NCBI GenBank assembly: GCA_012960035.1 | Contig: DUBZ01000072.1 | Span: forward strand, 1-64,000 | DNA length: 64,000 nucleotides | Source of the DNA: Myxococcales bacterium | Lineage (GTDB): Bacteria; Myxococcota_A; UBA9160; UBA4427 | Direction of reading: 5' to 3' | Shown: piece after piece, positions 1 to 64,000 of the stretch | Layout of the letters: each line of letters starts with the position of its first letter | Position numbering within the stretch: the first letter of the stretch is position 1 | The notes under the pieces: model-generated | Told to the model about the DNA's origin: nothing | What the model saw: only the letters and a program-made list of their open reading frames with translations | The model's database searches: none | Made by a program: the position numbers and the translations under genes

Positions 1-7
1 AGAGTCT

Positions 8-253
8 CTAGTAGATCGGCTCCCGAAAGTTTGTCTGTTGATCTGCGAAAGCGCTGGCCAGCACGCTGGCGAATCGTGCCTGTTTTTCGGCGCAGGGTCG
101 GACCACCATGCCCTCGTGGGTCTGCCGCACGCACATGTCTGCGTCCGCAACCGGGCCGCGCTGAGCCTGTACTGGAAGCGCTAAGTTGATCACGCCGCCG
201 ATGAAGAGGGCTCCTGTGATCGTCATCGCGACTCTCTTGTATTTCCGTCCCAT
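8..253 (-). CDS. Small exported protein of unknown function
   Basis: About 81 residues. I start it at the ATG at 253 because a strong AGGAGGT ribosome site lies just upstream; an in-frame GTG at 274 would place that site inside the gene. The N-terminus (MGRKYKR, then a hydrophobic stretch ending near ALPVQAQ) is a typical Sec signal peptide. The mature part is only about 50 residues and has two cysteines, in DMCVRQ and RPCAEK, which could form one disulfide. It matches no family I recognise. It is the first gene in the window, on the minus strand, with no obvious operon partner here. Confidence 0.6.
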   Translation of the reverse strand: MGRKYKRVAMTITGALFIGGVINLALPVQAQRGPVADADMCVRQTHEGMVVRPCAEKQARFASVLASAFADQQTNFREPIY

Positions 254-483
254 CTCGACCTCCTTTTTTGGCACAACTACACTGCGCCCCTCATCCAGGC
301 GCCTTTCCCGTTGTTAAGAAGTGGCCGTGGAAATCAAAAAGTGGCGAATAATTTCGCGAGACTCGAAGACTTCCGTGCTAGGCGGCCTGAGAGCTGTTTA
401 AGCTGAAAATTCTTTCGTGAGGGAAGTCTCCTTCCCTCTCTAATCCAAATTCGGCACTCAAGGTCCACGCCATAGAATGCAGG

Positions 484-687
484 ATGAGCAGCGAGCCAAC
501 GGTTGAAATCGTGGCGGAGAACTTCTTCGGCACGTTGAACATTGAGCTGATTTACCGACGACCGTGGCTCGATTGCCAGGACGCGCGGCACGCAATCAGC
601 GAATACATCGACGGGTTCTGCCCTCCCCATGAGAGAACAAACTACGCAATAAATGGGCCAATCTGGATTTCCTTTGTTTTTTGCTAG
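484..687 (+). pseudogene. IS3-type transposase (integrase core) remnant
   Basis: The 67-codon frame contains the end of an IS3/IS481-type DDE integrase core. It reads VAENFFGTLNIELIYRR, then a run ending ISEYIDGF, which is the usual E-x-FF-x-x-LK-x-E...YI-x-x-YN pattern. The third catalytic acidic residue would be the Glu of AENFF (about residue 12). The rest of the transposase, including the first two Asp residues, is missing, and the usual YNxxRxHxxLG tail is degraded to CPPHERTNYA. No intact inverted repeats are visible at either side. I read it as a decayed insertion sequence; no function is expected. Confidence 0.6.
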
Positions 688-1351
688 CAATATCAGCGAG
701 TTGGAAAATCGCGATGCGCCAAAATGATAAATAGGGATCGCGGAAGGAATCGGGGAATAGTGGAAAACATAACAGCCGAACTGCGCTCTAAAGAGGGTGC
801 GACCCGGCGCTTCAACGTTGTGACTCGTTCACAGTCAGGCATCTCGACAAGTCGCGCACATGCTCAACCATCGACCTCGACAAACACTCGGATGGATGAA
901 ACCATCAGAGAAACTTGCAGAACTGTTGCGATGACCGGATGAGCCCGCCGGGGGTCCAAATGTCCGAAAACTGCTGACGGGAAACAGTGGCTTGGTTTCT
1001 TCTCTTCATCGTGACGGTGAGCCGAGTCATTGTCGCACTGGGCCAGATCGGATTGTCGTCGCGATGGCGCCCCACCTGAACATCCACTCGCTAACCAAGG
1101 TGATCGGGGGCGGCGGTCTTTCCCGGTGGGTCGCCGTGAGTGTTGCGTGGTGTGTTGATTTTCTTGCCGCTCGTGATTGCGACATTTTTACGAGGGTTTG
1201 AGTCCATGACGTCGCGAGAGGTTGTGACTGGGGCTGTCGTGGGCGTTCTAAGCCTTGAGCCACTGTGGGACTTCATGGGTGTTGCCGATTCTTTCGCCGA
1301 GGCCAACCGGGTTGCTAGCCTCGTCGTCGCGAGCGTTGAGAGGAGTGGAAG
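688..1351. other. Gap without a convincing gene
   Basis: About 660 bases between the transposase remnant and the Coq4-like gene. Several open frames exist but none shows family features. The best is a GTG-started 89-codon frame at 1140-1409 with a hydrophobic N-terminus (LIFLPLVIATFL), but it overlaps the next gene by 57 bases and turns low-complexity at the end. Together with the neighbouring transposase scrap this looks like decayed accessory DNA. Confidence 0.4.
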
Positions 1352-1831
1352 ATGTCTAAGCGGAACGAAACCCCCGCCCTCAAATACCAAGCGCAAGACA
1401 GCATCTTGACTCTGCAGCAAGGGCTCGACGAATACTTCGCTGCGAATCCCGGGTTGCTCGATTCAACCAAGACATCGAGCGAAGCGCTTGGCCAATACAT
1501 GAACAACCACGACGTGAGCCATGTCGTGTTCGGCACCGGGACAAGTCTTAGCGGAGAGATGCTACAAGACACTTGGACCTTCCTCGCCATTGACGTGTCG
1601 GTCAAACAGTACGTGAGCGACTTCGTAAAGGAAGATGAAGGCAAAGAGATCATGAAGAGCACGATCCAGTGGGGAATCATCCCGGTGATGATCGCCTTCG
1701 TGTTTCAATTCCCGCGGCTCGCTTGGCGATCGCGGAAGATGTCGAAGAAGTGGCCATGGAAGAAATGGCAGCCCTATCTCGATGTGCCGCTCGCAGAAAT
1801 TCGCCGAGAGTTCGGAATCAAAGTCATCTAG
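1352..1831 (+). CDS. Coq4-like (ubiquinone biosynthesis fold) protein
   Basis: 159 residues, ATG preceded by AGGAG. The motif H53-D54-x-x-H57-x11-E69 (HDVSHVVFGTGTSLSGE) matches the HDxxHx11E metal/ligand motif that defines Coq4. The C-terminus (YLDVPLAEIRREFGI) also fits the Coq4 ending, which has a PLxExRxxLGI pattern. Coq4 is known to act in ubiquinone synthesis, as a scaffold and in C1 decarboxylation of the ring. The middle (residues 105-125) is hydrophobic and is followed by a basic patch rich in Lys and Trp (SRKMSKKWPWKKW), which suggests membrane contact. No ubi genes are adjacent, so a role in quinone synthesis is inferred; many bacterial Coq4-like proteins have unknown roles. It is shorter than eukaryotic Coq4 because it lacks the N-terminal targeting part. 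Confidence 0.65.
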   Translation: MSKRNETPALKYQAQDSILTLQQGLDEYFAANPGLLDSTKTSSEALGQYMNNHDVSHVVFGTGTSLSGEMLQDTWTFLAIDVSVKQYVSDFVKEDEGKEIMKSTIQWGIIPVMIAFVFQFPRLAWRSRKMSKKWPWKKWQPYLDVPLAEIRREFGIKVI

Positions 1832-1934
1832 ACGGTGCTTTGGAAATGGCTGAGCGTTGGGTCACGAAGTCAAGGTCGCCGACCCGGCCCTGAAGATTGC
1901 GTCTCACCCAACCGGCTTCGATTAGCAAGAGCGT

Positions 1935-2852
1935 TTACGCGCGCGACCGTCGCCAATACATCAATCTGGTTAACATTGCGCCGGCCCCGAGCTGCAGCAG
2001 CGCGCTGGGTTCCGGTACCGCAACCGCCGTGATGGCATTGATGTCGGCCGCATAAAAAGAAAGGTCGGCGATCAATGTCGCGTTGCCTTCGAGTGCAGAG
2101 GTGTTCGGAATCTGACCGTTAAACGGTGCGATCGCCCAGATGATTCCCGACAGTTCCCAGGTAAGGCCTTCTTTTGCGAAGACGGCTCCACCGGAGTCGC
2201 CCATCGTCGCCTGGCTTTCGTGGGTCGTGTAGTCCGGGCCAGGTCCGTCAAAAAGCGTGTAGTGGCTCATGGTGGGGGTCGGGACCCAGTTACCTTCGAT
2301 CTTGTTGGTTCCCCAGCGCAGGGCTGTCGTCGAACCCCAGTAGTAGCCGGGGCGCGCCGGTACTGGGTTGGAGGGAGGCGCAGTCCAGACGCCCGGGTCA
2401 TCCGAATCGGTCACGGCGCCGCGGTCGCGCCCCCGGCCTGCCATGATGACATCGACGGTGGGCAGACTCGTGTTCGTACGGACGGGAAGGTCGGCGACAG
2501 TCGGCAGCGGGGTGATGCCAAACACGACGAGGTCCGCCAGCATACCGGCACCGTCATCGAGTTGAACCGCGGTGCCTGGGACGAACGAGTAGGTGCTGCC
2601 ATCAAGCAGAATGTCGCCTGCACCCACATGGTTCGCTGTAATGACCCAGCCGTTGCGCAAGTAGACGACGCCCAGCCCGCTCTTGGTACCGATGTTACTC
2701 CAACCCGGATCGTCCGCGGGTGCGGTGGTATTTCCCGTCCCATCGCCCGAATCAATGATGACCGCGGAAGCGGATGCGGCAGCGACGGTGGCAACCGCGC
2801 CGATCGCCGCGCACAATAGTAATTGGCGGTATTTGCTCTTGCGGAACTTCAC
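1935..2852 (-). CDS. Secreted trypsin-like serine protease with PEP-CTERM anchor
   Basis: About 305 residues. I prefer the GTG at 2852, which follows AGGGGA; an in-frame ATG at 2885 has no ribosome site. A basic N-terminus and hydrophobic segment ending in ASASA form a signal peptide. The chymotrypsin-fold triad can be seen: His in WVITANHVG, a likely Asp in MLADLVVFGI and the nucleophile Ser in GDSGGAVF. The C-terminus is a PEP-CTERM sorting signal: VPEPSA, a hydrophobic stretch, then YWRRSRA. In known systems an exosortase (EpsH family) recognises this tail and anchors the protein during export, often in exopolysaccharide producers. No exosortase gene is in the window. Its substrate is unknown. 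It is monocistronic as far as can be seen. Confidence 0.85.
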   Translation of the reverse strand: MKFRKSKYRQLLLCAAIGAVATVAAASASAVIIDSGDGTGNTTAPADDPGWSNIGTKSGLGVVYLRNGWVITANHVGAGDILLDGSTYSFVPGTAVQLDDGAGMLADLVVFGITPLPTVADLPVRTNTSLPTVDVIMAGRGRDRGAVTDSDDPGVWTAPPSNPVPARPGYYWGSTTALRWGTNKIEGNWVPTPTMSHYTLFDGPGPDYTTHESQATMGDSGGAVFAKEGLTWELSGIIWAIAPFNGQIPNTSALEGNATLIADLSFYAADINAITAVAVPEPSALLQLGAGAMLTRLMYWRRSRA

Positions 2853-2955
2853 ATGTTCCCCTGTGGTGTCGTCCCGCTGTGCCATCGTATGTGGGCGATA
2901 TCACCCAGCTTAGCACGAATCATGTGGCCGAACAGCGAGAAGCCTCCAGGTATTA

Positions 2956-3153
2956 TCACCCATGTGTAACAACTCTCCCAATATGTCGCCGCAGCGCATG
3001 AAATGTTACGGCAAAAATCTGCTTAGCTTCGCCTTCGAAGACTTGTAGCTGTTGAAATGGGCGAGAAGGGTCTCGGTGATGATCTGCGTGGCGTGGCGAT
3101 CCAGTAAGCCCGTAGTCGGTGTACCAAGAATGCGTGTCCCACGACGCGACCAA
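2956..3153 (-). pseudogene. Remnant of alkane-hydroxylase / fatty-acid-desaturase-like membrane enzyme
   Basis: This short frame starts only at a TTG and has an in-frame stop two codons upstream (3157-3159). It contains SWDTHSWYTDYGLTGSPRHADHH followed by RDPSRPFQQLQVFE. The HADHH segment is the third histidine box (HxxHH) of the AlkB/desaturase di-iron membrane family, and the following RP-Y/F-QQL pattern is typical of that family's C-terminal part. After GEAK the resemblance is lost. The membrane segments and the first two histidine boxes are absent, so I read it as a decayed fragment of a larger gene and not a working enzyme. It lies 53 bases beyond the end of the DUF1214 gene. Confidence 0.45.
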
Positions 3154-3206
3154 GAGCTATGCGCTTGGAAGCCACCACTCGGCTGCGCTCCCCGCGTAAC
3201 GGTCGG

Positions 3207-4304
3207 CTACAGGTCGGCGAGCTTCACGACGCGACACCTTGGTTCGGGATGCGAATCTGCTCGAACCCAGCGGACACACATCGTCCCGTGGTGATGTCCT
3301 GCCGTGTCCATCCAGTTTTCGGTGCCGGGGTCTTCATTCGCCACAACGAGTTGCACCGAGCCATCAGCTCGAAGTGCTGCCCCGCCGCTGTTGATGTGTA
3401 CTTGGCGGAAGTCGTAGTCGAGGGACTCAGCCCAGATGTTCGCGAGCTGAAAGTTCCAGTAGTGACAATTGGGCGGAGTCATCTCGATCACCAACGCTTC
3501 GTCGGGTTCGAGCTTCCAACGGCCGAGCCAAATGCGAACGTTCGGATCACCGCCGACGAAGCGATGCTCCTCCTCGGTCGGGAGGTGAAACGTGTTAACG
3601 GATGCCTTGCTTTCGAAATCGCGCACCCAGTCGGCGAACCATTGCGCACACCCGATGGCGTACATCGCCGAGCCCATCAACGAGCCAGCTACATGCGTGG
3701 GGTCGAGAGGGGGCGGTGCTCCGGCGTGATCGATGCATTCGACTTCGATGTCGACCGGCGCTTCACGATCTTTGTGCAGGAAGGTCTGTCGCAACAAGAT
3801 CTGTTTGGTGTCGCCAGCCATGCGGAGCCAGTTGCCTGGCTCTTCGGTCTGGCTCGCGATGATCTCGAAGTTCCCGTCCGCATCCGTTTCGATTTCTGCG
3901 TCGTTGAGATGACCGGCGCCACCCGTGATCTTGTCCTTCGCGGCGAAGTTCTGGTTCGTCGCGGCGAAGCTCATGTAGTGAATGCTCCGGCGATTGCCCC
4001 GGATGCGGTACCGATAGCGCGGGTTGACCCCGGTGCTGACGTAGTAGTTGTCCGGGTTGTCGAGTCCCATTTTTACGAGTTCCGGCATGGGACGGAACTT
4101 CGGATATTCGGGCCCGGTTCTCTCCGAGAACGAAAACAGGCCTGCGCGCAGAAGTCTGCCGAGATACCGCATCCCCTCGGCGCGGTCGAAGGTCGAAAGT
4201 TCGAGGTCGTTGCGCAAAATGACATCGCCGCCCTTCTTGAGCAGGTCGCAGAAATCGTTCCACGCTTCGGCGTTGTCGATCTTGGCCACCGGATCATTCG
4301 ACAT
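3207..4304 (-). CDS. DUF1214 domain protein (copy 1)
   Basis: About 365 residues; the start at 4304 (MSNDPV) has GGGAG upstream, whereas the longer frame to 4349 does not. The N-terminal part (WNDFCDLLKKGGDVIL...DRAEGMRYLGRLL) matches the second DUF1214 protein of this window, at 8135. The C-terminal half carries the DUF1214 core (EPDEALVIEMTPPNCHYWNFQLAN, then NEDPGTENWMDT). DUF1214 proteins are often found beside steroid or lipid catabolism genes, but their reaction is not established. There is no signal peptide, so it is predicted to be cytoplasmic. It sits 62 bases after a sulfotransferase gene on the same strand and is probably co-transcribed with it. Confidence 0.85.
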   Translation of the reverse strand: MSNDPVAKIDNAEAWNDFCDLLKKGGDVILRNDLELSTFDRAEGMRYLGRLLRAGLFSFSERTGPEYPKFRPMPELVKMGLDNPDNYYVSTGVNPRYRYRIRGNRRSIHYMSFAATNQNFAAKDKITGGAGHLNDAEIETDADGNFEIIASQTEEPGNWLRMAGDTKQILLRQTFLHKDREAPVDIEVECIDHAGAPPPLDPTHVAGSLMGSAMYAIGCAQWFADWVRDFESKASVNTFHLPTEEEHRFVGGDPNVRIWLGRWKLEPDEALVIEMTPPNCHYWNFQLANIWAESLDYDFRQVHINSGGAALRADGSVQLVVANEDPGTENWMDTAGHHHGTMCVRWVRADSHPEPRCRVVKLADL

Positions 4305-4366
4305 CTGGGCTCCCTTCTTCCTTCTATTGGGATGAACGTTCCAAAACAAGTTGGGCGGTGGACGCC

Positions 4367-5530
4367 CTACCCCATTTCAATTTCAAAGCGCTCTACATAA
4401 GGCTCGAAGCGCTTGGCGACATCGTCTGCCGTGAGCCCCCAGTCGTCGAGGTTGTACTCATGCTTCCCGTGTCGCCCCTTAGGGTTGGCCTCGATGTGCG
4501 CCTTGAGTGAAGCCGCCGCGTCGTCGCCAATGGGCAAACCGAAGTGTTCGTAAATGCGTCCGACCGTGCCGAGCGAATCTCCCACAAAGTCGTCGTGGTT
4601 GACGTCGATGAAGCGTGCCGGGTCACTCTGGTCGCGCACCGCGAGGCCGCGCTCGAGGGAAGTCGCGTAGAAGTCCATGACGATTGGGCCCAGTACTTCC
4701 TTTGGCATGTCGACCTGGTCTTCCATCAACAAATGGGTCATGGAGCAAATGGAAGCCGTGCACGCCAACGGGTTGCGGTGACTCCACACGACCGAAACGT
4801 CGGGGAAGGTGTCGATCAGTTTGTCGATGGCCCACATGTGGGCGGGCGCTTTGAGGAGCCAGCGTTCGCCAGGACGCTGCCAGTCGAGCATCTGCAAAAG
4901 TATCTTGTAGTAGCTGTACATTTCGCCGAGGTCCTGATCGCGGTACCAGCTCGCGTACGGTTCGAGCATGACTTCGGTGCCGTGGTGGACGCCGTTCAAG
5001 GTGAACGCATGCAAGAGCACGCATTCTTCAGGGGTGTCCGCGCTCGCGAAATGAATTTTCGTAAACTCCGGGTTCGTTTCTCGGCTCTGTTCGTAGTAGG
5101 CCTCGATGGCGGCGTGGCGCGGATCTTTGGCGCCGGGTTCGAGCCCTTCAACGGGATCGGGAAACTGGGTTTCCCAGAGCAGCAAGGGACGTGCGTCCGG
5201 GTCGGCGCCGAGCAGGTTAAATAGCGCCGATGTTCCCGACCGCGGCATTCCCGTCAGCACCATGGGGCTCCTGACCGGACGCTGTTTAATTTCGGGATGC
5301 ACGCGCAGCGCTTCTTCGATCCGCAGTCGCGTCGCGAGCAAGCCAATGACGCGCCGATACGCCTTCTTACGTCCCTTTAGCGTGGTGTGGTTCGCGTCAT
5401 AGGTACGAACCAGGGCTTCGAGAGGTTCGCGAAAGCTGTTGGATCCAAAGTTGGAGAGCCCGGCGTTCGTGCGCGCTTCCTCGAGCATTTCGTTTGCGTC
5501 AAAGGCGATGGCGCGTGCGGCTTCGTCCAT
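4367..5530 (-). CDS. Sulfotransferase family protein (copy 1)
   Basis: 387 residues. The PAPS 5'-phosphosulfate loop is visible as LTGMPRSGTSALFNLL (about residues 92-107), and the 3'-phosphate-binding motif as VVWSHRNPLACTASIC. In this family such motifs bind PAPS and transfer sulfate to a hydroxyl or amine. The acceptor cannot be told from sequence, and some members of this clade have unproven activity. The N-terminal 80 residues are an alpha-helical extension also seen in the second copy at 9357. The likely operon is this gene followed by the DUF1214 gene. Confidence 0.85.
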   Translation of the reverse strand: MDEAARAIAFDANEMLEEARTNAGLSNFGSNSFREPLEALVRTYDANHTTLKGRKKAYRRVIGLLATRLRIEEALRVHPEIKQRPVRSPMVLTGMPRSGTSALFNLLGADPDARPLLLWETQFPDPVEGLEPGAKDPRHAAIEAYYEQSRETNPEFTKIHFASADTPEECVLLHAFTLNGVHHGTEVMLEPYASWYRDQDLGEMYSYYKILLQMLDWQRPGERWLLKAPAHMWAIDKLIDTFPDVSVVWSHRNPLACTASICSMTHLLMEDQVDMPKEVLGPIVMDFYATSLERGLAVRDQSDPARFIDVNHDDFVGDSLGTVGRIYEHFGLPIGDDAAASLKAHIEANPKGRHGKHEYNLDDWGLTADDVAKRFEPYVERFEIEMG

Positions 5531-5975
5531 TGGGGGCTCTCCATCAAACGTTCAAATGCGAAGGCTGCTTTGAACGGGAAACCGAGATTAGGTCGTGTTT
5601 GGGCACCCCCGCAATCGAAGGGATCGAACGCGAGCCCGGTACGTTGAAACTTTGCGCACGGTATGGCTCCCCACCTTTTCCATCTTCATACTCAATGACG
5701 CAACGCAGCCACTTAGAGTTTCGCAGCAGGCAGAGAAACAGCGGAACGACACGAACATGAATGGCAACAGTTCTTTCGAGACCGAGTGAGTGCGCCGGTG
5801 TTTAAATGTATCCATTCAATTCAACTGCAAGAACAACTGGGGGTAGAAGCTTGCTCTTGCGCGCGGGCACCGCGCAGCGGTTTACGCTTTCGCGCAATAC
5901 TGCGCTGATCCTCGACGGCAGCGACAACCGCACCGAGGGACAGGCGTATCTGCAAGGCGGCCCCTTGCTACAGCT
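5531..5975. other. Gap upstream of sulfotransferase; no gene seen
   Basis: About 445 bases between the sulfotransferase start and the end of the DUF3820 gene. The frames present are short and low in family-like features. It should contain the promoter of the minus-strand sulfotransferase/DUF1214 operon, but I could not assign -35/-10 boxes with confidence. Confidence 0.5.
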
Positions 5976-6311
5976 TCACTTCTGACCTGTACCGCGCCGA
6001 ATGCGTGCCAACTCGTCGCGAACCGAAGGCTCGAGACGTTCGAGGTCTGGCCGACGCGGTGGGTCTCGAAGCTCATCGAACAAAGGTTCGAGGCCGTTGG
6101 CTTTGACCTCATAGAGCAGTCCGAGCAACACCCCAATGCGTCCTTTGGGCAGCCCGTTCGTATGAAACCAGACGATGTAAGGCTCGGGCAAGTCGATCAG
6201 GACCCGCCCTTCGTAGCGGCCGAAGGGCATCTTCATCCGCGCGATCTCGAGAAGCATCTTCGGGTCGCCCCCCAACACATGGGCGTCGTTTGCTTTTGCG
6301 CGCTGCATCAT
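5976..6311 (-). CDS. DUF3820 family protein
   Basis: About 111 residues if started at the ATG at 6311. The core (MKMPFGRYEGRVLIDLPEPY followed by IVWFHTNGLPKGRIG) is the DUF3820 signature: a G-x-Y-G-x...LP-x-x-YL pattern seen in a family sometimes labelled quorum-sensing-regulated virulence factor. Its biochemical role is unknown. The tail (residues 75-111) is charged and helical. The open frame extends further upstream to 6446, but that part is low-complexity and overlaps another small frame, so I exclude it. Confidence 0.6.
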   Translation of the reverse strand: MMQRAKANDAHVLGGDPKMLLEIARMKMPFGRYEGRVLIDLPEPYIVWFHTNGLPKGRIGVLLGLLYEVKANGLEPLFDELRDPPRRPDLERLEPSVRDELARIRRGTGQK

Positions 6312-6352
6312 AAACTGCTGACCACCATGGTGCCAATTGATGAACGTCGAGG

Positions 6353-6523
6353 TTACCAGAGCGCGGCCCACGTACTCGACTTCTCGTTGAGAAGGTTCCG
6401 GATGCGACGAATATTCGTGACATCGTAACGACGTTGAGGACCGCAATCGATGACGTCACCGCTCACCGAATCGTCATGGTCGTTACGCAAGTCGTAAAGA
6501 AAGGCGGTTCTGGGATAAGTCAC
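6353..6523 (-). CDS. Possible small ORF of unknown function
   Basis: A 56-codon GTG-started frame, just upstream of the DUF3820 gene on the same strand. Its product (VTYPRTAFLYDLRNDHDD..., ending STWAALW) has a protein-like composition with a mixed acidic/basic C-terminal half (VTNIRRIRNLLNEKSS). An AGGCGG sequence precedes the GTG at suitable spacing. I recognise no family. If it is translated, it makes the downstream start of the DUF3820 gene at 6311 more likely, since the two would be 41 bases apart. Confidence 0.3.
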   Translation of the reverse strand: MTYPRTAFLYDLRNDHDDSVSGDVIDCGPQRRYDVTNIRRIRNLLNEKSSTWAALW

Positions 6524-6674
6524 CGTCCCGCCTGGCTACGCGGCCTCTTGCCACGGTCAGCATGAGGAAGTGTCCCGCTCCTTTGTGTCGCTCGCTTGCT
6601 CGACAGTGGTAACCGTCTGCCTGACCTACATCTTGTTCGACTACATCCATCGCCAAACACGAGAGGGCACGATC

Positions 6675-7949
6675 CTATAAGGCGCCTTGATCCGAGTTGC
6701 GAGTTCGCGATGACGAGGTGCGCTTCTGTTCTTGCTCTCGCACTTTTGCCGCGCGTCCCAACTTGATTTGACGCAAAACGCCACCGAAGAACGCTTTTGG
6801 ATTTTGACGAAAAATCCGGAACACAAGTCGAAGCATGTGCTTCTTCGAGTTCGCATCCCATTCGTTTTGCCCATGACCCTGGTGGAACGGCAGGGCCTGA
6901 ACGTCCACCGGCGCCATCGGAACTGTCAGGGTCAATCTTCGATTGCGCGGCAACAAGCACGTGTCGTCGTCACACGCCTGATAGCGAATGTTGACGTCGA
7001 TTGTGGTTTCGTTGGTTTCGAGGGGGCGCATTTCCGAAAGCAAGATGGCGTTGGGGTAAACCGGGATCACAATGTCCACGACCCCACTCCAAACTTGCAG
7101 CTCAACGTCGAGCCCTTTTAGGTGGAACGTCTCGGTGGGGGGCACGATGGCTTCCTGAACAACCAGACCGTCTGGCCCATTCACTTCGACCGTCGTGGGG
7201 ATCATCCCTTCTGGAACCGGGTCGGAATAGATGTGAAGCCCTTCAGCGAGTTCGAAGCGTACTACGAGGTTGCGCATCGAGCCCTGTTTGAGCACGCCCC
7301 CCGCGCCATGAAGTGTGGCGCTCACGCGAATGCCTTCGTCCGTGAACGCGGCAGTGGGTTCATTCGGATCGAGTTGAATCCGACCGACTGCAGAGTCGAT
7401 CATGCTCTCCGGTCCGTCGCGTCGTTTGTAGGTGTCGTAGAAAAACTTGTCGGTCACGACACCCTGTTCATCGACGATATAGGTTCCCGGAAAAGGGACG
7501 CCGTACACGGGGAGGTCGCCGGGCTCAATTTCGGTGTTGAGGATGCCGTAGTCGCGAATGACGTTCGAGCCCAGATCGGAAAGCATGGGGTAAGGCATCT
7601 TGTGTGCGGTGGCGAAGTCGGCGATGGCTTCTGGGTCGTCGTATGAAATTGTGTAGAGCTTCATGCCAGCGTCGGCGAACTTCTGGTATCCGTCGCGCAG
7701 CTCAACGAGCTGCGTCATGCACGGGGGTCACCAGACCACCGAGCGAAAGAACACCACCGCGGCCTTTGCGTTGCCACGGTCTTCGTGGAACCGAACGCGC
7801 TTGCCCGTGTGGTCTGGCAAGTCGAAGTCGGGCAGCCGTTCACCAATCTTCGGTCCGGTGGGATGCCCAGCAGGCAGTCCTTTGCGCCCGGGATGTCCAA
7901 GCGGCGCTGGGGCTTCGAAGCCCGTCTCATCTGTCTCAACAAAGTCCAT
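6675..7949 (-). CDS. Redoxin / DsbD-alpha fusion, probable selenoprotein (UxxC)
   Basis: 424 codons if the TGA at 7730-7728 is read as selenocysteine. The start ATG at 7949 follows AGGAG. Residues 35-73 begin a redoxin (AhpC/TSA, thioredoxin-like) domain: PDFDLPDHTGKRVRF, then VVFFRSVVW. The next codon is TGA, then Pro-Pro-Cys77, so the active site is W-U74-P-P-C, the same place as WCPPC in relatives. The fold continues in the same frame (QLVELRDGYQKFADAG, then YTISYDDPEAIADFA and PFPGTYIVDEQG). Residues about 200-345 resemble the N-terminal periplasmic domain of DsbD, with the cysteine pair C326/C331 in YQACDDDTCLLP. The C-terminal 70 residues are basic and unassigned. No signal peptide or membrane segment is obvious. 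It lies between two DUF1214/sulfotransferase pairs and is divergent from the second. Confidence 0.8.
7696..7714 (-). promoter_or_regulatory. Candidate bacterial SECIS hairpin
   Basis: On the minus strand the coding sequence just after the in-frame TGA forms a perfect 8-bp stem (CGCAGCTC / GAGCTGCG) closed by a GTT loop. The loop starts 21 nucleotides after the TGA. Bacterial SECIS elements are known to be hairpins inside the reading frame, shortly downstream of UGA, with a small apical loop carrying an exposed G or GU; spacing and loop fit that description. The structure is seen in the sequence; SelB binding is inferred. Confidence 0.65.
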
Positions 7950-8134
7950 GTACTGCTCCTCTTAAGGGTCAAAGTCTGGAGGAGCCTGGAGTTCATCGCA
8001 ACGTTCACACTCTGGCCGTTATGTGCAGCGTCTTGGCAGCTGCGCGCAGCGTGAATGCGAGCGCGGACCCTCGTGCAAGGACGTCGCGTGGCTGTATCGT
8101 TAAGAACCCACGCCAATAGATGAAGGACGAGGCC

Positions 8135-9331
8135 ATGACCCAGTCATCGGAAGCAAACGACCAGGCGAAGAAGTTGCTGGGCGAATCGTGGCGCGACTTT
8201 TGCGACCGTCTCAAAGCGTCGGGCGAAGCGATCCTGGGTGAGGGCTTTCCCGAAGCGGCCGGCGACCGCGCCGAAGGCATGCGCTGGCTTTCGCGCTTGG
8301 TCGTGCACGCAACTCAGATGGAAGTGGAAGCCGGGGACACCCAGCACCCGTTCTTCATCCGATACGAAACTCCGCACAACCAGTGGGGCGGCCCGAACCC
8401 CGACAACGTTTACTTGCGCGCCAACATCGACCCGAGTTGTACCTATCGCATCTGGGCCAACGTAAAAGGCATGCGCCAGGCCATCTTCTCATTGAACGAA
8501 GGTGAGATGCAGTTGGGCGAATACGGCGTCTTCGGCGAATGTTCGCTCGATGAACTCGACGTCGGGCCGAACGGTGAGCTTTCCATCATCCTTTCCCCCG
8601 ACGAACAGCCGAGCAATTGGATGCAAACCGATCCGCGCGGTCGGCTGTTTACCATTCGCATCTATCAGAGTGACTGGGAACGCGACACCGCTCCGCCCTT
8701 TCACATTGAGCGCGTCGGCGCGGAGGGGATTTCGCGACCCGCCCCGACGCCGGAATTCGTGAGTCGTGCACTTGACCGCTCGGCGAACTGGATCGAAAAA
8801 ACCGCAGTTTATTGGAACGCCTATACGGAACGCGGTTGGGACCACGCGACGCCGAACGCGGTTGGCAAAGCGGGCGCGGCCAAGGGCGGCGCGGACAACA
8901 TCCTTTATGGCAGTTGTTTTTGGCAGCTTGCCCCCGAACAAGCTCTCGTGCTCGAATGCGATCGACCCGACGCCGACTATTGGGGCTTCACGATTCACAC
9001 GATGGGGTGGCTCGAAAGCGCAGACTTCGCGGACAGACAGACAAGCTTGAGTGGGCATCAAATGCACTTCGACCGCGACGATCGTATGCGCGTCGTACTC
9101 GCTCATCGCGACCCCGGCGTTCCGAACTGGATCGACATCGGCGGGCGAGAACGCGGCCTGCTGGTCTATCGCTGGGTATGGGCGCGCAACAACCCCATGC
9201 CCGAGGCGAAGGTGGTTGACATCGATGAAGTGCGGTCGTGCGTCCCGGGAGATCATCCGGTGATCGACGATGCCGCGCGCCGCAAGTCGATATCACACCG
9301 TCGTGAAGTCACGTGGAACCGGTTTTTGTAG
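8135..9331 (+). CDS. DUF1214 domain protein (copy 2)
   Basis: About 398 residues. I prefer the ATG at 8135 (MTQSSEAND), preceded by AGGACGAGG; an ATG at 8120 is in frame but poorly placed. The N-terminus (WRDFCDRLKASGEAIL...DRAEGMRWLSRLV) and the C-terminal DUF1214 core (APEQALVLECDRPDADYWGF, then HRDPGVPNWIDIGG) align well by eye with copy 1 at 3207. No signal peptide. The next gene, a sulfotransferase, starts 25 bases downstream, so the two are likely one operon. The paired occurrence of the same two families on both sides of the selenoprotein suggests they work on the same kind of substrate; what it is cannot be seen. Confidence 0.85.
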   Translation: MTQSSEANDQAKKLLGESWRDFCDRLKASGEAILGEGFPEAAGDRAEGMRWLSRLVVHATQMEVEAGDTQHPFFIRYETPHNQWGGPNPDNVYLRANIDPSCTYRIWANVKGMRQAIFSLNEGEMQLGEYGVFGECSLDELDVGPNGELSIILSPDEQPSNWMQTDPRGRLFTIRIYQSDWERDTAPPFHIERVGAEGISRPAPTPEFVSRALDRSANWIEKTAVYWNAYTERGWDHATPNAVGKAGAAKGGADNILYGSCFWQLAPEQALVLECDRPDADYWGFTIHTMGWLESADFADRQTSLSGHQMHFDRDDRMRVVLAHRDPGVPNWIDIGGRERGLLVYRWVWARNNPMPEAKVVDIDEVRSCVPGDHPVIDDAARRKSISHRREVTWNRFL

Positions 9332-9356
9332 TGGGCACTGCGGCGAGGAATGAACT

Positions 9357-10586
9357 TTGAACTGGCAACCGCCCCCGCGCCCCGAATGGGCCGCGCGCAT
9401 GATCGAGCACGGCAACGCGCTCGGGGGAGCACAGCACCTCGTTTCGCTCGACGGCGAAGACCTGATTCGTGCGGCAACGACCACGACTGGGCTCACGGAC
9501 TTTGGCGGGGAAGACTGGCGACAACACTTCGACATCTTCGTTCGCGCCCTCGAAGAAGAATCGAACCTCCACCTCGTCGGTCGCATCCTCGTGCGCACGG
9601 AAATCGTTCGTGCGCTGACGAACCGACTGAAACTCGCCGCGCTTTGGAGCGAGCGGCCCAGCATCCTTGCCGACAACGTTGAGGCGCCGGTATTTATTAT
9701 TGGAAGTCCGCGATCGGGGACTTCGATCCTCCACGAACTCATGGCCCAAGACCCGGCGAGTCGAGTGCCATTCATGTGGGAAATGAATCATCCCGTCGAA
9801 GCGCTTGCGGGCGAAGACGTCGCTGAGTCCGCGGACATGCTGCAGAAGTTCTGGCACAACCTTCAGCCCGAATACGAAACCATGCACGCGAATTCGGGCT
9901 ATCTCCCGAATGAATGCATCTTCATCACCTTGCACGAGTTTCTCTCGGATCATTGGGGCGGCAACCACAACGTCCCGAGTTACGACCGCTACCTGCAGAA
10001 GGCTGACCAGCGCCCGGCGTATCGCTACCACAAAGAGTTCTTGAAGACGTTGCAACAGCGCGGGGCAAGCAAGCGCTGGCTCCTAAAAGCGCCGAGCCAT
10101 ATTTTCCAACTCCAGGCCCTCTTTGACGTCTATCCCGACGCGCGTGTCGTCCGCACGCATCGCGACCCCCTAAAGACGCTCGCTTCATCACTGAGCCTGA
10201 TGGGCACGCTGAAATGGATGCGGTGCAACGAAGTCGACATGTCAAAGGTTCCCGGACAGCTGGCATTTGGTTACGCCTACGTGTACCAACGAGAGATGGA
10301 ACAGCGCGCGAGTGGTGCGCTTCCCGACGCGCAGTTCATCGACGTGCAGTTCGAAGACATCGTCCAAGAGCCGGTTGCGACGATCGAAGGCGTATACGCA
10401 AAACTCGGATGGCCCATCGACGATACGGTACGAACGGGCATCGGCGACTACGCGAAAAATAAACCGAAAGGGTCGCGCGGGGCGCATGCCTATTCACTCG
10501 CGGAATCGGGCCTGGACGCCGACGCCGAACGAGAGCGGTATCGCTTCTACATGGAGCGCTACGGCATCAAGGGCGAGGGAAGCTAA
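9357..10586 (+). CDS. Sulfotransferase family protein (copy 2)
   Basis: 409 residues, started at a TTG at 9357 that follows GAGGA; no ATG is available in frame nearby. The PAPS loop is FIIGSPRSGTSILHELM (about residues 113-129) and the 3'-phosphate motif is RVVRTHRDPLKTLASSL. The protein has the same long N-terminal helical part and the same C-terminal ending style (fourth helix with YxxERYG) as copy 1 at 4367. It probably transfers sulfate from PAPS, with unknown acceptor. It is the distal gene of the DUF1214-sulfotransferase pair. Confidence 0.85.
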   Translation: MNWQPPPRPEWAARMIEHGNALGGAQHLVSLDGEDLIRAATTTTGLTDFGGEDWRQHFDIFVRALEEESNLHLVGRILVRTEIVRALTNRLKLAALWSERPSILADNVEAPVFIIGSPRSGTSILHELMAQDPASRVPFMWEMNHPVEALAGEDVAESADMLQKFWHNLQPEYETMHANSGYLPNECIFITLHEFLSDHWGGNHNVPSYDRYLQKADQRPAYRYHKEFLKTLQQRGASKRWLLKAPSHIFQLQALFDVYPDARVVRTHRDPLKTLASSLSLMGTLKWMRCNEVDMSKVPGQLAFGYAYVYQREMEQRASGALPDAQFIDVQFEDIVQEPVATIEGVYAKLGWPIDDTVRTGIGDYAKNKPKGSRGAHAYSLAESGLDADAERERYRFYMERYGIKGEGS

Positions 10587-10697
10587 GCGCAAGAGGTTTT
10601 GGGGCGGTTCTCGCGTCAGCTGACGTCGGGTTTACCATGACGCCGTTCGATCGGCGGCATCCGCATGCGGGGCGGTTCAGTGTTGAAGCGAGTTGGG

Positions 10698-11729
10698 CTA
10701 CTGGCGTTTGGGCTCGCCGTCCTGTGATTCAACCGAATCAGCAGATGTTTGCATCGTCTTGCTCACCGCTAACAATCCCAGATCCCCGATCATGCACTTC
10801 ACGCTACCGCCGCCCTTCTTCAGGAACTCGCTCACATTGACGGTGACGGGCGTAACGTCGCGCTCCCGAATCTGCGCGAGCAAGTTTTCCGACACGCCTT
10901 CGGGCAAAATCAAGAAGCAGTCGCCGTTTCGTTCGTAGGTGAAGGAGTTGGCGGCGTAGTAGCGAGCGTCCTTCTCGGATAGTTCGATGATGTGATCGCC
11001 GAAGTGGCTTTCGAGTTTGCCCATGTCTGCGGGTGCGATTGCATCGCGGTAGACGAGTAGCTCGCGCCGCTGAGGCCCGAACGCGCAAAGAGCGGTGTCA
11101 CCGTGGTAGTGCGCTTCGAGTACGAGGCCCACTTTCATGATCGGGACAGGCGCGATTTTTCTCGCAAGGAGCGGTTCGATGCGTTCATCGGTTCGAAAAC
11201 CATAGACGCGCTTCCAAGGGGGGATGCCCAGTGTTGGCACGAATCGCTGCTTTTCCAACGTGCCGTACGTAAACAAGTAGACATCGCCGGCGGGGAAGAA
11301 ATCGGCCTCGCCTTCGAAACGGTACTGCTCGTCTATTTCGATGACATAGAAACCGTTGGTTTCGAGCAACTTCTTGTAGTGCGCCTTCTCACCGGCGCGG
11401 GTGGGGAGCAGGTTCGAAAGAGTGAAGACCTTTGAACTCACCGAGTCGGCGTGGTCTACGTCGCTTTGGCATCCCGCGTTCGCGGGGTACACGAGCCCCG
11501 GGTTTTCTTCAGCGGGCGGCACCACGATGACGCGAATGTCGAGGTCTTCAAGGGTGTGTTTGAGCACGTCCCATTGTTTGATGGCGAGTTCGCGGTTGAC
11601 GGTTCGCTTGCGTCCCCAACGTGTCCGGGTGTGGGGGTTTGCGCCGCCCTGCACGCTGAAGTGACTCGGGTCGCCCATCAAGACCGTGCGTTGGAAGTCG
11701 CAGGGCTCGTTTTCGTTTTGGATCTTCAA
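10698..11729 (-). CDS. Amidinotransferase-fold guanidino hydrolase, candidate AstB replacement
   Basis: 343 residues, TTG start at 11729 with AGGA inside the end of astD. The fold is that of dimethylargininase, arginine deiminase and AstB. Likely active-site positions are Glu/Asp in FEGEADFFPAGD (139-149), His in EAHYHGDT (about 207-209) and the nucleophile Cys312 in GGGSVKCMIGD. At the position where deiminases carry an Asp, this protein has Asn84 in YPANAG; AstB has the comparable TANAAT. That resemblance and its place directly after astD suggest N-succinylarginine dihydrolase or arginine dihydrolase chemistry. AstB itself is about 440 residues, so this is a different branch. Function is inferred; dimethylargininase remains possible. 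Confidence 0.6.
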   Translation of the reverse strand: MKIQNENEPCDFQRTVLMGDPSHFSVQGGANPHTRTRWGRKRTVNRELAIKQWDVLKHTLEDLDIRVIVVPPAEENPGLVYPANAGCQSDVDHADSVSSKVFTLSNLLPTRAGEKAHYKKLLETNGFYVIEIDEQYRFEGEADFFPAGDVYLFTYGTLEKQRFVPTLGIPPWKRVYGFRTDERIEPLLARKIAPVPIMKVGLVLEAHYHGDTALCAFGPQRRELLVYRDAIAPADMGKLESHFGDHIIELSEKDARYYAANSFTYERNGDCFLILPEGVSENLLAQIRERDVTPVTVNVSEFLKKGGGSVKCMIGDLGLLAVSKTMQTSADSVESQDGEPKRQ

Positions 11730-11738
11730 CTACGCGTC

Positions 11739-13160
11739 CTATGGTCGAGGAAAACCGGGGGGAAGCGTTGCGGGGTCGAAACCGCCTTCGCTTTCGATAT
11801 GGGCCTGCGCGTAGGTTGTATAAAGCGAAGCCGAGATGCCAGCGGGTTTGTCGTTCCCGCTCTTGCCGAGGCCGCCAAAGGGAAGCTTGCCACTCGCGCC
11901 CGTCGTTCCCTTGTTCCAGTTCAAGATGCCGGTGCGAATTCGCCCCATCGCGACTTCGTACTTGCGCCGGTCGCTTGTAAACACGCTCGCTGCCAAGCCA
12001 TAGTCAGAATTATTGACTGCAGAAATGGCATGGTCGAGGTCAGTGATGGGATAGAGCGCGGCTTCGGGGCCAAAGATTTCTTCTCGCTGGTAGGGGTGGT
12101 GCTGGGTCGTGGTGGCAAAGCGCATGAGTCCGGGGGCGACGTAGGGCGACGGCCGATCGATCACGCCATCCAAGATTCGTTCGCCTCCACTTTCTTTCGA
12201 GAGCTCGCGAAAGTGCGCCACCTTATCCGCCGCATCATGCGAGATCAACGGACCCATGAACACGCCGTCATCAAGTGGGTGGCCGATACGAATTTGTTTC
12301 AGCGTCGCAGCGAGTCGCTCTGTAAAACCATCGATCAGGTTCTCGTGGACGAAGATGCGAGACGTACAGGTGCATCGCTGCCCTGTGCTGACGGCGATGG
12401 AGAGCGCAGTCTCTGCCACGGAGAGATCGAGTTCCGCGTCGTTCATTACAACGACAGCGTTCTTTCCCCCCATCTCGAGTGCGAGGATCTTATGCGGCTG
12501 ATCGAGCACGCTTTCGGCGAGCACTCGGCCCACGGAAGAAGAACCGGTGAACAAGATCCCGTCCACTGCCTCCGCACTCGCCAACGCCTTGCCGGTCTCA
12601 ACACCACCTTGCACGACTTCGAAAACACCGTCGGGCAGGCCCGCCTCTTCCCACAGTCGGGCCATGAAGGCGCCGCAGGCAGGCGTTAAGTCGCTGGGTT
12701 TGAACACCACGGTATTGCCCGTCGCAAGCGCGGGAACGATGTGGCCGTTGGGCAAGTGCGCGGGAAAGTTGAAGGGTCCGTAAACGGCGAGAACACCGCG
12801 AGGGTGATGCGTTGCCCGGGCGCCGCCGCCCACGTCTTGGGTCGCGACGAGTTCCATCCCCGCGCCAAGACTGACATCGACTTTGGCTCCGACGAGTTTC
12901 GACTCACCCGTTGCGTCCCACATCGCCTTGCCCGATTCCATCGCGATCAGGCGCGCATATTCGGGCGCGTGCTCGTTTGCGAGGTCACGGAAGCGTCGAA
13001 GGATCGTGGCGCGTTTTTCGAAGCCAGCGTCTCGCCAGTCGGGGAAGGCGCGGCGTGCGCGCTCAACCGCTGCGGCAACATCCTCGGCATCCGCGACCGG
13101 GAAGCGGCCGAGTTCCAGTTCCGGTTCTGCAGGAGAAGTACTGATCAGTAGGTCGGTCAT
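11739..13160 (-). CDS. astD: N-succinylglutamate 5-semialdehyde dehydrogenase
   Basis: 473 residues. An aldehyde dehydrogenase with general-base Glu in LALEMGGKNAV and nucleophile Cys in STGQRCTCTSRIF. The NAD-binding segment reads FTGSSSVGRVLAE, and GPFNFPAHLPNGHIVPAL is typical of AstD, which oxidises N-succinylglutamate semialdehyde to N-succinylglutamate in arginine breakdown. The length is close to that of E. coli AstD (492). It is 38 bases after astA and 9 bases before the amidinotransferase gene, all minus strand. Identification leans on both sequence and neighbours, since AstD is close to other aldehyde dehydrogenases. Confidence 0.85.
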   Translation of the reverse strand: MTDLLISTSPAEPELELGRFPVADAEDVAAAVERARRAFPDWRDAGFEKRATILRRFRDLANEHAPEYARLIAMESGKAMWDATGESKLVGAKVDVSLGAGMELVATQDVGGGARATHHPRGVLAVYGPFNFPAHLPNGHIVPALATGNTVVFKPSDLTPACGAFMARLWEEAGLPDGVFEVVQGGVETGKALASAEAVDGILFTGSSSVGRVLAESVLDQPHKILALEMGGKNAVVVMNDAELDLSVAETALSIAVSTGQRCTCTSRIFVHENLIDGFTERLAATLKQIRIGHPLDDGVFMGPLISHDAADKVAHFRELSKESGGERILDGVIDRPSPYVAPGLMRFATTTQHHPYQREEIFGPEAALYPITDLDHAISAVNNSDYGLAASVFTSDRRKYEVAMGRIRTGILNWNKGTTGASGKLPFGGLGKSGNDKPAGISASLYTTYAQAHIESEGGFDPATLPPGFPRP

Positions 13161-13198
13161 CGGAAATCTCGTCGTTGCAGTTGGGTGGCATGGTCGTG

Positions 13199-14224
13199 CT
13201 ACGGAAGCGGCGTGACGGTGACGCGTTCACCGGCCGCAACACCGAGGGCTTCGCGGCACCGCTTCGTCACCACTGGCGTTCCGCACTCTTCAATCGAGAC
13301 GACCGTCGCACGGAACCCGCGCCCCGTTTCCGTTGAAAGCAAAGCGAGCGGCCCCATCATGTCGTGACTGTCTTCGTTGCAAGCACTGGGGAGCACCAGT
13401 TCGCGTCGCTCGCGAACCGAAGTGATCGCGTCGCGTGCGGCGCCGTAGTAAGGGCCGCCATCAAATGGGTCCACTTGATTGAGGTAGCGGAAACCAACCT
13501 TCTCAAGGATGCGGACCGCGGCCTTGGCGGTTTCGTTCGGCATGCCGATCGTCTGCTGAACGCTTTCGGGAAAGAGCGTGGCGTAGACCGGGTCGCGCGG
13601 GAAAAGGTCGGCGATAAATTGTTTGTTGCGCGCCGAACGATGGTCGGCCTCGCGATATTCGAGCCCGGTAAAGCGTCGGCCGAACGCATCCCAAAGCAAG
13701 TTGCCGCCCGACTCTTTGAACGGGCTCAGCATCTCGGCTGTGATCTCCCGTTGAAAGCGGTCGGGGTGCATCGACATGTAGGCAAAGCGAACAATCGAAA
13801 GCGCCTTGCCGCACATCTGCGGGTGTCGGCGATACGACGGCTCAAGAATCAAGCCTCCGATTTCGGTCGGGCCATCTTCGGTCGAGCGCAGACGGAGTTT
13901 CGTGTGCACGAAGCGCTTGTCGAGTTCGTCGCTGCGTCGTTCTTCGCTCGACACTTCGAACCAGTAATAGGGATGACCCGGCACGCCGTGCTTCGCCATC
14001 ACCATCGAAGTGCCGACGACGCGCTGCGCTTCGGCGTCTTCCATCACGAAGAGGTAAACGCCGCATTCATCGCTAGCGAGTTGCTGGCCGAATGAGCGTT
14101 TCGAAAGCGCGATGCGCTGGCTCAAGAACGTTGGGTCGCGGGGCAAGTTCATCGAATCGAGTCCGCCTGCGAGTTCGAGCAGGTCATCCAAGTCTTCGGT
14201 CGCGACGGGGCGCAGGATCATCAT
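13199..14224 (-). CDS. astA: Arginine N-succinyltransferase
   Basis: 341 residues, near the usual AstA length of about 344. It starts at an ATG (14224) that overlaps the TGA of the preceding aminotransferase gene, so translation is probably coupled. Typical AstA stretches include MILRPVATEDLDDLLELA, GLILEPSYRRHPQMCGKALS and LLWDAFGRRFTGLEYREAD, then the KVGFRYLNQVDPFDGGP region. The enzyme adds succinyl from succinyl-CoA to the alpha-amino group of arginine, the first step of the AST pathway. The longer open frame up to 14458 only overlaps the upstream gene and is not used. Confidence 0.9.
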   Translation of the reverse strand: MMILRPVATEDLDDLLELAGGLDSMNLPRDPTFLSQRIALSKRSFGQQLASDECGVYLFVMEDAEAQRVVGTSMVMAKHGVPGHPYYWFEVSSEERRSDELDKRFVHTKLRLRSTEDGPTEIGGLILEPSYRRHPQMCGKALSIVRFAYMSMHPDRFQREITAEMLSPFKESGGNLLWDAFGRRFTGLEYREADHRSARNKQFIADLFPRDPVYATLFPESVQQTIGMPNETAKAAVRILEKVGFRYLNQVDPFDGGPYYGAARDAITSVRERRELVLPSACNEDSHDMMGPLALLSTETGRGFRATVVSIEECGTPVVTKRCREALGVAAGERVTVTPLP

Positions 14225-15660
14225 GGCAAGCCGAACTCCTCGCGCACATGGGCGAGCGACTTTTCGAGGACTGAGAACGCAGCTTCGAGTTCTTCGTCCG
14301 TCGTATTTACTGGGGGAAGCATGCGGATCTTGCCGGGGTTCGAGCCTGCGGAAAGCAGGATCAACCCTTCGTTGAACGCGGTATCGACCACCGCCTTCAC
14401 TATTTCGGGCGCGCCGTTCCAAGGGACGAACGCCTGCATGGCACCCGTACCGACGCACGGACCAATTGCCTTGGGCATTCGCTTGGCGAGCGACCGGAAG
14501 CGTCGGCCAATGCGACCGCCGAGCAGCACGATGCGTCCTTCTTCACCGAGGTAGCCTTCGCTCTCGAGTCGTTCGATGATGCGCGTGCCGACCGCCATGC
14601 CCACAGTACTGCCGGCATACGTTCCTGCGACGAGTCCCGCGCGCGGGCTGTAGTCCTTTGTGAAGATCGTCGCGCTTCCCTGCAAGAGCTTGCCCGCGGT
14701 CGCGATGTCGACGTAGTCGTCGAGTTCAAGCGTGCGGAAGGCAAAGAGTTCGCCTGTGCGAACGAAGGTCTGAACTTCATCGACCCAAACTGCGATGCCG
14801 GCTTCTTTGCACAGTCCCATTACCGCGACAAAGAACTCTCGCGGTGCGGTGCGGAACCCGCCTTCGCCTTGAATGATCTCGGCACAAAGGCCCGCGATCT
14901 GCCCGGGGAAGCGCTTGAGGTGGCCTTCCAATATTTGCAGCGTCTGGTCAGTCGAGTTCGGATCGTCGGGGTTATAGAACGGGATGTGGAGCACGTTGCC
15001 GGTGAGAGGGAGCCCGTCGCGGAAGGCAGGCCGATCGGTCAACTCCGCCATCGCCATTGTGCGTCCGTGAAAGCCGCCTTCGAAGACAACGATCTTGTCT
15101 GCGGGCGCGTGCTTTTGAAAGATCATCTTGAGCGCGTTCTCGTTTGCGACCGCTCCCGAGAGCGAAAGCCAAACATGCTTCATGCGTTCGCCCGCGTGTC
15201 GAAGCAATGCGCGCGAAATGCGAAGCTCTTCGGGCCCAGGCATCAAGTGACCCTGAAAAACAGAATCACTCGCTGCGGCGACGACCGCGGTTTCGAGTAG
15301 GTCCGGGTCGTTATGACCGAAGGCATAGACCCCGATCCCGCCAATGAAGTCGAGCTTCATCGTGCCGTCTGCCATCCACACGCGAGCACCTTTGCCTGCG
15401 CCCGACGTGAGCATGGGCATCATGAGCGGGCGACCCCGCATGCGTTCGAGTTCTCGAATGCACTTGTCGTAGGACTTCGCGCTGAGGGTACGATTCGCAC
15501 TTTCGTGTTGAACCGCCGCGACAAGCGCGCGCGCGGCTTCGCGCACGGGCTCGGCTTCTACCAGAGAATCGATCGGAGACAGCGTTTTCTTTCGGGCCAT
15601 GTCCCGGGTTTTATCGGCGAACTCAGCTTCGGCCTTGCGTGCGTTCGAGAACAACAACAT
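14221..15660 (-). CDS. Class III PLP aminotransferase, AstC-like role
   Basis: 479 residues. The PLP-binding Lys is in DIATAGKLLQGSATIF, the Asp in VWVDEVQTF, and the substrate/PLP region in EGGFHGRTMAMAEL. It is about 70 residues longer than E. coli AstC (406), with an N-terminal extension (NARKAEAEFADKTRD...), and resembles the lysine/ornithine aminotransferase group of class III. As first gene of an operon with astA and astD, the expected job is transamination of N2-succinylornithine to N-succinylglutamate semialdehyde. That specificity is inferred from neighbours. An internal ATG at 15600 (MARKKTLSP) is an alternative start. Confidence 0.75.
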   Translation of the reverse strand: MLLFSNARKAEAEFADKTRDMARKKTLSPIDSLVEAEPVREAARALVAAVQHESANRTLSAKSYDKCIRELERMRGRPLMMPMLTSGAGKGARVWMADGTMKLDFIGGIGVYAFGHNDPDLLETAVVAAASDSVFQGHLMPGPEELRISRALLRHAGERMKHVWLSLSGAVANENALKMIFQKHAPADKIVVFEGGFHGRTMAMAELTDRPAFRDGLPLTGNVLHIPFYNPDDPNSTDQTLQILEGHLKRFPGQIAGLCAEIIQGEGGFRTAPREFFVAVMGLCKEAGIAVWVDEVQTFVRTGELFAFRTLELDDYVDIATAGKLLQGSATIFTKDYSPRAGLVAGTYAGSTVGMAVGTRIIERLESEGYLGEEGRIVLLGGRIGRRFRSLAKRMPKAIGPCVGTGAMQAFVPWNGAPEIVKAVVDTAFNEGLILLSAGSNPGKIRMLPPVNTTDEELEAAFSVLEKSLAHVREEFGLP

Positions 15661-15901
15661 TTGCCTGCGCGCTTCCCCTGGACTTGCCGGTTTATGAACC
15701 CTCGCTGCGCACGGGGGTCATGGGACAATCACCTCAGCGGCGATTCGGCCGTCTGGTTTTGAGAACTTTCTATGTGTAGAAGTAGGTACCGATCAGCATT
15801 GTGATTGGAAACCGCTTCGATTCTCCGATAAGAAGGGGCCCCAGTTGCAGACTTGTGGTGTCAATTGAGGCAGGGTTCGCCCCGAAGTCCGGAGAGTAAG
15901 T

Positions 15902-16795
15902 TTGGCAATTCGACGAAAAAGAGCAGCCGCGAAGAAGAAGACGCCGCGCAAGTCGCGGAAGAAAGGCGGGCTCGCCAAGGCGCTCGCTCGTGGCCGCGCC
16001 AAACGACTGGCGAAGAGCCAAGGCGAGTTGCCTCCGCTTTCGATTTTCACCGCGGAAGGTACGGACCCTGGTGCGCGGCTTGGCCAGGAAACGACGGTTG
16101 CAACGTATAACGTTCACCGCTGGACCGGGGTGAATGGCCGTGGTGCTCCCGACCCTGCACGCGCGGGGTTCGTGATCAGCGAACTCGATGCTGACGTCAT
16201 CGCACTGCAGGAAGTACTGCGCCCGACGGGTGCCGATGATCCCCTCGAAGCGCTTTGCAGCGCGCTGAAACTGAACTTTGTTTTCGCAACGACCCGGGTC
16301 CACAAACGCGGTGAACTCGGCAACGCGATTCTCTCGCGCTTCCCGATCGAAAGTTGTTCGGTGCTCGACATCTCCCATTCTCGTATCGAAAAGCGAGGCG
16401 TGCTTGCGGCGCACTTCGGCGACGCCGATTGCAGCTTGACTGCGATCGCCACACACCTTTCGCTGGTTGACCGGACGCGCACGCGCCAGGTCCGATCGCT
16501 CCTGCATCACCCCGAACTCAACGCCGGCACGTCCGTCTTGCTGGGCGACATGAATGCGTGGCGAAAATGCAAAGCGACTCGAACCCTCGACGACGAGTTT
16601 TCGCGCCACGACAACCACAACTGGCCCGCGTCCTTTCCTGCGCCACGACCCGTGCTCGCCCTCGACCGCATCTATTCGATGAACGCCGAAGTGAAGGAAG
16701 TGTATTCCCACAACACACCTTCGGCGCGCCGCGCGTCGGACCACCTGCCCGTCGTCGCACGGGTGAAACTGCCGCTTCGCATCACCGCCGGTTAA
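15902..16795 (+). CDS. Endonuclease/exonuclease/phosphatase (EEP) family protein
   Basis: 297 residues from a TTG preceded by GGAGAG. The first 45 residues are extremely rich in Lys and Arg (RRKRAAAKKKTPRKSRKKGG), which suggests nucleic-acid or membrane phospholipid contact. The rest is an EEP domain: TYNVHRWTG, the metal-binding Glu in DVIALQEVL, the His in ATHLSL, the GDMNAW motif and the final SDHLPVVA with Asp-His. EEP enzymes cleave phosphodiesters in DNA, RNA, lipids or small molecules. The closest style is that of short bacterial EEP phosphodiesterases. No operon partner; convergent with the MATE gene. Confidence 0.8.
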   Translation: MAIRRKRAAAKKKTPRKSRKKGGLAKALARGRAKRLAKSQGELPPLSIFTAEGTDPGARLGQETTVATYNVHRWTGVNGRGAPDPARAGFVISELDADVIALQEVLRPTGADDPLEALCSALKLNFVFATTRVHKRGELGNAILSRFPIESCSVLDISHSRIEKRGVLAAHFGDADCSLTAIATHLSLVDRTRTRQVRSLLHHPELNAGTSVLLGDMNAWRKCKATRTLDDEFSRHDNHNWPASFPAPRPVLALDRIYSMNAEVKEVYSHNTPSARRASDHLPVVARVKLPLRITAG

Positions 16796-16817
16796 ACGCG
16801 CCGAAGCGCCCCGCCTG

Positions 16818-18209
16818 CTAGATCGTGATGTGTTTCCAACGACCGCTGCGAAAGCGTGCGAGCAAGAGCCATGTCAACGCCGCGATGTAGATCACACCAC
16901 CGCCCCATGCCCACGTGAGCCCACCTTCGAGTACCACGCCCAAAAAGTACGCGGCGGGTAGGAAGAGAAACCACGAAAGCAGGAAGCGCGCAATCATGGG
17001 CCAGCGCGTGTCGCCCGCGCCGCGCAAACCACCGTCGGCGATGATCGCGAGGGCGTCAAAGATCTGAAACACGGCGCCCACCAGCATGAGCGGCCGGCCT
17101 AAAGCGAGCACACGAGGATCGTCACTGTAGAGCCCAAGCAAGGGCTCTGGGATCAGCACGAGCATCGCGCCAACAACGCCAGCAATGATCAAGCAAAGAC
17201 GAATGCCTGAATAAAAACTTCGCTCTGCGGCGTCAAAGTCACGCGCACCGATGTATTGGCCGACTAGTGTTGTAACCGCGATTCCGAGCCCCTGTGCCTG
17301 CATGAATGAGATCGAAAGCAACGAAATGAAGGCTTGGCTCGCCGCCATCGGTGCGTCGCCCATGCGGGCAACCAGGGTGAGAAAAATCGCGAACGATGCC
17401 ATCTCGAGCCACCACTGAGCGCCGACCGGTAATCCGGTGCGAAGCAAGCGACGAATCTGTTCGCGATTCGGCCCGATGAACTGAGTCCCAAAGGCGCGCA
17501 TGAGTGCTTTGCTTCGAAAGAAGAAAAACAACACAAAGAAGTTTGCCCATTCTGCGATCGAAGTTGCGATGCCGGCACCCGCGACGCCAAGTTCGGGGAG
17601 CCCCAACTTGCCGAAGATGAGCCCGTAGTCGAGCACCACGTTCACCAAGTTGGCGAAGACGGTCGCGTAAAGCGGCGTTCGGGTGTCGCCGAAGCCGCGA
17701 AAGAACGAGCTCAAGGTGACGGCCGCAACCAACCCGGGCACGCCGTAGCCGCGCGTGGTGAGATAGTCGATCGCAAAGGGTGTGATCGAAGCGTCGGGTT
17801 CTAGCCAGGTGACGAACGCGCCGGAACCGGCGAAGAGACCAACCCCAAGCAAAAGCGATACCGGCACAATGGCGTACAACCCTTGCCACGCCCATGCGCC
17901 ACACGCAGTATGGTTTCCCGAGCCAAAGTGTTGAGACACGAAGGTCTGCACGCACGTCGTGGTCCCGACGAACAAACAGACCAGCGTCCACAACCACACC
18001 CCGCCGAAGCCGACGCTTGCGAGTTGCGGTGAACCAAGCTGGCCAACCATCACGCTGTCGACGATCTGCATCCCGGTGATGGAGATGTGGGTCAACACGA
18101 CGGGGATCGCGAGGATGAGGACTTCCCGCACACCACCCCGTTCAACAGATGAAGTGCGCGGGCGGTCGTCGCGTATGGGCTTTTGCTCGGGGTCGCTCGA
18201 ATGGATCAT
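16818..18209 (-). CDS. MATE family multidrug/toxin exporter
   Basis: 463 residues with about 12 hydrophobic segments. It opens with a polar N-terminus and then LILAIPVVLTHISITGMQIVDSVMVGQLGS, the typical first helix region of MATE proteins (positions 28-57). FFRGFGDTRTPLYATVFANLVNVVLDYGLIFG is a family hallmark, with the second-half equivalent GLRGAGDTRWPMIARFLLSW. MATE proteins export cationic drugs or metabolites using Na+ or H+ gradients. Substrate and coupling ion are not predictable here. GGAG lies before the ATG. It is a single-gene unit. Confidence 0.9.
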   Translation of the reverse strand: MIHSSDPEQKPIRDDRPRTSSVERGGVREVLILAIPVVLTHISITGMQIVDSVMVGQLGSPQLASVGFGGVWLWTLVCLFVGTTTCVQTFVSQHFGSGNHTACGAWAWQGLYAIVPVSLLLGVGLFAGSGAFVTWLEPDASITPFAIDYLTTRGYGVPGLVAAVTLSSFFRGFGDTRTPLYATVFANLVNVVLDYGLIFGKLGLPELGVAGAGIATSIAEWANFFVLFFFFRSKALMRAFGTQFIGPNREQIRRLLRTGLPVGAQWWLEMASFAIFLTLVARMGDAPMAASQAFISLLSISFMQAQGLGIAVTTLVGQYIGARDFDAAERSFYSGIRLCLIIAGVVGAMLVLIPEPLLGLYSDDPRVLALGRPLMLVGAVFQIFDALAIIADGGLRGAGDTRWPMIARFLLSWFLFLPAAYFLGVVLEGGLTWAWGGGVIYIAALTWLLLARFRSGRWKHITI

Positions 18210-18621
18210 GCCGGTGGCTCCAGATGTGACAACGCGTGCTTTGTCGAAGTCGCAATTGCGCGCGATTCAGACTGATCCGAAGTCCTGGGACCTGGGACTT
18301 GATCGGCGAGCCTGCTGGAGTGGAACTAGCGGGCTAGGCGAAGGTGATAAGCGAGAGGTGCCGCGGGTGAACTAGGGTGCCGGGCGCGAGTTAAGAGGTG
18401 CGCATTAAGCGTCGATTGGGATTTCGACGGAACTCTACTTGGATGCTTATCATTTGAATCCTCCGCTGGAGGCGGACCTTTAACACGGGAGCGCCGTGGG
18501 GGCAATCGTCTGGGCGGGTTTCGACCGAAGATGGTCTATGCTGACGGGGTTCTCGCTACTTCCACGCCCTCCCGCCGCCGCTGCGTACCGCCGATCGTCC
18601 GGGCAACAACGGGTCTCGAAC
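18210..18621. other. Intergenic region between divergent MATE and TPR lipoprotein genes
   Basis: About 410 bases that should hold two divergent promoters. The only structure I see is a small hairpin, CCTCC-GCT-GGAGG, at 18460-18472. The open frame from 18496 into the lipoprotein gene is not needed, because the signal peptide begins at 18622. Confidence 0.4.
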
Positions 18622-18996
18622 ATGAAACAAAAGCCGGTCGCCATCGCAGGGTTCGTTTTGCTCGCTGCCCTCTCAGGGTGGCTTGGCTGTGCGAGCATGC
18701 GCGCAGCGCAGCTGTATCAATCGGGAACCCAAGCGTTGAACGCCGGTGATGGCGAGCGGGCGGTCGCGCAGCTCCGCGAAGCGAGTCGTCTCCAGCCTGC
18801 AGCGAGCGAGATTCAAAACCATCTCGGCTTGGCCTACGTCGTCGCCGGACAGTCCACCAAAGCCTTGGCAGCATTTGAGCAGGCGGTTCTGCTCGACTGC
18901 GAAAATACTGCAGCGACCCAGAACTTGGCGGCCGCGCGGGCGGCGGCCGAAGACCAGCGACAAGCCGATGCAACCCAGTTCTTGGGAGGTTCGTGA
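18622..18996 (+). CDS. TPR-containing lipoprotein
   Basis: About 124 residues from the ATG at 18622. A short signal peptide (MKQKPVAIAGFVLLAALSGWLGC) ends in a cysteine that fits a lipobox, so the protein is probably lipid-anchored. Two tetratricopeptide units follow: ALNAGDGERAVAQLREASRLQP and NHLGLAYVVAGQSTKALAAFEQAV. TPR units mediate protein contacts. The next gene starts 2 bases after the stop, with GGAGG inside this gene's end, so the two are co-translated. Partner and process are unknown; PilF-like assembly lipoproteins have a similar make-up but are longer. Confidence 0.75.
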   Translation: MKQKPVAIAGFVLLAALSGWLGCASMRAAQLYQSGTQALNAGDGERAVAQLREASRLQPAASEIQNHLGLAYVVAGQSTKALAAFEQAVLLDCENTAATQNLAAARAAAEDQRQADATQFLGGS

Positions 18997-18997
18997 C

Positions 18998-19414
18998 ATG
19001 AACGACGACCAAAAGCCCAGTTGGAAGGAACGCGAAGCGGCGCGCGCCAACCAGGCGACGAAGTCCTACGTGAAAGAACTCGACAGTCTCTTCACGGCCA
19101 GCGGCCGCAGCGAAGAAGCCGAAGCGCTCGTGAAACGCCTCCGCGATTCCCACGGCACGCCAGAGCTCGCCGAGGTGTGTCGGACTTTTCGCGAAGAACT
19201 TGGGATGCCCCGAGAAATCGCGTTGCTCTCAATCTTTCTCGACTCGCAGGAGGCGCCACTCGTCGTCGAAGCGCTCGAAACGATGCTGCTATTGGCTGGT
19301 GAAGACGACGCAGAATTCAGCAAGGGCGTGCAGAGCCAGGTTCGTGTGCTTTCCCAGGACTTTAACAACGATATCGCCGAAGTCGCCGAAGACATTCTCG
19401 CAAAGCTCGCCTAG
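18998..19414 (+). CDS. Conserved-looking cytoplasmic protein of unknown function
   Basis: 138 residues, ATG at 18998 preceded by GGAGG within the end of the TPR lipoprotein gene. The sequence is highly charged and helical: WKEREAARANQATKSYVKEL at the start, then ELAEVCRTFREELGMPREI, and a C-terminal half resembling HEAT-like pairs of helices (SIFLDSQEAPLVVEALETMLLL...). No signal peptide. I recognise no named family. Given its tight coupling, it probably acts with the lipoprotein. The Fur gene begins 45 bases downstream, so all three may be one transcript. Confidence 0.7.
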   Translation: MNDDQKPSWKEREAARANQATKSYVKELDSLFTASGRSEEAEALVKRLRDSHGTPELAEVCRTFREELGMPREIALLSIFLDSQEAPLVVEALETMLLLAGEDDAEFSKGVQSQVRVLSQDFNNDIAEVAEDILAKLA

Positions 19415-19459
19415 CCCGCCCCCAGACCGCTCCAGGAATCGAAGGTAATCCGCCCTCCC

Positions 19460-19894
19460 ATGAAATATGAAACCGAACTCACGGCTCTGGCAGATTATCT
19501 CGACGGGATGGGGCTCAAGCACACGAAGCAACGCGACGCGATCCTCATTACGTTCCTCGAAAGCGAGGAACACGTGAGCGCCGAGCAGCTCTACCAGGAA
19601 GTCCGGAAAGAGTCCCCCAATGTTGGGTACACGACGGTCTACCGGACGTTGAAGTTGCTCGTGGACGCAGGTTTCGCTCAGGAAAGGCGCTTTGACGACG
19701 GGCTGACTCGATACGAAATCGAGCACGCGCATCACGATCATCTCGTATGTCTGAAATGCGGCAAGATCATCGAGTTCAAATCAGAACTCATCGAAGACAC
19801 TCAAGAGAAGATTGCCGTCGAGTATGGCTTCAAAGTTTTGCGCCATCGCCACGAGCTTTACGGTCACTGCTCGAATTGCGACAACCCTTCGTAG
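19460..19894 (+). CDS. fur: Fur family transcriptional regulator
   Basis: 144 residues, the normal Fur length. The winged-helix part includes LKHTKQRDAILITFLES and the recognition helix in VGYTTVYRTLKLLVDAG. The metal-binding part has HHDHLVCLKCGKIIEF (His cluster plus CxxC) and a second cysteine pair, HCSNC, close to the C-terminus, typical of the structural zinc site. Fur represses iron-uptake genes when loaded with Fe(II); PerR or Zur specificity cannot be fully excluded by eye. It follows the TPR lipoprotein and helical protein genes on the same strand. Confidence 0.85.
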   Translation: MKYETELTALADYLDGMGLKHTKQRDAILITFLESEEHVSAEQLYQEVRKESPNVGYTTVYRTLKLLVDAGFAQERRFDDGLTRYEIEHAHHDHLVCLKCGKIIEFKSELIEDTQEKIAVEYGFKVLRHRHELYGHCSNCDNPS

Positions 19895-20100
19895 CCAAAT
19901 GGTCCAAGGCGCCGATCGCTGCTCACCGGATCGTTTACACCGGGTGCAATGATGAGAATGCAAGCGACGCCGCGTATGGATGGTGACTTTCCTATTGATG
20001 ATGGGTAGGCGGTCGATCTTTTCGTGGGCGATCGAAGTATTTCCCAAAAGGGAACCGGGAAGCTGTTAAGTCGCGTTGCGGAAAACCCGATCCCCCCCCC

Positions 20101-20256
20101 ATGGCTACCCAAGTATCCTGCCCCACCTGCGATAGCGAATTGCTGATTGAGGGTGACGAACGGGTTGGTGAGGAAGTCTTTTGCGGGTACTGCGGCGGGG
20201 TCTACAAGGTCATCGCCAAGGACGTCGAGACGCTCGAAGTCGAAGAGGACTTTTGA
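20101..20256 (+). CDS. LysW-like small zinc-ribbon carrier protein
   Basis: 51 residues. Two CxxC pairs (SCPTC and FCGYC) frame an acidic segment, and the C-terminus is ETLEVEEDF. This is the layout of LysW, the amino-group carrier protein of archaeal and Thermus lysine/arginine synthesis, whose C-terminal EDWGE carries the substrate on its last Glu. Here the tail stops at EEDF, so the usual terminal Glu is missing. No LysX, LysZ, LysY or LysJ gene is adjacent. The ATG follows a run of nine C with no ribosome-binding sequence. A carrier role is therefore uncertain; it may be a plain zinc ribbon. Convergent with rmlC. Confidence 0.65.
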   Translation: MATQVSCPTCDSELLIEGDERVGEEVFCGYCGGVYKVIAKDVETLEVEEDF

Positions 20257-20283
20257 GAACGTGCTCCGCCTGCCGCCGCGCGT

Positions 20284-20841
20284 CTAGCCTTTGTACTCTG
20301 GAAGCAGCTGCGGGTCGATTTCACTCAGTGGCAGGGCTGCAACGTCTTTAGCGGACAGTTGTGGGTCTGCGACCGGCCATGAGATGCCGAGCTCCGGGTC
20401 GTCCCACACCACCGAAAGCTCACCGCCCGAATCGTAAAAGTCACTGCATTTGTACTCGATCTCGGCCATCTCGCTTGTCACCACGAAGCCGTGTACGAAG
20501 CCCTTGGGTACGAAGAGCTGGCGGAAGTTCTCCGCCGAAAGCGTCGCGCCGAAGGCTTTGCCGTAGTGTGGCGAGCCGCGGCGAACGTCCACAGCCACAT
20601 CGTAGATTTCGCCCGACAACACCCGTACCAACTTGTCCTGCGGGCGGTTGGTTTGCATGTGGAGACCGCGCAGCGTCCCGTAGCTACTGCGCGACTGGTT
20701 GTCTTGCACGAAGTCCGCGTCGATTCCGCCCTCGCGGTAGCGTTCTGCGTGATAGGTCTCGAGGAAGTAGCCGCGGTCGTCGCGATGAACGGTCGGATCC
20801 ACCAGGATCACACCGGGTAGGTCGGTTGCGTGAAAGTCCAT
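20284..20841 (-). CDS. rmlC: dTDP-4-dehydrorhamnose 3,5-epimerase
   Basis: 185 residues, the usual RmlC length. It begins with FHATDLPGVILVDPTVHRDDRG, has the catalytic His in LRGLHMQ, the substrate region QDKLVRVLSGEIYDVAVDVRRGSP, and the cupin end FVPKGFVHGF. It epimerises C3 and C5 of dTDP-4-keto-6-deoxyglucose on the way to dTDP-L-rhamnose for surface polysaccharide. It starts 4 bases after the stop of rmlA on the same strand. RmlB and RmlD are not in the window. Confidence 0.93.
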   Translation of the reverse strand: MDFHATDLPGVILVDPTVHRDDRGYFLETYHAERYREGGIDADFVQDNQSRSSYGTLRGLHMQTNRPQDKLVRVLSGEIYDVAVDVRRGSPHYGKAFGATLSAENFRQLFVPKGFVHGFVVTSEMAEIEYKCSDFYDSGGELSVVWDDPELGISWPVADPQLSAKDVAALPLSEIDPQLLPEYKG

Positions 20842-20845
20842 GAGG

Positions 20846-21724
20846 CTACGCAGACTCCTTGGCGAGTCGCAGCAGATACTCGCCGTAGCTGTTCTTCTTG
20901 AGCGCTTCGCCCCGGGCGATCAGTTCGTCGCGCGTGATGTTCCCCTGGCGAAAGGCGATCTCTTCTATACAGGCGACCTTCAAGCCCTGTCGCTCCTGAA
21001 TGGTCTGGATGAAAGAGGACGCTTGCTGGAGCGATTCGTAGGTGCCGGTGTCGAGCCACGCGATGCCGCGCCCGAGAACTTCGACCTGGAGTTCTTTGGT
21101 TTCGAGAAACTTCATGTTGAGGTCGGTGATTTCGAGCTCACCCCGCGGCGAGGGTTTGAGGTTCTTTGCGCGCTCGACCACAGAGTTGTCGTAAAAGTAC
21201 AAGCCGACGACGGCGTAGTTGGAGCGTGGGTCTTCCGGCTTCTCGACGATTTCGAGGGCAAGGCCATCGTCGTCGAATTCAACCACGCCATAGCGTTCGG
21301 GATCGCTCACCCAATAGCCAAAGACAGTGGCGCCATCGTCTCGCTTGGCGGCACGAAGCAGGGCTTCGACGAGACCGTGGCCGTAAAAAATGTTGTCACC
21401 GAGGGCGAGCGCCACGGAGTCGTTCCCGATGAACTCTTCCCCAATGATGAACGCTTGGGCGAGCCCGTCCGGCGATTCCTGCACCGCGTAGGTGATCTCG
21501 AGCCCCGCCTGGCTGCCGTCCCCGAGCAGGCGCTGAAACCCTGCTTGGTCGTGCGGCGTTGTGATGATGAGGATCTCGCGAATCCCGGCCAGCATCAGCG
21601 TGGACAGGGGGTAATAGATCATGGGCTTGTCGTAGACGGGGAGCAGCTGCTTGCTCACACCGATGGTGATCGGATGCAGCCGCGAGCCTGAACCGCCGGC
21701 GAGGATGATGCCCTTCGTGGACAT
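20846..21724 (-). CDS. rmlA: Glucose-1-phosphate thymidylyltransferase
   Basis: 292 residues from the ATG at 21724, with GGGAAG upstream. The nucleotide-binding start [17 protein letters not shown], the [23 protein letters not shown] segment and [10 protein letters not shown] are classic RmlA. The enzyme makes dTDP-glucose from dTTP and glucose-1-phosphate, the first step of rhamnose synthesis. It forms a two-gene unit with rmlC. Together with the two membrane glycosyltransferases at 33.8-36.8 kb it indicates surface glycan production, although they are not linked in one operon. Confidence 0.93.
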
Positions 21725-21884
21725 GGTTGAGCTTCCCTTCTCATTTGCAATGTGTGGCGTCTGCAATGTGGAGCGTATTGCGGCGCAGTGCGGCGTAGTC
21801 GGCGGGTCGGACGCAAGGAAGCCCGAGTCGCGGCCGCAAGGCTAGCTCGAATTTTTTGGAAGTGGAGACGCCTCGTACCGGCGT

Positions 21885-22115
21885 TTAGGAGATCATCTCT
21901 GAAGCCGGTGTGCCACGAAAATTCCCTCGCAGCTGTACACGGCCGAGTGCGAGCATGGCGACCACGGTGTCGACCACTACGTCCTCGTCGTTGCTGATGG
22001 CGCTGATGGCAGAGACGAGTTCGAGCAGGGTCACGTTTTTTGGAAGTTCATCGAACAGGTTCAGACTCAAGGCCTGGCATCCTTCGTAAATTTCCGCGCA
22101 ACGCGCTTTGGCCAT
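21885..22115 (-). CDS. Small acidic protein of unknown function
   Basis: 76 residues with a good GGAGGT ribosome site before the ATG. Residues 28-55 are hydrophobic/acidic and helical (TLLELVSAISAISNDEDVVVDTVVAMLA), and the tail is RVQLRGNFRGTP. This recalls small bacterial proteins with a winged-helix-like or dimerising fold, but I cannot name a family. Its position, 160 bases upstream of rmlA on the same strand, allows co-transcription but does not prove it. Confidence 0.55.
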   Translation of the reverse strand: MAKARCAEIYEGCQALSLNLFDELPKNVTLLELVSAISAISNDEDVVVDTVVAMLALGRVQLRGNFRGTPASEMIS

Positions 22116-22337
22116 GATCGATGCACCTCCGTTTGAAAAGGGGGTTGCATTTTTGATGCCAGCGCGAGGGGGAGTCGAAACAAAAGACGACCGCGTTTGG
22201 TTTCAGGTACTTAGCCCAGTTGCTCCAGCGCGATGGGGTGTCACGATACGCCGAAGTGTCAAATTAGGGACGCTCGAGTGACGATTCTCGGCCATGCGGA
22301 CCCGATCGAATCATTTTGTTGCGCCTTTTTGTGAGTT

Positions 22338-22383
22338 GTTCTGTGTGGTCGTTCTGTGTGGATGTTCTGTGTGGATGTCCTGT
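22338..22383. repeat. 13-bp tandem repeat, about 3.5 units
   Basis: GTTCTGTGTGGTC, GTTCTGTGTGGAT, GTTCTGTGTGGAT and a partial GTCCTGT follow each other without spacers. They lie 25-70 bases beyond the stop codon of comM, on its downstream side, in a non-coding stretch of about 290 bases. Units are too short and unspaced for CRISPR. Confidence 0.8.
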
Positions 22384-22407
22384 TTAGACAAAGTCACATC
22401 GCTGATG

Positions 22408-23952
22408 TCATATTGCAGGGGTGCGTGATTCGATCCGCGTCGCCAATGCTTCTGCGATACTCGCGGGTTCGACTTTCGGCATCTGGGCGAGGTCGGCGAT
22501 CGTGCGTGCCGAGCGCAGCACGTGACGGGCGGCGCGAGCCGACAACTTGAAGCGGTCTACCGCGCGGCCCAGTAAGGCGTTGGCTTCGGGGGTGGCGGCG
22601 ACCAGGACCTCGAGTTTCGCGTCGGGGATCTCAGCGTTGCACCGTACACCGCGGTCGTTCTGGCGTTTGCGGGCGTCGAGAACGCGCTCGCGCACTTCGG
22701 CACTCGTGGGTCCATTCGACGGCCCTTCGAGCTGGCTCCACGGTTGTGCGGGCACAGTGACATGCAGGTCGATTCGATCGAGCAGCGGCCCCGATACGCG
22801 TTGCTGATAGCGCGCGATGGCATTGTCATCGCAGCGACAGTCGCGAACACCGCTCTGGTACCAGCCGCATGGACACGGATTCGCGGCGGCGATTAATTGA
22901 AAGTGGGCTGGAAAAACACAAGAGAAGCCCGCCCGCGCGAGCCGCACCTTGCGGCCCTCCAGAACCTCGCGCAGAGATTCCAACGTGCGGCGGTCGAACT
23001 CTGGCAATTCGTCGAGAAACAACACGCCGCGGTGCGCGAGAGTGACTTCCCCCGGCATCGCGGGTGAACCGCCCCCCAGCATGCCCGCGGAACTCGCGGT
23101 GTGGTGCGGCGAACGAAACGGTCGCGTGCGAATGAGTGGCCGTTCGGCGTTGACTTGAAGTGTCGATCCTTGGATCTGCGTCACTTCGAGGGCTTCTTCG
23201 ATGTACATCGGAGGCAACAGCCCGGGCAAGCGTCGCGCGAGCATGGTCTTGCCAGAACCCGGTGGCCCACTGAGCAACAGCGCGTGCCCTCCCGCCGCGG
23301 CAACCTCAAGTGCACGCTTCGCGCCTTCTTGTCCCTTCACCTCGCTCAAACATAGTCTGCTTTTGTCTGCATGCATGTCTGCATGCATGTCTGCATGGAT
23401 GTCTGCATCGGCGAAGTCGGGTGGGACTCGGGGGGGCATCATTACCGCTTCGCGCAGATGGACAATCACTTGTTCGAGATCGTTTGCACCGAAGACCTCG
23501 ATGCCGGGTGCGACCGCGGATTCGTTGGCGTTTTCCTTGGCAACGAACGCTGCGGTGCAGCCTTTGTCTCGCGCGGCGATCACCTGGGCGAGTGCGCCAC
23601 GCACCGGTCGCAAGCGCCCGTCGAGGGCAAGCTCGGCAATGAAGACGCGACCTTCGATCGCTTCGGCTTCAATCGCGCCCGACGCTGCGAGGATGCCGAT
23701 TGCAATCGGGAGGTCTAGACCGGCGCCGCTCTTCTTCAGGTTTGCAGGAGCGAGGTTGATCGTGACTCGACGGTCCGGAAACTTTTCGCCGATCGAAGAA
23801 ATGGCGGCGCGCACTCGGGCTGCACTTTCTCGTACCGCGGCTTCCGGCAACCCGACAATGTCGACGCGAGGCAGCTGTGAACTGATGCGCACTTCGACTT
23901 CGACGCAGACGCCATCGATGCCGGTAAGCGCAGTACCGCAAACTCGTGACAC
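22408..23952 (-). CDS. comM: YifB/ComM family Mg-chelatase-like AAA+ ATPase
   Basis: About 514 residues from a GTG at 23952, the common family length. It starts RVCGTALTGIDGVCVEVEV, followed by the ChlI-like N-terminal domain (NLAPANLKKSGAGLDLPIAIGIL). The Walker A motif is LLSGPPGSGKTMLARRLPG, Walker B is GVLFLDELPEF, and the C-terminal domain contains CPCGW...CRC. ComM is known in naturally transformable bacteria as a hexameric helicase that extends heteroduplex branches during transformation. An unusual His-Asp-rich linker (ADIHADMHADMHADK) just before the AAA+ domain is encoded by tandem repeats. The frame is open further upstream to 24033, but that part contains strong inverted repeats. 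Confidence 0.9.
   Translation of the reverse strand: MSRVCGTALTGIDGVCVEVEVRISSQLPRVDIVGLPEAAVRESAARVRAAISSIGEKFPDRRVTINLAPANLKKSGAGLDLPIAIGILAASGAIEAEAIEGRVFIAELALDGRLRPVRGALAQVIAARDKGCTAAFVAKENANESAVAPGIEVFGANDLEQVIVHLREAVMMPPRVPPDFADADIHADMHADMHADKSRLCLSEVKGQEGAKRALEVAAAGGHALLLSGPPGSGKTMLARRLPGLLPPMYIEEALEVTQIQGSTLQVNAERPLIRTRPFRSPHHTASSAGMLGGGSPAMPGEVTLAHRGVLFLDELPEFDRRTLESLREVLEGRKVRLARAGFSCVFPAHFQLIAAANPCPCGWYQSGVRDCRCDDNAIARYQQRVSGPLLDRIDLHVTVPAQPWSQLEGPSNGPTSAEVRERVLDARKRQNDRGVRCNAEIPDAKLEVLVAATPEANALLGRAVDRFKLSARAARHVLRSARTIADLAQMPKVEPASIAEALATRIESRTPAI
23365..23409. repeat. 12-bp in-frame tandem repeat inside comM
   Basis: Three units of GTCTGCATGCAT/GGAT and a partial fourth, on the plus strand. 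On the coding strand each encodes His-Ala-Asp-Met. Because the unit is 12 bases, gain or loss keeps the frame and only changes the length of a His/Asp-rich linker between the N-terminal domain and the AAA+ domain. Confidence 0.85.
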
Positions 23953-23995
23953 GATGAGTACTTCCCGGGACCGGGAAATGGGGTTCAGAGGTGAA

Positions 23996-24059
23996 GGAGG
24001 CAGGGCACACAGGAGTGTCGCCCTGCCTCCCACTTCTGAAGAGTCCCGCGAGGACGGGA
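23996..24059 (-). promoter_or_regulatory. Strong inverted repeats upstream of comM
   Basis: An 11-bp perfect inverted repeat (GGAGGCAGGGC / GCCCTGCCTCC) with an inner ACAC/GTGT stem spans 23996-24030. A second hairpin, GTCCCG-CGAGGA-CGGGAC, follows at 24042-24059. Neither is followed by a T-run on either strand. They lie 45-107 bases upstream of the chosen comM start and would be part of its 5' leader. Regulatory role is inferred. Confidence 0.5.
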
Positions 24060-24329
24060 CGCCTATTAATGATGTGGTCGGAACTAGCCGAAAGTGTCAG
24101 ATATGAGTACCGAGAAGTTAGGAAAATTGTGAATCTTCAAAAATGGCACAAGAAGCCGACGTTCTTCACTGGTTCAAGCCCGCGGCCTTTCAGAAAATTG
24201 ATTCGTTCGGGCTGCGGCATCGACCGTTCGCGATCATTTGTGCTGAATGCGGCGCAACGACCCTCGACTCGAGTACCCGATGACCGGCAGTATGTGTGCA
24301 TCATGGCCGATGGCGTGAAAAAATAATTT

Positions 24330-25439
24330 ATGGCGAGTCGCGACAAGTTAAAGACAAAGCTCCATTCGGTACGTGGCTGCCAGGTTGGGCTGTTTTTGAT
24401 GCTCGTGAGTGCGGGCCCACTTGCGTGTCAGACCAGCAGCCCCGCGCCTTCGACCGACTTAGAAGAGGCGCTGACGACTGCGGATGCCGCTTCCTCAATC
24501 TCCTCTGCGGCTTCGTCATTGCCGTTGGACTTCTCTGGCCAGAAGGCCTGGAAGCACATGCGCGCACTCAATCGACTCGGTCCGCGAAACGCCGGTAGCG
24601 AGGGTTCGCAGCGTAGCCGGGACTACCTCGCAGCGTCCCTTGAGACCCTAGGTGTCGTATCTCGTGAGCTCGTGAGTCAAGCCACGGACGCCGGCGGCGA
24701 AACGTTCGATCTCACTCATTTTATTGCGGAGATCCCCGGCCGGTCTCGCGATGTGCTGCTGCTTGCAGCTCACTACGACACCTCTCCGGCCTCAACAGAA
24801 ACACCGCTCCGAATGGACCCAAACGCGTCGGGCCCCGCGCTGCTGCTCGAACTCGCCCACGCACTGCACAAGCGGCCTGTTCCCGAGTACACGATCTGGC
24901 TCGCGTGGATAGACGGAGACGCGCTCGATCGGGTGACGTCCTCATCATTGGCTTCAGCCGTGCATCCCGGTACTCAAAGCCTCGTTGACGAATGGACACG
25001 GAGCGACGAACTTGCGCGAATTCGTGCAGCCATCGTGTTCGGGAACGTGGGGCATCGCGACCAGCCGATTGTTCGAGATATCAATTCTCCCCGGATTTAC
25101 AGGGAGATCTTTTGGGAAGTTGCGCATGATCAAGGTTTCGATGACGTGTTTCCCCCCTCCAGTCACTACGGCTTGACCCGTACCGGGCGAGGCACCCTCG
25201 CCCAAGCGCCGCTACGGGCGACGATCGCGTTGGAAAACTCTCGCGAACCTATAAAATCTCGGGAGGCCGACCCCGCAGCCAAGCCGCGGCGTCTGACCGC
25301 GGGGTTTGATGCGGTCGGCAACGTGACCCTCGAAGTCCTTGTTCGAACTGCGTCAAAGTTGGGGAAGATCGACCGGTTTGTGGAGGCGCCCTTGAAGGCG
25401 GGCCGCGACGAACCGGTTCCCGCGATCCCCGCAGAATAA
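24330..25439 (+). CDS. M28-like peptidase / glutaminyl-cyclase-like lipoprotein
   Basis: 369 residues. A signal peptide with a lipobox-like end (LMLVSAGPLAC) suggests a lipid-anchored protein. Residues 70-190 follow the M28 zinc-peptidase/glutaminyl cyclase pattern: KAWKHMRALNRLGPRNAGSEG, then VLLLAAHYDTSPAS with the first His, and DPNASGPALLLELAHAL with the bridging Asp. Where the family has DGEE or FFDGEEA, this protein reads WIDGDALD, so the catalytic Glu may be replaced by Asp. The last metal His may be that of SSHYG. The active site is thus partly altered, and the protein could be inactive or have shifted activity. No ribosome site is evident. Confidence 0.65.
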   Translation: MASRDKLKTKLHSVRGCQVGLFLMLVSAGPLACQTSSPAPSTDLEEALTTADAASSISSAASSLPLDFSGQKAWKHMRALNRLGPRNAGSEGSQRSRDYLAASLETLGVVSRELVSQATDAGGETFDLTHFIAEIPGRSRDVLLLAAHYDTSPASTETPLRMDPNASGPALLLELAHALHKRPVPEYTIWLAWIDGDALDRVTSSSLASAVHPGTQSLVDEWTRSDELARIRAAIVFGNVGHRDQPIVRDINSPRIYREIFWEVAHDQGFDDVFPPSSHYGLTRTGRGTLAQAPLRATIALENSREPIKSREADPAAKPRRLTAGFDAVGNVTLEVLVRTASKLGKIDRFVEAPLKAGRDEPVPAIPAE

Positions 25440-25654
25440 GTTGAAACCCCGGGTCCACCCTCGGACGGGGTTTATGAGATCGACCCGATCGTCCTTCTGA
25501 TACACTTCCGGCGAAAAATTTGGACCCAGTGCAAGTGTGTGGGCGAGGTGCGGGTCCATTCTCCATCCATACCGAACGCATTCCCGAATGTGTTTCTCCC
25601 GGTGTCGTCCGTCTACACCGTAGTCACCCAAGTTCGCGTCAGGAGTCGTGCACG

Positions 25655-26980
25655 GTGCCGCTTACCTTCCATCGTTATTTCGCGCAGCGCGCGGCGATCG
25701 CCGCTGCGGCATTGCTGTGGGTCGCTTCGTTTGCGCTGAACGCTTCGGCGGCGACGGGTGAATCTGAAAGCGAGGTCGCCGCGATCGCGATCGACATCTT
25801 GTCGCCTACGGCCGGTGAGATTGTGCGCAACCGAGTGCACGTTGCGGCCATCCGCGGCACGGCGCGATCGGGCGTCAAAGACCCCCTCGACTTTGATGTG
25901 ATGATTGCAATTGACGTCTCCAAGTCGACACGCTTTCCCAGTGGCATCGACGTCGACGAAGACGGTGACGTTGGTTTCAACCCTCACGAAGAATTGATCG
26001 CGCCGGGCATGTACCACGAAGACGTCGTCTGCAGTGACCCGGACGACAGCATTTTGAGCGCCGAGATTCAGGCCGCTCGTATATTGATTGATTCACTCAC
26101 GGCCGGGCGCAGCCGCGTCGGCGTCCTGACGTTTTCGGGTGAAGTCGATTTGGAGACCGGGGAACGCGCGTCCCCGAACCAGAAGGACGCCCAACTTCGC
26201 GTCGCGATGACGGACGACTTTAATGCTGCCAAAGAAGAGCTCGACGAGATTCACCGCGAAGGTTCACACGGTGCGACCAACTTTTCGGCGGCGATTCGCC
26301 TCGCAGTGGTTGAGTTGGTTGGGCTCACCGGAAGTAAGAGCAAGGCTCGACCGCGCGCGCGACGCATGCTGCAATTCTTGACCGACGGCGTTCCGACGTT
26401 CCCCTACGGGCGCGGCGACACCCCTGACGCCGAAGACACCGAAGAAGCCATTAACGCTGCACGGCTGGCTCGCAAGGCGGGTCTCACGATCAACAGCTTC
26501 GCGCTCGGCCGCTATGCCCTCGAATCCCCCGTGGCGACGACCGAAATGGCACGACTTACCGGCGGCGTCTACACGCCCGTTCGCAACCCCGGCGAAATTC
26601 TCGCTTTCTTGCGCAGCGTGTCGTTCGCCAATATCGAAGACGTGGTGATCACGAACCTCACCACCAACGACATTTCCTACGACGTACACCTTTCGCCAGA
26701 CGGCTCGTTTTCGGGCTTTGTTCCCGTAGGTACGGGCAGAAACACCGTGCAGGTCACGGTGTTGGCGTCCGATGGCGGCGAAAACAGTGTGTCGCTCAAC
26801 GTTGATTTCGAGCAGTCGGGTCTCACCGAAAACGAACTCGTCGTCGAGCTCGAGCGCGTCCGCAAGCGCAACAAGAAAATGATGCTGATGCTCGAACGCA
26901 AACGCATCGAAGCGTTCCGCGAACGCCAGAAGGGCGTGATTACGATCGAAGCTGAAAAGGACGAAGGCGACGACGAGTAG
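25655..26980 (+). CDS. Secreted von Willebrand factor A domain protein
   Basis: About 441 residues from a GTG at 25655, preceded by AGGAG. A signal peptide (FAQRAAIAAAALLWVASFALNASA) is followed by a VWA domain with an intact MIDAS: DVMIAIDVSKSTRF (DxSxS), GATNFSAAI and LQFLTDGVP. An insertion with D-rich text (GIDVDEDGDVGFNP) looks like a calcium loop. After residue 330 comes a beta-rich domain, then a charged coiled-coil (ELVVELERVRKRNKKMMLMLERK) to the end. Such proteins bind ligands outside the cell in a metal-dependent way. Its end is convergent with the calcium-repeat protein at 27003. Confidence 0.8.
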   Translation: MPLTFHRYFAQRAAIAAAALLWVASFALNASAATGESESEVAAIAIDILSPTAGEIVRNRVHVAAIRGTARSGVKDPLDFDVMIAIDVSKSTRFPSGIDVDEDGDVGFNPHEELIAPGMYHEDVVCSDPDDSILSAEIQAARILIDSLTAGRSRVGVLTFSGEVDLETGERASPNQKDAQLRVAMTDDFNAAKEELDEIHREGSHGATNFSAAIRLAVVELVGLTGSKSKARPRARRMLQFLTDGVPTFPYGRGDTPDAEDTEEAINAARLARKAGLTINSFALGRYALESPVATTEMARLTGGVYTPVRNPGEILAFLRSVSFANIEDVVITNLTTNDISYDVHLSPDGSFSGFVPVGTGRNTVQVTVLASDGGENSVSLNVDFEQSGLTENELVVELERVRKRNKKMMLMLERKRIEAFRERQKGVITIEAEKDEGDDE

Positions 26981-26989
26981 CCGTCGTCG
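26968..26989. terminator. Hairpin at convergent gene ends
   Basis: CGACGACG-AGTAGC-CGTCGTCG overlaps the stop codon of the VWA gene, 14 bases before the end of the opposing gene. No T-run follows, so it is only a possible bidirectional terminator. Confidence 0.3.
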
Positions 26990-27002
26990 TCGGCGCTCGT
27001 GC

Positions 27003-28241
27003 TTAGAGGTTCACGACTTCGGGCTTGAGGATTTCGCGGCGTATGAGTTTGCCGTGTCGGTAGATCGAAACGATGTCGATCTCGCCGTCGCCGTCAAGAT
27101 CTTCTTCGCGGCGCGCGATCGTGCTCTTGCCATTGTTGGCTTCAAACGACTCGAAGGTGTCCGCGAAGCCTCGTCCCGACTCGTCGAGTTCGATCCGGGA
27201 GACGGTTTCACGCCCGTCAACGAGGCCGTAGTGAGTCCAGCTGTCCACGCGGCCATCGCGATCTCGGTCTTCTTCTGCCGACGCGCGACGTCCGGCCTTG
27301 TACTTGATCCACAAGTCGACTTTGCCGTCGTTGTCGGCGTCGTGACGTTCGCGCGCAAGGTACTTGCCTTCGAACTCGTAGAAAGCATCGGGAGTCCCGT
27401 TGTAGTCGCGGTCCAAGTTGCGTTCCACTTGGCGCCCGCTCTTGTACCGCTCCCAGATGTCTGGAAGCCCGTCGTTGTTGGTGTCGATTTCCCGGGCCGA
27501 AAGCTTGCCGCGCGCAAACCGCAGGACCGAATCGGTCTTGCCGTCGTAGTCGCGGTCTTCTTCTTGTCGCACCATGACGTCTGATTTTCGGTCGATGAAC
27601 CGGACGACCTCGGGCTTGCCGTCCCCGTCGGCATCGAGGCTGAGCTTGGTGAGCTTGCGCTTTTTCTTGTTGTCGAAGCCCGGGGTATTGGCCCCGATGG
27701 TGATCGACTTTTCGCTGAAGATGGCGCGCGGCAAATCGCGCAGTTCGGGCTCTTCCGGTGCGAGTTCTGCTTTGGTGTCGCCAATGAAATCAGCGCCCAG
27801 TGAATCCGCGTGGGCACCCAGCAAGTCACGAGATTGCGCGGACTCGTTGCGGTCGCGCCGCCTGAGCATCTCGTCCTGGAGTTCGATTTCGCGAGCAATC
27901 TTGCTTTGAACCGTCTCTTCTTTCGCCCGCCGCTGGGTTTCGTTTTCGAATGTGACGCGACGCTGCTTTTCTGCGATTCGTCGCGCGCGTATGGCGTCTC
28001 GCTCTGCCTCGCGGCGGGCAATTTCTGCCTCGCGCTTCTGCGCGGCTTCGATTTCCCGCAGTAGATCGGCTTCGTCTCGCTCAAGATCGCTCTGCGAACT
28101 CTCGGCAGAAGCCGGAAATGGGACCACTGCGTAGACTGAGATCACGAACGCAGCCAATGCGAACGCGGCCGCATATACGCGTATGTCGATAAGGCGCCGA
28201 CTTCGAAGCCGTGAAATGTGTGATATGGAGTCGCGCTGCAT
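27003..28241 (-). CDS. Exported coiled-coil protein with Ca-binding-type Asp repeats
   Basis: About 412 residues from the ATG at 28241, chosen because AAGGTGG precedes it and an export signal (RVYAAAFALAAFVISVYAVVPF...ASA) follows. Residues 55-135 are a long Arg/Glu coiled coil (AAQKREAEIARREAERDAIR). From about 200 onward there are seven Asp-rich loops: DADGDGKPE, DRDYDGKTD, DTNNDGLPD, DRDYNGTPD, DADNDGKVD, DRDRDGRVD and DLDGDGEID. Each is followed by a short strand (VRFIDRK, VLRFARGK and so on), like thrombospondin-3 or dockerin-type calcium loops. It is probably periplasmic or surface-located. The function is unknown. Confidence 0.75.
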   Translation of the reverse strand: MQRDSISHISRLRSRRLIDIRVYAAAFALAAFVISVYAVVPFPASAESSQSDLERDEADLLREIEAAQKREAEIARREAERDAIRARRIAEKQRRVTFENETQRRAKEETVQSKIAREIELQDEMLRRRDRNESAQSRDLLGAHADSLGADFIGDTKAELAPEEPELRDLPRAIFSEKSITIGANTPGFDNKKKRKLTKLSLDADGDGKPEVVRFIDRKSDVMVRQEEDRDYDGKTDSVLRFARGKLSAREIDTNNDGLPDIWERYKSGRQVERNLDRDYNGTPDAFYEFEGKYLARERHDADNDGKVDLWIKYKAGRRASAEEDRDRDGRVDSWTHYGLVDGRETVSRIELDESGRGFADTFESFEANNGKSTIARREEDLDGDGEIDIVSIYRHGKLIRREILKPEVVNL

Positions 28242-28654
28242 GGCGGCTGCCACCTTGCCACAGATTCGGTGACCCATCCAAGAAATGCGCTTTGTGATCG
28301 ACAACATGGAAACTTCGACGGCGAAACTCGGTTGGGAGTTCGCCTGTCGGTTGTTATCGGTCGTCACGAAGTGCAGTTTTAAATGCGGCCATGATCGCAT
28401 TGTCATCGAGCCCCGGAGGGACACGTCCATGCCCAATGCTCAAGGCGTGCCGCTTCCAGCTGGCCGTCGAGAACACGATTGCGATGCGCCTACGCGTCTA
28501 GGAAGCCAGAAGTAGCTGAAGTTGCATAGGAATCTGGGGTTTATGGAGCGAGTCACCGGTTGCAAATTCGAGGAATTTTGGTACACTGCGCCCACTTCTG
28601 CCGATTCGCCCAGCCGTAGACGGATGATGAATCCTGCCCCCGGACCCTTGCCTC
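28242..28654. other. Intergenic region between divergent genes
   Basis: About 410 bases between the calcium-repeat protein and the NRDE gene. The coding frame of the former is open up to 28436, so its start could be further upstream. I see no RNA gene or clear promoter boxes. Confidence 0.4.
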
Positions 28655-29467
28655 ATGTGTACCCTCATCGTCATGCATCGCCACGTTCCTGGCGTGCCGC
28701 TTGTGGTCGCTGCGAATCGCGACGAATACTTCGACCGCCTCGCAGCTCCCCCCGCGCTTTGGGATCTTTCACCAGACGACTCTAATCAGAACACGATTCT
28801 CGCACCGCGCGATCTACGCGCAGGTGGTACGTGGTTGGGCCTGAATTCAAACAATGTTTTCGCCGCGCTGACGAATCGCCCAGTTCCCACACCCGACGCC
28901 ACTCGCCGTTCTCGCGGTCACCTTGTTCTCGATGCACTCGGCTATGCGAGCGCGGGCAAAGCAGCTGCAGCTTTCGAATCCCTTCGCTCAGACCAGTACA
29001 ACCCATTCAATCTTTTGATCGCGGATCTCAACGAAGCATTTACGGTCGTGTGCAATAACGGTGCGGTTCGCGTCGAAAAGCTCGTAGCCGGTGTCCATGT
29101 TATAGGCAACGCAGAACCAAATGACGCGGTGCATCCTAAAACGAACCGTGTACGTGTGGCTGCCGAGGCACTCACTTCACATTCGAGCATTCAGATACTC
29201 GACGGCCTTGCGGACCTTTGTAGGAGCCACGAAGGAACGGAATCAAAAATTGGACCGCTAGCTGCGACCTGTGTGCACGTCGACGGTTACGGAACTCGAA
29301 GCTCGATCCTTTTGCGATTGGGCGAGGACGCAGAACAGAACGAATTGCTCCACGCGGAGGGCGCACCGTGCGCTCATCCGTATGAAGATTCAACAGCCCT
29401 ACTCCACGAGCTCAGCCAAATGGCGAGCTACACCGGCGCAGGGTCTATCGAGGGGACAGTGAATTGA
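28655..29467 (+). CDS. NRDE (TANGO2-like) family protein
   Basis: 270 residues. It begins MCTLIVMHRHVPGVPLVVAANRDEYFDR; Cys2 and the NRDE motif define the family, also called DUF833 or TANGO2. The fold is thought to be Ntn-hydrolase-like with Cys2 as N-terminal nucleophile. GTWLGLN and ALTNRP are further family marks. Physiological function in bacteria is not established; animal TANGO2 is linked to Golgi, heme and lipid metabolism. The gene overlaps the next one through TTGA, which suggests coupled translation. Confidence 0.85.
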   Translation: MCTLIVMHRHVPGVPLVVAANRDEYFDRLAAPPALWDLSPDDSNQNTILAPRDLRAGGTWLGLNSNNVFAALTNRPVPTPDATRRSRGHLVLDALGYASAGKAAAAFESLRSDQYNPFNLLIADLNEAFTVVCNNGAVRVEKLVAGVHVIGNAEPNDAVHPKTNRVRVAAEALTSHSSIQILDGLADLCRSHEGTESKIGPLAATCVHVDGYGTRSSILLRLGEDAEQNELLHAEGAPCAHPYEDSTALLHELSQMASYTGAGSIEGTVN

Positions 29468-29790
29468 GGCGAATCGGCAGCAACATCCGCAAGAAGAATT
29501 CAGAAGAACGTTCGCATCGTCTGACCAAAAACATCATTGCGTACACGGCAGACGAAGCGCCGAGCAACGACTACCCGCGAAGGATCGTGTCTCCACCGAC
29601 CCCGTCCGCGTGCTGCACTGACGGGAACCGATTGACGGTCGGGAGCATGCGCGAAGTCGACGGCTTCAAGTTCTGTTACAAGATTTGCGAGGACTGTGGT
29701 CACGCTGTGAAGTACTTCTTCCCTGCCACTGAGACCACCAGCTCCGCGGTCAAGGAATACCGCTCCTGGAAGAAGTACATGGTTCAATAG
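29464..29790 (+). CDS. Small Cys-rich protein of unknown function
   Basis: 108 residues from a TTG that overlaps the stop of the NRDE gene. The first 25 residues are basic (RRIGSNIRKKNSEERSHRLTK). The C-terminal half contains CC and then FCYKICEDCGHAVKYFF, a possible zinc ribbon using C-x3-C-x2-C. No named family is recognised. The tight overlap suggests joint expression with the NRDE protein, but a functional link is unproven. Confidence 0.55.
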   Translation: MRRIGSNIRKKNSEERSHRLTKNIIAYTADEAPSNDYPRRIVSPPTPSACCTDGNRLTVGSMREVDGFKFCYKICEDCGHAVKYFFPATETTSSAVKEYRSWKKYMVQ

Positions 29791-29820
29791 GGTTAGTTGC
29801 AGGGTTAGTTGCAGGGTTAC
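29789..29820. repeat. 12-bp tandem repeat after the Cys-rich gene
   Basis: AGGGTTAGTTGC occurs twice back to back (29789-29812) and is followed by a partial AGGGTTAC. It begins at the stop codon of the small Cys-rich gene and lies ahead of the terminator at 29922. Confidence 0.75.
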
Positions 29821-29921
29821 TTTCAAGGGCTACATGCAGAGTCGCATGCGGCCTTTGATGCCGGGGCTTCTGTCCCTAGAGCTAAGGCCCAATAACGTGC
29901 AAAACCTGATAGCCAAAACAG

Positions 29922-29955
29922 GGGCGGTCGCTGGTGCGACCGCCCTTCGTTTTTC
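29922..29955 (+). terminator. Rho-independent terminator
   Basis: A perfect 10-bp GC-rich stem (GGGCGGTCGC / GCGACCGCCC) with a TGGT loop is followed by TTCGTTTTTC. It ends the NRDE/Cys-rich unit and lies 40 bases before folC. Confidence 0.85.
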
Positions 29956-29994
29956 GACGCCGCACCCTAGAAGGCACCCCTTCGACAGTGGCCT

Positions 29995-31317
29995 GTGTGG
30001 TCCCTTGAGTACCCCCTCGAATTGAGCGAACCCATCCACGACAGCGCGGCCGCAGGCCGCTACCTCGAAACGCTGATCAACTTCGAACAGCGCCCTGAAC
30101 TCATGCGCGAGCGCCTGAGTTTGGCACCGATTCGCGCGTTGCTCGACCGATTGGGGAATCCCGACCACGGCCTTTCGGTGATTCACGTTGCAGGGTCGAA
30201 GGGGAAGGGTTCGACGTGTTTGTTTGCCGAAGCGGCGCTTGCATCGGCCGGACGAAGAACTGGCGTGTTTACGTCGCCGCATATTCATCGTTGGACTGAG
30301 CGCTTCCGGCTCATGGGCGCCGAGGTTGAGGGAGACGTGCTCGCGCGAGCGGTGAATCAACTGCGCCCACAGCTTGAGTGGCTGCGCGAAAACGACCCCG
30401 CCAATGCGCCGACCTTTTTCGACGCGACGACCGCCGCGGCACTTCTGATCTTCGCAGAAGCGGGACTCGACTATGCAATTTTAGAAGTCGGACTCGGAGG
30501 CCGGCTCGACTCGACCAACGCCGTGTCGCCACGTGTCACCTGTATCACCAGCATCGAACTCGAACACACCGACAAGCTTGGAAACACCCTTGCCGAAATC
30601 GCGGCCGAAAAGGCGGGGATCATCAAGCCGGGCACTCCGTGTGTGATGGGGCGACTGCCTGAAGAAGCGGAAGCGGTGGTTCACGCGCGCGCCCACGAAC
30701 TCGCCGCGCCGTTGATTCGACTGGGACATGATTTCGAATCGCTGACGCCGAGCGGGCTCGCGGTCTTAGGTCGCCACCAGCTCGACAACGCCGCGGTCGC
30801 GCTCCAGGCCGTCGCGCAGCTCGCCGACCCGAACGTGAGCGAACAAGCGGCTCGCCTAGGCATTAAGGTCGTAACGCTTCCCGGGCGCATCGAAGTTGTC
30901 TCCGAGGACCCGTGGATCGTCGTCGATGGTGCCCACACCGACCAGTCCGCTCGGATGCTCGCCGAAGTCGTCCGGACTCGGGCAGCCGACCCGGGCACGC
31001 TGTTGCTCTCCGTAAGCCGCGACAAGAACCTCGACGCCATTTTCGAGGCTCTACTCCCTCTTTTCAATCACGTCGTCACGACCGAGGCAGACACGCATCG
31101 CTCGTTTTCTGCGAATGAACTCGCCGCAAAAATCATCGCGCTGAGGCCAGAAGCAGACGTCCACGCAATCGCCGACCCGCTCGAAGCTGCAGCCTTTGCG
31201 CGAGAGAAAACGCGGCCCGGCGACGCTTTGGTTGCGGCGGGAAGCATCTACCTCGCCGCCGCAGCGCGCGAACGCTGGAGCACAGATTCGAGGTGCAAAG
31301 GGCAGGATTCGCGTTGA
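29995..31317 (+). CDS. folC: Folylpolyglutamate / dihydrofolate synthase
   Basis: 440 residues. The nucleotide loop is IHVAGSKGKGSTC, the family motif YAILEVGLGGRLDSTN is intact, and ITSIELEHTDKLGNTLAEIAAEKAGIIKPG and VDGAHTDQSARML follow. FolC adds Glu to dihydropteroate and extends the glutamate tail of folates. The GTG start at 29995 is tentative because no clear ribosome site precedes it. The AICAR transformylase gene 104 bases downstream uses 10-formyl-tetrahydrofolate, so a one-carbon theme is plausible. Confidence 0.9.
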   Translation: MWSLEYPLELSEPIHDSAAAGRYLETLINFEQRPELMRERLSLAPIRALLDRLGNPDHGLSVIHVAGSKGKGSTCLFAEAALASAGRRTGVFTSPHIHRWTERFRLMGAEVEGDVLARAVNQLRPQLEWLRENDPANAPTFFDATTAAALLIFAEAGLDYAILEVGLGGRLDSTNAVSPRVTCITSIELEHTDKLGNTLAEIAAEKAGIIKPGTPCVMGRLPEEAEAVVHARAHELAAPLIRLGHDFESLTPSGLAVLGRHQLDNAAVALQAVAQLADPNVSEQAARLGIKVVTLPGRIEVVSEDPWIVVDGAHTDQSARMLAEVVRTRAADPGTLLLSVSRDKNLDAIFEALLPLFNHVVTTEADTHRSFSANELAAKIIALRPEADVHAIADPLEAAAFAREKTRPGDALVAAGSIYLAAAARERWSTDSRCKGQDSR

Positions 31318-31420
31318 GGAATCGCTCCACATAACCCATTCTCCCGGCGGCGATTCGATTCGGTTCGCGACGACTCGCGCCAAGCCCACCGCGCAACCCC
31401 ACCCTCCGGAGACCCTCTAG

Positions 31421-32578
31421 ATGAATCTCAAGTACGGCTGCAATCCCCATCAAACTTACGCGGACGCGAGCCCCATTGATTCGGCAACCGTTCCCATCGA
31501 ACTGTTGAACGGCAATCCGTCGATGATCAACTACCTCGACGCCACCAACGCCTGGCAACTCGTACGCGAACTCAAGAACGCTCTCGGGTTGCCTGCGGCC
31601 GCGAGCTTCAAGCACTGCTCGCCCGCCGGTGCCGCCGTTGCGGTTGATCTCACCGACGATCTTGAACGCGCATACGAAGTCGTCGGCAAGAAACTAACGC
31701 CCCTAGCATGTGCTTACGTTCGCGCCCGCGGTGCAGATCCCAAGAGTTCGTTCGGCGACTTTGTTGCGTTGTCTGACGTTGTTGATGTGGAGACCGCGAA
31801 CTTCTTGAAGGGCGTTGTCTCCGACGGCGTGATCGCACCCGGTTATGACCCCGAAGCGTTGAACATTTTGAGCTCGAAGAAGGGCGGAGGCTTCATCGTC
31901 ATGCGTGGCGATGCGGACTTCACGCCCCCCGCGCGCGAGTCGCGCCAAGTCTTTGGGATGCAACTCACACAGGACCGAAACAACCGCGAAGTTACCCTCG
32001 ACGATGTTGCGACACCCGAATGTGGCGAGTTCACCGACGCCGCACGGCGCGATATGGTGCTGGGGCTGATCGCGCTCAAGTACACGCAGTCCAATTCAGT
32101 CGGCTATGCGCTCGATGGCCAGATGATCGGAATCGGCGCAGGGCAGCAGTCCCGCGTTGACTGTACGAAGCTCGCCGGACAGAAGGCCGACACCTGGCAT
32201 CTTGGACGACATCCACGGGTGCTCGATCTCGTATTCAAGGCTGGAGTCAAGCGACAGGCACGCATCAACTGGCGCATACGCTTCCTCGAAGGGGACCTCA
32301 CTCAGTTTGAAGAAGTGGCCTTGAGGGAAGTCCTCGATGGCTCCCACGATCCGCTGACCGACGCCGACAAGAGCGAATGGATTCAGAAGCTCGATGGCGT
32401 GTCCATGGTGTCCGACGGTTTTATTCCCTTCCGTGACAACATCGACCACGCGTCGAAGCACGGTGTGAAGTTCATCGCGCAGCCCGGCGGTTCGGCCCGG
32501 GACGACGACATCAGGAGTGCGTGCAAGGACTACGGTATTTCGATGGTCCACACTGGCCTTAGGTTGTTCCACCACTGA
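31421..32578 (+). CDS. Stand-alone AICAR formyltransferase
   Basis: 385 residues. It begins LKYGCNPHQTYA and contains the motif SFKHCSPAGAAVAV; in bifunctional PurH the matching motif is KHxNPCG. Later IGAGQQSRVDCTKLAGQKAD is the typical folate/AICAR-site segment, and the end is ISMVHTGLRLFHH. It therefore corresponds to the transformylase half of PurH, converting AICAR plus 10-formyl-THF to FAICAR. The IMP cyclohydrolase half is absent, so another enzyme must close the ring. Stand-alone versions are known in some anaerobes and deltaproteobacteria. GGAGA precedes the ATG. Confidence 0.88.
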   Translation: MNLKYGCNPHQTYADASPIDSATVPIELLNGNPSMINYLDATNAWQLVRELKNALGLPAAASFKHCSPAGAAVAVDLTDDLERAYEVVGKKLTPLACAYVRARGADPKSSFGDFVALSDVVDVETANFLKGVVSDGVIAPGYDPEALNILSSKKGGGFIVMRGDADFTPPARESRQVFGMQLTQDRNNREVTLDDVATPECGEFTDAARRDMVLGLIALKYTQSNSVGYALDGQMIGIGAGQQSRVDCTKLAGQKADTWHLGRHPRVLDLVFKAGVKRQARINWRIRFLEGDLTQFEEVALREVLDGSHDPLTDADKSEWIQKLDGVSMVSDGFIPFRDNIDHASKHGVKFIAQPGGSARDDDIRSACKDYGISMVHTGLRLFHH

Positions 32579-32589
32579 GCAATGCCTTG

Positions 32590-33795
32590 ATGCTAAGCGA
32601 TTCCGCGAGATTGAAAGCCCATTGGTCACTCGACCCCGAAGTCGCGTACGTCAATCATGGTTCGTTCGGTGCCTGTCCGAAGGTGGTGCTCGCCGAACTT
32701 CACCGCATGCAGCGCGAGCTCGAAGATGAGCCCGGTACGTTCTTGTGTCGCAAGGCAACCGACCGGCTCGCGGCTGCGCGAGAGAGTCTTGGCGCGTTCG
32801 TTGGCGCCAACCCGGAAGACTTGGCCTTTGTTTCCAACGTGACCGAAGCGTTGAACGCGGTCCTGCGTGCGATGCGGCTCAACGAGGGTGACGAACTCAT
32901 CGTTAGCAATCACGAATACAACGCTTCGCGCAACGTGCTTGATTTTGTTGCCGAGCGCGCGAAGTGTCACGTTGTCGTGGTCGAGATTCCGTTTCCAATC
33001 GATGGACCGAATATTGTTGTCGAGCGGATGCGAGAAGCGATTACGCCGCGAACTCGGCTTGCCCTTGTGGACCATGTCACCAGTGCAACGGGCATGGTGA
33101 TGCCGCTTAAAGAATTAGTCGAGATGTTTCACGCGTCGGGCGTTGCGGTGTTGGTCGACGGCGCGCACGCACCCGGCATGATCCCGGTCGACATTGAAAC
33201 CCTCGCGCCAGAATATTATGCGGCGAACTGCCACAAATGGATCTGCTCGCCCAAAGGCGCGGGCTTTCTGTACGTACGCCGAGACCTCCAGCATGAAGTC
33301 AGGCCGGCTGTGATCAGCCATGGTGCGAACTGCGGGTTGGAAGGCAACGCGCGCTTTCGTGAAGAGTTTGAATGGATGGGGACGCGAGACATCACACCCT
33401 GGCTCGCTGTCCCGGTCGCGCTTGAGTTTATGGGCACGGTGCTGCCGGGTGGATGGGATGAAGTCCGCGCGCGCAATCACGCGCTTGTGGTCGAAGCGCG
33501 GAACCTGCTCGTCGAGACGTTGAACATCACGCCCCCTTGCCCGGACGCCATGCTGGGAAGTCTGGCGGCACTTCACTTGCCAGAGATCAAAGACCTGAAG
33601 CCATCGGTGGCGACTTCGGCGTTGGGTCTCGATCCGATTCAAGAAGCGCTTTTCCATGACCACAAGATCGAAGTGCCGGTGCTCGTGTGTCCGGATTCGG
33701 GGGGCCGCATCTTTCGCGTCTCCGCCCAGCTCTACAACACGATCGACGACTACGCGCGACTCGCAAAAGCGCTGCAGCAGTACATCAACGCCTAG
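32590..33795 (+). CDS. Class V PLP aminotransferase (isopenicillin-N-epimerase-like)
   Basis: About 401 residues from the ATG at 32590. It starts HWSLDPEVAYVNHGSFGACP and has the PLP Asp in VLVDGAHAPG and the Lys in YYAANCHKWICSPKGAGFLYV. This pattern belongs to the isopenicillin N epimerase / cysteine desulfurase-like branch. Members epimerise or eliminate amino acids such as cysteine or ergothioneine intermediates; the substrate here cannot be told. It begins 11 bases after the AICAR transformylase stop, so the two are probably one operon, without an obvious pathway link. Confidence 0.85.
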   Translation: MLSDSARLKAHWSLDPEVAYVNHGSFGACPKVVLAELHRMQRELEDEPGTFLCRKATDRLAAARESLGAFVGANPEDLAFVSNVTEALNAVLRAMRLNEGDELIVSNHEYNASRNVLDFVAERAKCHVVVVEIPFPIDGPNIVVERMREAITPRTRLALVDHVTSATGMVMPLKELVEMFHASGVAVLVDGAHAPGMIPVDIETLAPEYYAANCHKWICSPKGAGFLYVRRDLQHEVRPAVISHGANCGLEGNARFREEFEWMGTRDITPWLAVPVALEFMGTVLPGGWDEVRARNHALVVEARNLLVETLNITPPCPDAMLGSLAALHLPEIKDLKPSVATSALGLDPIQEALFHDHKIEVPVLVCPDSGGRIFRVSAQLYNTIDDYARLAKALQQYINA

Positions 33796-33816
33796 GAGTC
33801 TGCCGCGCAGACTCCT
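33794..33816. terminator. Hairpin at convergent gene ends
   Basis: A perfect 10-bp inverted repeat, AGGAGTCTGC-CGC-GCAGACTCCT, sits exactly between the ends of the class V aminotransferase gene and the opposing glycosyltransferase gene. It lacks a T-run but could work as a two-way terminator or stabiliser. Confidence 0.45.
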
Positions 33817-33828
33817 GACGCTGTGCTG

Positions 33829-35154
33829 CTATTCGCCCGCCGACCGCGTGCGAAGCCAAAGCAGTAACGCGAGAAAGCCAAGGCCAGCAAAGTAGACGTA
33901 CGACTGCAAAAAGTTGAAGCCTGTCTCCGAGAGACGATTCAAAACGCGGAAGTTCGTCCCGATCAAAACGAAGCACGTCGCCAGTGCAAAGAGGCAACGC
34001 TTCCGTGCACTTTCTTCGAGTGAGAGCACGCAAGGCAAGGCAACCGCGAATAGCGGAAGCATGACGCCATAGTGGTGCGTCCAAACGGTGGGCGATGCGA
34101 GGGTTGCGCACACGATAATGATCGCGAGTTCGATGGGCCCCGTACTTCGGCCGATGCTTCGCGGTGCAAACAGGCCGGCAAACATCAGTGCAACGGTGCT
34201 CACGACCGTCCCCCCATGGACCCACGGGTTGTAGGCCATGAGGACGTTGCGTTCCCATTCGATCGAGTTGCCGTTGCCCATCAACCGGTGAAGCAAACCG
34301 TTCATCGATTGGTTGGGGTGAAAGATCTCGCCTTGTTGGGAAATGTACGAGAGGACGCTCAAGTAGTTTGTGTGGTTCTCCCAGCCGAATGCGGCGAGTG
34401 AGACGACCGCGAAGCCCGACATTGGAATCGCGAAGCCTTTGATGAAGTCCCACTGTCGACGGAACGCACCCCACACAACGACAAGTGCCAGGGTGGGCTT
34501 GATGACGCAGATGAGTGAGACGAATACACCCGCAGTGGTGCGTCTGTTTTCGAGCCAGGACCAAACAACCAACGCGACCAACAAGTCGATCCAGACCTGT
34601 ATCTGTCCGAGGTAGTACCCCCGAACAACGGGATAGAAAGTCAGCGTGATCGCAAAGGCGAGGATGGCGAACAAGAATTCGTCGCTTCGGCTCTCGCCCG
34701 CCGCGATGCCGAAGCGACGCCTGGCAAGAAAGAAAACACGTCCAAGGACCGCTGCCACTCCCCATACGCACAGCCAAGAGATGCCGTTCAGCGTTTCGTT
34801 CGAAATCCCACTTTCACCAAGCATGCCGCGGAGTGTCTTGAGTACGAGCAAGCTCGACGGCGGATATTGAAAGCGCACGTTGTTTTCAAAATACAACGCC
34901 GTGTAGATCGGTTTTGTGCGGGGCTTGTCGGTAAAGAAGAGCGCGGTCCGCATCGCCTTCCACGAATCGCTATGCGCACCCTGTTTGAAGAAGCTGTCGG
35001 TGTAGCTGAGCGTGGTCGTGATCTGCGGCTGAAGTGGAAGTCGCGGCAATACGAAGTTGATCACGAGCCCGTTTGCGAATATAAAGAGCAGAAGTCCAAT
35101 CGCGAGCCGGGAAGGGCCGCGTCGCGGTGTGGTGGGCTCGGACGACGTTGACAT
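33829..35154 (-). CDS. GT87 (DUF2029) family membrane glycosyltransferase
   Basis: About 441 residues from the ATG at 35154, preceded by GAGGAG. About ten hydrophobic segments are visible. The first loop contains the FQYPPSSLLVLK motif, and GYYLGQIQVWIDLLVALVVW followed by SLICVIKPTLALVVVWG is typical of GT87 polyprenyl-phosphate mannosyltransferase-like enzymes. Such GT-C enzymes use lipid-linked sugars on the outer face of the inner membrane. Donor and acceptor are unknown. The next minus-strand gene upstream is another GT-C-like protein, so the two may act on one glycan. Confidence 0.8.
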   Translation of the reverse strand: MSTSSEPTTPRRGPSRLAIGLLLFIFANGLVINFVLPRLPLQPQITTTLSYTDSFFKQGAHSDSWKAMRTALFFTDKPRTKPIYTALYFENNVRFQYPPSSLLVLKTLRGMLGESGISNETLNGISWLCVWGVAAVLGRVFFLARRRFGIAAGESRSDEFLFAILAFAITLTFYPVVRGYYLGQIQVWIDLLVALVVWSWLENRRTTAGVFVSLICVIKPTLALVVVWGAFRRQWDFIKGFAIPMSGFAVVSLAAFGWENHTNYLSVLSYISQQGEIFHPNQSMNGLLHRLMGNGNSIEWERNVLMAYNPWVHGGTVVSTVALMFAGLFAPRSIGRSTGPIELAIIIVCATLASPTVWTHHYGVMLPLFAVALPCVLSLEESARKRCLFALATCFVLIGTNFRVLNRLSETGFNFLQSYVYFAGLGFLALLLWLRTRSAGE

Positions 35155-35202
35155 GCACTCCTCAAGAGGACTCATGGAGGCGCGAAGCTGCGCGCTCCAA
35201 GC

Positions 35203-36834
35203 CTACCGTGCGATTGTATTGCGATCGCGCCGTTCGAGAAACGAAAAGTAGCCCGACTGGCCATTCACTTTGTCGACTAGGCGAACCGACCCCACCTTGT
35301 ACTCGCGGGCGACGAGCGCGTCGACTTCAGGCACTAGCTGCGGGATGCCTGGGAGCGGACGCTCGCGTAGCCTGCGGCTGAACATGTAGAACGTGGGCTT
35401 CTTGCCGAACACGTATGGGTAGTCGGCTTTCTCGTGTCCAGGCAGGCCAGTTCCCAGACTGTCACCTTGGGCCCGCCCGTGATGGGCGATATGGCTGTCT
35501 GTGATCCCGTGTACGTCTTGTACAGAGAGCTCCGAGTAGTACGCGACGGCACCGATTGCCCCGGTCGCAAGGCTTTCGCCCGGTTTTCCATAGTGGGCGA
35601 AGAACTCTCCGATCACCCGATGGCGATTTACGTACCAGCGTTCGAGTTCGACCCCGCGATAGTTCCCGTGCATCAACTCTGGCTTCGCGACCCAAGCGCT
35701 CTCGATGGGTGTCGAATGGAATCCAGTGCCGACCAGTCCCAAGAACAGCGCGACTTTTACGAGTGTCCCGCTCGAAGCCGCTGTGGCTCTGGACGCGCGC
35801 TCGAGCGCAACGCCGGTGAGCAAATAAATGAACGGAAGCACAGGAACAAAGAAGCGATACATCGCCATATAGTCGCCCCCGACCGCGCAGATATATCCGG
35901 TGTAGACCATGACGATCGCGGCGCAAAGAAGAGCGAAGCCTCGCGGTGCATCTGACGCCTGCGTGCGGCCCCGAGCCCATACACCCAGGCCGATCGCGAA
36001 TGCCCACGGGAAAACGAAGTGAAGGGCGAAGAGTCCCGCGTACTGTGTGCCGCGAATCGCTTGGGCGACGCCACCGCCGGTTTTTGCATAGAAGGTGTTG
36101 GGGAGCGGATAGCCAAAGTAAGACCAGCGCCATGCGATATAGATCGTGACCAGAACCGCGTACGCGGCGAGAGGCACGAGGCATCTGGCGACCGCGGTGC
36201 CTGAACCTTGTTTTGATGCGCCGGAATGGTTGGCGCTCGAAAGCAGCATCGCACCGCCGACGATCCCGGCGATCATCACGCCCTCTGGGCGGGTGAGGGA
36301 CGCGAGCAACAAACAGCCACTACTGAGCCAGGCGTCCCGCGCACCGAAGGTTGTGAGAAAGCGCGCGCAAAAATAAGTCGCGCCGACGATCCAACACGTG
36401 AAGAAGTTGGTCTCCATCCCCGACGTCGCCCAGGTGGCAAAGGGGCCAGAGCACGCGAGGGCGAGGCACGGCACGACGGCGAAGCGCGAAGTCCATCCGA
36501 GCAAGCGCCCAAAGTCGTAGACGAATGCCATCACGGCAATGCTCGCGACAACGCCTAGCCATTGGCTCGCTGCCGGGACGTCTGCACCCATGGCGAGAAC
36601 GCCCGTCGAGATCAAGAGCCAGAGAAAGTTCGTATACCCCTCAACCGGCGCTTCGCCCACGTTCCACACAAACCCATTTCCAGCGAAAAGGTTCTGCGCG
36701 TAACGAAACGTGATGAACGCGTCTTCGGTGACACACGCGAGATACACGCTGTGCGCGATGAAGAGGAGTGCGGTGAATCCGCAGAGTGCCGCGGCACGCG
36801 GATCGAGTCTAAGGCGCTCCGCAAATGAAGACAT
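35203..36834 (-). CDS. GT-C / arabinofuranosyltransferase-like membrane protein
   Basis: About 543 residues from the ATG at 36834 (MSSFAERL). The first periplasmic loop reads VTEDAFITFRYAQNLFAGNG, followed by PVEGYTNFLW, which is the signature of a GT39/AftB-like group: an acidic pair after the first helix and YTNFLW. About ten membrane helices follow, then a soluble C-terminal domain from residue 400 (VNRHRVIGEFFAHYGKPGESLATGAIGAVAYYSE). The expected role is transfer of a pentose or hexose from a polyprenyl-phosphate donor. It is 48 bases upstream of the GT87 gene, same strand, so co-transcribed. Confidence 0.75.
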   Translation of the reverse strand: MSSFAERLRLDPRAAALCGFTALLFIAHSVYLACVTEDAFITFRYAQNLFAGNGFVWNVGEAPVEGYTNFLWLLISTGVLAMGADVPAASQWLGVVASIAVMAFVYDFGRLLGWTSRFAVVPCLALACSGPFATWATSGMETNFFTCWIVGATYFCARFLTTFGARDAWLSSGCLLLASLTRPEGVMIAGIVGGAMLLSSANHSGASKQGSGTAVARCLVPLAAYAVLVTIYIAWRWSYFGYPLPNTFYAKTGGGVAQAIRGTQYAGLFALHFVFPWAFAIGLGVWARGRTQASDAPRGFALLCAAIVMVYTGYICAVGGDYMAMYRFFVPVLPFIYLLTGVALERASRATAASSGTLVKVALFLGLVGTGFHSTPIESAWVAKPELMHGNYRGVELERWYVNRHRVIGEFFAHYGKPGESLATGAIGAVAYYSELSVQDVHGITDSHIAHHGRAQGDSLGTGLPGHEKADYPYVFGKKPTFYMFSRRLRERPLPGIPQLVPEVDALVAREYKVGSVRLVDKVNGQSGYFSFLERRDRNTIAR

Positions 36835-37686
36835 CGGACTCAAAGCCTATCACAGCAACGCGGTTCGATTGGTTGTGGGGTACGTGGGGGGGGGCTTGCG
36901 AAAGGCGTTCGCGCTCAAATAGAGCGCCGCTTCCGGCCGATAGACGCGGCCGAACCCAAGACGGGTGTGGCGCATGCCCGCAACTCGGAACGGACGCGAT
37001 AAAATGCGGAGATCAAAGGCTCGTGCGTAGTGACACGACCAGCAAGTTCGTTGCGCGAACTCGCGATGCGCGTGGCACGGCTCGCGGCGGGGGCTCTCGT
37101 TTGTTTGCGCGCACCGACGCTCCCGGGTGAAGTCGACCAACGGGCGTACAACCGAAGTGCCCCCGGCCAGGGAAGTGCGGCTGCCGTCCCCATCACTGAA
37201 AGCCTTGGATCGCGCTTCGTTCCTCTCGTGGTCTGCCACGCGAGCCGGTATTCCCTGCCCGGCTCCGCGACCGCGAGCTTCACGGTGTCTTCGCCGGCCA
37301 ATTACAGCCAGCCGGCCCGGGCATCACGTTCTATGCCGGGGGACGAAGCGAGCGATGCGCCCGCTCGCCTAGGTGAGATTCGTGGTTTTCGGCTCCCCGC
37401 CGTCGCGTTACGGTCGCAGGCCTCGGTCGCACTCGAACTTGCCTCCAGGCCTCGCGTTTCTTTACAGGAACGCCGCGTATCGTTATTGTCCCGCGGATCC
37501 GTTTGCCCGACCTCGGGAAACCCCGAGATTCCCCATGTCGAATCGACGGGAATCCCCTAGGGGGTTTCGCGATTTCGCAAGATCCGGGCGGGCATTTCGC
37601 GATAATCCGGGCCTCGGCCCATTGGGCCGTGGCATTCCTCGCACATCGGGGACGCGCCCGCGTTCCCGTTTGAAAGGTTCCTGTCC
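36835..37686. other. 850-bp non-coding region ahead of the steroid operon
   Basis: Several open frames exist (for example 37030-37560), but their products are Arg/Ser/Pro-rich without family features. A run of nine G is at 36886-36894, about 50 bases upstream of the minus-strand glycosyltransferase start. The last 130 bases hold repeated and palindromic elements, listed separately. It presumably carries divergent promoters for the glycosyltransferases and the ipdA operon. Confidence 0.5.
37565..37629 (+). promoter_or_regulatory. Repeated TTTCGCGAT / ATCCGGG elements and palindrome upstream of ipdA
   Basis: TTTCGCGAT occurs at 37565-37573 and again at 37595-37603, 30 bases apart (about three helical turns). 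Each is followed by ATCCGGG, at 37582-37588 and 37605-37611. Next comes the inverted repeat CGGCCC-ATT-GGGCCG at 37615-37629. The operon's first codon is 58 bases further on. In actinobacteria this pathway is controlled by the TetR repressor KstR2, but its known motif is different. A regulator site is inferred only. Confidence 0.45.
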
Positions 37687-38535
37687 GTGAACAAACGCAC
37701 GACTGAGCACGAAGTCATCGCCGAACTGCGCGATGGAATGACGATCGGCATTGGGGGCTGGGGTTCCCGGCGCAAACCGATGTCACTCGTCCGCGAAATT
37801 ATTCGCTCCGACCTCAAAGACCTCACCCTTGTTTCTTACGGCGGTCCCGATGTAGGGCTGCTCTGCGCGACGGGCAAAGTAAAGAAGGTTGTCTACGGCT
37901 TCGTTTCCTTGGACTCGATCCCGCTCGAGCCCCACTTCCGAAAGGCGCGTCAGACCGCGTCGATCGAAGCAGTCGAACTCGACGAAGGCATGCTGCAGTG
38001 GGGGCTCATTGCAGCTGTTCACCGCGTTCCCTTCTTGCCGACCCGCGCCGGCCTTGGGTCGGACATCGAGAAGAACAACCCCGACTTCAAGACCGTGAAG
38101 TCGCCCTACGCCGACGGCGGCACCTTCATCGCGATGCCCGCCATCGAACTCGACGTCGCGCTGATCCACATGAACCGCGGCGACGAACGCGGCAACGGCC
38201 AGTTCCTTGGCCCCGACCCGTTCTTCGACGACCTCTACTGCTTGGCCGCGAAGCGTCGCTTCATGTCGGTAGAAAAGATCATCCCGACCGCAGACCTCAT
38301 CAAAGAAGGCAGTGTTCACACCCTGCGCATCAACCGCACCATGGTCGACGGTGTGATCGAAGCGCCGAACGGCGCCCACTTCACCGAATGCCCGCCCGAC
38401 TACAATCGCGACGAAGCGTTTCAAAAGGAATACGCCGCGACGGCCAAGGACCCTGATGCCTGGGAGGCCTTCAAAGAGCGCTACCTCAACGTGGGCTCAG
38501 AAAAGGAATACCAGGAGGCGGTGAAGAACCGATGA
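37687..38535 (+). CDS. ipdA: COCHEA-CoA hydrolase, alpha subunit
   Basis: 282 residues, GTG start with GAAAGG upstream. The start DGMTIGIGGWGSRRKPMSLVRE, the segment LTLVSYGGPDVGLLCATGKV and LPTRAGLGSDIEKNNPD match IpdA of Mycobacterium, a CoA-transferase-like hydrolase that opens the last steroid ring (ring C) of COCHEA-CoA together with IpdB. The Glu of LDEGML (about residue 100) is where the catalytic Glu of the mycobacterial enzyme is expected. Unlike ordinary CoA transferases, the pair acts as a C-C hydrolase. The stop overlaps the start of ipdB (ATGA). It is first in the 13-gene operon. Confidence 0.88.
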   Translation: MNKRTTEHEVIAELRDGMTIGIGGWGSRRKPMSLVREIIRSDLKDLTLVSYGGPDVGLLCATGKVKKVVYGFVSLDSIPLEPHFRKARQTASIEAVELDEGMLQWGLIAAVHRVPFLPTRAGLGSDIEKNNPDFKTVKSPYADGGTFIAMPAIELDVALIHMNRGDERGNGQFLGPDPFFDDLYCLAAKRRFMSVEKIIPTADLIKEGSVHTLRINRTMVDGVIEAPNGAHFTECPPDYNRDEAFQKEYAATAKDPDAWEAFKERYLNVGSEKEYQEAVKNR

Positions 38536-39296
38536 GCGATTTTACTCGTGCTGAACAATGTGCTGTCGCGATCGCCGAATGCTTTCGCGGCGACGGCGAA
38601 ATTCTAGTTAGCCCCATCGGGAACATCCCGCAGCTTGGCGCGCGCTTGGCGAAGCTGACCTTCGAGCCCGACCTGTTGCTGACCGACGGCGTGGCTTCGA
38701 TCGTCGACACCTGCCAGCCGATCGGGGGTGCACCGGGTGGCCCCGAGCCGGTCGTCGAAAGTTGGATGCCGTACCGCACGATCTTCGAAAACCTGTCCTC
38801 TGGCAGACGCCACGTGATGATGGGCGCGACCCAGATTGATCGCTTCGGCAACCAGAACATCGCGTGCATTGGCGACTTCAAGAAACCCAAGGCACAGCTC
38901 TTGGGGATGCGCGGCGCACCGGGCAATACGATCAACCACACGACCAGCTACTGGGTGCCGAACCACAGCCCCAAGGTCTTCGTGGAGCAAGTCGACGTGG
39001 TGTCGGGTGTTGGTTACGACCGCGCGGCCAAGCTCGGAGCCGAGGCGACGAAGTACCACGAAATTCGCCGCGTCGTTTCGAACTTATGCGTCCTCGACTT
39101 CGGTGGCCCCGACCACGCCATGCGTCTTGTTTCTACCCACTCGGGCGTAAGCGTCGATGACGTAGTTGCTGCAACGCGTTTCGAACTTGTGGTTGAAGAC
39201 GTGGCTGAAACCCGCGCCCCGACTGCGGACGAAGTCACCATCATGCGCGAAAAACTCGACCCGAACGGCGTCGGGTCCAAAGAAGTTCAAGGCTAA
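38532..39296 (+). CDS. ipdB: COCHEA-CoA hydrolase, beta subunit
   Basis: 254 residues, overlapping ipdA by 4 bases, so equal production of both subunits is likely. ILVSPIGNIPQLGARLAKL, LLLTDGVASIVD, RHVMMGATQIDRFGNQNIACIG and LLGMRGAPGNTINHTTSYWVP match IpdB, the second half of the heterodimeric ring-opening hydrolase. In class I CoA transferases a catalytic Glu would sit in the beta subunit near SENG; that motif is not seen, in line with hydrolase chemistry. It is followed by the IpdC-like gene after 28 bases. Confidence 0.88.
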   Translation: MSDFTRAEQCAVAIAECFRGDGEILVSPIGNIPQLGARLAKLTFEPDLLLTDGVASIVDTCQPIGGAPGGPEPVVESWMPYRTIFENLSSGRRHVMMGATQIDRFGNQNIACIGDFKKPKAQLLGMRGAPGNTINHTTSYWVPNHSPKVFVEQVDVVSGVGYDRAAKLGAEATKYHEIRRVVSNLCVLDFGGPDHAMRLVSTHSGVSVDDVVAATRFELVVEDVAETRAPTADEVTIMREKLDPNGVGSKEVQG

Positions 39297-39324
39297 ACCG
39301 CGCGCAACTCCTGGAGTCCCCCCT

Positions 39325-40380
39325 TTGTCCTCCGCACTACACACCAAGATCTGCGATCTGTTGGGGATCCGTTATCCCATTATTCAGACGGGGATGGGTT
39401 GGGTCGCGACTCCCGAACTCGCAGCTGCAGCAAGCAACGCGGGCGCAATTGGATTCCTTGCTGCTGCAACGATCCCGCCGCCGGAAGTCGAAGCTGCGAT
39501 CCTTCGCGTCAAAGAGCTCACCGACAAACCCTTTGGCGTGAATTTTTTGATGGACGCACCCGGCGCAGACGTGATCAGCGACGCGATCATTCGTCAGGGT
39601 GTGAAGGCCGCGGGTTATAACCGCGCGCCAAGCGCCGACTTGATTAACAAGTTGAAGGGCGCAGGAGTTGTTTGTGTGCCGACCACGGGTGCTGTGAAGC
39701 ACGTACAGAAGGCTGAACAACTCGGTGCCGACATCGTCATCGTGCAGGGTGGAGAAGGCGGCGGTCATACAGGCCCTGTTCCCACTTCGATCTTGTTGCC
39801 CGCCTCGGCTGCGGCGGTTGACGTACCGGTTGTTGGAGCGGGTGGTTTCAAAGACGGCAGAGGTCTGGTTGCCGCGCTCGCATACGGGGCCGCTGGCATC
39901 GCGATGGGAACGCGCTTCGTTTTGACAAAAGAAAGCCCGGTTCCAAAGGCAAGCACCGACCGATTCCTTGCGGCCAATGTTGCAGACGTTGTTGTCACGT
40001 CACAGATCGACGGGATGCCCCAGCGTGTCGTGATGAACGAACTCGTGAAGCGCCTCGAAAGTTCATCGGCACCGGAACGCTTGCTTTTGGCCATCAGGAA
40101 CGGTCTCGCGTTTCGCAAAACAAGCGGAGCATCGATTGCAGACCTCGCGACCTCCGCGCTCAAGATGCGAAGCACCCAGCGCCTCACCAACGCTCAAACC
40201 ATCATGGCCGCAAATGCACCGATGCTCGCGAAGAAGGGCATGGAGGAAGGAGACCCGGTTAACGGTTACTTGCCCGGCGGGAGTATTGCGGGCGTGATCG
40301 ACGACATCCCGAGCTGCGAAGAGCTTGTACAACAAATCATGAGCGAAGCAGAAGCAACCATCAAAGCGCTCAGCAACTAG
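39325..40380 (+). CDS. ipdC: IpdC-like flavin oxidoreductase (2-nitropropane dioxygenase family)
   Basis: About 351 residues. I start it at a TTG (39325) after CTGGAG, where resemblance begins (KICDLLGIRYPIIQTGMGWV). FMN-binding marks are VIVQGGEGGGHTGPV and PVVGAGGFKDGRGLVAALAYGAAGIAMGTRF. The family includes nitronate monooxygenases and FabK, and also mycobacterial IpdC, a reductase of hydroxylated HIC-CoA in steroid C/D-ring breakdown. Placement directly after ipdAB, and the missing oxidase context, favour IpdC. The exact reaction here is inferred. The frame is open upstream to 39166, overlapping ipdB, and that part is ignored. Confidence 0.75.
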   Translation: MSSALHTKICDLLGIRYPIIQTGMGWVATPELAAAASNAGAIGFLAAATIPPPEVEAAILRVKELTDKPFGVNFLMDAPGADVISDAIIRQGVKAAGYNRAPSADLINKLKGAGVVCVPTTGAVKHVQKAEQLGADIVIVQGGEGGGHTGPVPTSILLPASAAAVDVPVVGAGGFKDGRGLVAALAYGAAGIAMGTRFVLTKESPVPKASTDRFLAANVADVVVTSQIDGMPQRVVMNELVKRLESSSAPERLLLAIRNGLAFRKTSGASIADLATSALKMRSTQRLTNAQTIMAANAPMLAKKGMEEGDPVNGYLPGGSIAGVIDDIPSCEELVQQIMSEAEATIKALSN

Positions 40381-40397
40381 ATCGAGGCAGAAGCAAA

Positions 40398-41156
40398 ATG
40401 GCAATCGACATCGAGATCAGCGACGGCATTGGCGAGGTGGTGATCAACAACCCGCCCGTGAACGCGCTCGGAAGCAAAGCGTGGTTTGAGTTCGCGGAAG
40501 GCGTGAAGAAGCTTGGCGAGAACCCGGATGTCAACTGCGTAGTCATTCGCGCCGAAGGCAAGGGGTTTCAAGCGGGCGTCGACATCAAAGAACTTGCGGA
40601 AGACGGCAACAAGATCTTGCAGGTGAACCGTGGCTGCTACGAGACGTTTGGGAACATCTATGATTGCCCCATCCCGGTGATCTCGGCAGTGCATGGTTAT
40701 TGCATCGGTGGTGGCATTGGCATCTCGGGTGCCTCCGACATCGTGATCGCGTCGGAGTGTGCAACGTTTTCGCTTCCCGAAATCGACCGTGGCGCACTCG
40801 GCGCAGCAACGCACTTGATGCGCTTGTTTGGAATGCAGAAGACGCGACGCATGCTCTACACCGGCGAAGCCATCGACGCACAAGAAGCGTTGCGCCTCGG
40901 TGGGATCGAGAGTGTCGTCCCGAAGGCGAAGTTGCGTGACGAAGCCATGAACCTTGCGCGCATCATTGCGGACAAATCGCCAAAGGCACTGCGGCTCGCC
41001 AAGTCGTCCCTCAACGGGATCGAACTGCTCGACCCCAAGCAAAGTTACAAGTTCGAGCAGGGGTTCACCCTCGAACTCTACATGTCACCCGACTCCCAAG
41101 AAGCGCGCGATGCCTTCGTGGAAAAGCGCGACGCCACTTTTGACGACAAAAGCTAA
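40398..41156 (+). CDS. echA20: Enoyl-CoA hydratase-family ring D hydrolase, EchA20-like
   Basis: 252 residues. A crotonase fold: NPPVNALGSKAWFEFAEGV, the oxyanion loop IRAEGKGFQAGVDIKEL, GYCIGGGIGISGASDIVIASE and LPEIDRGALGAATHLMRLF. These stretches follow mycobacterial EchA20, which hydrolyses ring D of HIEC-CoA in a retro-Claisen-like step. This differs from a simple hydratase, which would normally have two catalytic Glu residues in fixed places. It lies 17 bases after ipdC; GAGG precedes the ATG. The next enzyme in the known pathway is IpdAB, encoded three genes upstream. Confidence 0.8.
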   Translation: MAIDIEISDGIGEVVINNPPVNALGSKAWFEFAEGVKKLGENPDVNCVVIRAEGKGFQAGVDIKELAEDGNKILQVNRGCYETFGNIYDCPIPVISAVHGYCIGGGIGISGASDIVIASECATFSLPEIDRGALGAATHLMRLFGMQKTRRMLYTGEAIDAQEALRLGGIESVVPKAKLRDEAMNLARIIADKSPKALRLAKSSLNGIELLDPKQSYKFEQGFTLELYMSPDSQEARDAFVEKRDATFDDKS

Positions 41157-41200
41157 GTCAACGACAACAACCTAGTCGAGCCGAAGCGAGCCTATAGAAG

Positions 41201-42370
41201 ATGGATCTGAACTTTACGACTGAACATGATGCCTTTCGCGACGAAGCGCGCAAATGGCTCGAAAGCAATGTCCCCTCGGAGCCGCTGAAGTCTTTCGATT
41301 CGAAAGAAGGCTTCGAAGAGCACCGCGAGTGGGAGCTGAAACTGAAAGCTGGCGGCTGGGCCATGGTGCCCTGGCCGGTCGAATACGGCGGTCGCGGCGC
41401 AGACTTGCTCGAATGGTTGATCTTCGAAGAAGAGTACTACCGCGCCGGCGCTCCTGGCCGCGTGAACCAGAACGGCATCTTCCTCCTCGGCCCGACCATC
41501 ATGGAATTCGGCACCGACGAACAACGCGCGCGCTTCTTGCCCAAGATGGCGTCGAGCGAAGAAGTTTGGGCGCAGGGTTGGTCCGAGCCGAACGCGGGTT
41601 CCGACATGGCGAACATCCAAGCCACAGCGATTCTCGACGGCGACGAGTATGTGATCAACGGACAGAAGACCTGGGCATCGCGCGGCGCGTATGCACATTG
41701 GCTCTTCGGCATGTTTCGCACGGACCCCGACTCGAAGCGACACAACGGCTTGACCTTCATCTTGTGTCCTCTCGATGCGCCGGGCGTCACGGTGCGACCG
41801 ATTGAAAAGCTCAGTGGCAAGGCGGCGTTCGCCGAAGTCTTCTTCGACAATGCGCGGGTCAAAGCAGAGAACCGACTCGGTCCGGTCAATGAAGGCTGGA
41901 GCGTCGCGATGGCGACCGCGGGTTTCGAGCGCGGCTTGATGCTTCGCAGCCCAGCGCGCTTTCAAAACACCGCGCAGAAGTTGGTCCGACTGTTTCGCGA
42001 AACCGAAGCCAGTGGCGAGTTCATCGACCCGTCGGTGCGCGACGCGGTGGCGCGCTGTTGGATGGACGCCGAGGCCTACACGCTCAACACGTACCAAACC
42101 GTCTCGCGGCTTTTGACCGGCGGCAAGATCGGCGCTGAGGCAAGTTTGAATAAAATTTTCTGGTCCGAACTGGACATCAAGATGCACGAACTCGCACTCG
42201 AGTTGCTCGGTGCCCGCGGTGAACTGCTGCCGGGTGCACCAGGCGCAAAGGGTGTGTCGGACTGGCTCGACGGTTACATCTTCGCACTCGCGGGCCCTAT
42301 CTATGCGGGTACAAACGAAGTGCAACGCAACATCATCGCCGAACGCATCCTTGGCCTTCCAAGGAAGTAG
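41201..42370 (+). CDS. Acyl-CoA dehydrogenase, large partner of a pair
   Basis: 389 residues, complete acyl-CoA dehydrogenase. The FAD/substrate motifs WAQGWSEPNAGSDMANIQ, INGQKTWASRGAYAHWLF and the C-terminal GPIYAGTNEVQRNIIAERILGLPRK are clear. It resembles FadE30 (IpdE1) of the steroid C/D-ring pathway, which works as an alpha2-beta2 complex with a shorter partner. The next gene, 9 bases on, encodes such a shorter homologue, so I infer a heteromeric enzyme acting on a bicyclic CoA ester. Assignment as IpdE1 is likely but not certain, since steroid operons carry several ACAD pairs. Confidence 0.85.
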   Translation: MDLNFTTEHDAFRDEARKWLESNVPSEPLKSFDSKEGFEEHREWELKLKAGGWAMVPWPVEYGGRGADLLEWLIFEEEYYRAGAPGRVNQNGIFLLGPTIMEFGTDEQRARFLPKMASSEEVWAQGWSEPNAGSDMANIQATAILDGDEYVINGQKTWASRGAYAHWLFGMFRTDPDSKRHNGLTFILCPLDAPGVTVRPIEKLSGKAAFAEVFFDNARVKAENRLGPVNEGWSVAMATAGFERGLMLRSPARFQNTAQKLVRLFRETEASGEFIDPSVRDAVARCWMDAEAYTLNTYQTVSRLLTGGKIGAEASLNKIFWSELDIKMHELALELLGARGELLPGAPGAKGVSDWLDGYIFALAGPIYAGTNEVQRNIIAERILGLPRK

Positions 42371-42379
42371 GACAGAATC

Positions 42380-43441
42380 ATGGAATTCGTATTCACAGAA
42401 GATCAACTCTTGTTGCAGCAAACCGTGCGCGATTTCTTGGACGGCGAGTGCGCGGTTGAACACGTGCGCGCCATGTGGGACACCGAGACGGGTCGTAGCC
42501 CTGAGTTTTGGGGCAAGCTCGCCGAGATCGGAGTCCCCGGACTCTTGGTGCCGGAAGAACACGATGGCCTCGGGATGAACGAAGTCGACATGGTGCTGGT
42601 GCTAGAAGAGACGGGCCGCGCTGGAACCGCAGAGCCGGTGATCCACACCGCGTTCGTCGGTGTGCCGCTGCTTGCGGAAAGTGGCGCCGATGCCATCGCA
42701 AAAGAATGGCTCCCCAAGGTTGCCGCCGGCGAGGCGATCCTTGCGGTGGGACATGAGCAAAGTCCTTTCGTGAGCGACGCCCACATCGCTGACCTCTTGC
42801 TGCTTTCTTCGGGTGATGCGGTACACGCCGTGCCGGCCGCGGATGTTCAAGTGACGCCTCAAGCCGCGAACGATCCCGCCAAGAAGATCGCAAGCGTTGA
42901 ATGGACCCCGAGTGCGGGGACCTTGCTCGCCGATGGCGATGCGGGTCGCACATTGCAGGCTGCTGCGTTTGATCGCGGTGTTCTCGGAGCCGCCGCGCAA
43001 CTTCTCGGTGTGGGTCAGCAGTTGATCGAGATGGCGGTTCTCTACGCAACCCAGCGAAAGCAATTCGGCGTTCCGATCGGTTCCTTCCAGGCTGTGAAGC
43101 ATATGCTCGCCAATGAGAAGGTGAAGGTCGAATACGCGCGCACGTTGGTGTATCGCGCAGCAGACTCCGTCGCGCACAACCGCCCAAGTCGCGCGGTTGA
43201 CGTATCGATGGCGAAGATCGCAACCAGCGAAGCCGCAGTCGCAACGGCGAAGACTGCGCTGCAGGTCCATGGCGCGCTTGGATACACGTGGGAGCAGGAC
43301 CTCCACGTTTGGATGCGCCGCGCTTGGTCGCTCGACGCTTCCTGGGGATCGCTCCCTTACCACCGAGCCCGTCTTGCGGGTGCAGTGATCGACGGAAACG
43401 CACCCGCGATCAGCTTTGGATACAGCGCACCTGCGGCATGA
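42380..43441 (+). CDS. Acyl-CoA dehydrogenase, small partner of a pair
   Basis: 353 residues, a divergent acyl-CoA dehydrogenase. The start MEFVFTEDQLLLQQTVRDFL and the C-terminal LQVHGALGYTWEQDLHVWMRRAW are recognisable, but the middle beta domain is shortened and lacks the usual SEPxAGSD flavin motif; the matching region reads AVGHEQSPFVSDAHIADLL. Such subunits form half of the alpha2-beta2 ACADs found for steroids (for example FadE33/IpdE2). The gene follows its partner after 9 bases. Substrate inferred from the operon only. Confidence 0.82.
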   Translation: MEFVFTEDQLLLQQTVRDFLDGECAVEHVRAMWDTETGRSPEFWGKLAEIGVPGLLVPEEHDGLGMNEVDMVLVLEETGRAGTAEPVIHTAFVGVPLLAESGADAIAKEWLPKVAAGEAILAVGHEQSPFVSDAHIADLLLLSSGDAVHAVPAADVQVTPQAANDPAKKIASVEWTPSAGTLLADGDAGRTLQAAAFDRGVLGAAAQLLGVGQQLIEMAVLYATQRKQFGVPIGSFQAVKHMLANEKVKVEYARTLVYRAADSVAHNRPSRAVDVSMAKIATSEAAVATAKTALQVHGALGYTWEQDLHVWMRRAWSLDASWGSLPYHRARLAGAVIDGNAPAISFGYSAPAA

Positions 43442-43510
43442 GCCGCGCGTCGCGAGTCGACCACCAAAAGAAACAGCGCCACGTAACGAAGAGAACGACG
43501 AGGAAATAAA

Positions 43511-43942
43511 ATGTCCGAGACGCAAGTTCCCGCGATTGAAGGTTGGTTCACTGACGGCCCCGAACCGCGGTTGTTGGGCACTAAGTGCACCCAGTGCAGC
43601 ACGTACTTCTTCCCCAAAGAATCGACCTACTGCCGCAATCCCGGTTGCCAGTCATCCGAGTTCGAAGAAGTGCCACTAAGCCGTGTCGGCACGATTTGGT
43701 CCTACGCCGAACACCACTACAAGCCGCCGGCACCGTACATCGCCGACGATCCCTTTGTGCCCTACACGATTGCCGCGGTTGAACTCGCGGAAGAAAAGCT
43801 CGTGGTCCTCGGGCAAATGGCCGCCGGCGTAAAGCACGCGGACCTCAAGGCTGGCATGCAGGTCGAGTTGGTTGTCGAGCGTATCTACGACGTCGACAAC
43901 GTCGAACACACGATCTGGAAGTGGAAGCCCATCGCGGTCTAA
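43511..43942 (+). CDS. DUF35 OB-fold / zinc-ribbon protein
   Basis: 143 residues, ATG with GAGGAA. The rubredoxin-like zinc ribbon is LGTKCTQCSTYFFPKESTYC...PGCQ, and the OB-fold follows (GTIWSYAEHHYKPPAPYIADDPFVPYTIAAVEL). In steroid side-chain degradation a DUF35 domain (in ChsH2) is an essential partner of the lipid-transfer aldolase Ltp2. Here it directly precedes a lipid-transfer thiolase-like gene, so I infer the same kind of complex, in which DUF35 holds the CoA substrate. Confidence 0.82.
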   Translation: MSETQVPAIEGWFTDGPEPRLLGTKCTQCSTYFFPKESTYCRNPGCQSSEFEEVPLSRVGTIWSYAEHHYKPPAPYIADDPFVPYTIAAVELAEEKLVVLGQMAAGVKHADLKAGMQVELVVERIYDVDNVEHTIWKWKPIAV

Positions 43943-44020
43943 GCCGCAAAGCCAAATCAAGCGCACTCGAAACGAATTGACGACGCGGCAAAGCCGCAAC
44001 GAAACGCAAGGAGACAGACG

Positions 44021-45208
44021 ATGAGCAAAGACGTAGCCGTACTTGGTGTTGGCATGCATCCCTGGGGCAAGTGGGGAAAGAATTTCGTCGAATACGGGAT
44101 CACCGCATGCAATGCCGCACTTAAAGACGCGGGTATCGAGTGGCAGGACGTTGACTTCGTTTCCGGCGCCGAGACCGTGCGCAACGGTTACCCGGGTTAC
44201 GTCGCTGGCGCGACCTTCGCCCAAGCCATGGGTTGGTCGGGTGCTCACGTCGCAACTTCGTATGCCGCATGTGCTTCGGGTGCTACCGGGATCAACGCCG
44301 CCCGCGCCCGCATCCTTGCCGGCATGAGTGACGTCGCCTTGGTGATCGGTGCAGACACGACTCCGAAGGGTTTCCTTGCTCCGAATGCAGGTGAGCGCTG
44401 GGACGATCCGGATTGGCTGCGCTTCCGCTTGATGGGCTGCACGAACCCCACGTACTTCGCCCTCTACGCGCGACGCCGCATGGACATCTATGGCGCAACC
44501 GAAGAAGACTTCGCCCAGGTGAAGGTGAAGAATTCGCGCCACGGCTTCACGAATCCGAACGCGCGCTACAAAAAGAAGTTCACCATGGAAGAAGTATTGG
44601 CTTCGAACATGGTCGCCGACCCACTGCGACTATTCGAAATCTGCGCAACGAGTGATGGCGCCGCATGCGTTGTCCTCACCAGCATGGAGTACGCGCGCAA
44701 ACACTCACTCAAGCCCGTTCGAGTTTCGGGTGTGTCGACGGTGACGCCCAAGTTTCCGAGCACGGTGATCGAGATGCCCAACATCTCGACGGACTCGGCC
44801 TACAGCGTCCCGGTGCCCGACACGGAGTTCCGCGATTCGATCGCAGCCGCGGCCTACGAAGAAGCAGGCGTCGGTCCCGAAGACATGTCGCTCGCCGAGG
44901 TGTACGACCTCTCTTCGGCACTCGAACTTGATTGGTACGAAAACATCGGCCTGTGCAAGCCGGGCGAAGCCGAAAAACTATTGCGCGACGGCGATACGAC
45001 CTTGGGGGGGCGCATCCCCGTCAACCCGAGTGGGGGGCTCGCGTGCTTCGGCGAAGCTGTTCCCGCGCAGGCAATCGCACAGGTTTGTGAATTGACCTGG
45101 CAGTTGCGCGGCGAAGCCGGCGACCGACAGGTTCAAGGCGCGAAGGCGGGCATCACCGCGAACCAAGGTCTCTTCGGCCATGGCTCCTCGGTGCTCTGCA
45201 CCATCTAA
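44021..45208 (+). CDS. Lipid-transfer-protein-type thiolase (SCP2 thiolase-like)
   Basis: 395 residues, with AAGGAGA before the ATG. The thiolase-like start VAVLGVGMHPWGKWGKNF, the Cys motif SYAACASGATGINAARA and the C-terminal PVNPSGGLACFGEAVPAQAIAQVCEL place it in the SCP2/Ltp group. Members are either thiolases or, like Ltp2, retro-aldolases that drop a side chain together with DUF35. The Cys in AACASG argues that thiolase chemistry is possible. Because DUF35 is adjacent, an aldol or Claisen cleavage in the C/D-ring pathway is the best guess; no exact counterpart can be named. Confidence 0.8.
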   Translation: MSKDVAVLGVGMHPWGKWGKNFVEYGITACNAALKDAGIEWQDVDFVSGAETVRNGYPGYVAGATFAQAMGWSGAHVATSYAACASGATGINAARARILAGMSDVALVIGADTTPKGFLAPNAGERWDDPDWLRFRLMGCTNPTYFALYARRRMDIYGATEEDFAQVKVKNSRHGFTNPNARYKKKFTMEEVLASNMVADPLRLFEICATSDGAACVVLTSMEYARKHSLKPVRVSGVSTVTPKFPSTVIEMPNISTDSAYSVPVPDTEFRDSIAAAAYEEAGVGPEDMSLAEVYDLSSALELDWYENIGLCKPGEAEKLLRDGDTTLGGRIPVNPSGGLACFGEAVPAQAIAQVCELTWQLRGEAGDRQVQGAKAGITANQGLFGHGSSVLCTI

Positions 45209-45281
45209 TCATTGAGGCGCAACCACGCCGCACACGCATCGCTGTTCGTATTCGCAGCAACGAAACAAAGGAATCATCACC

Positions 45282-46430
45282 ATGGCAGAGGCATACATCG
45301 TCGACGCAATCCGCACCCCGGTTGGCAAAAAGAAGGGAAGCCTCGCGGCTGAACACCCAGCCGACCTCGGCGCCCATTCGCTCAAACATTTGATGAGCCG
45401 AACCGACATCGATCCCGCCGCCGTAGAAGACGTGGTCTTTGGCTGCGTGGACACGATCGGCCCGCAAGCTGGTGACATTGCGCGCACTTGCTGGCTCGCA
45501 GCGGGTTTGCCCGAAGAAGTTCCCGGCACCACCATCGACCGTCAGTGCGGCTCGTCCCAGCAGGCAGTTCACTTCGCTGCGCAGGGTGTGATGAGTGGCA
45601 CCCAGGACATCGTGGTTGCCGGCGGCGTGCAGGCCATGAACATGATCCCGATTTCTTCCGCGATGACGTGCGCCGAAGGTCTTGGCTTCACCGATCCCTT
45701 CTCGACAAGTAAGGGTTGGGTGGAGCGATACGGCACCGTCGAAGTCTCCCAGTTCAACTCCGCAGAAATGATCGCGGAAAAGTGGGATATCACCCGCGAA
45801 GACATGGAAGCGTTTGCACTCGAAAGTAATCGAAGGGCTCTCGCCGCAACCGCCGAAGGGCGTTTCAAGCGCGAGATCATTCCATACGGAGACATGGACA
45901 CCGACGAGCCGCCACGAGAGTCGTCCCTTGAAAAAATGGCTTCGCTGCGGACGTTGGTCGAAGGCGGCCGTTTGACTGCGGCTGTTTCGAGTCAGATCGC
46001 GGATGCGTCGGCCGCCATGCTGATCGTTTCGGAGAAGGCCCTCAAGGAGCACAACCTTACGCCCCGTGCACGCATTCATCACATGAGTGTCCGCGGTGCA
46101 GATCCGGTTTGGATGCTCACCGCACCCATCCCGGCCACCGAGTACGCGATGAAGAAGAGCGGCATGAACTTGTCGGACATTGACCTCGTCGAGATCAACG
46201 AAGCGTTTGCTTCGGTCGTACTCGCCTGGCAGAAGGAAACAGGTGCAGACCTCGCCAAGGTCAACGTCAACGGTGGCGCGATTGCACTCGGTCACCCACT
46301 CGGTGCAACCGGCGTGCGCCTGATGACCACCATGCTCCACGAACTCGAGCGTACCGAAGGCCGCTACGGCCTGCAGACGATGTGCGAAGGCGGCGGCCAG
46401 GCGAACGTCACCATCATCGAACGACTCTAA
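45282..46430 (+). CDS. fadA6: Acetyl-CoA acetyltransferase, FadA6-like thiolase
   Basis: 382 residues, AGGA before the ATG. EAYIVDAIRTPVGKKKGSLAAEHPADLG, the nucleophile Cys in TTIDRQCGSSQQAVHFAAQ, INEAFASVVLAW (His/Asn region), GGAIALGHPLGATG and CEGGGQANVTIIERL (second Cys) are all present. Long stretches read like FadA6 of Mycobacterium, which thiolyses the ring-opened MOODA-CoA product of IpdAB. It therefore closes the logic of the operon: EchA20, IpdAB, FadA6. Substrate identity is inferred from similarity and neighbours. Confidence 0.87.
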   Translation: MAEAYIVDAIRTPVGKKKGSLAAEHPADLGAHSLKHLMSRTDIDPAAVEDVVFGCVDTIGPQAGDIARTCWLAAGLPEEVPGTTIDRQCGSSQQAVHFAAQGVMSGTQDIVVAGGVQAMNMIPISSAMTCAEGLGFTDPFSTSKGWVERYGTVEVSQFNSAEMIAEKWDITREDMEAFALESNRRALAATAEGRFKREIIPYGDMDTDEPPRESSLEKMASLRTLVEGGRLTAAVSSQIADASAAMLIVSEKALKEHNLTPRARIHHMSVRGADPVWMLTAPIPATEYAMKKSGMNLSDIDLVEINEAFASVVLAWQKETGADLAKVNVNGGAIALGHPLGATGVRLMTTMLHELERTEGRYGLQTMCEGGGQANVTIIERL

Positions 46431-46476
46431 CAATCAACAAAGAGACAAGCCGCTTACGAACGGAGAAGGAAACGAG

Positions 46477-47382
46477 ATGAGCAAGATCTGTCAGGACCGA
46501 GTTGTCATCGTGACGGGCGCGGGTCGCGGCATTGGCCGCGCGCACGCCCTCGAGTTTGCGCGCCAAGGCGCGAAGGTCGTTGTGAATGACCTCGGCGCAG
46601 AGGCCGACGGCGTCGGAAGTTCCGCCGGGCCTGCCAACGAAGTCGCCGATGAAATTCGTGCGATGGGGGGCGAGGCCATTGTGAATGGTGCCGATGTCGC
46701 AGACTTCGAAGCCTCTCGCGAACTCGTTAAGAGCGCGGTTGACACCTTTGGCCGCCTCGACGTGGTGGTGAACAATGCAGGCTTCTTGCGCGATCGCATG
46801 TTCCTCAAGATCTCCGAAGACGAATGGGATGCCGTCATCAACGTGCATCTCAAGGGTCACTTTTGCACGAGTCGCCATGCCGCTGAGTACTGGCGCAATG
46901 AAAGCAAGGCTGGCAACCCGGTTGACGGTCGCATCATCAACACGAGTTCGGGCGCCGGTCTCCAAGGCAGCGTCGGGCAGGGAACGTATTCGGCCGCGAA
47001 GGGTGGCATTGCGACGCTGACCCTCGTGCAGGCCGCAGAGCTTGGCCGCTACGGCGTTACCGCCAACGCGATCGCACCCGCGGCACGCACGCGCATGACC
47101 GAAGCGATCTTCACCGACATGAAGGCACCCGAAGCCGGCGAGTTCGACGAGAACGCGCCCGAAAACATTTCGCCCTTGGTTGTTTGGCTGGGGAGTTCCG
47201 AATCGCGTGACGTGACGGGGCGAGTCTTCGAAGTGAAGGGTGGCATCATCGGCACATCCGACGGCTATCGCGACGGTCCGATCGTCGACAAAGGCAGTCG
47301 CTGGGAGCCCGACGAAGTTGGCGCTGCCGTCTCCGAAGTCATCGCCAAGTCTCCCGTCCCGCAAAAGGTGTTCGGTACCTGA
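46477..47382 (+). CDS. SDR dehydrogenase (17beta-HSD4-like)
   Basis: 301 residues. NAD-binding start VVIVTGAGRGIGRAHALEFA, NNAG in VVVNNAGFLRD, catalytic Ser in INTSSGAGL and YxxxK in GTYSAAKGG. The insert RHAAEYWRNESKAGNPVDGRI is typical of the HSD17B4-like SDRs present in steroid clusters (for example mycobacterial Rv3548c). It probably oxidises a hydroxyacyl-CoA or ring hydroxyl. The stop overlaps the start of the next ACAD (TGATG), implying translational coupling. Confidence 0.82.
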   Translation: MSKICQDRVVIVTGAGRGIGRAHALEFARQGAKVVVNDLGAEADGVGSSAGPANEVADEIRAMGGEAIVNGADVADFEASRELVKSAVDTFGRLDVVVNNAGFLRDRMFLKISEDEWDAVINVHLKGHFCTSRHAAEYWRNESKAGNPVDGRIINTSSGAGLQGSVGQGTYSAAKGGIATLTLVQAAELGRYGVTANAIAPAARTRMTEAIFTDMKAPEAGEFDENAPENISPLVVWLGSSESRDVTGRVFEVKGGIIGTSDGYRDGPIVDKGSRWEPDEVGAAVSEVIAKSPVPQKVFGT

Positions 47383-48524
47383 TGGACTTCCGCTTCAACG
47401 AAGAGCAAGAAGAGTTGCGCGCGATGGCGCAGAGTTTTCTCGAAGAGAACTCTGGCAGCGAACAGGTCCGCAAGGCGATGGAGAGCGAGCTCGGCTACGA
47501 CGCCGACACGTGGAACCAAGTCGGCGCCGAACTCGGCTGGACCTCGGTCCATATCCCCGAAGAATACGGCGGCCTTGGGCTCGGCTACGTCGAACTCGTT
47601 GCGCTGATGGAAATGATGGGCGGCTCGCTTTTGTGTGCGCCATTCTTTTCCAGCGTATGCCTGGGGGCCAACGCATTGCTGGTTGCGGGTAGCGAAGAGC
47701 AGAAGCAAGAATACTTGCCCGGCATTGCCGAAGGCACGACCCGCGCCACGTTTGCGTACTGTGGCGAGTCAGGAAATTGGGACCCATCCACTGTGGAAGT
47801 CACCGCGGCTGTTTCAGGCGACGGCTACATGTTGTCCGGCGTGAGTTCCTTTGTCGTGGACGGGCACAGCGCCGATCTTGTGATCGTTGCCGCCCGGGCA
47901 GAGGGTTCAACAAGCAGCGAGGGCTTGAGTCTCTTTGTTGTGTCCGGTGACGCCGCTGGCCTTCAAAGGAAAGCGCTTCCCACCGTCGACCAGACTCGAA
48001 GGCTTGCCGAACTCAACTTCAAAAATGTGACCGTACCTGCGACCGCCCGGCTCGGCGACGAAGGCGCAGCATCGGCTGCGATCGCGCGAACCCTCGACCT
48101 TGCCGCGATCGCGCTCGCTGCAGAACAAGTTGGCGGCGCCCAGCGTTGCCTCGACATGTCGGTCGCCTACGCGAACGAACGCGTACAGTTCGGTCGTGCG
48201 ATCGGTTCGTTTCAAGCCATCAAGCACAAATGCGCAGATCTTATGGTGAAGGTCGAGTCTGCACGCTCCGCTGCGTACTATGCGGCATGCGCGGTAGCGG
48301 AAGGCAACGACGCTGAGATCAACACGGTGGCACCACTCGCCAAGGCGTACTGCTCCGACGCGTACTTTCAAAGCGCGGCAGACTGCATTCAGATTCACGG
48401 TGGGGTTGGGTTTACCTGGGAATACGACGTGCACCTTTACTTCAAGCGCGCAAAATCGACCGAATCTCTGCTGGGCGATGCTTCGTATCACCGTGAACAG
48501 TTGGCTCAGCGTATCGACCTCTAA
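47382..48524 (+). CDS. Acyl-CoA dehydrogenase (third of the operon)
   Basis: 380 residues, starting within the TGATG overlap with the SDR gene. MDFRFNEEQEELRAMAQSFLEEN, IHIPEEYGGLGLG-like text, ALAAEQVGGAQRCLDMSVAYANERVQFGRAIGSFQAIKHK and HGGVGFTWEYDVHLYFKRAK are typical. The flavin motif CGESGNWDPSTVEV departs from the usual SEPxAGSD, so, like the 42380 product, it may be one subunit of a heteromer; its larger partner is not adjacent. It probably acts on the aliphatic CoA esters formed after ring opening. Confidence 0.82.
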   Translation: MDFRFNEEQEELRAMAQSFLEENSGSEQVRKAMESELGYDADTWNQVGAELGWTSVHIPEEYGGLGLGYVELVALMEMMGGSLLCAPFFSSVCLGANALLVAGSEEQKQEYLPGIAEGTTRATFAYCGESGNWDPSTVEVTAAVSGDGYMLSGVSSFVVDGHSADLVIVAARAEGSTSSEGLSLFVVSGDAAGLQRKALPTVDQTRRLAELNFKNVTVPATARLGDEGAASAAIARTLDLAAIALAAEQVGGAQRCLDMSVAYANERVQFGRAIGSFQAIKHKCADLMVKVESARSAAYYAACAVAEGNDAEINTVAPLAKAYCSDAYFQSAADCIQIHGGVGFTWEYDVHLYFKRAKSTESLLGDASYHREQLAQRIDL

Positions 48525-48591
48525 GTCGCCTCCGCGATTTACTAAAGCGCTCGCGTGGCAAAGACACGCAGCCGCAAGGAGAACACCCGGC

Positions 48592-49374
48592 ATGGACAAT
48601 CCCCTCGACTACGCGGGCAAGGTTGTAATCGTGACCGGCGGCGGACGCGGTGTGGGTCTTGGCATCACGCACCGGTTTCTAGAGTCGGGTGCGGACGTTG
48701 TCATTTGCGGACGGAACGAACCCGAAGCACTCCCCGAAGCCAACGGCCGCAAGGCAGAGTTCATCGCTGCGGACGTGCGAGATGTCGAACAGATCGAAGC
48801 CGTCGTGGCCTTTACGAAGGAACGGTATGGCCGCGTCGACGTGCTCGTCAACAACGCGGGCGGTGCACCCGAAGCCGATGCCGCAACCGTGTCCGCGCGT
48901 TTTTCAGAATCCATCATTCGCCTGAACTTGATTGCGCCGCTCAACTTCGCTCAAAAGGCGAATGCGGTCATGCAAGAACAAGAAACTGGCGGCGTCATCA
49001 TCAACATTGCAAGCGTAAGTGCCACGCGCCCATCACCTGGAACGGCGGCGTATGGCGCGGCGAAAGCGGGGCTATTGAGCCTGACCGAGAGTGTCGCGGT
49101 CGAGTGGGCGCCCAAGGTCCGTGTGACGGCGATCATTGCCGGGATGATTCGAACCGAGCAAGCGCATCTTCACTACGGCGACGAAGAAGGCATTGTCGCG
49201 GTAGGTCGGACGGTACCCCTAGAGCGCATGGGCGAGCCCCGGGACATCGGCGATACCTGCTTGTACCTCGCGTCTCCACTTGCAAGTTACGTGAGCGGAT
49301 CGAGTGTGTGGGTGCATGGTGGGGGTGAGAAGCCAGCGTTTCTTGCTGCCGCGAAGAACACGACGAAAGACTAG
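48592..49374 (+). CDS. SDR dehydrogenase, IpdF-like
   Basis: 260 residues from the ATG at 48592, with AAGGAG upstream. The Rossmann start is KVVIVTGGGRGVGLGI, NNAG in LVNNAGGAPE, catalytic Ser in ASVSATRPS and YxxxK in AAYGAAKAG. The segment GMIRTEQAHLHYGDEEGIVAV and the ending VSGSSVWVHGGGEKPAFL are characteristic of SDRs in steroid HIP operons. IpdF oxidises the 5-hydroxyl of HIP-CoA; I consider this the best candidate for that step, with moderate certainty. The longer frame from 48400 overlaps the ACAD gene and is not used. Confidence 0.75.
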   Translation: MDNPLDYAGKVVIVTGGGRGVGLGITHRFLESGADVVICGRNEPEALPEANGRKAEFIAADVRDVEQIEAVVAFTKERYGRVDVLVNNAGGAPEADAATVSARFSESIIRLNLIAPLNFAQKANAVMQEQETGGVIINIASVSATRPSPGTAAYGAAKAGLLSLTESVAVEWAPKVRVTAIIAGMIRTEQAHLHYGDEEGIVAVGRTVPLERMGEPRDIGDTCLYLASPLASYVSGSSVWVHGGGEKPAFLAAAKNTTKD

Positions 49375-49438
49375 ATCTACTAACGATTGGCCAGGCTCCG
49401 TGCGGCAACGTGCGAGACCCGCAAGAGGAACATCCAGT

Positions 49439-49900
49439 ATGGCGACCATCTTCAATCATCCCAGCGAACTCAAAGAATCCGTCGGCAAGCAACTTGGCGT
49501 GAGCGAGTGGCTCGAAATCGACCAAGCCCGCATCGACACCTTCGCCGACGCGACCGGCGACCATCAGTGGATCCACGTCGACCCCGAGCGCGCGAAGGAC
49601 GGCGCGTTCGGCTCAACGATCGCTCACGGCTACCTTACTCTTTCTCTCGTGAACAAGTTCCTGCCCGAAATCATCGACGTGCGTGGCATTTCGATGGGAG
49701 TCAATTACGGCAGCGACCGCCTGAGGTTTCCGGCTCCGGTCCCGGTCGGGGCGCGGATTCGAGGCAGCGCTGAATTGATCAAAGTAGAAGACGTCAAGGG
49801 CAATGCAGTTCAGTCGACTGTGCGGGTCACGGTCGAAATCGAGGGCAGCGACCGTCCGGCATGTATCATCGACACCATCAGTCGCTACGTTCCTGCGTAG
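49439..49900 (+). CDS. MaoC-family (R)-enoyl-CoA hydratase
   Basis: 153 residues, hot-dog fold hydratase 2 type. The catalytic Asp-His pair is in FADATGDHQWIHVDPERA, and GSTIAHGYLTLSLVNKFLPE follows as usual. It adds water to trans-2-enoyl-CoA. As the last gene of the operon it likely serves beta-oxidation of the opened ring products. The start at 49439 (MATIFNHP) follows AAGAGGAA; the frame upstream overlaps the SDR gene. Confidence 0.87.
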   Translation: MATIFNHPSELKESVGKQLGVSEWLEIDQARIDTFADATGDHQWIHVDPERAKDGAFGSTIAHGYLTLSLVNKFLPEIIDVRGISMGVNYGSDRLRFPAPVPVGARIRGSAELIKVEDVKGNAVQSTVRVTVEIEGSDRPACIIDTISRYVPA

Positions 49901-49954
49901 CGATCAATCGCGGTAAGCTCATCGCGACAAACACAAAGCCGGGGACTCCAGACG

Positions 49955-50689
49955 ATGAAGCTAAGCCGCAAGGAGTTTCTGATGGGTGCGGGTGGCTTGT
50001 CCGCCGGCTTCCCCCTCGGTGCGATCGCGCACGACCGCGCAAACCCAGGCAGGCGTTCGTTTGCCCAATGCGGTGAAGACCTGATCGTCGACTTCATCCT
50101 TGGCAAAATCGGGGTGACGGACATGACGTATCTCGACATCGGTGCCTTCGACCCGATCGAGATCAACAACACCTACCTCTTCTACGAGAAGGGCTTCAAG
50201 GGTGTTCTCGTCGAGCCCAACCCGGTGATGTGCGACAAGCTGCGCAAGGTGCGTCCTCGCGACACCACTCTCACCGCGGGGATCGGCATCACGGACGAAC
50301 GCGAAGCCGACTTCTACCAGATGAGCGACCCGTCGTGGAACACGTTTTCCAAAGAAGAAGCAGAGCACGTCGTCAAAACCACGAACGGCGCGATCTTTGT
50401 CGAGAAGCAACTCAAGATGCCGCTCCTCGAGATCAACAGAGTCATGGGAGAATATTTTGGCGGTGCACCGACATTCGTGTCGATCGACGCCGAAGGACTT
50501 CACTTCGATCTCGTGAAGGCGATCGACTACTCAAAATATCGCCCGCTGGTGATCTGTGTTGAAACACTCGTGTCCGGAACAACGAAGAGCATCCCCGAGA
50601 TCGCCCAGTACATGTCGAGCCAAGGCTATGTCGAGCGTGGCGGATCGTTCGTGAACACCATCTTCGTTGACGTGAAGGTGCTCGCTTAA
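49955..50689 (+). CDS. FkbM-family methyltransferase with Tat-like leader
   Basis: 244 residues. From residue 34 it is an FkbM methyltransferase: RSFAQCGEDLIVDFILGK, the SAM-binding start TYLDIGAFDPIEINNTYLFYEKG, VLVEPNP and later VSIDAEGLHFDLV. FkbM proteins O-methylate sugars or other hydroxyls using S-adenosylmethionine. Unusually, the first 30 residues (MKLSRKEFLMGAGGLSAGFP, then LGAIAHDRA) look like a twin-arginine leader with a Lys variant (SRKEFL), a hydrophobic core and an AxA-like end. Export of a SAM-dependent enzyme would be odd, as SAM is cytoplasmic. It follows the steroid operon by 54 bases on the same strand, probably as a separate unit. Confidence 0.75.
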   Translation: MKLSRKEFLMGAGGLSAGFPLGAIAHDRANPGRRSFAQCGEDLIVDFILGKIGVTDMTYLDIGAFDPIEINNTYLFYEKGFKGVLVEPNPVMCDKLRKVRPRDTTLTAGIGITDEREADFYQMSDPSWNTFSKEEAEHVVKTTNGAIFVEKQLKMPLLEINRVMGEYFGGAPTFVSIDAEGLHFDLVKAIDYSKYRPLVICVETLVSGTTKSIPEIAQYMSSQGYVERGGSFVNTIFVDVKVLA

Positions 50690-50934
50690 GCGATTAGCGA
50701 AATTTAGGCTCGCGTTTTGGTTACGAACCGTTCGGAACAGAGACCCGCTGAACGCTCACTCATTGTGTTTGTCCGTGATCACCACGCAATTTGCTGCGAT
50801 TGCTTTGCATGTGCGGAACAAAGGCACGACGAGGGTCCCGGTGGATTCAACACTTGGTTAGAATCGTACCCTTGCGACTGCTGAGCATTTGAGTGCCCGC
50901 GTATGGCTCTACTACGAGGTTCCACAAACCACCG

Positions 50935-52062
50935 ATGCAATCACCAATCAACCGCGCGTGGCAAGAATGGATCGGCCATCCCGAAACTGGCGAAGTGCCA
51001 CTACCGTCTCCTTCTCTCGGATTGGCCGCCAAGCTGGCGCTCGACGGAGGACTCTTGTGGGCGATGTCGAAGACCACTCCGCAGAGTTCGAGCCCGCAAG
51101 ATCTAGCGTCTGCCGATCGCGACCTCGATCGGTCATTGCGCTTCTTTGAAGACATGGGGTGGATCGATTCGCCCAGCGAATTTCACCGCAAACCGCCGCG
51201 CCTGAAGCAGCCCGACTTCACTCGTGCCTGGCGGGGGACGTTGCGTTACGAGCACATGCGATTTGCAAGTGGCTATGCGCCTCATGATGACGATCCGCTG
51301 CGCGAAGAGTGGATGTCGAACAAGAAAAACCTCACGGCTCACGCTTGGGTGCTGCGTCATCGCAATGGCGCGCATCCGTGGATCGTTTGTCTACATGGCT
51401 ACGGGATGGGTTCTGTTTGGACGGATCTGGCGGCCTTTCGTGCGGAATATTTGCACCGACAACTAGGCATGAACGTCATCAACTACGTCGCGCCACTGCA
51501 TGGCATGCGCGCCAATGCTGGAGCGCATGGCGGCGAATTCTTCGACGGTCCTCCTTCGAGCCCGGTGCACGGGAATGCACAGGCGATCTGGGATCTGCGG
51601 CGCATCCTCGGTTGGATTCGCTCGCATGGGCCGACCCGCATCGGTGTCCACGGGATTTCGCTGGGTGGCTCGACTGCGGCGCTGCTCGCGAACTACGATG
51701 CCGACCTCGACTGTGTCATCGCCGGGATCCCGGCAATACGCATCGACGAGCTGTTTCGCCACCACACTAAGAAAGAGCACCAGCCGAGCGATGATTTTTG
51801 GGAGCGTCTCGGCCGACTCCAAAGTGTGATCTCGCCCTTGTCTCAGCCCAGTGCCGTAGACCGCGAGCGTTTGTTCATCTATGCCGGCGTTGTTGATCGC
51901 CTGGTTCCGGCCAGGTTGCCCAATGATCTGTGGAACCACTGGGGCGAACCCGAGATGCTCTGGTACCACGGAAGTCATGTGACTTCGACGATGGATACCT
52001 CGGTGAAGTCGTTTCTTGATCGGGCTTTCGTCGCCACCCAGCTCGCCACACGCAGCCACTAG
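50935..52062 (+). CDS. Alpha/beta hydrolase
   Basis: About 375 residues from the ATG at 50935 (MQSPINRAW); a GTG at 50893 is also possible. The nucleophile elbow is VHGISLGGSTAAL, the likely acid is in IYAGVVDRLVPARLP and the His in YHGSHVTSTM. WIVCLHGYGMGS near residue 155 supplies the oxyanion HG motif. The N-terminal 130 residues are an extra helical region. It resembles uncharacterised large alpha/beta hydrolases with an N-terminal cap domain; ester or lactone hydrolysis is expected. No operon partner. Confidence 0.8.
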   Translation: MQSPINRAWQEWIGHPETGEVPLPSPSLGLAAKLALDGGLLWAMSKTTPQSSSPQDLASADRDLDRSLRFFEDMGWIDSPSEFHRKPPRLKQPDFTRAWRGTLRYEHMRFASGYAPHDDDPLREEWMSNKKNLTAHAWVLRHRNGAHPWIVCLHGYGMGSVWTDLAAFRAEYLHRQLGMNVINYVAPLHGMRANAGAHGGEFFDGPPSSPVHGNAQAIWDLRRILGWIRSHGPTRIGVHGISLGGSTAALLANYDADLDCVIAGIPAIRIDELFRHHTKKEHQPSDDFWERLGRLQSVISPLSQPSAVDRERLFIYAGVVDRLVPARLPNDLWNHWGEPEMLWYHGSHVTSTMDTSVKSFLDRAFVATQLATRSH

Positions 52063-52126
52063 ATTTCGTAGTCCGCAGCCAAATGCTTCAGTTCAAAAAC
52101 GTCCTCGTCCCTAAAAAGGAAAGTTC

Positions 52127-54034
52127 ATGACTTGTTCACCCACGGCGTCATCGGTGTCGACGTTCGCCTCCTTCACCATCTTGTTGGCTGCACTTGCCTT
52201 TGCTGGCTCGGCGCAAGCCGAAGCCGCCGATCGCCTTGAGTACTCGCCCTACCTTGGTGAAGACTTCCCGATGCAGCTGCTTTGGGGCGACACCCATGTC
52301 CACAGCTCCTTCAGCATGGACGCGAACGCGATGGGGAATACGCGTCTCGATCCGAGCGCGGCTTACCGGTTTGCAAAGGGTGAAGCGGTTGTCGCGAATA
52401 CGGGGATGACCGCGCAACTCGACATGCCGCTCGACTTTCTCGTAGTCTCCGACCACGCGGAATACATGGGCTTGCTTCCACGACTGCGCGCAAAGGATCC
52501 CACGCTCCTCGCCGATCCAGTGGCGCAGCGAATTTCAAATGCGATCACGGGAGACGCGGCTTCGGTGATGAGCGGCCTGCAAGAACTCATCGGTTCGCTC
52601 ACCACCAACGAACCGGTGATCGACAACGCGGACTTGAAGCGAAGCATTTGGGATGAGATCACCCGTCTCGCGGACGAACACAACGACCCGGGCAACTTCA
52701 CGGCGCTAATCGGCTACGAGTGGACCTCGATGCCGGGCGGCGACAACCTGCACCGTGTCGTGATCTATGCCGACGACGCCGAACGCGCGAACCAGCTGAT
52801 CCCTGTCTCGGCTTTTGATGGCGCCGACCCCGAACATCTCTGGACCTTCATGGAGAAGTACAAGAAGGAAACCGGAGGCCGTATTCTCGCGATCCCCCAC
52901 AACCCGAACGTCAGCAATGGCCGCATGTTCGCATTGGAAGATTCGCAGGGTCGTGCCTTCGACGCAGCCTACACGGCGCGCCGCATCTCCCATGAACCCA
53001 TCGTCGAAGTCACCCAGATCAAAGGCGACAGCGAAACGCATCCGTTGCTCTCCCCCGACGAAGAGTTCGCCGACTTCGAAACCTGGGACTTCGGTAACCT
53101 CCATCCCAATGCGGTGCTGAAGCAAGACGAGATGATCAAGTACGAATACGTGCGCTCTGCTCTCAAGATGGGCCTCGAAGAAGAAGCGCGCACGGGAACC
53201 AACCCGTTCAAGTATGGGATGATCGGTAGCACTGACGCCCACACCTCCCTCGCAACTGCGAACGAAGGCAACTTTTGGGGCAAGGCGACGCTGGTCGAAC
53301 CCGGTATGAAGCGCACCGTCGGTGGCATGTTTTCGTCGGGCCCTGACGACGAAGTGCAGCTGATGCCGTGGCAGTTCGTCGCCTCGGGGTATGCCGCAGT
53401 GTGGGCGCATGAAAATACGCGGGAATCGATCTTCGACGCGATGCGACGCAAGGAGGTCTACGCGACCACGGGCTCTCGCATCGCACTTCGCTTCTTTGGC
53501 GGCTGGGAGTTTGAGGCGAGTGACGCCCAACGCGCCGACGCCGCACGCGTTGGCTACCGAAAAGGTGTGCCGATGGGCGGCGACCTCACATCGACAAACG
53601 ACGGGAAGAAGCGCGCACCTGGTTTCTTGCTGAGCGCAACAAAAGATCCCCACGGCGCAAACCTCGACCGCATCCAAGTCATCAAGGGTTGGCGCGACGC
53701 GAAGGGCGAACTTCACGAAAAAGTCTACGAAGCTGCCCTGTCCGACGGCCGCACCCCGAACCGCAAGGGTCGCGCAAAGGCGTTGAAGTCAACCGTTGAC
53801 GTCGAAGCCGCGACGTACAGCAACTCGATCGGCGCAGTCGGCTTTTCAACTTTCTGGCAGGACCCGGACTTCGATCCGAAGCAGCGCGCGTTCTACTACG
53901 CACGGGTGATCGAAATCCCAACCCCACGATGGCCCGCCTACGACGTAAAGCGTTTGGGCGCAGAGAGCGCGGCCAACATGTTGATGGAAATACAGGACCG
54001 CGCTTACAGCTCGCCGATCTGGTACACGCCGTAA
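52127..54034 (+). CDS. Exported DUF3604 (PHP-like) protein
   Basis: 635 residues. A signal peptide (SFTILLAALAFAGSAQAEA) precedes the DUF3604 domain, which begins QLLWGDTHVHSSFSMDANAMG. The DTHVHS and VVSDHAEYMGLL motifs supply His and Asp residues like those of PHP metal-dependent phosphoesterases, and GSTDAHTSLATANEGNFWGK adds another. DUF3604 proteins are common in marine and steroid-degrading bacteria, but their substrate is not established. AAGGAAAG precedes the ATG. Convergent with the histidine kinase gene. Confidence 0.87.
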   Translation: MTCSPTASSVSTFASFTILLAALAFAGSAQAEAADRLEYSPYLGEDFPMQLLWGDTHVHSSFSMDANAMGNTRLDPSAAYRFAKGEAVVANTGMTAQLDMPLDFLVVSDHAEYMGLLPRLRAKDPTLLADPVAQRISNAITGDAASVMSGLQELIGSLTTNEPVIDNADLKRSIWDEITRLADEHNDPGNFTALIGYEWTSMPGGDNLHRVVIYADDAERANQLIPVSAFDGADPEHLWTFMEKYKKETGGRILAIPHNPNVSNGRMFALEDSQGRAFDAAYTARRISHEPIVEVTQIKGDSETHPLLSPDEEFADFETWDFGNLHPNAVLKQDEMIKYEYVRSALKMGLEEEARTGTNPFKYGMIGSTDAHTSLATANEGNFWGKATLVEPGMKRTVGGMFSSGPDDEVQLMPWQFVASGYAAVWAHENTRESIFDAMRRKEVYATTGSRIALRFFGGWEFEASDAQRADAARVGYRKGVPMGGDLTSTNDGKKRAPGFLLSATKDPHGANLDRIQVIKGWRDAKGELHEKVYEAALSDGRTPNRKGRAKALKSTVDVEAATYSNSIGAVGFSTFWQDPDFDPKQRAFYYARVIEIPTPRWPAYDVKRLGAESAANMLMEIQDRAYSSPIWYTP

Positions 54035-54046
54035 AGTACTTCCCGC

Positions 54047-54072
54047 CTCGGTTTGCTCTCGCTCAAGCCGAG
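54047..54072. terminator. Hairpin between convergent genes
   Basis: CTCGGTTTG and CAAGCCGAG pair over nine bases with one G-U, loop CTCTCGCT. It lies 13 bases after the DUF3604 stop and 14 bases before the end of the opposing kinase gene. There is no T-run. Confidence 0.35.
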
Positions 54073-54085
54073 CATCGTGTCGCGC

Positions 54086-55390
54086 CTACTCGGACGACCG
54101 GGCCCGTGGCAACTCGACGAGGAACTTCGCACCCCCCACGTCACCGCTTTCGATGCGGATCTGGCCACGCGCTTCCTCTATGAGTTTCTTCGTGATCGCA
54201 AGGCCGAGTCCGCCGGCGCGCCCAACGCGAGTGGAAAAGAACGGTTCGAACAAGCGGGAGCGCATGGCTTCGGGCACACCATCGCCTTGATCTTCGACGC
54301 TAAACGACACAGAAGTTTCGTGTGCCTCGGCTCGCACGATGACCGAGCTAGATCTTGGGGAAGCTTCAAGGGCGTTGAGGACTAGGTTCAGCATCACCTG
54401 CCGCAGGGCGTCTTCTCCAATTGCAACGTCGTCGACCTCAATGTCCGTTTCGATCTGGAGTGCGACTTCTCGTTCCGCGGCGCGTTGTTCAAGCAAACAC
54501 AACAGAGATCCAAAGACACGAGCGAGGTTCGCGGTCGTGTGTGGGGTTTCACTCGCGACGCGATTGCTTGCGGGGCGGGCATTTTCGAGCAGGGTGTCGA
54601 GCAAGCGCTCCATGCGCCCAAGCTCTTCGAGCACGACACTTCGAAACTCGACTTGGAATTCTTTGTCGTCGAGATGTTCGGGGAGTAGCTGCAAGAACGT
54701 CTTCATCGAAACCAGCGGGTTGCGGATTTCGTGAGCGACTTCAGCGAGCAGATCTCCCAGAACTGCAAGACGATCGAGCCGGCAGACTTCGGCGTCGAGG
54801 CGGGTCAGTCGTTCGAGCGCGCCTGCCGCAGCAGCCGGTGCACGCAGTTGCTGGATTGCAGTGTCGAGGGCTGCAAGGGTTCGCGGTCGCACGCTGCCGG
54901 GCGGGTCGTCGGCGTTGCCGAGTAACACGATCGCGACCGGTTCGTCGTTTGCAGAATGAAGCGGCATCGCGCAGCTCATGCCGAAGTTGGCGGCGAGTTG
55001 TGACAGCGCCGATGAGGTGGCGTGGGCAGCATCGCCTTCGCCGTCGAGGATGCCAATAGAAGTTGCCCCGAGGTCGACCGGATGCTTTACCGCGAACAAG
55101 GGTTCGAGCGCATCAAGGGTTGCGCCGTCCGGCGCCTGGGGAGTAGTCGCATCGCGATCGCTTGCGGCGATGACATAGGGCTCACCGTCGGGGCGTCGCG
55201 CCCACGCGCATGCTCGGCTGCTGTCCGTGGTCTCGACAAGTCGCCGGAGTGCATCAGTGAGCAAGCTCTGTAAGTCTTGTGACGCTGCCGTGTTTTGCCC
55301 AGCGTCGGCGCTTCGTTCGGCACCGACTTCATGGGTGACCTCGCGTGTAGCCGGAGCGCCGATCAACGTTGAATCACCGCTCGCCATCAA
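54086..55390 (-). CDS. Soluble sensor histidine kinase with GAF-like domain
   Basis: 434 residues without membrane segments. Residues 45-180 look GAF-like. The phosphoacceptor box is LAEVAHEIRNPLVSMKTFLQ; the ATPase shows the N box in MLNLVLNALEA, G1 in VEDQGDGVPEAM, the F box in FEPFFSTR and G2 in GGLGLAI. It autophosphorylates on that His and passes phosphate to a response regulator. The NtrC-type regulator at 59267 is on the other strand, 4 kb away, and could be its partner. It lies just downstream of the PBP1A gene (34 bases), same strand. Confidence 0.9.
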   Translation of the reverse strand: MMASGDSTLIGAPATREVTHEVGAERSADAGQNTAASQDLQSLLTDALRRLVETTDSSRACAWARRPDGEPYVIAASDRDATTPQAPDGATLDALEPLFAVKHPVDLGATSIGILDGEGDAAHATSSALSQLAANFGMSCAMPLHSANDEPVAIVLLGNADDPPGSVRPRTLAALDTAIQQLRAPAAAAGALERLTRLDAEVCRLDRLAVLGDLLAEVAHEIRNPLVSMKTFLQLLPEHLDDKEFQVEFRSVVLEELGRMERLLDTLLENARPASNRVASETPHTTANLARVFGSLLCLLEQRAAEREVALQIETDIEVDDVAIGEDALRQVMLNLVLNALEASPRSSSVIVRAEAHETSVSFSVEDQGDGVPEAMRSRLFEPFFSTRVGRAGGLGLAITKKLIEEARGQIRIESGDVGGAKFLVELPRARSSE

Positions 55391-55424
55391 CTACACCCTC
55401 GTTCGGTTGCGGCACAGGCCGCGA

Positions 55425-58061
55425 TTAGAAGAAGTCTTCACGAAGCGTTTTTTTGGTGTCGCCCGCGCTCTTGCGCGTCATCGTCGACTCCGTGGGTTCG
55501 GTGCCTTCGAGGAACGGCTGAAAGTACGCGTCCGCGCTGGCGTTGTCGGCAATGAGTCCGTTGCTTCGATCGATCCGCACCGTGACGATGTGGTCGGGTT
55601 CTTCGAAGTCGAGAACCGGCCGGTCTTTCAAGGCGACTTCCATGTACTCAACCCAGATCGGCGCCGCGGCGCGCGAACCCGTCTCACCCCACCCGAGGAT
55701 CGTAGAATCGTCGCGACCCACCCATACGCCGGTCACCAAGTCGCGCGAGAAGCCCATGAACCATGCGTCTTTTTGGTCGTTCGTCGTGCCCGTCTTGCCG
55801 CCGAGGGGGCGCCCGAGTTTGCGCAAGCGCCAACCGGTGCCGCGCGGGTCGGTGACGACGGCCTGCAGGAGGTCGCACATCAAGTACGCCGCGGCTTCCG
55901 AGATGATCTGATTCGTAGGGATGATCTCGGCGTCCGGGTATCCGTCGCCAATGGCGAGGGCAGATTCTACCGCGCTACTTTCTTTAGAACTCGGTGCTTG
56001 TTTGGACGGATCCTTTGCAAATTCGAGCGGTCGCAGCACCGGCGGCGGTTGGGGGCCAAGTGGCAAGTCTTCCAACAACACTTCGCCATGGCGATCGGTT
56101 ACCCGCGTGATGAAGCGCGGTGTGACCCGGCGCCCTTTGTTGGGGTAGACCGCGTACGCGGCGGTGAGTTCGACCAGCCCAACATCGCTCGAACCCAGCG
56201 CGAGAGAAAGATCGCGACTGAGCGGCGATTGGATGCCGAGGCGTCGCGCGTAGTCGATCACATAGTCGACCCCCACGTCGCGAAACAAGTGGACGGTGGC
56301 GTTGTTGATCGAGCGCACGAGTGCGGCGCGCATCGGCATCGGACCGTAAAAATGACGGCCGTAGTTCTGAGGGCGCCAGATGAAGCCCGACACTGGGTCT
56401 TCGTAAACGGCGGGCCGGTCGTACAGGGTCGACACCGGCGTGTACTTACGTGAAAGTGCCGCACCATAAATGAAGGGTTTGAACGCGGAGCCCGGTTGTC
56501 GCATTGCCTGGGTAGCGCGGTTGAACTGGCTTCGGTTGTAGTCGTAGCCGCCCACCATGGCGCGAACGTCGCCGGTTTCGACTTCCATCGAAAGCAGCGC
56601 GCCCTCGACCGTAGGCTCTTGGTAAATCATCAACCGTGCAAGCGCTGGAGGCGCGGGGGCGGGCTCGTCTCCTTCGAGTCCAACGGGTTCTTTGATCTCC
56701 GATCCCGCTTCGGTTGCCGCTGCAACGCTGTCCTCGGCTTCGAGTTCTACCGGCGCAACAAGCGGCTCACCTTTGAGGCGAATGAACTGCGCAACGTCTC
56801 CAACTTTAAAGATGCGTTCAATCTTTTTGACGGGCAGCGGCCGGCGCTTGACGTCCGCCTCGCGCGCCCAGGTGACGTCTTCAAGGGCCACTTGTCCCTC
56901 GATACCTGGCGCGAGTGCGATGAGTGCGGTCGTGAGGTCCGGATCGACGCTCACCACAACACCTTCAGCAAATTTGCTTACTTCAAGTTCTTGCCAGACA
57001 CCTGCTTCATCGAGGCCAAGCTTGTTTGTTTTAGCGAGAGCAGTGATCTCCGCTTCGACATCCGCCGCCGCAACTTGTCGAATGGGTCCGTGGTAGCCTC
57101 GCCGCTTGTCGTGGTCTTCGAGTCCCCGGCGTACCGCGGCCGAGGCTGCGATTTGAAGGTCAAGGTCGAGGGTCGTTTCGATCGTAATGCCGCCCTCGAG
57201 CACCATGTCGCCACCCAAGCGTTCAAACAGATACCGGCGCACCTCTTCGGTGAAGTGCTTGGCGGCAACAAACCCCTCGTCTGTAGTTCGGACGACGAGG
57301 GCGGGAGGTGTGTCGCGTTCTGCTTCGTACGTCGCTTGGTCGATGATCTTGTCGGCCAGCATGCGGCCGAGCACATACAGGCGACGACTTTCCGACAAGT
57401 CCGGGTTCACGAAAGGCGAGTACGCCGAAGGTCGCTGGGGGAGCCCCGCGAGCAGCGCTGACTCAGAAATCGAAAGTTCTTTTGCCGACTTGCCAAAATA
57501 AGTCTGGCCCGCTTCTTCGATCCCCCACGCCCCGCTGCCGAAGTAAATTTGATTCAAGTAGAGATACAGGATTTCGTTTTTCGTGAAGTGACTTTCGATC
57601 TCTCGCGCCAAGAACATTTCGCGCAGCTTTCGCGAGAAGCGTTTTTCGGGGCTCAGCAACATTTGCTTCACCAGCTGCATGGTGATTGTGCTCGCGCCCT
57701 GCTTGATCCCGCCCGCGCGGATGTCGACCCACGCCGCGCGCGCGATCGACACATAGTCGATGCCAGCGTGCTCGAAGAACGCGCTGTCCTCGGCAGCCAC
57801 GAAGGCCAAGCCCACGTGATCGGGCAGCGAACCCAAGGGTGCGAGATCGCGCCGCTCGTTGGCGTAGCGTCCGATCTCTCGGCCCTTGCGATCCAGCACG
57901 CGGCTGGTCAGTGCAGGCTGGTAGTCTTCAATGGATCGAAGGTCGGGGAGATCTTGCAGGTAGGTGACATAGACGAATGTGACGCCTGCCCCTGCTGTAA
58001 ATGCCAGTACGAGCACCAGCGTGAGCAGGACCCGGAACCCCCCGGACCGGATGAAAGCCAT
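55425..58061 (-). CDS. mrcA: Penicillin-binding protein 1A (class A)
   Basis: 878 residues. One N-terminal membrane segment (LLTLVLVLAFTAGAGVTFVYV) is followed by the GT51 glycosyltransferase domain with AAEDSAFFEHAGID (catalytic Glu), GASTITMQLVKQML and ESALLAGLPQRPSAY. The transpeptidase has SxxK in RQPGSAFKPFIYG, SxN in VRSINNATVHL and KTG in GGKTGTTNDQKDAWF. An OB-like insert lies between the domains. It polymerises and cross-links peptidoglycan in the periplasm. The length and insert fit PBP1A of Proteobacteria. Confidence 0.93.
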   Translation of the reverse strand: MAFIRSGGFRVLLTLVLVLAFTAGAGVTFVYVTYLQDLPDLRSIEDYQPALTSRVLDRKGREIGRYANERRDLAPLGSLPDHVGLAFVAAEDSAFFEHAGIDYVSIARAAWVDIRAGGIKQGASTITMQLVKQMLLSPEKRFSRKLREMFLAREIESHFTKNEILYLYLNQIYFGSGAWGIEEAGQTYFGKSAKELSISESALLAGLPQRPSAYSPFVNPDLSESRRLYVLGRMLADKIIDQATYEAERDTPPALVVRTTDEGFVAAKHFTEEVRRYLFERLGGDMVLEGGITIETTLDLDLQIAASAAVRRGLEDHDKRRGYHGPIRQVAAADVEAEITALAKTNKLGLDEAGVWQELEVSKFAEGVVVSVDPDLTTALIALAPGIEGQVALEDVTWAREADVKRRPLPVKKIERIFKVGDVAQFIRLKGEPLVAPVELEAEDSVAAATEAGSEIKEPVGLEGDEPAPAPPALARLMIYQEPTVEGALLSMEVETGDVRAMVGGYDYNRSQFNRATQAMRQPGSAFKPFIYGAALSRKYTPVSTLYDRPAVYEDPVSGFIWRPQNYGRHFYGPMPMRAALVRSINNATVHLFRDVGVDYVIDYARRLGIQSPLSRDLSLALGSSDVGLVELTAAYAVYPNKGRRVTPRFITRVTDRHGEVLLEDLPLGPQPPPVLRPLEFAKDPSKQAPSSKESSAVESALAIGDGYPDAEIIPTNQIISEAAAYLMCDLLQAVVTDPRGTGWRLRKLGRPLGGKTGTTNDQKDAWFMGFSRDLVTGVWVGRDDSTILGWGETGSRAAAPIWVEYMEVALKDRPVLDFEEPDHIVTVRIDRSNGLIADNASADAYFQPFLEGTEPTESTMTRKSAGDTKKTLREDFF

Positions 58062-58295
58062 GCGAACTCCAATAGTTACCCTACCCTAGCCGAGGCGTGC
58101 CCGGCTGCGCTAGAGATTTGACCGTTGATCGCTGGGGGTTCGCCGTTCTACACGGCCCGTTGGCGATTTGTGCACCCGACAGCTCTTGATCCAAGCCCAA
58201 GCGCGCAAGGGCTTCCTCGCGAACGCCGACTTCGACTGCCCGCACACCACAAGATCCTCACATAGACCCAACAAGACTGAATAAGGAAGCTCGAC

Positions 58296-59267
58296 ATGCC
58301 GCCCCAGCAACTCACCATGGCCTTCGTGATGGACCCCGTCACCGACCTCGATGTTGCGGGGGACACGACCTTTGTCTTCATGCTCGAAGCACAAAAGCGC
58401 GGGCACGCGGTGTTGTACGTCGATCCCGGCGACCTCACGATCGAACAAGGTCGGCCTGCGGCACGGGTTACGCCTGTGACCCTGCGAGCAGAAAAGGGAA
58501 ATCACGTCGATCTTGGCGACGCGCGCACGGTCATCCTCGACGACGAGGTCGACGTCGCTTTCCAGCGAAAGGACCCGCCGGTCGACGCAGCCTACATCGC
58601 AGCGACCCAGATCCTGGGCACCTGTCAAAAGACCCTCACCTTGAACCATCCCGAATCCGTGCTGGCCTTCAACGAAAAACTATTTGCCGTGCACTTCCCC
58701 GACCTCATGCCGATCACGTCAGTGACCAAAAATATCGCGGACTTGCGCCAGTTCATGGAAGCCCGGGGCGGCGAGATGATCGTGAAGCCGCTGGATGGCA
58801 AGGGTGGCGAGGGAATCTTCCACCTCGTCGAGGGCGAGAAGAACATCACGTCGATTCTCGAGCAGTCGACACAGTTCGGAACCCGCGCCGTGATGGCGCA
58901 AGAATATCTGCCCGCCATTCGCGAGGGCGACAAGCGCATTCTGCTCCTCGAAGGTGAATTGCTCGGCGCCTTATTGCGCGTTCCGGCCCCGAAAGAGGTC
59001 CGAGCCAACCTTCACGTCGGCGGCACGGCTGAAAAGGTGGAGCTGACTGCGGCGGATCTCAAAATTATCGAGCGCGTGGGGCCGGTTCTCAAGCGCCACG
59101 GCTTGTTCTTTGTCGGGATCGACGTCATCGGCGACCGTCTCACGGAGATCAACGTGACGAGTCCGACCGGCGTACAGGAAATCAACACGCTGGACAACAC
59201 TTGTCTAGAGGCGAAGGTGATGGATGCGGTCGAAGCAAAGTTTGGCGCGGGTTCTGGGAAGCTTTGA
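58296..59267 (+). CDS. gshB: Glutathione synthetase
   Basis: 323 residues, AAGGAAG before the ATG. It begins TMAFVMDPVTDLDVAGDTTFVFM, has the ATP-grasp loop VKPLDGKGGEGIF and ends with EINVTSPTGVQEIN, all GshB marks. It joins glycine to gamma-glutamylcysteine. Its stop overlaps the ATG of a sigma-54 regulator gene (TGATG), an unusual pairing. No gshA in the window. Confidence 0.93.
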   Translation: MPPQQLTMAFVMDPVTDLDVAGDTTFVFMLEAQKRGHAVLYVDPGDLTIEQGRPAARVTPVTLRAEKGNHVDLGDARTVILDDEVDVAFQRKDPPVDAAYIAATQILGTCQKTLTLNHPESVLAFNEKLFAVHFPDLMPITSVTKNIADLRQFMEARGGEMIVKPLDGKGGEGIFHLVEGEKNITSILEQSTQFGTRAVMAQEYLPAIREGDKRILLLEGELLGALLRVPAPKEVRANLHVGGTAEKVELTAADLKIIERVGPVLKRHGLFFVGIDVIGDRLTEINVTSPTGVQEINTLDNTCLEAKVMDAVEAKFGAGSGKL

Positions 59268-60751
59268 TGGATGAACCCGACCCTCACGGAGTAGATGATC
59301 CGGCGCAGCCCTACGGGATTCTGATCGTCGACGACGAAGAAGCGATCCGCGAATCGCTCGAATTTACCTTGGGCGACGAATATCGGGTGTTCACCGCTGC
59401 GAACGGTCGCGATGGGCTGGCGATCTTTGACGCCGAAGACATCGCACTGGTGATCGCCGACCAGAACATGCCAGGCCTGACGGGCGTTGAGTTCCTGGAA
59501 AAAGTCATCGAGCGGGACGTGCGGGCGATTCGCATGATGCTCACGGGCTATGCCGACATCTCGTCGCTTGCCCGCGCGGTCAATACCGGACGCATTTACC
59601 GGTACATCACAAAGCCCTGGGAACCGAGCGAGCTGCGGATCAACGTAAAGCGCGCCCTCGAAAGCTACGCGCTGAGCAGCGAAAACAGCGCCCTCGCCGG
59701 AGCCCTCGCAGAAGCCAATGAGCGTCTCCGCGCCGAAAACCGCTACCTGCGCGAAGAGGTGGAGCGCCGCTATTCCTTCGAAGGAATCATCGGCGATAGC
59801 CCCGCCATGCAGCGTGTTTTTGAGATTATGAAAAAGGTGGCCGAAACCGACGCCACCGTGCTGATCACCGGCGAAACCGGAACCGGCAAGGAACTCGTCG
59901 CCCGCGCGATCCACTATGGGGGCGCGCGAAAGGAAAAGCGTTTCGTGGCGCAGAACTGCGGCGCGCTACCCGACACCCTGCTCGAGAGTGAGCTGTTCGG
60001 TCATCGCCGAGGTGCCTTTACCGGGGCAAACCAGGACAAGAAGGGTCTGTTCGAGGCGGCCGACGGGGGCACGATTTTCCTAGACGAAATCGGAGAAACC
60101 GAACCCGGCATGCAGGTCCGCTTGCTTCGGGTGTTGCAAGAAGGCGAGATACGACCGGTCGGCTCGTCCGACACCCTCAACGTCGACGTGCGCGTGCTCG
60201 CGGCAACAAACCGCGATCTCGAATCTCGCGTGCAGGAAGACCGCTTTCGTGAAGATCTCTTCTACCGATTGCGGGTCGTCGAAATCGAAGTGCCACCGTT
60301 GCGCGAGCGCAGGAGCGACATTCCCTCTCTGGCGGATCACTTTCTCGAGAGCGCGAATGGCCGCATGAAGCGCTCCATAAAAGGGTTCAGCAACGCCGCG
60401 ATGGATCTGCTGACCGCTTACGTCTGGCGGGGCAATGTCCGCGAACTAGAAAACGAAATTGAACGCGTGGTCGTGCTCGCGGGTGAAGAAAAGCAAATTT
60501 CGGTCGAAATGCTCTCGGCCCCGATCCGTGGTGGTCAGCCCGACCCGATCCCCGCAAGCGCAAGCGACGCCGAGATCGAAGACTGGAACCTCAACCTCTC
60601 GGTCGACAACATGAAGCGCCGCATGATCACCCAGGCGATCAGCGACACCGGGAGCAAGACCCGCGCGGCGGAGCGTCTCGGCATCCCGAGGCAGTCCCTT
60701 CAGAAAATGATGAAACGGCTTGGCTTGACGAAAGACGCCAGCGCAGGTTGA
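59267..60751 (+). CDS. NtrC-family sigma-54 response regulator
   Basis: 494 residues from the ATG in the TGATG overlap. The receiver domain (about 18-135) has [18 protein letters not shown] and phosphoacceptor Asp in [12 protein letters not shown], then MLTGYADI and [11 protein letters not shown]. The AAA+ domain starts [15 protein letters not shown], with Walker A in [23 protein letters not shown] in [14 protein letters not shown] and Walker B in [11 protein letters not shown]. The C-terminal Fis-type helix-turn-helix is [26 protein letters not shown]. It activates sigma-54 promoters on phosphorylation. A possible kinase partner is at 54086. A link to glutathione status is suggested only by the overlap. 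Confidence 0.92.
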
Positions 60752-60869
60752 TGCTGCCGCGAACAGCCGATGCAATTCGATACACCGTTTGCTTCGTTGA
60801 GCCGCGGGTCTCTGTTCAAACGCGATTGCCGCCAACTTTCTCTTCCACATCTTGGCACCGGCGTGTATT

Positions 60870-61406
60870 GTGAACGCCGTGCAGGAAGTCATTCAAACCG
60901 CAGATTTCGAGAGCAACTTTGGAACGGTTCGTATTGCCTCCTCGGAACGCGGGCTGGTCTACCTCGGTTTCCCGTTGAACAACGGTCGTGGGTTTAGCGG
61001 GTTTCGCGAACGCTTCGCACCCGGGTGCATCACGCGCAACAACGTCGATGCAAATCAGATGTTCTTCGAACAAGCGATCGAGTTCGTCATGGGCGAGCGA
61101 AAAGAGTTCGCGGTGCCGATCGACCTTCGCGCGAGCTCCTTTCAGCAAAAGATCTTCAAGATCGTTTCTGGAATTCGCTCTGGCGAAACGCTTTCGTACA
61201 AAGACGTGGCGCAGCTTTCGGGTGATGACCGAGCGGTTCGCGCCGTTGGGATGGCGCTGGAAGCCAACCCGCTTGCACTCGTGATCCCGTGTCACCGCGT
61301 GGTCGGAAAAGGCGGCAAGCTGCAAGGTTATGCGGGCGGCGTCGAGTTGAAGGCGCGGCTTCTTGCGGCCGAGCAAACAGGCCCTGCAAACGGACGGCTT
61401 TTTTAG
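60870..61406 (+). CDS. ogt: Methylated-DNA-protein cysteine methyltransferase
   Basis: About 178 residues. The start is unclear: no ATG, and GTG codons at 60870 and 60879 are possible. The alkyl-acceptor motif is LVIPCHRVVGKGGKLQGYAGG, preceded by ASSFQQKIFKIVSGIRSGETLSYKDVA. It removes methyl groups from O6-methylguanine, being used up in the process. The N-terminal ribonuclease-like domain is present. Monocistronic between the NtrC-type gene and a convergent lipoprotein gene. Confidence 0.9.
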   Translation: MNAVQEVIQTADFESNFGTVRIASSERGLVYLGFPLNNGRGFSGFRERFAPGCITRNNVDANQMFFEQAIEFVMGERKEFAVPIDLRASSFQQKIFKIVSGIRSGETLSYKDVAQLSGDDRAVRAVGMALEANPLALVIPCHRVVGKGGKLQGYAGGVELKARLLAAEQTGPANGRLF

Positions 61407-61434
61407 CTTCGGGTGCTTCTAACGCGCGGCTCTT

Positions 61435-62223
61435 CTAGTCGACGACTTGTTGGTTGAGTTGTGGCTCGTCTTCTAATTGTTGTCGTTCTTCTTCTTGTCC
61501 GTCTTTCAGCTCTTCGTCGACATGCTGCACGGCGGCGAGCCGACTTTCAACGTCACGGAGCCACCGCCGTTGAGCGACGGGATTGACCGTCGCTGACGTC
61601 TCGGCGTCGAAGCGGAGACTTTCTTCTGCGAGGTCATCGAGCCCGCGCTGCAGTAGGCGCGTGGCGTGGTCTTTCGCGGCTGTCGTCACTTCGTCGATTG
61701 AACTCACGTGGATTCGGAGTTCATCGATCTCACTGTTGATCTTGCTCGCGTAGCTTTCGAGCAGCGCGAAATGAATTTGCTCGTGCTCAAGGATGTACGC
61801 GTCGGGGATCAGGGTCCGTGCTGGATTCCACCAGGAGCAGTTGCGGTCCATCTTCCCGCGGTAGGAGGGATTTTTGACCCGCAACCAAGTGTCGCCGGTT
61901 TTTTGATTCGTCTCGTACTGAACGACGAAATCACCGTCGGGAACGATGATGCCGCACGTCAGTGCGCCGAGACGTTCGGCGTGCATGAGCGCGTAGTCGG
62001 GCGGTTGCGCGGCGAGGAAGTCGTCTCGACGAAGTTGGCGGTAGCCAATGTGACCCGAAGCGTCGAGTGAATCCGAATGCGTGATGTATGCACGGGTATC
62101 GAAGGGCGGCAGCGTTGCTGGCGTTCTTAGCGGCGATGCACATGCAAACGAAAGCAGTGCGAGTGAAACTGCGAAGAGGTGAACGCACACCCTCGTCCGG
62201 TCGTTTCGCCGCGAGGTCTTCAC
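61435..62223 (-). CDS. Putative zinc-metalloprotease-like lipoprotein (HExxH, DUF922-like)
   Basis: About 262 residues from a GTG at 62223 overlapping the stop of the upstream gene (GTGA), with GAGGAAG before it. A signal peptide ends in LALLSFACAS, a lipobox-like site. The motif YILEHEQIHFALLESYA contains HEQIH, matching the HExxH zinc site. CGIIVPDGDFVVQYE and RNCSWWNP precede it. The layout resembles DUF922-type putative metalloproteases, which is a tentative match. The C-terminus (ELKDGQEEERQQLEDEPQL) is an acidic coil. Protease activity is inferred only from the motif. Confidence 0.6.
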   Translation of the reverse strand: MKTSRRNDRTRVCVHLFAVSLALLSFACASPLRTPATLPPFDTRAYITHSDSLDASGHIGYRQLRRDDFLAAQPPDYALMHAERLGALTCGIIVPDGDFVVQYETNQKTGDTWLRVKNPSYRGKMDRNCSWWNPARTLIPDAYILEHEQIHFALLESYASKINSEIDELRIHVSSIDEVTTAAKDHATRLLQRGLDDLAEESLRFDAETSATVNPVAQRRWLRDVESRLAAVQHVDEELKDGQEEERQQLEDEPQLNQQVVD

Positions 62224-62603
62224 AACGAAACGACTTCCTCGCTGATGTATGCCGCCTTGCCCGTGTCGGTCGCAACGAGCCAGTAGCTCGCGTGGGATTC
62301 TTTCGGGCTCTCCCAAGACACGGGGTTGCGCAATGTCGCGTCGACTTGGTCGCTTGCGATGGTCACGTACCCGTCCCGTCCCGGGCGCGATGCGAAAGCG
62401 GGCGTCATCTCGAGTCGCACGTGTTCGCTCTGCACAAGGGTCGTGCATGCGGCGACGCATGATTCGAAGATCTGTTCGGCGCCGGCTTCGGGGTGACGTG
62501 TTCCGATCGCCGTGAGCAACTCGCTGAGTCCACAGCGATCACCGTCGCCGGCCGCCACGACGTAGGCAGCGATGTAGTGGAGGCCAATTGCAAATTGAGG
62601 CAT
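62220..62603 (-). CDS. Hypothetical protein coupled to the HExxH lipoprotein
   Basis: About 127 residues. The start at ATG 62603 is preceded by weak signals. The text FAIGLHYIAAYVVAAGDGDRCGLSELLTAIGTRHPEAGAEQ and YWLVATDTGKAAYISEE suggests a small helical plus strand protein with three cysteines, but no family is recognised. Its stop overlaps the GTG of the lipoprotein gene, so joint production is likely. Confidence 0.6.
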   Translation of the reverse strand: MPQFAIGLHYIAAYVVAAGDGDRCGLSELLTAIGTRHPEAGAEQIFESCVAACTTLVQSEHVRLEMTPAFASRPGRDGYVTIASDQVDATLRNPVSWESPKESHASYWLVATDTGKAAYISEEVVSL

Positions 62604-62640
62604 CAAGTCATCGCCATTCGCTTCGTTGTCTAAATGCGGT

Positions 62641-63828
62641 CTAAACGTTGTCGAGCGCTTGTTCGAGGTCGGCGATCAGGTCGTTCTGGTCTTCGATCCC
62701 GCACGCGAAGCGGACCAACGAGTCGGTGATCCCGAGCTTCTGCCGCTCTTTCTTCGGGTAGTCCCAAAAGGACATCGTTACCGGAAGCTCGATCAGCGAC
62801 TCTACGCCGCCCAGGCTCGGAGCCTGGTAGGGAATGCGGGTCGCATCGACAAAGCGAATCGCACCGTCGAGGTCGGTTTCGATTTCGAAGGTGACAACGC
62901 CACCGAAACCGAGCATCTGTCGCGTGGCGACTTCGTGGTCGGGGTGCGAAGCGAGGCCCGGGTACCAGACCTTGCGGACCTTCGGGTGCTTCTCGAGGTA
63001 TTCCGCGACTGCCTGCCCGTTGGCGTTATGGCTCCGCATGCGAATCGCAAGCGTCTTCAGCCCGCGCAACAAGAGCCACGCGCCGTGGCTATCGATAATG
63101 CCACCGAGCACGCCCAATGCTTTGCGCACGACATCAATGACGTGTGAATCGCCCGTCAACGTGCCGGCGAGCAGGTCGTTATGTCCGCTCAAATACTTCG
63201 TCGCACTGTGGAGCACCAGGTGCGCGCCGTCTTGCAGCGGTCGGTGATTCACCGGCGTCGCAAAGGTCGAATCGATCACAACTTTGACGCCGTGCTTGTT
63301 CGCCACTTCGACACAGGCGGGTACGTCGACCACGCGCAGGTACGGGTTAGTGGGCGACTCGGTAAAGAACATCGTGGTGTTCGGCACGATTGCGTCTGCG
63401 AAGGCTTGTGTGCTGCCGGGTTCAATCACCGTAACCTCGACGCCCATCCGCTTCAAAAACTGGTCGATGAACTGGCGCGTTCGTCGGTAGCAGTCGCTTG
63501 TTACGATCAAGTGACTTCCAACCGGAAGCAGCGCCATAAAGGTCGTGGTCGCCGCGCACATTCCAGACGCGAATAGAACCGACTCTTCGCCGCCCTCAAG
63601 TTCTGAAAGCTTGCGCTCGACTGCGCGCCAAGTGGGGTTCCCGTAGCGACCGTATTCTTCGCGATCGGTTCGGCCTTCCTGATAGTCGATGACTTGTTGC
63701 GAATTTTCGAACCAAAAGGTCGAGGTCTGATAAATGGGGGTGGTGATCGCGTTGGCTTCTTGCTGTCGAAGCTCTCCTGCATGGACTGCGGAAGTTGCCT
63801 CTCCTCGCTTCGAGGACTGGTTGCTCAT
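62641..63828 (-). CDS. metB: Cystathionine gamma-synthase-type PLP enzyme
   Basis: About 395 residues from ATG 63828. The PLP Lys is in LVLHSATKYLSGHNDLLAG; the start contains TTPIYQTSTFWFEN and EYGRYGNPTWRAVERKLSELEGGEE, typical of the Cys/Met metabolism family. The ending MSFWDYPKKERQKLGITDSLVRFACGIED also fits. Family members make cystathionine or homocysteine from activated homoserine or cleave cystathionine; by overall look I favour gamma-synthase, but O-succinylhomoserine sulfhydrylase or gamma-lyase cannot be ruled out. It lies 37 bases before the hypothetical gene at 62603, same strand. The final 170 bases of the window hold no gene I can support. Confidence 0.85.
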   Translation of the reverse strand: MSNQSSKRGEATSAVHAGELRQQEANAITTPIYQTSTFWFENSQQVIDYQEGRTDREEYGRYGNPTWRAVERKLSELEGGEESVLFASGMCAATTTFMALLPVGSHLIVTSDCYRRTRQFIDQFLKRMGVEVTVIEPGSTQAFADAIVPNTTMFFTESPTNPYLRVVDVPACVEVANKHGVKVVIDSTFATPVNHRPLQDGAHLVLHSATKYLSGHNDLLAGTLTGDSHVIDVVRKALGVLGGIIDSHGAWLLLRGLKTLAIRMRSHNANGQAVAEYLEKHPKVRKVWYPGLASHPDHEVATRQMLGFGGVVTFEIETDLDGAIRFVDATRIPYQAPSLGGVESLIELPVTMSFWDYPKKERQKLGITDSLVRFACGIEDQNDLIADLEQALDNV

Positions 63829-64000
63829 GGGTCTTCTGCTTTCGATGCCGGGGGGAATGTGCCCGCGACATACCTTCATGACGGTCGAGTTGCGGCCGTT
63901 TGGCGAGTTCCGACAACTGCCTGCCGAAGCAAAATGCAAAGCTTGGCGTTCTGTTGTCTGGAAGGGCGCTTAGCACGTCGGGTGGAGCCCGTCCCGAATG

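Follow-up and report, generated by a model that had tools for sequence, protein, structure and literature searches.

The minus-strand gene at 6675..7949 of the window (the whole 64,000-nucleotide stretch of Myxococcales DNA analyzed here) most probably encodes a selenocysteine-containing cytosolic thiol oxidoreductase of 424 aa. In this reading UGA codon 74 is decoded by tRNA-Sec and SelB by way of a bSECIS hairpin, and the product consists of a redoxin domain with a UxxC active site, a DsbD-alpha-like domain and a basic C-terminal helix.

The reading frame extends over 425 codons from ATG 7949 to the TAG at 6675-6677, and its sole internal stop is the TGA at 7728..7730 (minus strand), predicted from the codon itself and its conservation in homologues to specify the selenocysteine of a W-U-P-P-C motif. 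Around this site the protein reads ...FFRSVVW-U-PPCMTQL...YQACDDDTCLLP..., and its sequence is conserved in homologues on either side of the TGA. The original prediction, that a single TGA joins two minus-strand frames with unbroken homology on both flanks, is therefore borne out. An AGGAG ribosome-binding site (7956..7960, minus strand) lies just before the ATG. Because an in-frame TAA occurs 5 codons upstream, the start is fixed at 7949 and a signal peptide further upstream is impossible; the N-terminus of the product is hydrophilic and a signal peptide is absent. Standard gene calling (table 11) splits the gene at the UGA, and because gene callers truncate the protein there, annotation readily misses a family of this kind.

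A search of 60 related genomes yielded 18 further full-length orthologues from the same genus, family or order, 47-83% identical to the window protein and each with an in-frame TGA. When the codons were read, TGA occupied the variable position of W-x-P-P-C in 19/19 sequences, the window protein included. A scan of GTDB genome contigs, seeded with two short peptides, returned at least 80 loci, and all those listed have TGA at the codon-74 position. With all loci pooled, and with a codon pattern that would have admitted TGC and TGT as readily as TGA, TGA was present in 113/113 among the matches listed (86 distinct genes) and TGC or TGT in none. The hosts among the matches listed are Myxococcota, Pseudomonadota (Halieaceae and other gammaproteobacteria, and Rhodospirillaceae), Acidimicrobiia and Planctomycetota, the last represented by one planctomycete. 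Neither a search of 379 Myxococcota, 369 gammaproteobacterial and 396 actinobacterial genomes nor the pattern scan, among the at least 80 loci listed, turned up a Cys form of the family. The expectation that relatives would have WCPPC, and that close homologues would show Cys at codon 74, thus did not hold: close relatives all have W-TGA-P-P-C. Of the homologues without the TGA, the nearest are of the Prx type and have Thr or Ser at the Sec74 place, and Cys was seen there only in remote WCPxC proteins, such as a redoxin-only protein of Rhizobium with WCPYC and 30% identity. Judged from these sequences, the family appears to be Sec-only across four phyla, in contrast to the majority of selenoprotein families, in which Cys forms are more numerous than Sec forms.

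Downstream of the UGA, the message is predicted to form the hairpin CGCAGCUC-GUU-GAGCUGCG (7696..7714, minus strand), with 8 bp and a 3-nt loop beginning with G. The hairpin starts 13 nt and its loop 21 nt past the UGA, and the folding energy is -13.6 to -18.7 kcal/mol. The published bSECIS model specifies a loop of 3-9 nt, an upper stem of 4-16 bp, an MFE of at most -7.5 and a G at loop position 1 or 2 at a distance of 16-37 nt from the UGA (PMC13188914), and the window hairpin agrees with it on every point. The loop G lies within the first two positions, at a spacing of 20-21 nt, in 83/85 sequences; some family members have 5-7 clean stem pairs rather than 8. The seven hairpin codons (+5 to +11) all fall within the 20 lowest of the 194 columns scored for synonymous entropy (hypergeometric 4e-8), Thr being encoded by ACG and Glu by GAG in 81/81 sequences, and synonymous recoding makes the hairpin weaker (mean z -2.0). 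In 3 of the first 19 sequences CAG...CTG is replaced by CAA...TTG (Gln/Leu), a synonymous double change that keeps the stem pair. As the stem is otherwise nearly invariant, covariation is thin (one pair) and the argument is carried by the codon constraint. An Rfam scan around the gene matched no family, SECIS families included.

The genome contains all of the machinery sought for selenocysteine insertion: selA, selB, selD and a tRNA-Sec, which scores 72.5 bits and is given anticodon tca by ARAGORN. The assembly is MAG-like with 6% contamination, a concern about the origin of this machinery that is answered by selB, which adjoins serS on C72, the window's own contig. Two SelD types are encoded, a SelD with its own UGA in the motif PAGGUARK (contig C32:96571-97497, locus L018) and an Ndh-SelD fusion of 768 aa that has Cys instead (contig C61:212256-213167, locus L019). 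In 10/10 other carrier genomes tested the selA family was matched, nine over the curated cut-off and one partially. Within the Myxococcota, selA is present in 33/34 carriers versus 208/345 non-carriers (Fisher 2e-6, with relatedness ignored).

The machinery, the bSECIS hairpin, the constraint on its codons and the TGA in every homologue found thus support the selenocysteine originally predicted, and the other ways of reading the codon fare poorly against the same evidence. A lone TGA in an intact frame can look the same when a Cys redoxin gene decays through a nonsense mutation or contains a sequencing error, and a MAG-like assembly with some contamination might invite that view. However, the TGA stands at the same codon in every listed locus, from many assemblies and phyla and including the cultured HTCC2080 and HTCC2143, and the protein is conserved beyond it; decay or error, the least credible reading of all, is ruled out by the TGA common to all homologous loci. 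If instead the UGA were a true stop, two products would be made, the second re-initiated at ATG 7718, four codons past the TGA, where a 347-aa ORF does begin. This Met is Trp in most relatives, the split would cut the UxxC active site, and the constraint on the hairpin codons acts on the RNA, all of which makes re-initiation highly improbable. Equally hard to credit is decoding as another amino acid, through a Trp code or plain read-through, as several orthologues use TGA as their own terminal stop, a full Sec system is present, and the UGA falls exactly at the redox-active position with the bSECIS next to it.

The redoxin / AhpC-TSA (TlpA-like) domain covers residues 35-169 (7443..7847, minus strand) and was assigned from its Pfam AhpC-TSA match over residues 35-166 (1.7e-31) and its fold; the AlphaFold model of the whole protein has a mean pLDDT of 93.7. 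WUPPC and Pro154 are invariant (81/81), the latter at the cis-Pro place as positioned by alignment, so that the domain has the TlpA/ResA-type combination of a (C/U)xxC preceded by Trp and a Pro at the cis-Pro place. Cys77 (7719..7721, minus strand), also invariant in 81/81, is the putative resolving partner of Sec74. ResA (4nmu) is among the structural matches of the domain, as are the AhpE/Bcp peroxiredoxins, with Z up to 19.4. A viral fold library gave generic Trx/GPx/Prx matches only, and a PHROGs search gave no match.

The second domain, DsbD_N with a DsbD-alpha/ScsB-like Ig fold, occupies residues 223-340 (6930..7283, minus strand; Pfam 2.1e-9). The window protein scores 37.9 bits against PF11412, whose Pfam gathering score is 25, and both Pfam domains were matched in 19/19 first orthologues, PF11412 at E up to 0.001. 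The AlphaFold model of this domain has a mean pLDDT of 93.9, and its fold matches the ScsB N-terminal domain with Z 12.6 and nDsbD with Z about 11, unrelated Ig-like rows having 8. Searched against the PDB by sequence alone, the Ig-domain profile gave no significant hit (E 0.7-1), so the domain call rests on Pfam and fold. Pfam and the confident structure models confirm the predicted fusion of a redoxin to a DsbD-alpha domain with its own Cys pair, and both cysteines are at the predicted residues. In the alignment with 1l6p, Cys326 (6972..6974, minus strand; 81/81) of YQAC-x4-C corresponds to Cys103 of E. coli nDsbD, and Cys331 (6957..6959, minus strand; 80/81, one gap) to Cys109. The pair sits in a YQAC-x4-C-x2-P motif, the nDsbD counterpart being YQGC-x5-C. 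The protein is not a whole DsbD: it has two domains only, with no export signal, transmembrane domain or C-terminal Trx domain. Its basic C-terminal helices (residues 368-423; 6681..6848, minus strand) were assigned from secondary structure, and no transmembrane stretch was seen in them.

The likeness to nDsbD and the ScsB N-terminal domain thus extends to the Ig fold, the Cys pair in YQ(G/A)C...CxxP and a partnership with Trx/TlpA-fold proteins (PMC7347389). In contrast to these, the window domain is cytosolic, without a signal peptide, belongs to a protein with no transmembrane domain, has C-x4-C rather than C-x5-C and lies behind a Sec redoxin.

By structure and by sequence alike, the redoxin domain matches peroxiredoxins best, e.g., AhpE and Bcp, and the protein could on that ground be a true Sec peroxiredoxin, a peroxide reductase with the DsbD-alpha-like domain as its built-in reductant. 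When the protein is aligned with archaeal Prx, the place of Sec74 is taken by Thr/Ser, that of Cys77 by the peroxidatic Cys and that of Pro154 by the catalytic Arg, the Prx residues being identified as is usual for this family. The window family, however, lacks the PxxxTxxC motif (PxxxT/SxxC in its broader form) and the catalytic Arg; Ser70, Sec74 and Pro154 occupy the Prx Pro, Thr and Arg places in 81/81 sequences. With the Prx Thr replaced by Sec and the Prx Arg by Pro154, the Prx site is gone and the site is of the Trx/TlpA type, and we regard a peroxiredoxin as unlikely. The same degree of doubt attaches to a purely structural or client-binding role of the DsbD-alpha-like domain, with a Cys pair that takes no part in exchange with Sec74. 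Such a role would fit its cytosolic location, the DsbD-alpha domains of known function being periplasmic; the conservation of Cys326 and Cys331 and the match of their motif to the nDsbD active site argue against it.

At somewhat less than even odds, this may be an obligately Sec-dependent family (no Cys form having been found) in which the cytosolic DsbD-alpha-like Ig domain would be the built-in dithiol reductant of the TlpA-like UxxC domain. Such a family would have a DsbD-type relay in a single soluble chain and would extend across at least four phyla. By analogy, a single-chain selenol-dithiol relay in which Cys326/Cys331 recharge Sec74/Cys77 is plausible; we infer it from the Trx/TlpA-type site and from electron transfer by nDsbD, which is known to reduce DsbC, DsbG and CcmG, all of the Trx fold (PMC7347389). 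Once UGA codon 74 has been decoded as Sec by tRNA-Sec and SelB, guided by the bSECIS hairpin just downstream, the Sec74 selenolate would reduce its substrate, either a disulfide or a (hydro)peroxide, and then bond to Cys77 as a selenylsulfide. This bond would be reopened by the dithiol of Cys326 and Cys331 in the second domain, which thioredoxin or a low-molecular thiol could in turn reduce again. The scheme would parallel the reduction of TlpA-like CcmG by nDsbD, but within one chain and with no membrane domain. Electrons may flow either from the Ig domain to the redoxin domain, or from the redoxin domain through the Ig domain to a client. In the gene neighborhoods of the GTDB loci listed, no neighbor is conserved beyond close clades, and none hints at the direction of flow, the substrate or the electron source. 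As a single soluble chain with both a selenol site and a DsbD-alpha dithiol, the protein would provide a testable model for Sec retention, and carriers among cultured strains with genomes (HTCC2080, HTCC2143 and Candidatus Litorirhabdus singularis) make such tests practical.

Prx-like UxxC selenoproteins are already known: they were described in the Sargasso and GOS surveys and, as 'Redoxin family' selenoproteins, are common in marine bacteria (PMC1088965, PMC2398784). The Prx-like thiol:disulfide oxidoreductase and 'Redoxin family' selenoproteins (PF00578, PF08534; Zhang and Gladyshev; PMC1088965, PMC2398784, PMC13188914) share with the window protein the AhpC-TSA/Redoxin domain, a UxxC at the Trx site and a bacterial SECIS. 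Going by their descriptions, the window family is set apart from them: a DsbD-alpha fusion is not named there, and they have numerous Cys homologues whereas none was found for the window family. Unknown_3 likewise combines a redoxin-type UxxC domain with an extra domain containing conserved Cys; by its description it would differ in having three conserved Cys including a CxxC, as against the C-x4-C pair, but it may be identical with the window family. TsoB, a rhodanese/DsbD fusion-like selenoprotein (NF045694, PMC13188914), also has a DsbD-like part, but its catalytic domain is another one and its Sec motif is UxxxxU, and the window protein has no reported NF045694 match. The SelL-related redox protein (NF040769) is a redoxin-fold relative that the window protein matches at 33 bits, far under the curated cut-off of 120 bits; no NCBIfam model attains its cut-off on the window protein. 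A 2026 selenoprotein inventory lists no redoxin/DsbD-alpha fusion by name (PMC13188914), nor did we find such a fusion named in the other selenoprotein family lists and libraries searched.

Several observations concern other genes. Scanning the window by codon usage for more genes with in-frame TGA was uninformative, as nothing passed the strict threshold and the present gene was missed too. Elsewhere in the genome, two further redoxin-like matches each contain one in-frame TGA (C143:855-1334; C102:15493-15912), so that it probably encodes more selenoproteins. Remote redoxins in related genomes have TGA at the same site in the motifs WUPYC/WUPFC or W-U-P-F-T (UxxT) (loci L046, L048, L049-L052) and are possibly other selenoprotein subfamilies. 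In HTCC2080 (L105), selA lies ~4 kb from the selenoprotein gene (contig C22:174122-175483 and 179489-180709). The MAG titled 'Spirochaeta sp. MED672' (L064, NZGT01000035.1) apparently represents the same genome as G015, which belongs to the window's own family; its selA coordinates are identical to those of G015, and the title therefore looks wrong. In nine loci, mostly of Halieaceae (L072, L088-L090, L094, L109, L115, L122, L129), a second redoxin frame without the N-terminal part adjoins the selenoprotein gene on the opposite strand and may represent a further gene interrupted by UGA. In the window, the selenoprotein gene is flanked on both sides by inverted look-alike gene pairs (3207-5530, minus strand, and 8120-10586, plus strand), each consisting of a DUF1214-like and a sulfotransferase-like gene, as named by eye.

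Follow-up and report, generated by a model that had tools for sequence, protein, structure and literature searches.

At positions 20101-20256 of the plus strand, the window, a 64,000-nucleotide stretch of a Myxococcota contig, carries a short open reading frame whose product resembles the amino-group carrier protein LysW and ends differently. The question it raises is whether the protein is still a carrier. The initial annotation offered two readings, a diverged amino-group carrier for another product, or a zinc ribbon that has lost carriage. In LysW and ArgW, the substrate is held by the last Glu of the C-terminal EDWGE, which LysX and ArgX recognise through their GSWGR motif; in Natrinema, the E54A substitution in ArgW results in arginine auxotrophy (PMC10433800). 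In this study, we report that the zinc ribbon gene and its family are real and conserved, and describe what lies beyond the initial annotation, namely a promoter of the sigma28 type, a tip that is conserved throughout the order, and a putative regulon that includes the gene.

The zinc ribbon gene and its family

Translation of 20101-20256 (plus strand) gives MATQVSCPTCDSELLIEGDERVGEEVFCGYCGGVYKVIAKDVETLEVEEDF followed by a stop, a protein of 51 aa in which C7/C10 and C28/C31 form two CxxC pairs, CPTC (residues 7-10; 20119-20130, plus strand) and CGYC (residues 28-31; 20182-20193, plus strand), and an acidic tail ends in EEDF (20242-20253, plus strand). The length, both CxxC pairs, the acidic tail, the EEDF end and the coordinates given by the initial annotation were all correct. 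The description of the gene as a LysW-like orphan zinc ribbon draws on translation, family search, alignment, comparison with PDB profiles, fold search and pN/pS. Among 960 stop-to-stop segments of at least 40 aa in the window, two carried two spaced CxxC pairs near their end, this ORF being one of them. The frame is often open further upstream of the ribbon start, up to 461 aa, in this GC-rich DNA; in the aligned members only a few residues separate the start codon from the first CxxC, and the stop comes immediately after the tip. The aligned members are stand-alone proteins. Homologues confined to internal ribbons within other proteins, which the initial annotation had named as counting against its proposal, were not encountered.

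A scan of the contig collection with the single protein returned no relative, and a six-row alignment did find relatives. At E <= 0.01, the family was matched in 38 of 60 genomes (the source genome counted), which span 10 of the order's families f1-f11. When the family profile was run across 377 genomes of the phylum, 60 were matched at E <= 1e-5, and 57 of these belonged to the source order (79 genomes; hand count), with that of G018 weak at 3.7e-6. The three matches outside the order were weak, and one of them (G171) was a true LysW. Seven positions, C7, P8, C10, G18, G23, C28 and C31, were invariant in 30 aligned members.

These data bear on the reading that the gene is a decaying, functionless relic of LysW. 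Such a relic would fit the lost carrier tip and the absence of the ribbon from 22 of the 60 genomes. Against it, pN/pS was 0.04-0.39 in 14 of 15 close ribbon pairs, indicating purifying selection, although the pairs share members and are non-independent; the remaining pair, at 1.01, had a single synonymous change. Only pairs of equal length with at least 72% identity were scored, and the G042 gene was entered as its second half. Since the ribbon moreover occurs, with its tip kept, in 10 of the 11 families, a relic is highly improbable.

Relationship to LysW

Taken singly, the ribbon fell below every curated cut-off, scoring 17.7 bits against PF21344 (cut-off 27), 27.6 bits against NF041070 (cut-off 75) and 16.3 bits against TIGR01206 (cut-off 53.2), and its best Pfam match was Zn_ribbon_5 (E 1.9e-4). 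At E <= 0.01, 28 of 30 members matched PF21344 and 27 of 30 matched NF041070. In a search of PDB sequences with the family profile, the top three matches were LysW chains (E 4.6e-4, 1.5e-3 and 8.8e-3), the next standing at 0.068, and the alignment to Thermococcus LysW extended through EVEEDW. The predicted model of the ribbon had a moderate pLDDT of 74.3, with low values of 41-56 in the tail. With this model, ranks 1-6 in Foldseek were LysW at a probability of 0.92-1.00 but an E of 0.02-0.16, and ranks 1-5 in VIA-align were LysW with Z 4.5-5.4, followed by 3.1. The scores of these comparisons are modest, as would be anticipated for a protein of about 50 residues. By profile and by predicted fold, the nearest solved relatives of the ribbon are therefore LysW proteins.

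The same searches are relevant to a second alternative, that of a generic zinc ribbon binding nucleic acid or RNA polymerase, whose likeness to LysW would reflect convergence of short ribbons. Other ribbons also score weakly, as Zn_ribbon_5 does, and the zinc finger of ZitP and RNA polymerase subunits occur in the fold lists. These stand below LysW, however, which comes first in both the family profile search and the fold lists and is set apart there from the family that follows. In addition, EEDW is matched by the tail of the ribbon, whose acidity would disfavour binding to nucleic acid. We consider a generic ribbon quite unlikely.

The ribbon resembles LysW/ArgW (PF21344, TIGR01206, NF041070; PDB 3WWL, 3VPB, 5K2M) in size, in its four-Cys ribbon, in its acidic tail and in its predicted fold; as a four-Cys ribbon of about 50-56 aa with, in the predicted model, a LysW-like fold, it falls within that structural type. 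It differs in its tip, in having no LysX found in its genome, in its neighbours, in the FliA-type promoter described below and in its position on a separate branch of the tree. That tree (65 rows, 48 columns, midpoint root, many forks unresolved, the G042 row being the second half of the gene) contained one branch, with support of 100/99, which parts seven LysW or LysW-like rows from 58 orphan rows. The ribbon is thus outside the LysW carriers as they are defined; the predicted fold is shared with LysW, and descent probably is as well. Among publications on LysW-like or orphan LysW proteins, none was by its title concerned with this family, from which we do not claim that it is absent from print.

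The C-terminal tip

EDWGE is the end of LysW and ArgW, with its terminal Glu; the ribbon ends in EEDF, which corresponds to the EEDW of LysW EEDWGE with the terminal Gly-Glu absent. In the alignment of relatives suggested by the initial annotation, 22 of 38 members end in EEDF, none ends in EDWGE, and the terminal Glu is absent from 37. The other tips were EEDY (three members), EEDL and EEEI (two each), and, in one member each, EEDI, DEDW, EDDW, EEDC, EDGI, EEDE, AEEY, EDFG and EEDG, so that the last residue is F in 22 members, I and Y in four each, W, L and G in two each, and C and E in one each. Two other members found in the source genus end in EDW and DDW, which is the LysW tip minus Gly-Glu. 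More distant members, from records labelled Syntrophaceae, Thermodesulfobacteriota, Deltaproteobacteria or uncultured bacterium, have the tips EDFGE, EDFDE, EDFEE, EDYEV, EDYEL and EEYEV, and the one at L164 ends in VVDDT. On the simplest reading of these sequences, the myxococcal branch would have lost the last two residues and kept the acidic-aromatic part.

The acidic C-terminal tip of SSB, which ends in Phe, serves as a docking tip. Acidic residues and a C-terminal aromatic are common to SSB and the ribbon, but SSB binds DNA and has a different fold, and the analogy is limited to how the tip may act. A strict docking motif is weakened by the variants EEEI, EEDE, EEDC, EDGI, EEDG and EDFG.

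Carrier genes in this and other genomes

The initial annotation had called for a search of the genome for RimK/LysX-type ligases. When this was done, the only match to PF08443 at E <= 0.001 was a gene in the window itself, at 58296-59267 (plus strand). Its candidacy as a LysX was rejected, as it is a glutathione synthase over the cut-off (374.5 bits, cut-off 272). Nothing in the source genome, which is 96.65% complete and could hide one in a gap, was over the cut-off of TIGR00768. Over the 60 genomes, TIGR00768 was exceeded in 11, comprising six of the 38 with the ribbon and five of the 22 without it. Searches of the source genome with PF21344 and TIGR01206 gave no match at E <= 0.001, so no LysW of the annotated type elsewhere in it explains the ribbon gene, although the same PF21344 search missed the ribbon gene itself.

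True LysW proteins were found elsewhere. TIGR01206 was over its cut-off in one of 377 phylum members (G171) and had no match in the source order; the G171 LysW ends in ETEEDWGE and adjoins an ORF with GSWGR. Three distant genomes, one a Thermodesulfobacteriota and two Deltaproteobacteria records, have both an orphan (L166, L167 and L169, ending in EDYEV, EDYEL and EDYEV, respectively) and a separate LysW ending in EEEDWGE, which precedes a ligase containing GSWGR together with an ORF resembling, on reading, ArgC/LysY (clusters L258, L259 and L260). RimK-family matches over the cut-off were obtained in four of nine distant genomes. Three of these are the LysX beside the separate true LysW, and the stretch around the fourth (L261) contained neither GSWGR nor a LysW ORF; the RimK matches in the distant genomes therefore provide no evidence that the orphan is charged. 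As a separate observation, a second altered LysW-like type, of 51-54 aa and ending in FEEEEK, is present in other Myxococcota (L264, L266 and L267, in G277, G181 and G273, respectively), where it adjoins an ORF of 293-294 aa.

A diverged carrier would have a ligase joining an amino or other cargo to a main-chain or side-chain carboxylate of the EED tip. The retention of the LysW fold and of an acidic tip that is conserved across the family is compatible with this, as are the three Syntrophaceae or Deltaproteobacteria members that end in EDFGE, EDFDE or EDFEE. But 37 of the 38 members lack the terminal Glu, where attachment is known to take place, the genome's only RimK/LysX-type ligase found is a glutathione synthase, the presence of the ribbon is unlinked to that of RimK (6/38 against 5/22), the conserved neighbours are fur, rmlC and rmlA, and a true LysW coexists separately in three genomes. 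Continued carriage thus appears very unlikely, and of the two readings first offered the sequence evidence does not support the amino-group carrier for another product. It does support the zinc ribbon that has lost carriage, through the kinship with LysW, the missing Gly-Glu and the lack of any dedicated LysX among the genes found; where both coexist, the true LysW keeps EDWGE beside a GSWGR ligase and the orphan does without EDWGE.

Gene neighbourhood

The absence of an adjacent LysX-type ligase, noted at the outset, was borne out. Upstream of the ribbon is a Fur-family gene (19460-19894, plus strand; PF01475, E 7.4e-38), and convergent with it are rmlC (20284-20841, minus strand) and rmlA (20846-21766, minus strand), each over the cut-off of its equivalog model. 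Cluster members of the three genes were present in 28 (fur), 30 (rmlC) and 34 (rmlA) of the 38 ribbon regions fetched, and in the five genomes of genus g11 the fur member immediately precedes the ribbon. A search of the 38 ribbon loci for neighbouring amino-acid genes found none; fur, rmlC and rmlA were what recurred. At the distant loci L162 and L169 the next ORF after the orphan resembles, on reading, a metallophosphoesterase, and at L164 reading by eye found nothing informative after the orphan.

Upstream of fur, the C-terminal 138 aa of 18746-19414 (plus strand) form a predicted protein that had no Pfam match at E <= 1; cluster members of this 138-aa protein were seen in 11 of the 38 regions.

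Promoter upstream of the zinc ribbon gene

Between fur and the ribbon, a motif search located a sigma28/FliA-type promoter with the -35 element TTAAG at 20066-20070 and the -10 element CCGAT at 20087-20091 (both plus strand); 16 nt separate the two elements, and a further 9 nt lie between CCGAT and the ATG. The full arrangement, TTAAG-N16-CCGAT-N9-ATG, occupies 20066-20103, and its spacing is conserved across the ribbon family: in the aligned upstream sequences of most members, CTCAAG-N16-CCGAT ends about 9 nt before the start codon. The window's -35 region, GTTAAG, is two bases off CTCAAG, and its -10 reads CCGATC, with C rather than A in the last position. In Bdellovibrio bacteriovorus, TTAAG-N16-CCGATA was present at 92 of 140 mapped attack-phase promoters and was ascribed to FliA, whose attack-phase regulon includes many non-flagellar genes, chemotaxis proteins among them (PMC3627812). 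The ribbon has the same element minus the final A. Unlike the Bdellovibrio regulon, it has its start codon about 9 nt after the -10. With so short a distance there would be little or no mRNA leader, and the message from which the ribbon is translated is probably leaderless or nearly so.

To be scored as a promoter, a site located 8-11 nt before a start had to agree with the consensus in 9 or more of 11 bases at the exact spacing; the other ORFs of at least 100 aa in the same regions served as controls. By this test, 30 of 38 ribbon genes, that of the window included, were positive, against 11 of 2012 other ORFs; at 10 or more bases the figures were 28 of 38 and 4 of 2012, and at the full 11 bases 21 of 38 and 0 of 2012. 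These counts are partly circular, since the motif was taken from the ribbon family before counting, and independent support for the promoter is provided by the Bdellovibrio consensus and by the other genes that follow the element. In the window on its own, a search allowing two mismatches gave 2 hits where shuffles averaged 1.3, so that the single site proves nothing without the comparison across the family. The eight genes that failed were five from genus g11, which have the fur-cluster ORF directly upstream, and those of G017, G032 and G045, which agree with the consensus in 7-8 of 11 bases at an unchanged distance from the start. Before the distant orphans (L159, L162, L164, L166-L169 and L171) no such promoter was seen by eye; AG-rich stretches precede the ATG.

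Genes under the same promoter

A search of the source genome for TYAAG-N16-CCGAT-N9-RTG found five sites, and none with the reversed control. One (G000:C13:33156; L231) precedes an MCP chemoreceptor (MCPsignal, E 6.2e-34) and another (G000:C32:78119; L232) a PilZ protein (E 6.3e-10), the start lying 9 nt after the element in both. A third (G000:C62:91394-91432; L122) precedes a protein of a family recognised by MF..SLNTPVV, and the remaining two precede the ribbon gene and a 13-codon ORF, the last of which is probably a chance match.

The exact pattern CTCAAG-N16-CCGAT-N9-ATG had 97 matches in 46 of the 60 genomes, against 0 for the reversed pattern. Among 377 phylum members it was present in 102, made up of 60 of the 79 genomes that belong to the order and 42 of the 298 others (hand count), with three matches to the reversed control. 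The 97 matches reduce to 84 distinct matched strings, L133-L172, many of which repeat G genomes, being left out. Of the 84 sites, 20 precede the MF..SLNTPVV family, 14 the ribbon and seven, by reading, NtrC-like regulators, and in several genomes the NtrC-like genes under the promoter lie near fliA. The MF..SLNTPVV family, of 133-332 aa, is the commonest gene under this sigma28-type promoter, and a Pfam scan of two of its members gave nothing over the cut-off. Where sites in other genomes were tested, PilZ was confirmed in four proteins (G005, which has the ribbon, and G016, G018 and G024, which do not) and MCPsignal in one (G009, without the ribbon). Many of the single promoter sites may be due to chance.

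The source genome has a gene for a FliA-type sigma factor at G000:C155:36486-37163, with 280.1 bits to TIGR02479 (cut-off 189.6) and sigma-70 regions 2, 3 and 4, and is one of 50 of the 60 genomes in which FliA_WhiG was over the cut-off. On reading, the ORFs around it (L173; G000:C155:27000-46900) do not look flagellar and would encode a phosphatase, an NtrC-like regulator, a histidine kinase and a glycosyltransferase; Pfam confirmed only the sigma factor. A flagellin search of the source genome found none. Flagellin was detected in 22 of the 60 genomes. It was seen in 10 of the 38 genomes that have the ribbon and in 19 of the 46 that have the exact pattern, the latter showing that the regulon is not foreign to flagellated relatives.

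The strongest rival to a docking role is that of a chaperone. In it, the ribbon would stabilise FliA or else an activator of the NtrC type belonging to that regulon, as FlgZ does for its own factor. FlgZ/HP0958, a zinc ribbon that protects RpoN from turnover, provides a precedent and shares with our protein, as compared by description, two CxxC motifs and a tie to a sigma-factor programme; it differs in that it belongs to DUF164 and has Cys residues at 202 and 223 (PMC3372290). Among the matches of a Pfam scan of the ribbon, no family was described as DUF164. The same promoter also stands before the NtrC-like genes, at the seven sites read as such, near fliA in several genomes. Yet several of the 22 genomes without the ribbon (for example G003, G004 and G007) have FliA over the cut-off. 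A protector of this kind is unlikely, though less so than the other alternatives.

Proposed role of the zinc ribbon

Our favoured explanation, to which we give about an even chance, is that the ribbon is a LysW-fold protein that has lost carriage and now serves for docking, as a small member of a sigma28 regulon of non-flagellar genes. The FliA-type sigma factor encoded on G000:C155 would direct RNA polymerase to the gene, whose transcript would be leaderless or nearly so, and to a few non-flagellar signalling genes, those of the MCP, the PilZ protein and the conserved MF..SLNTPVV protein. The four Cys would bind zinc and so stabilise the ribbon, and the acidic, usually aromatic-ended tip may fit into a partner's pocket, as LysW docks its own tip on its enzymes, but without cargo. 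The protein could then serve as a small adaptor or modulator where sigma28 controls signalling or surface behaviour rather than flagella.

Conclusions

The promoter and the company that the gene keeps in the genome add more interest to the ribbon than the tail alone. We propose tentatively, as a possibility with the balance still against it, that a LysW carrier was exapted in this uncultured Myxococcota order, losing its last two residues, keeping the aromatic-ended tip as a docking peptide and becoming a leaderless, sigma28-controlled adaptor of a flagellum-independent signalling regulon. A short LysW-like ORF on its own is no evidence of a LysW pathway, which is a warning for annotation. If the proposal is true, a dedicated carrier protein has been stripped of its chemistry and reused by way of its docking tip, and the ribbon, being short and open to testing, would give a way into a FliA programme retained by bacteria with no detected flagellin.
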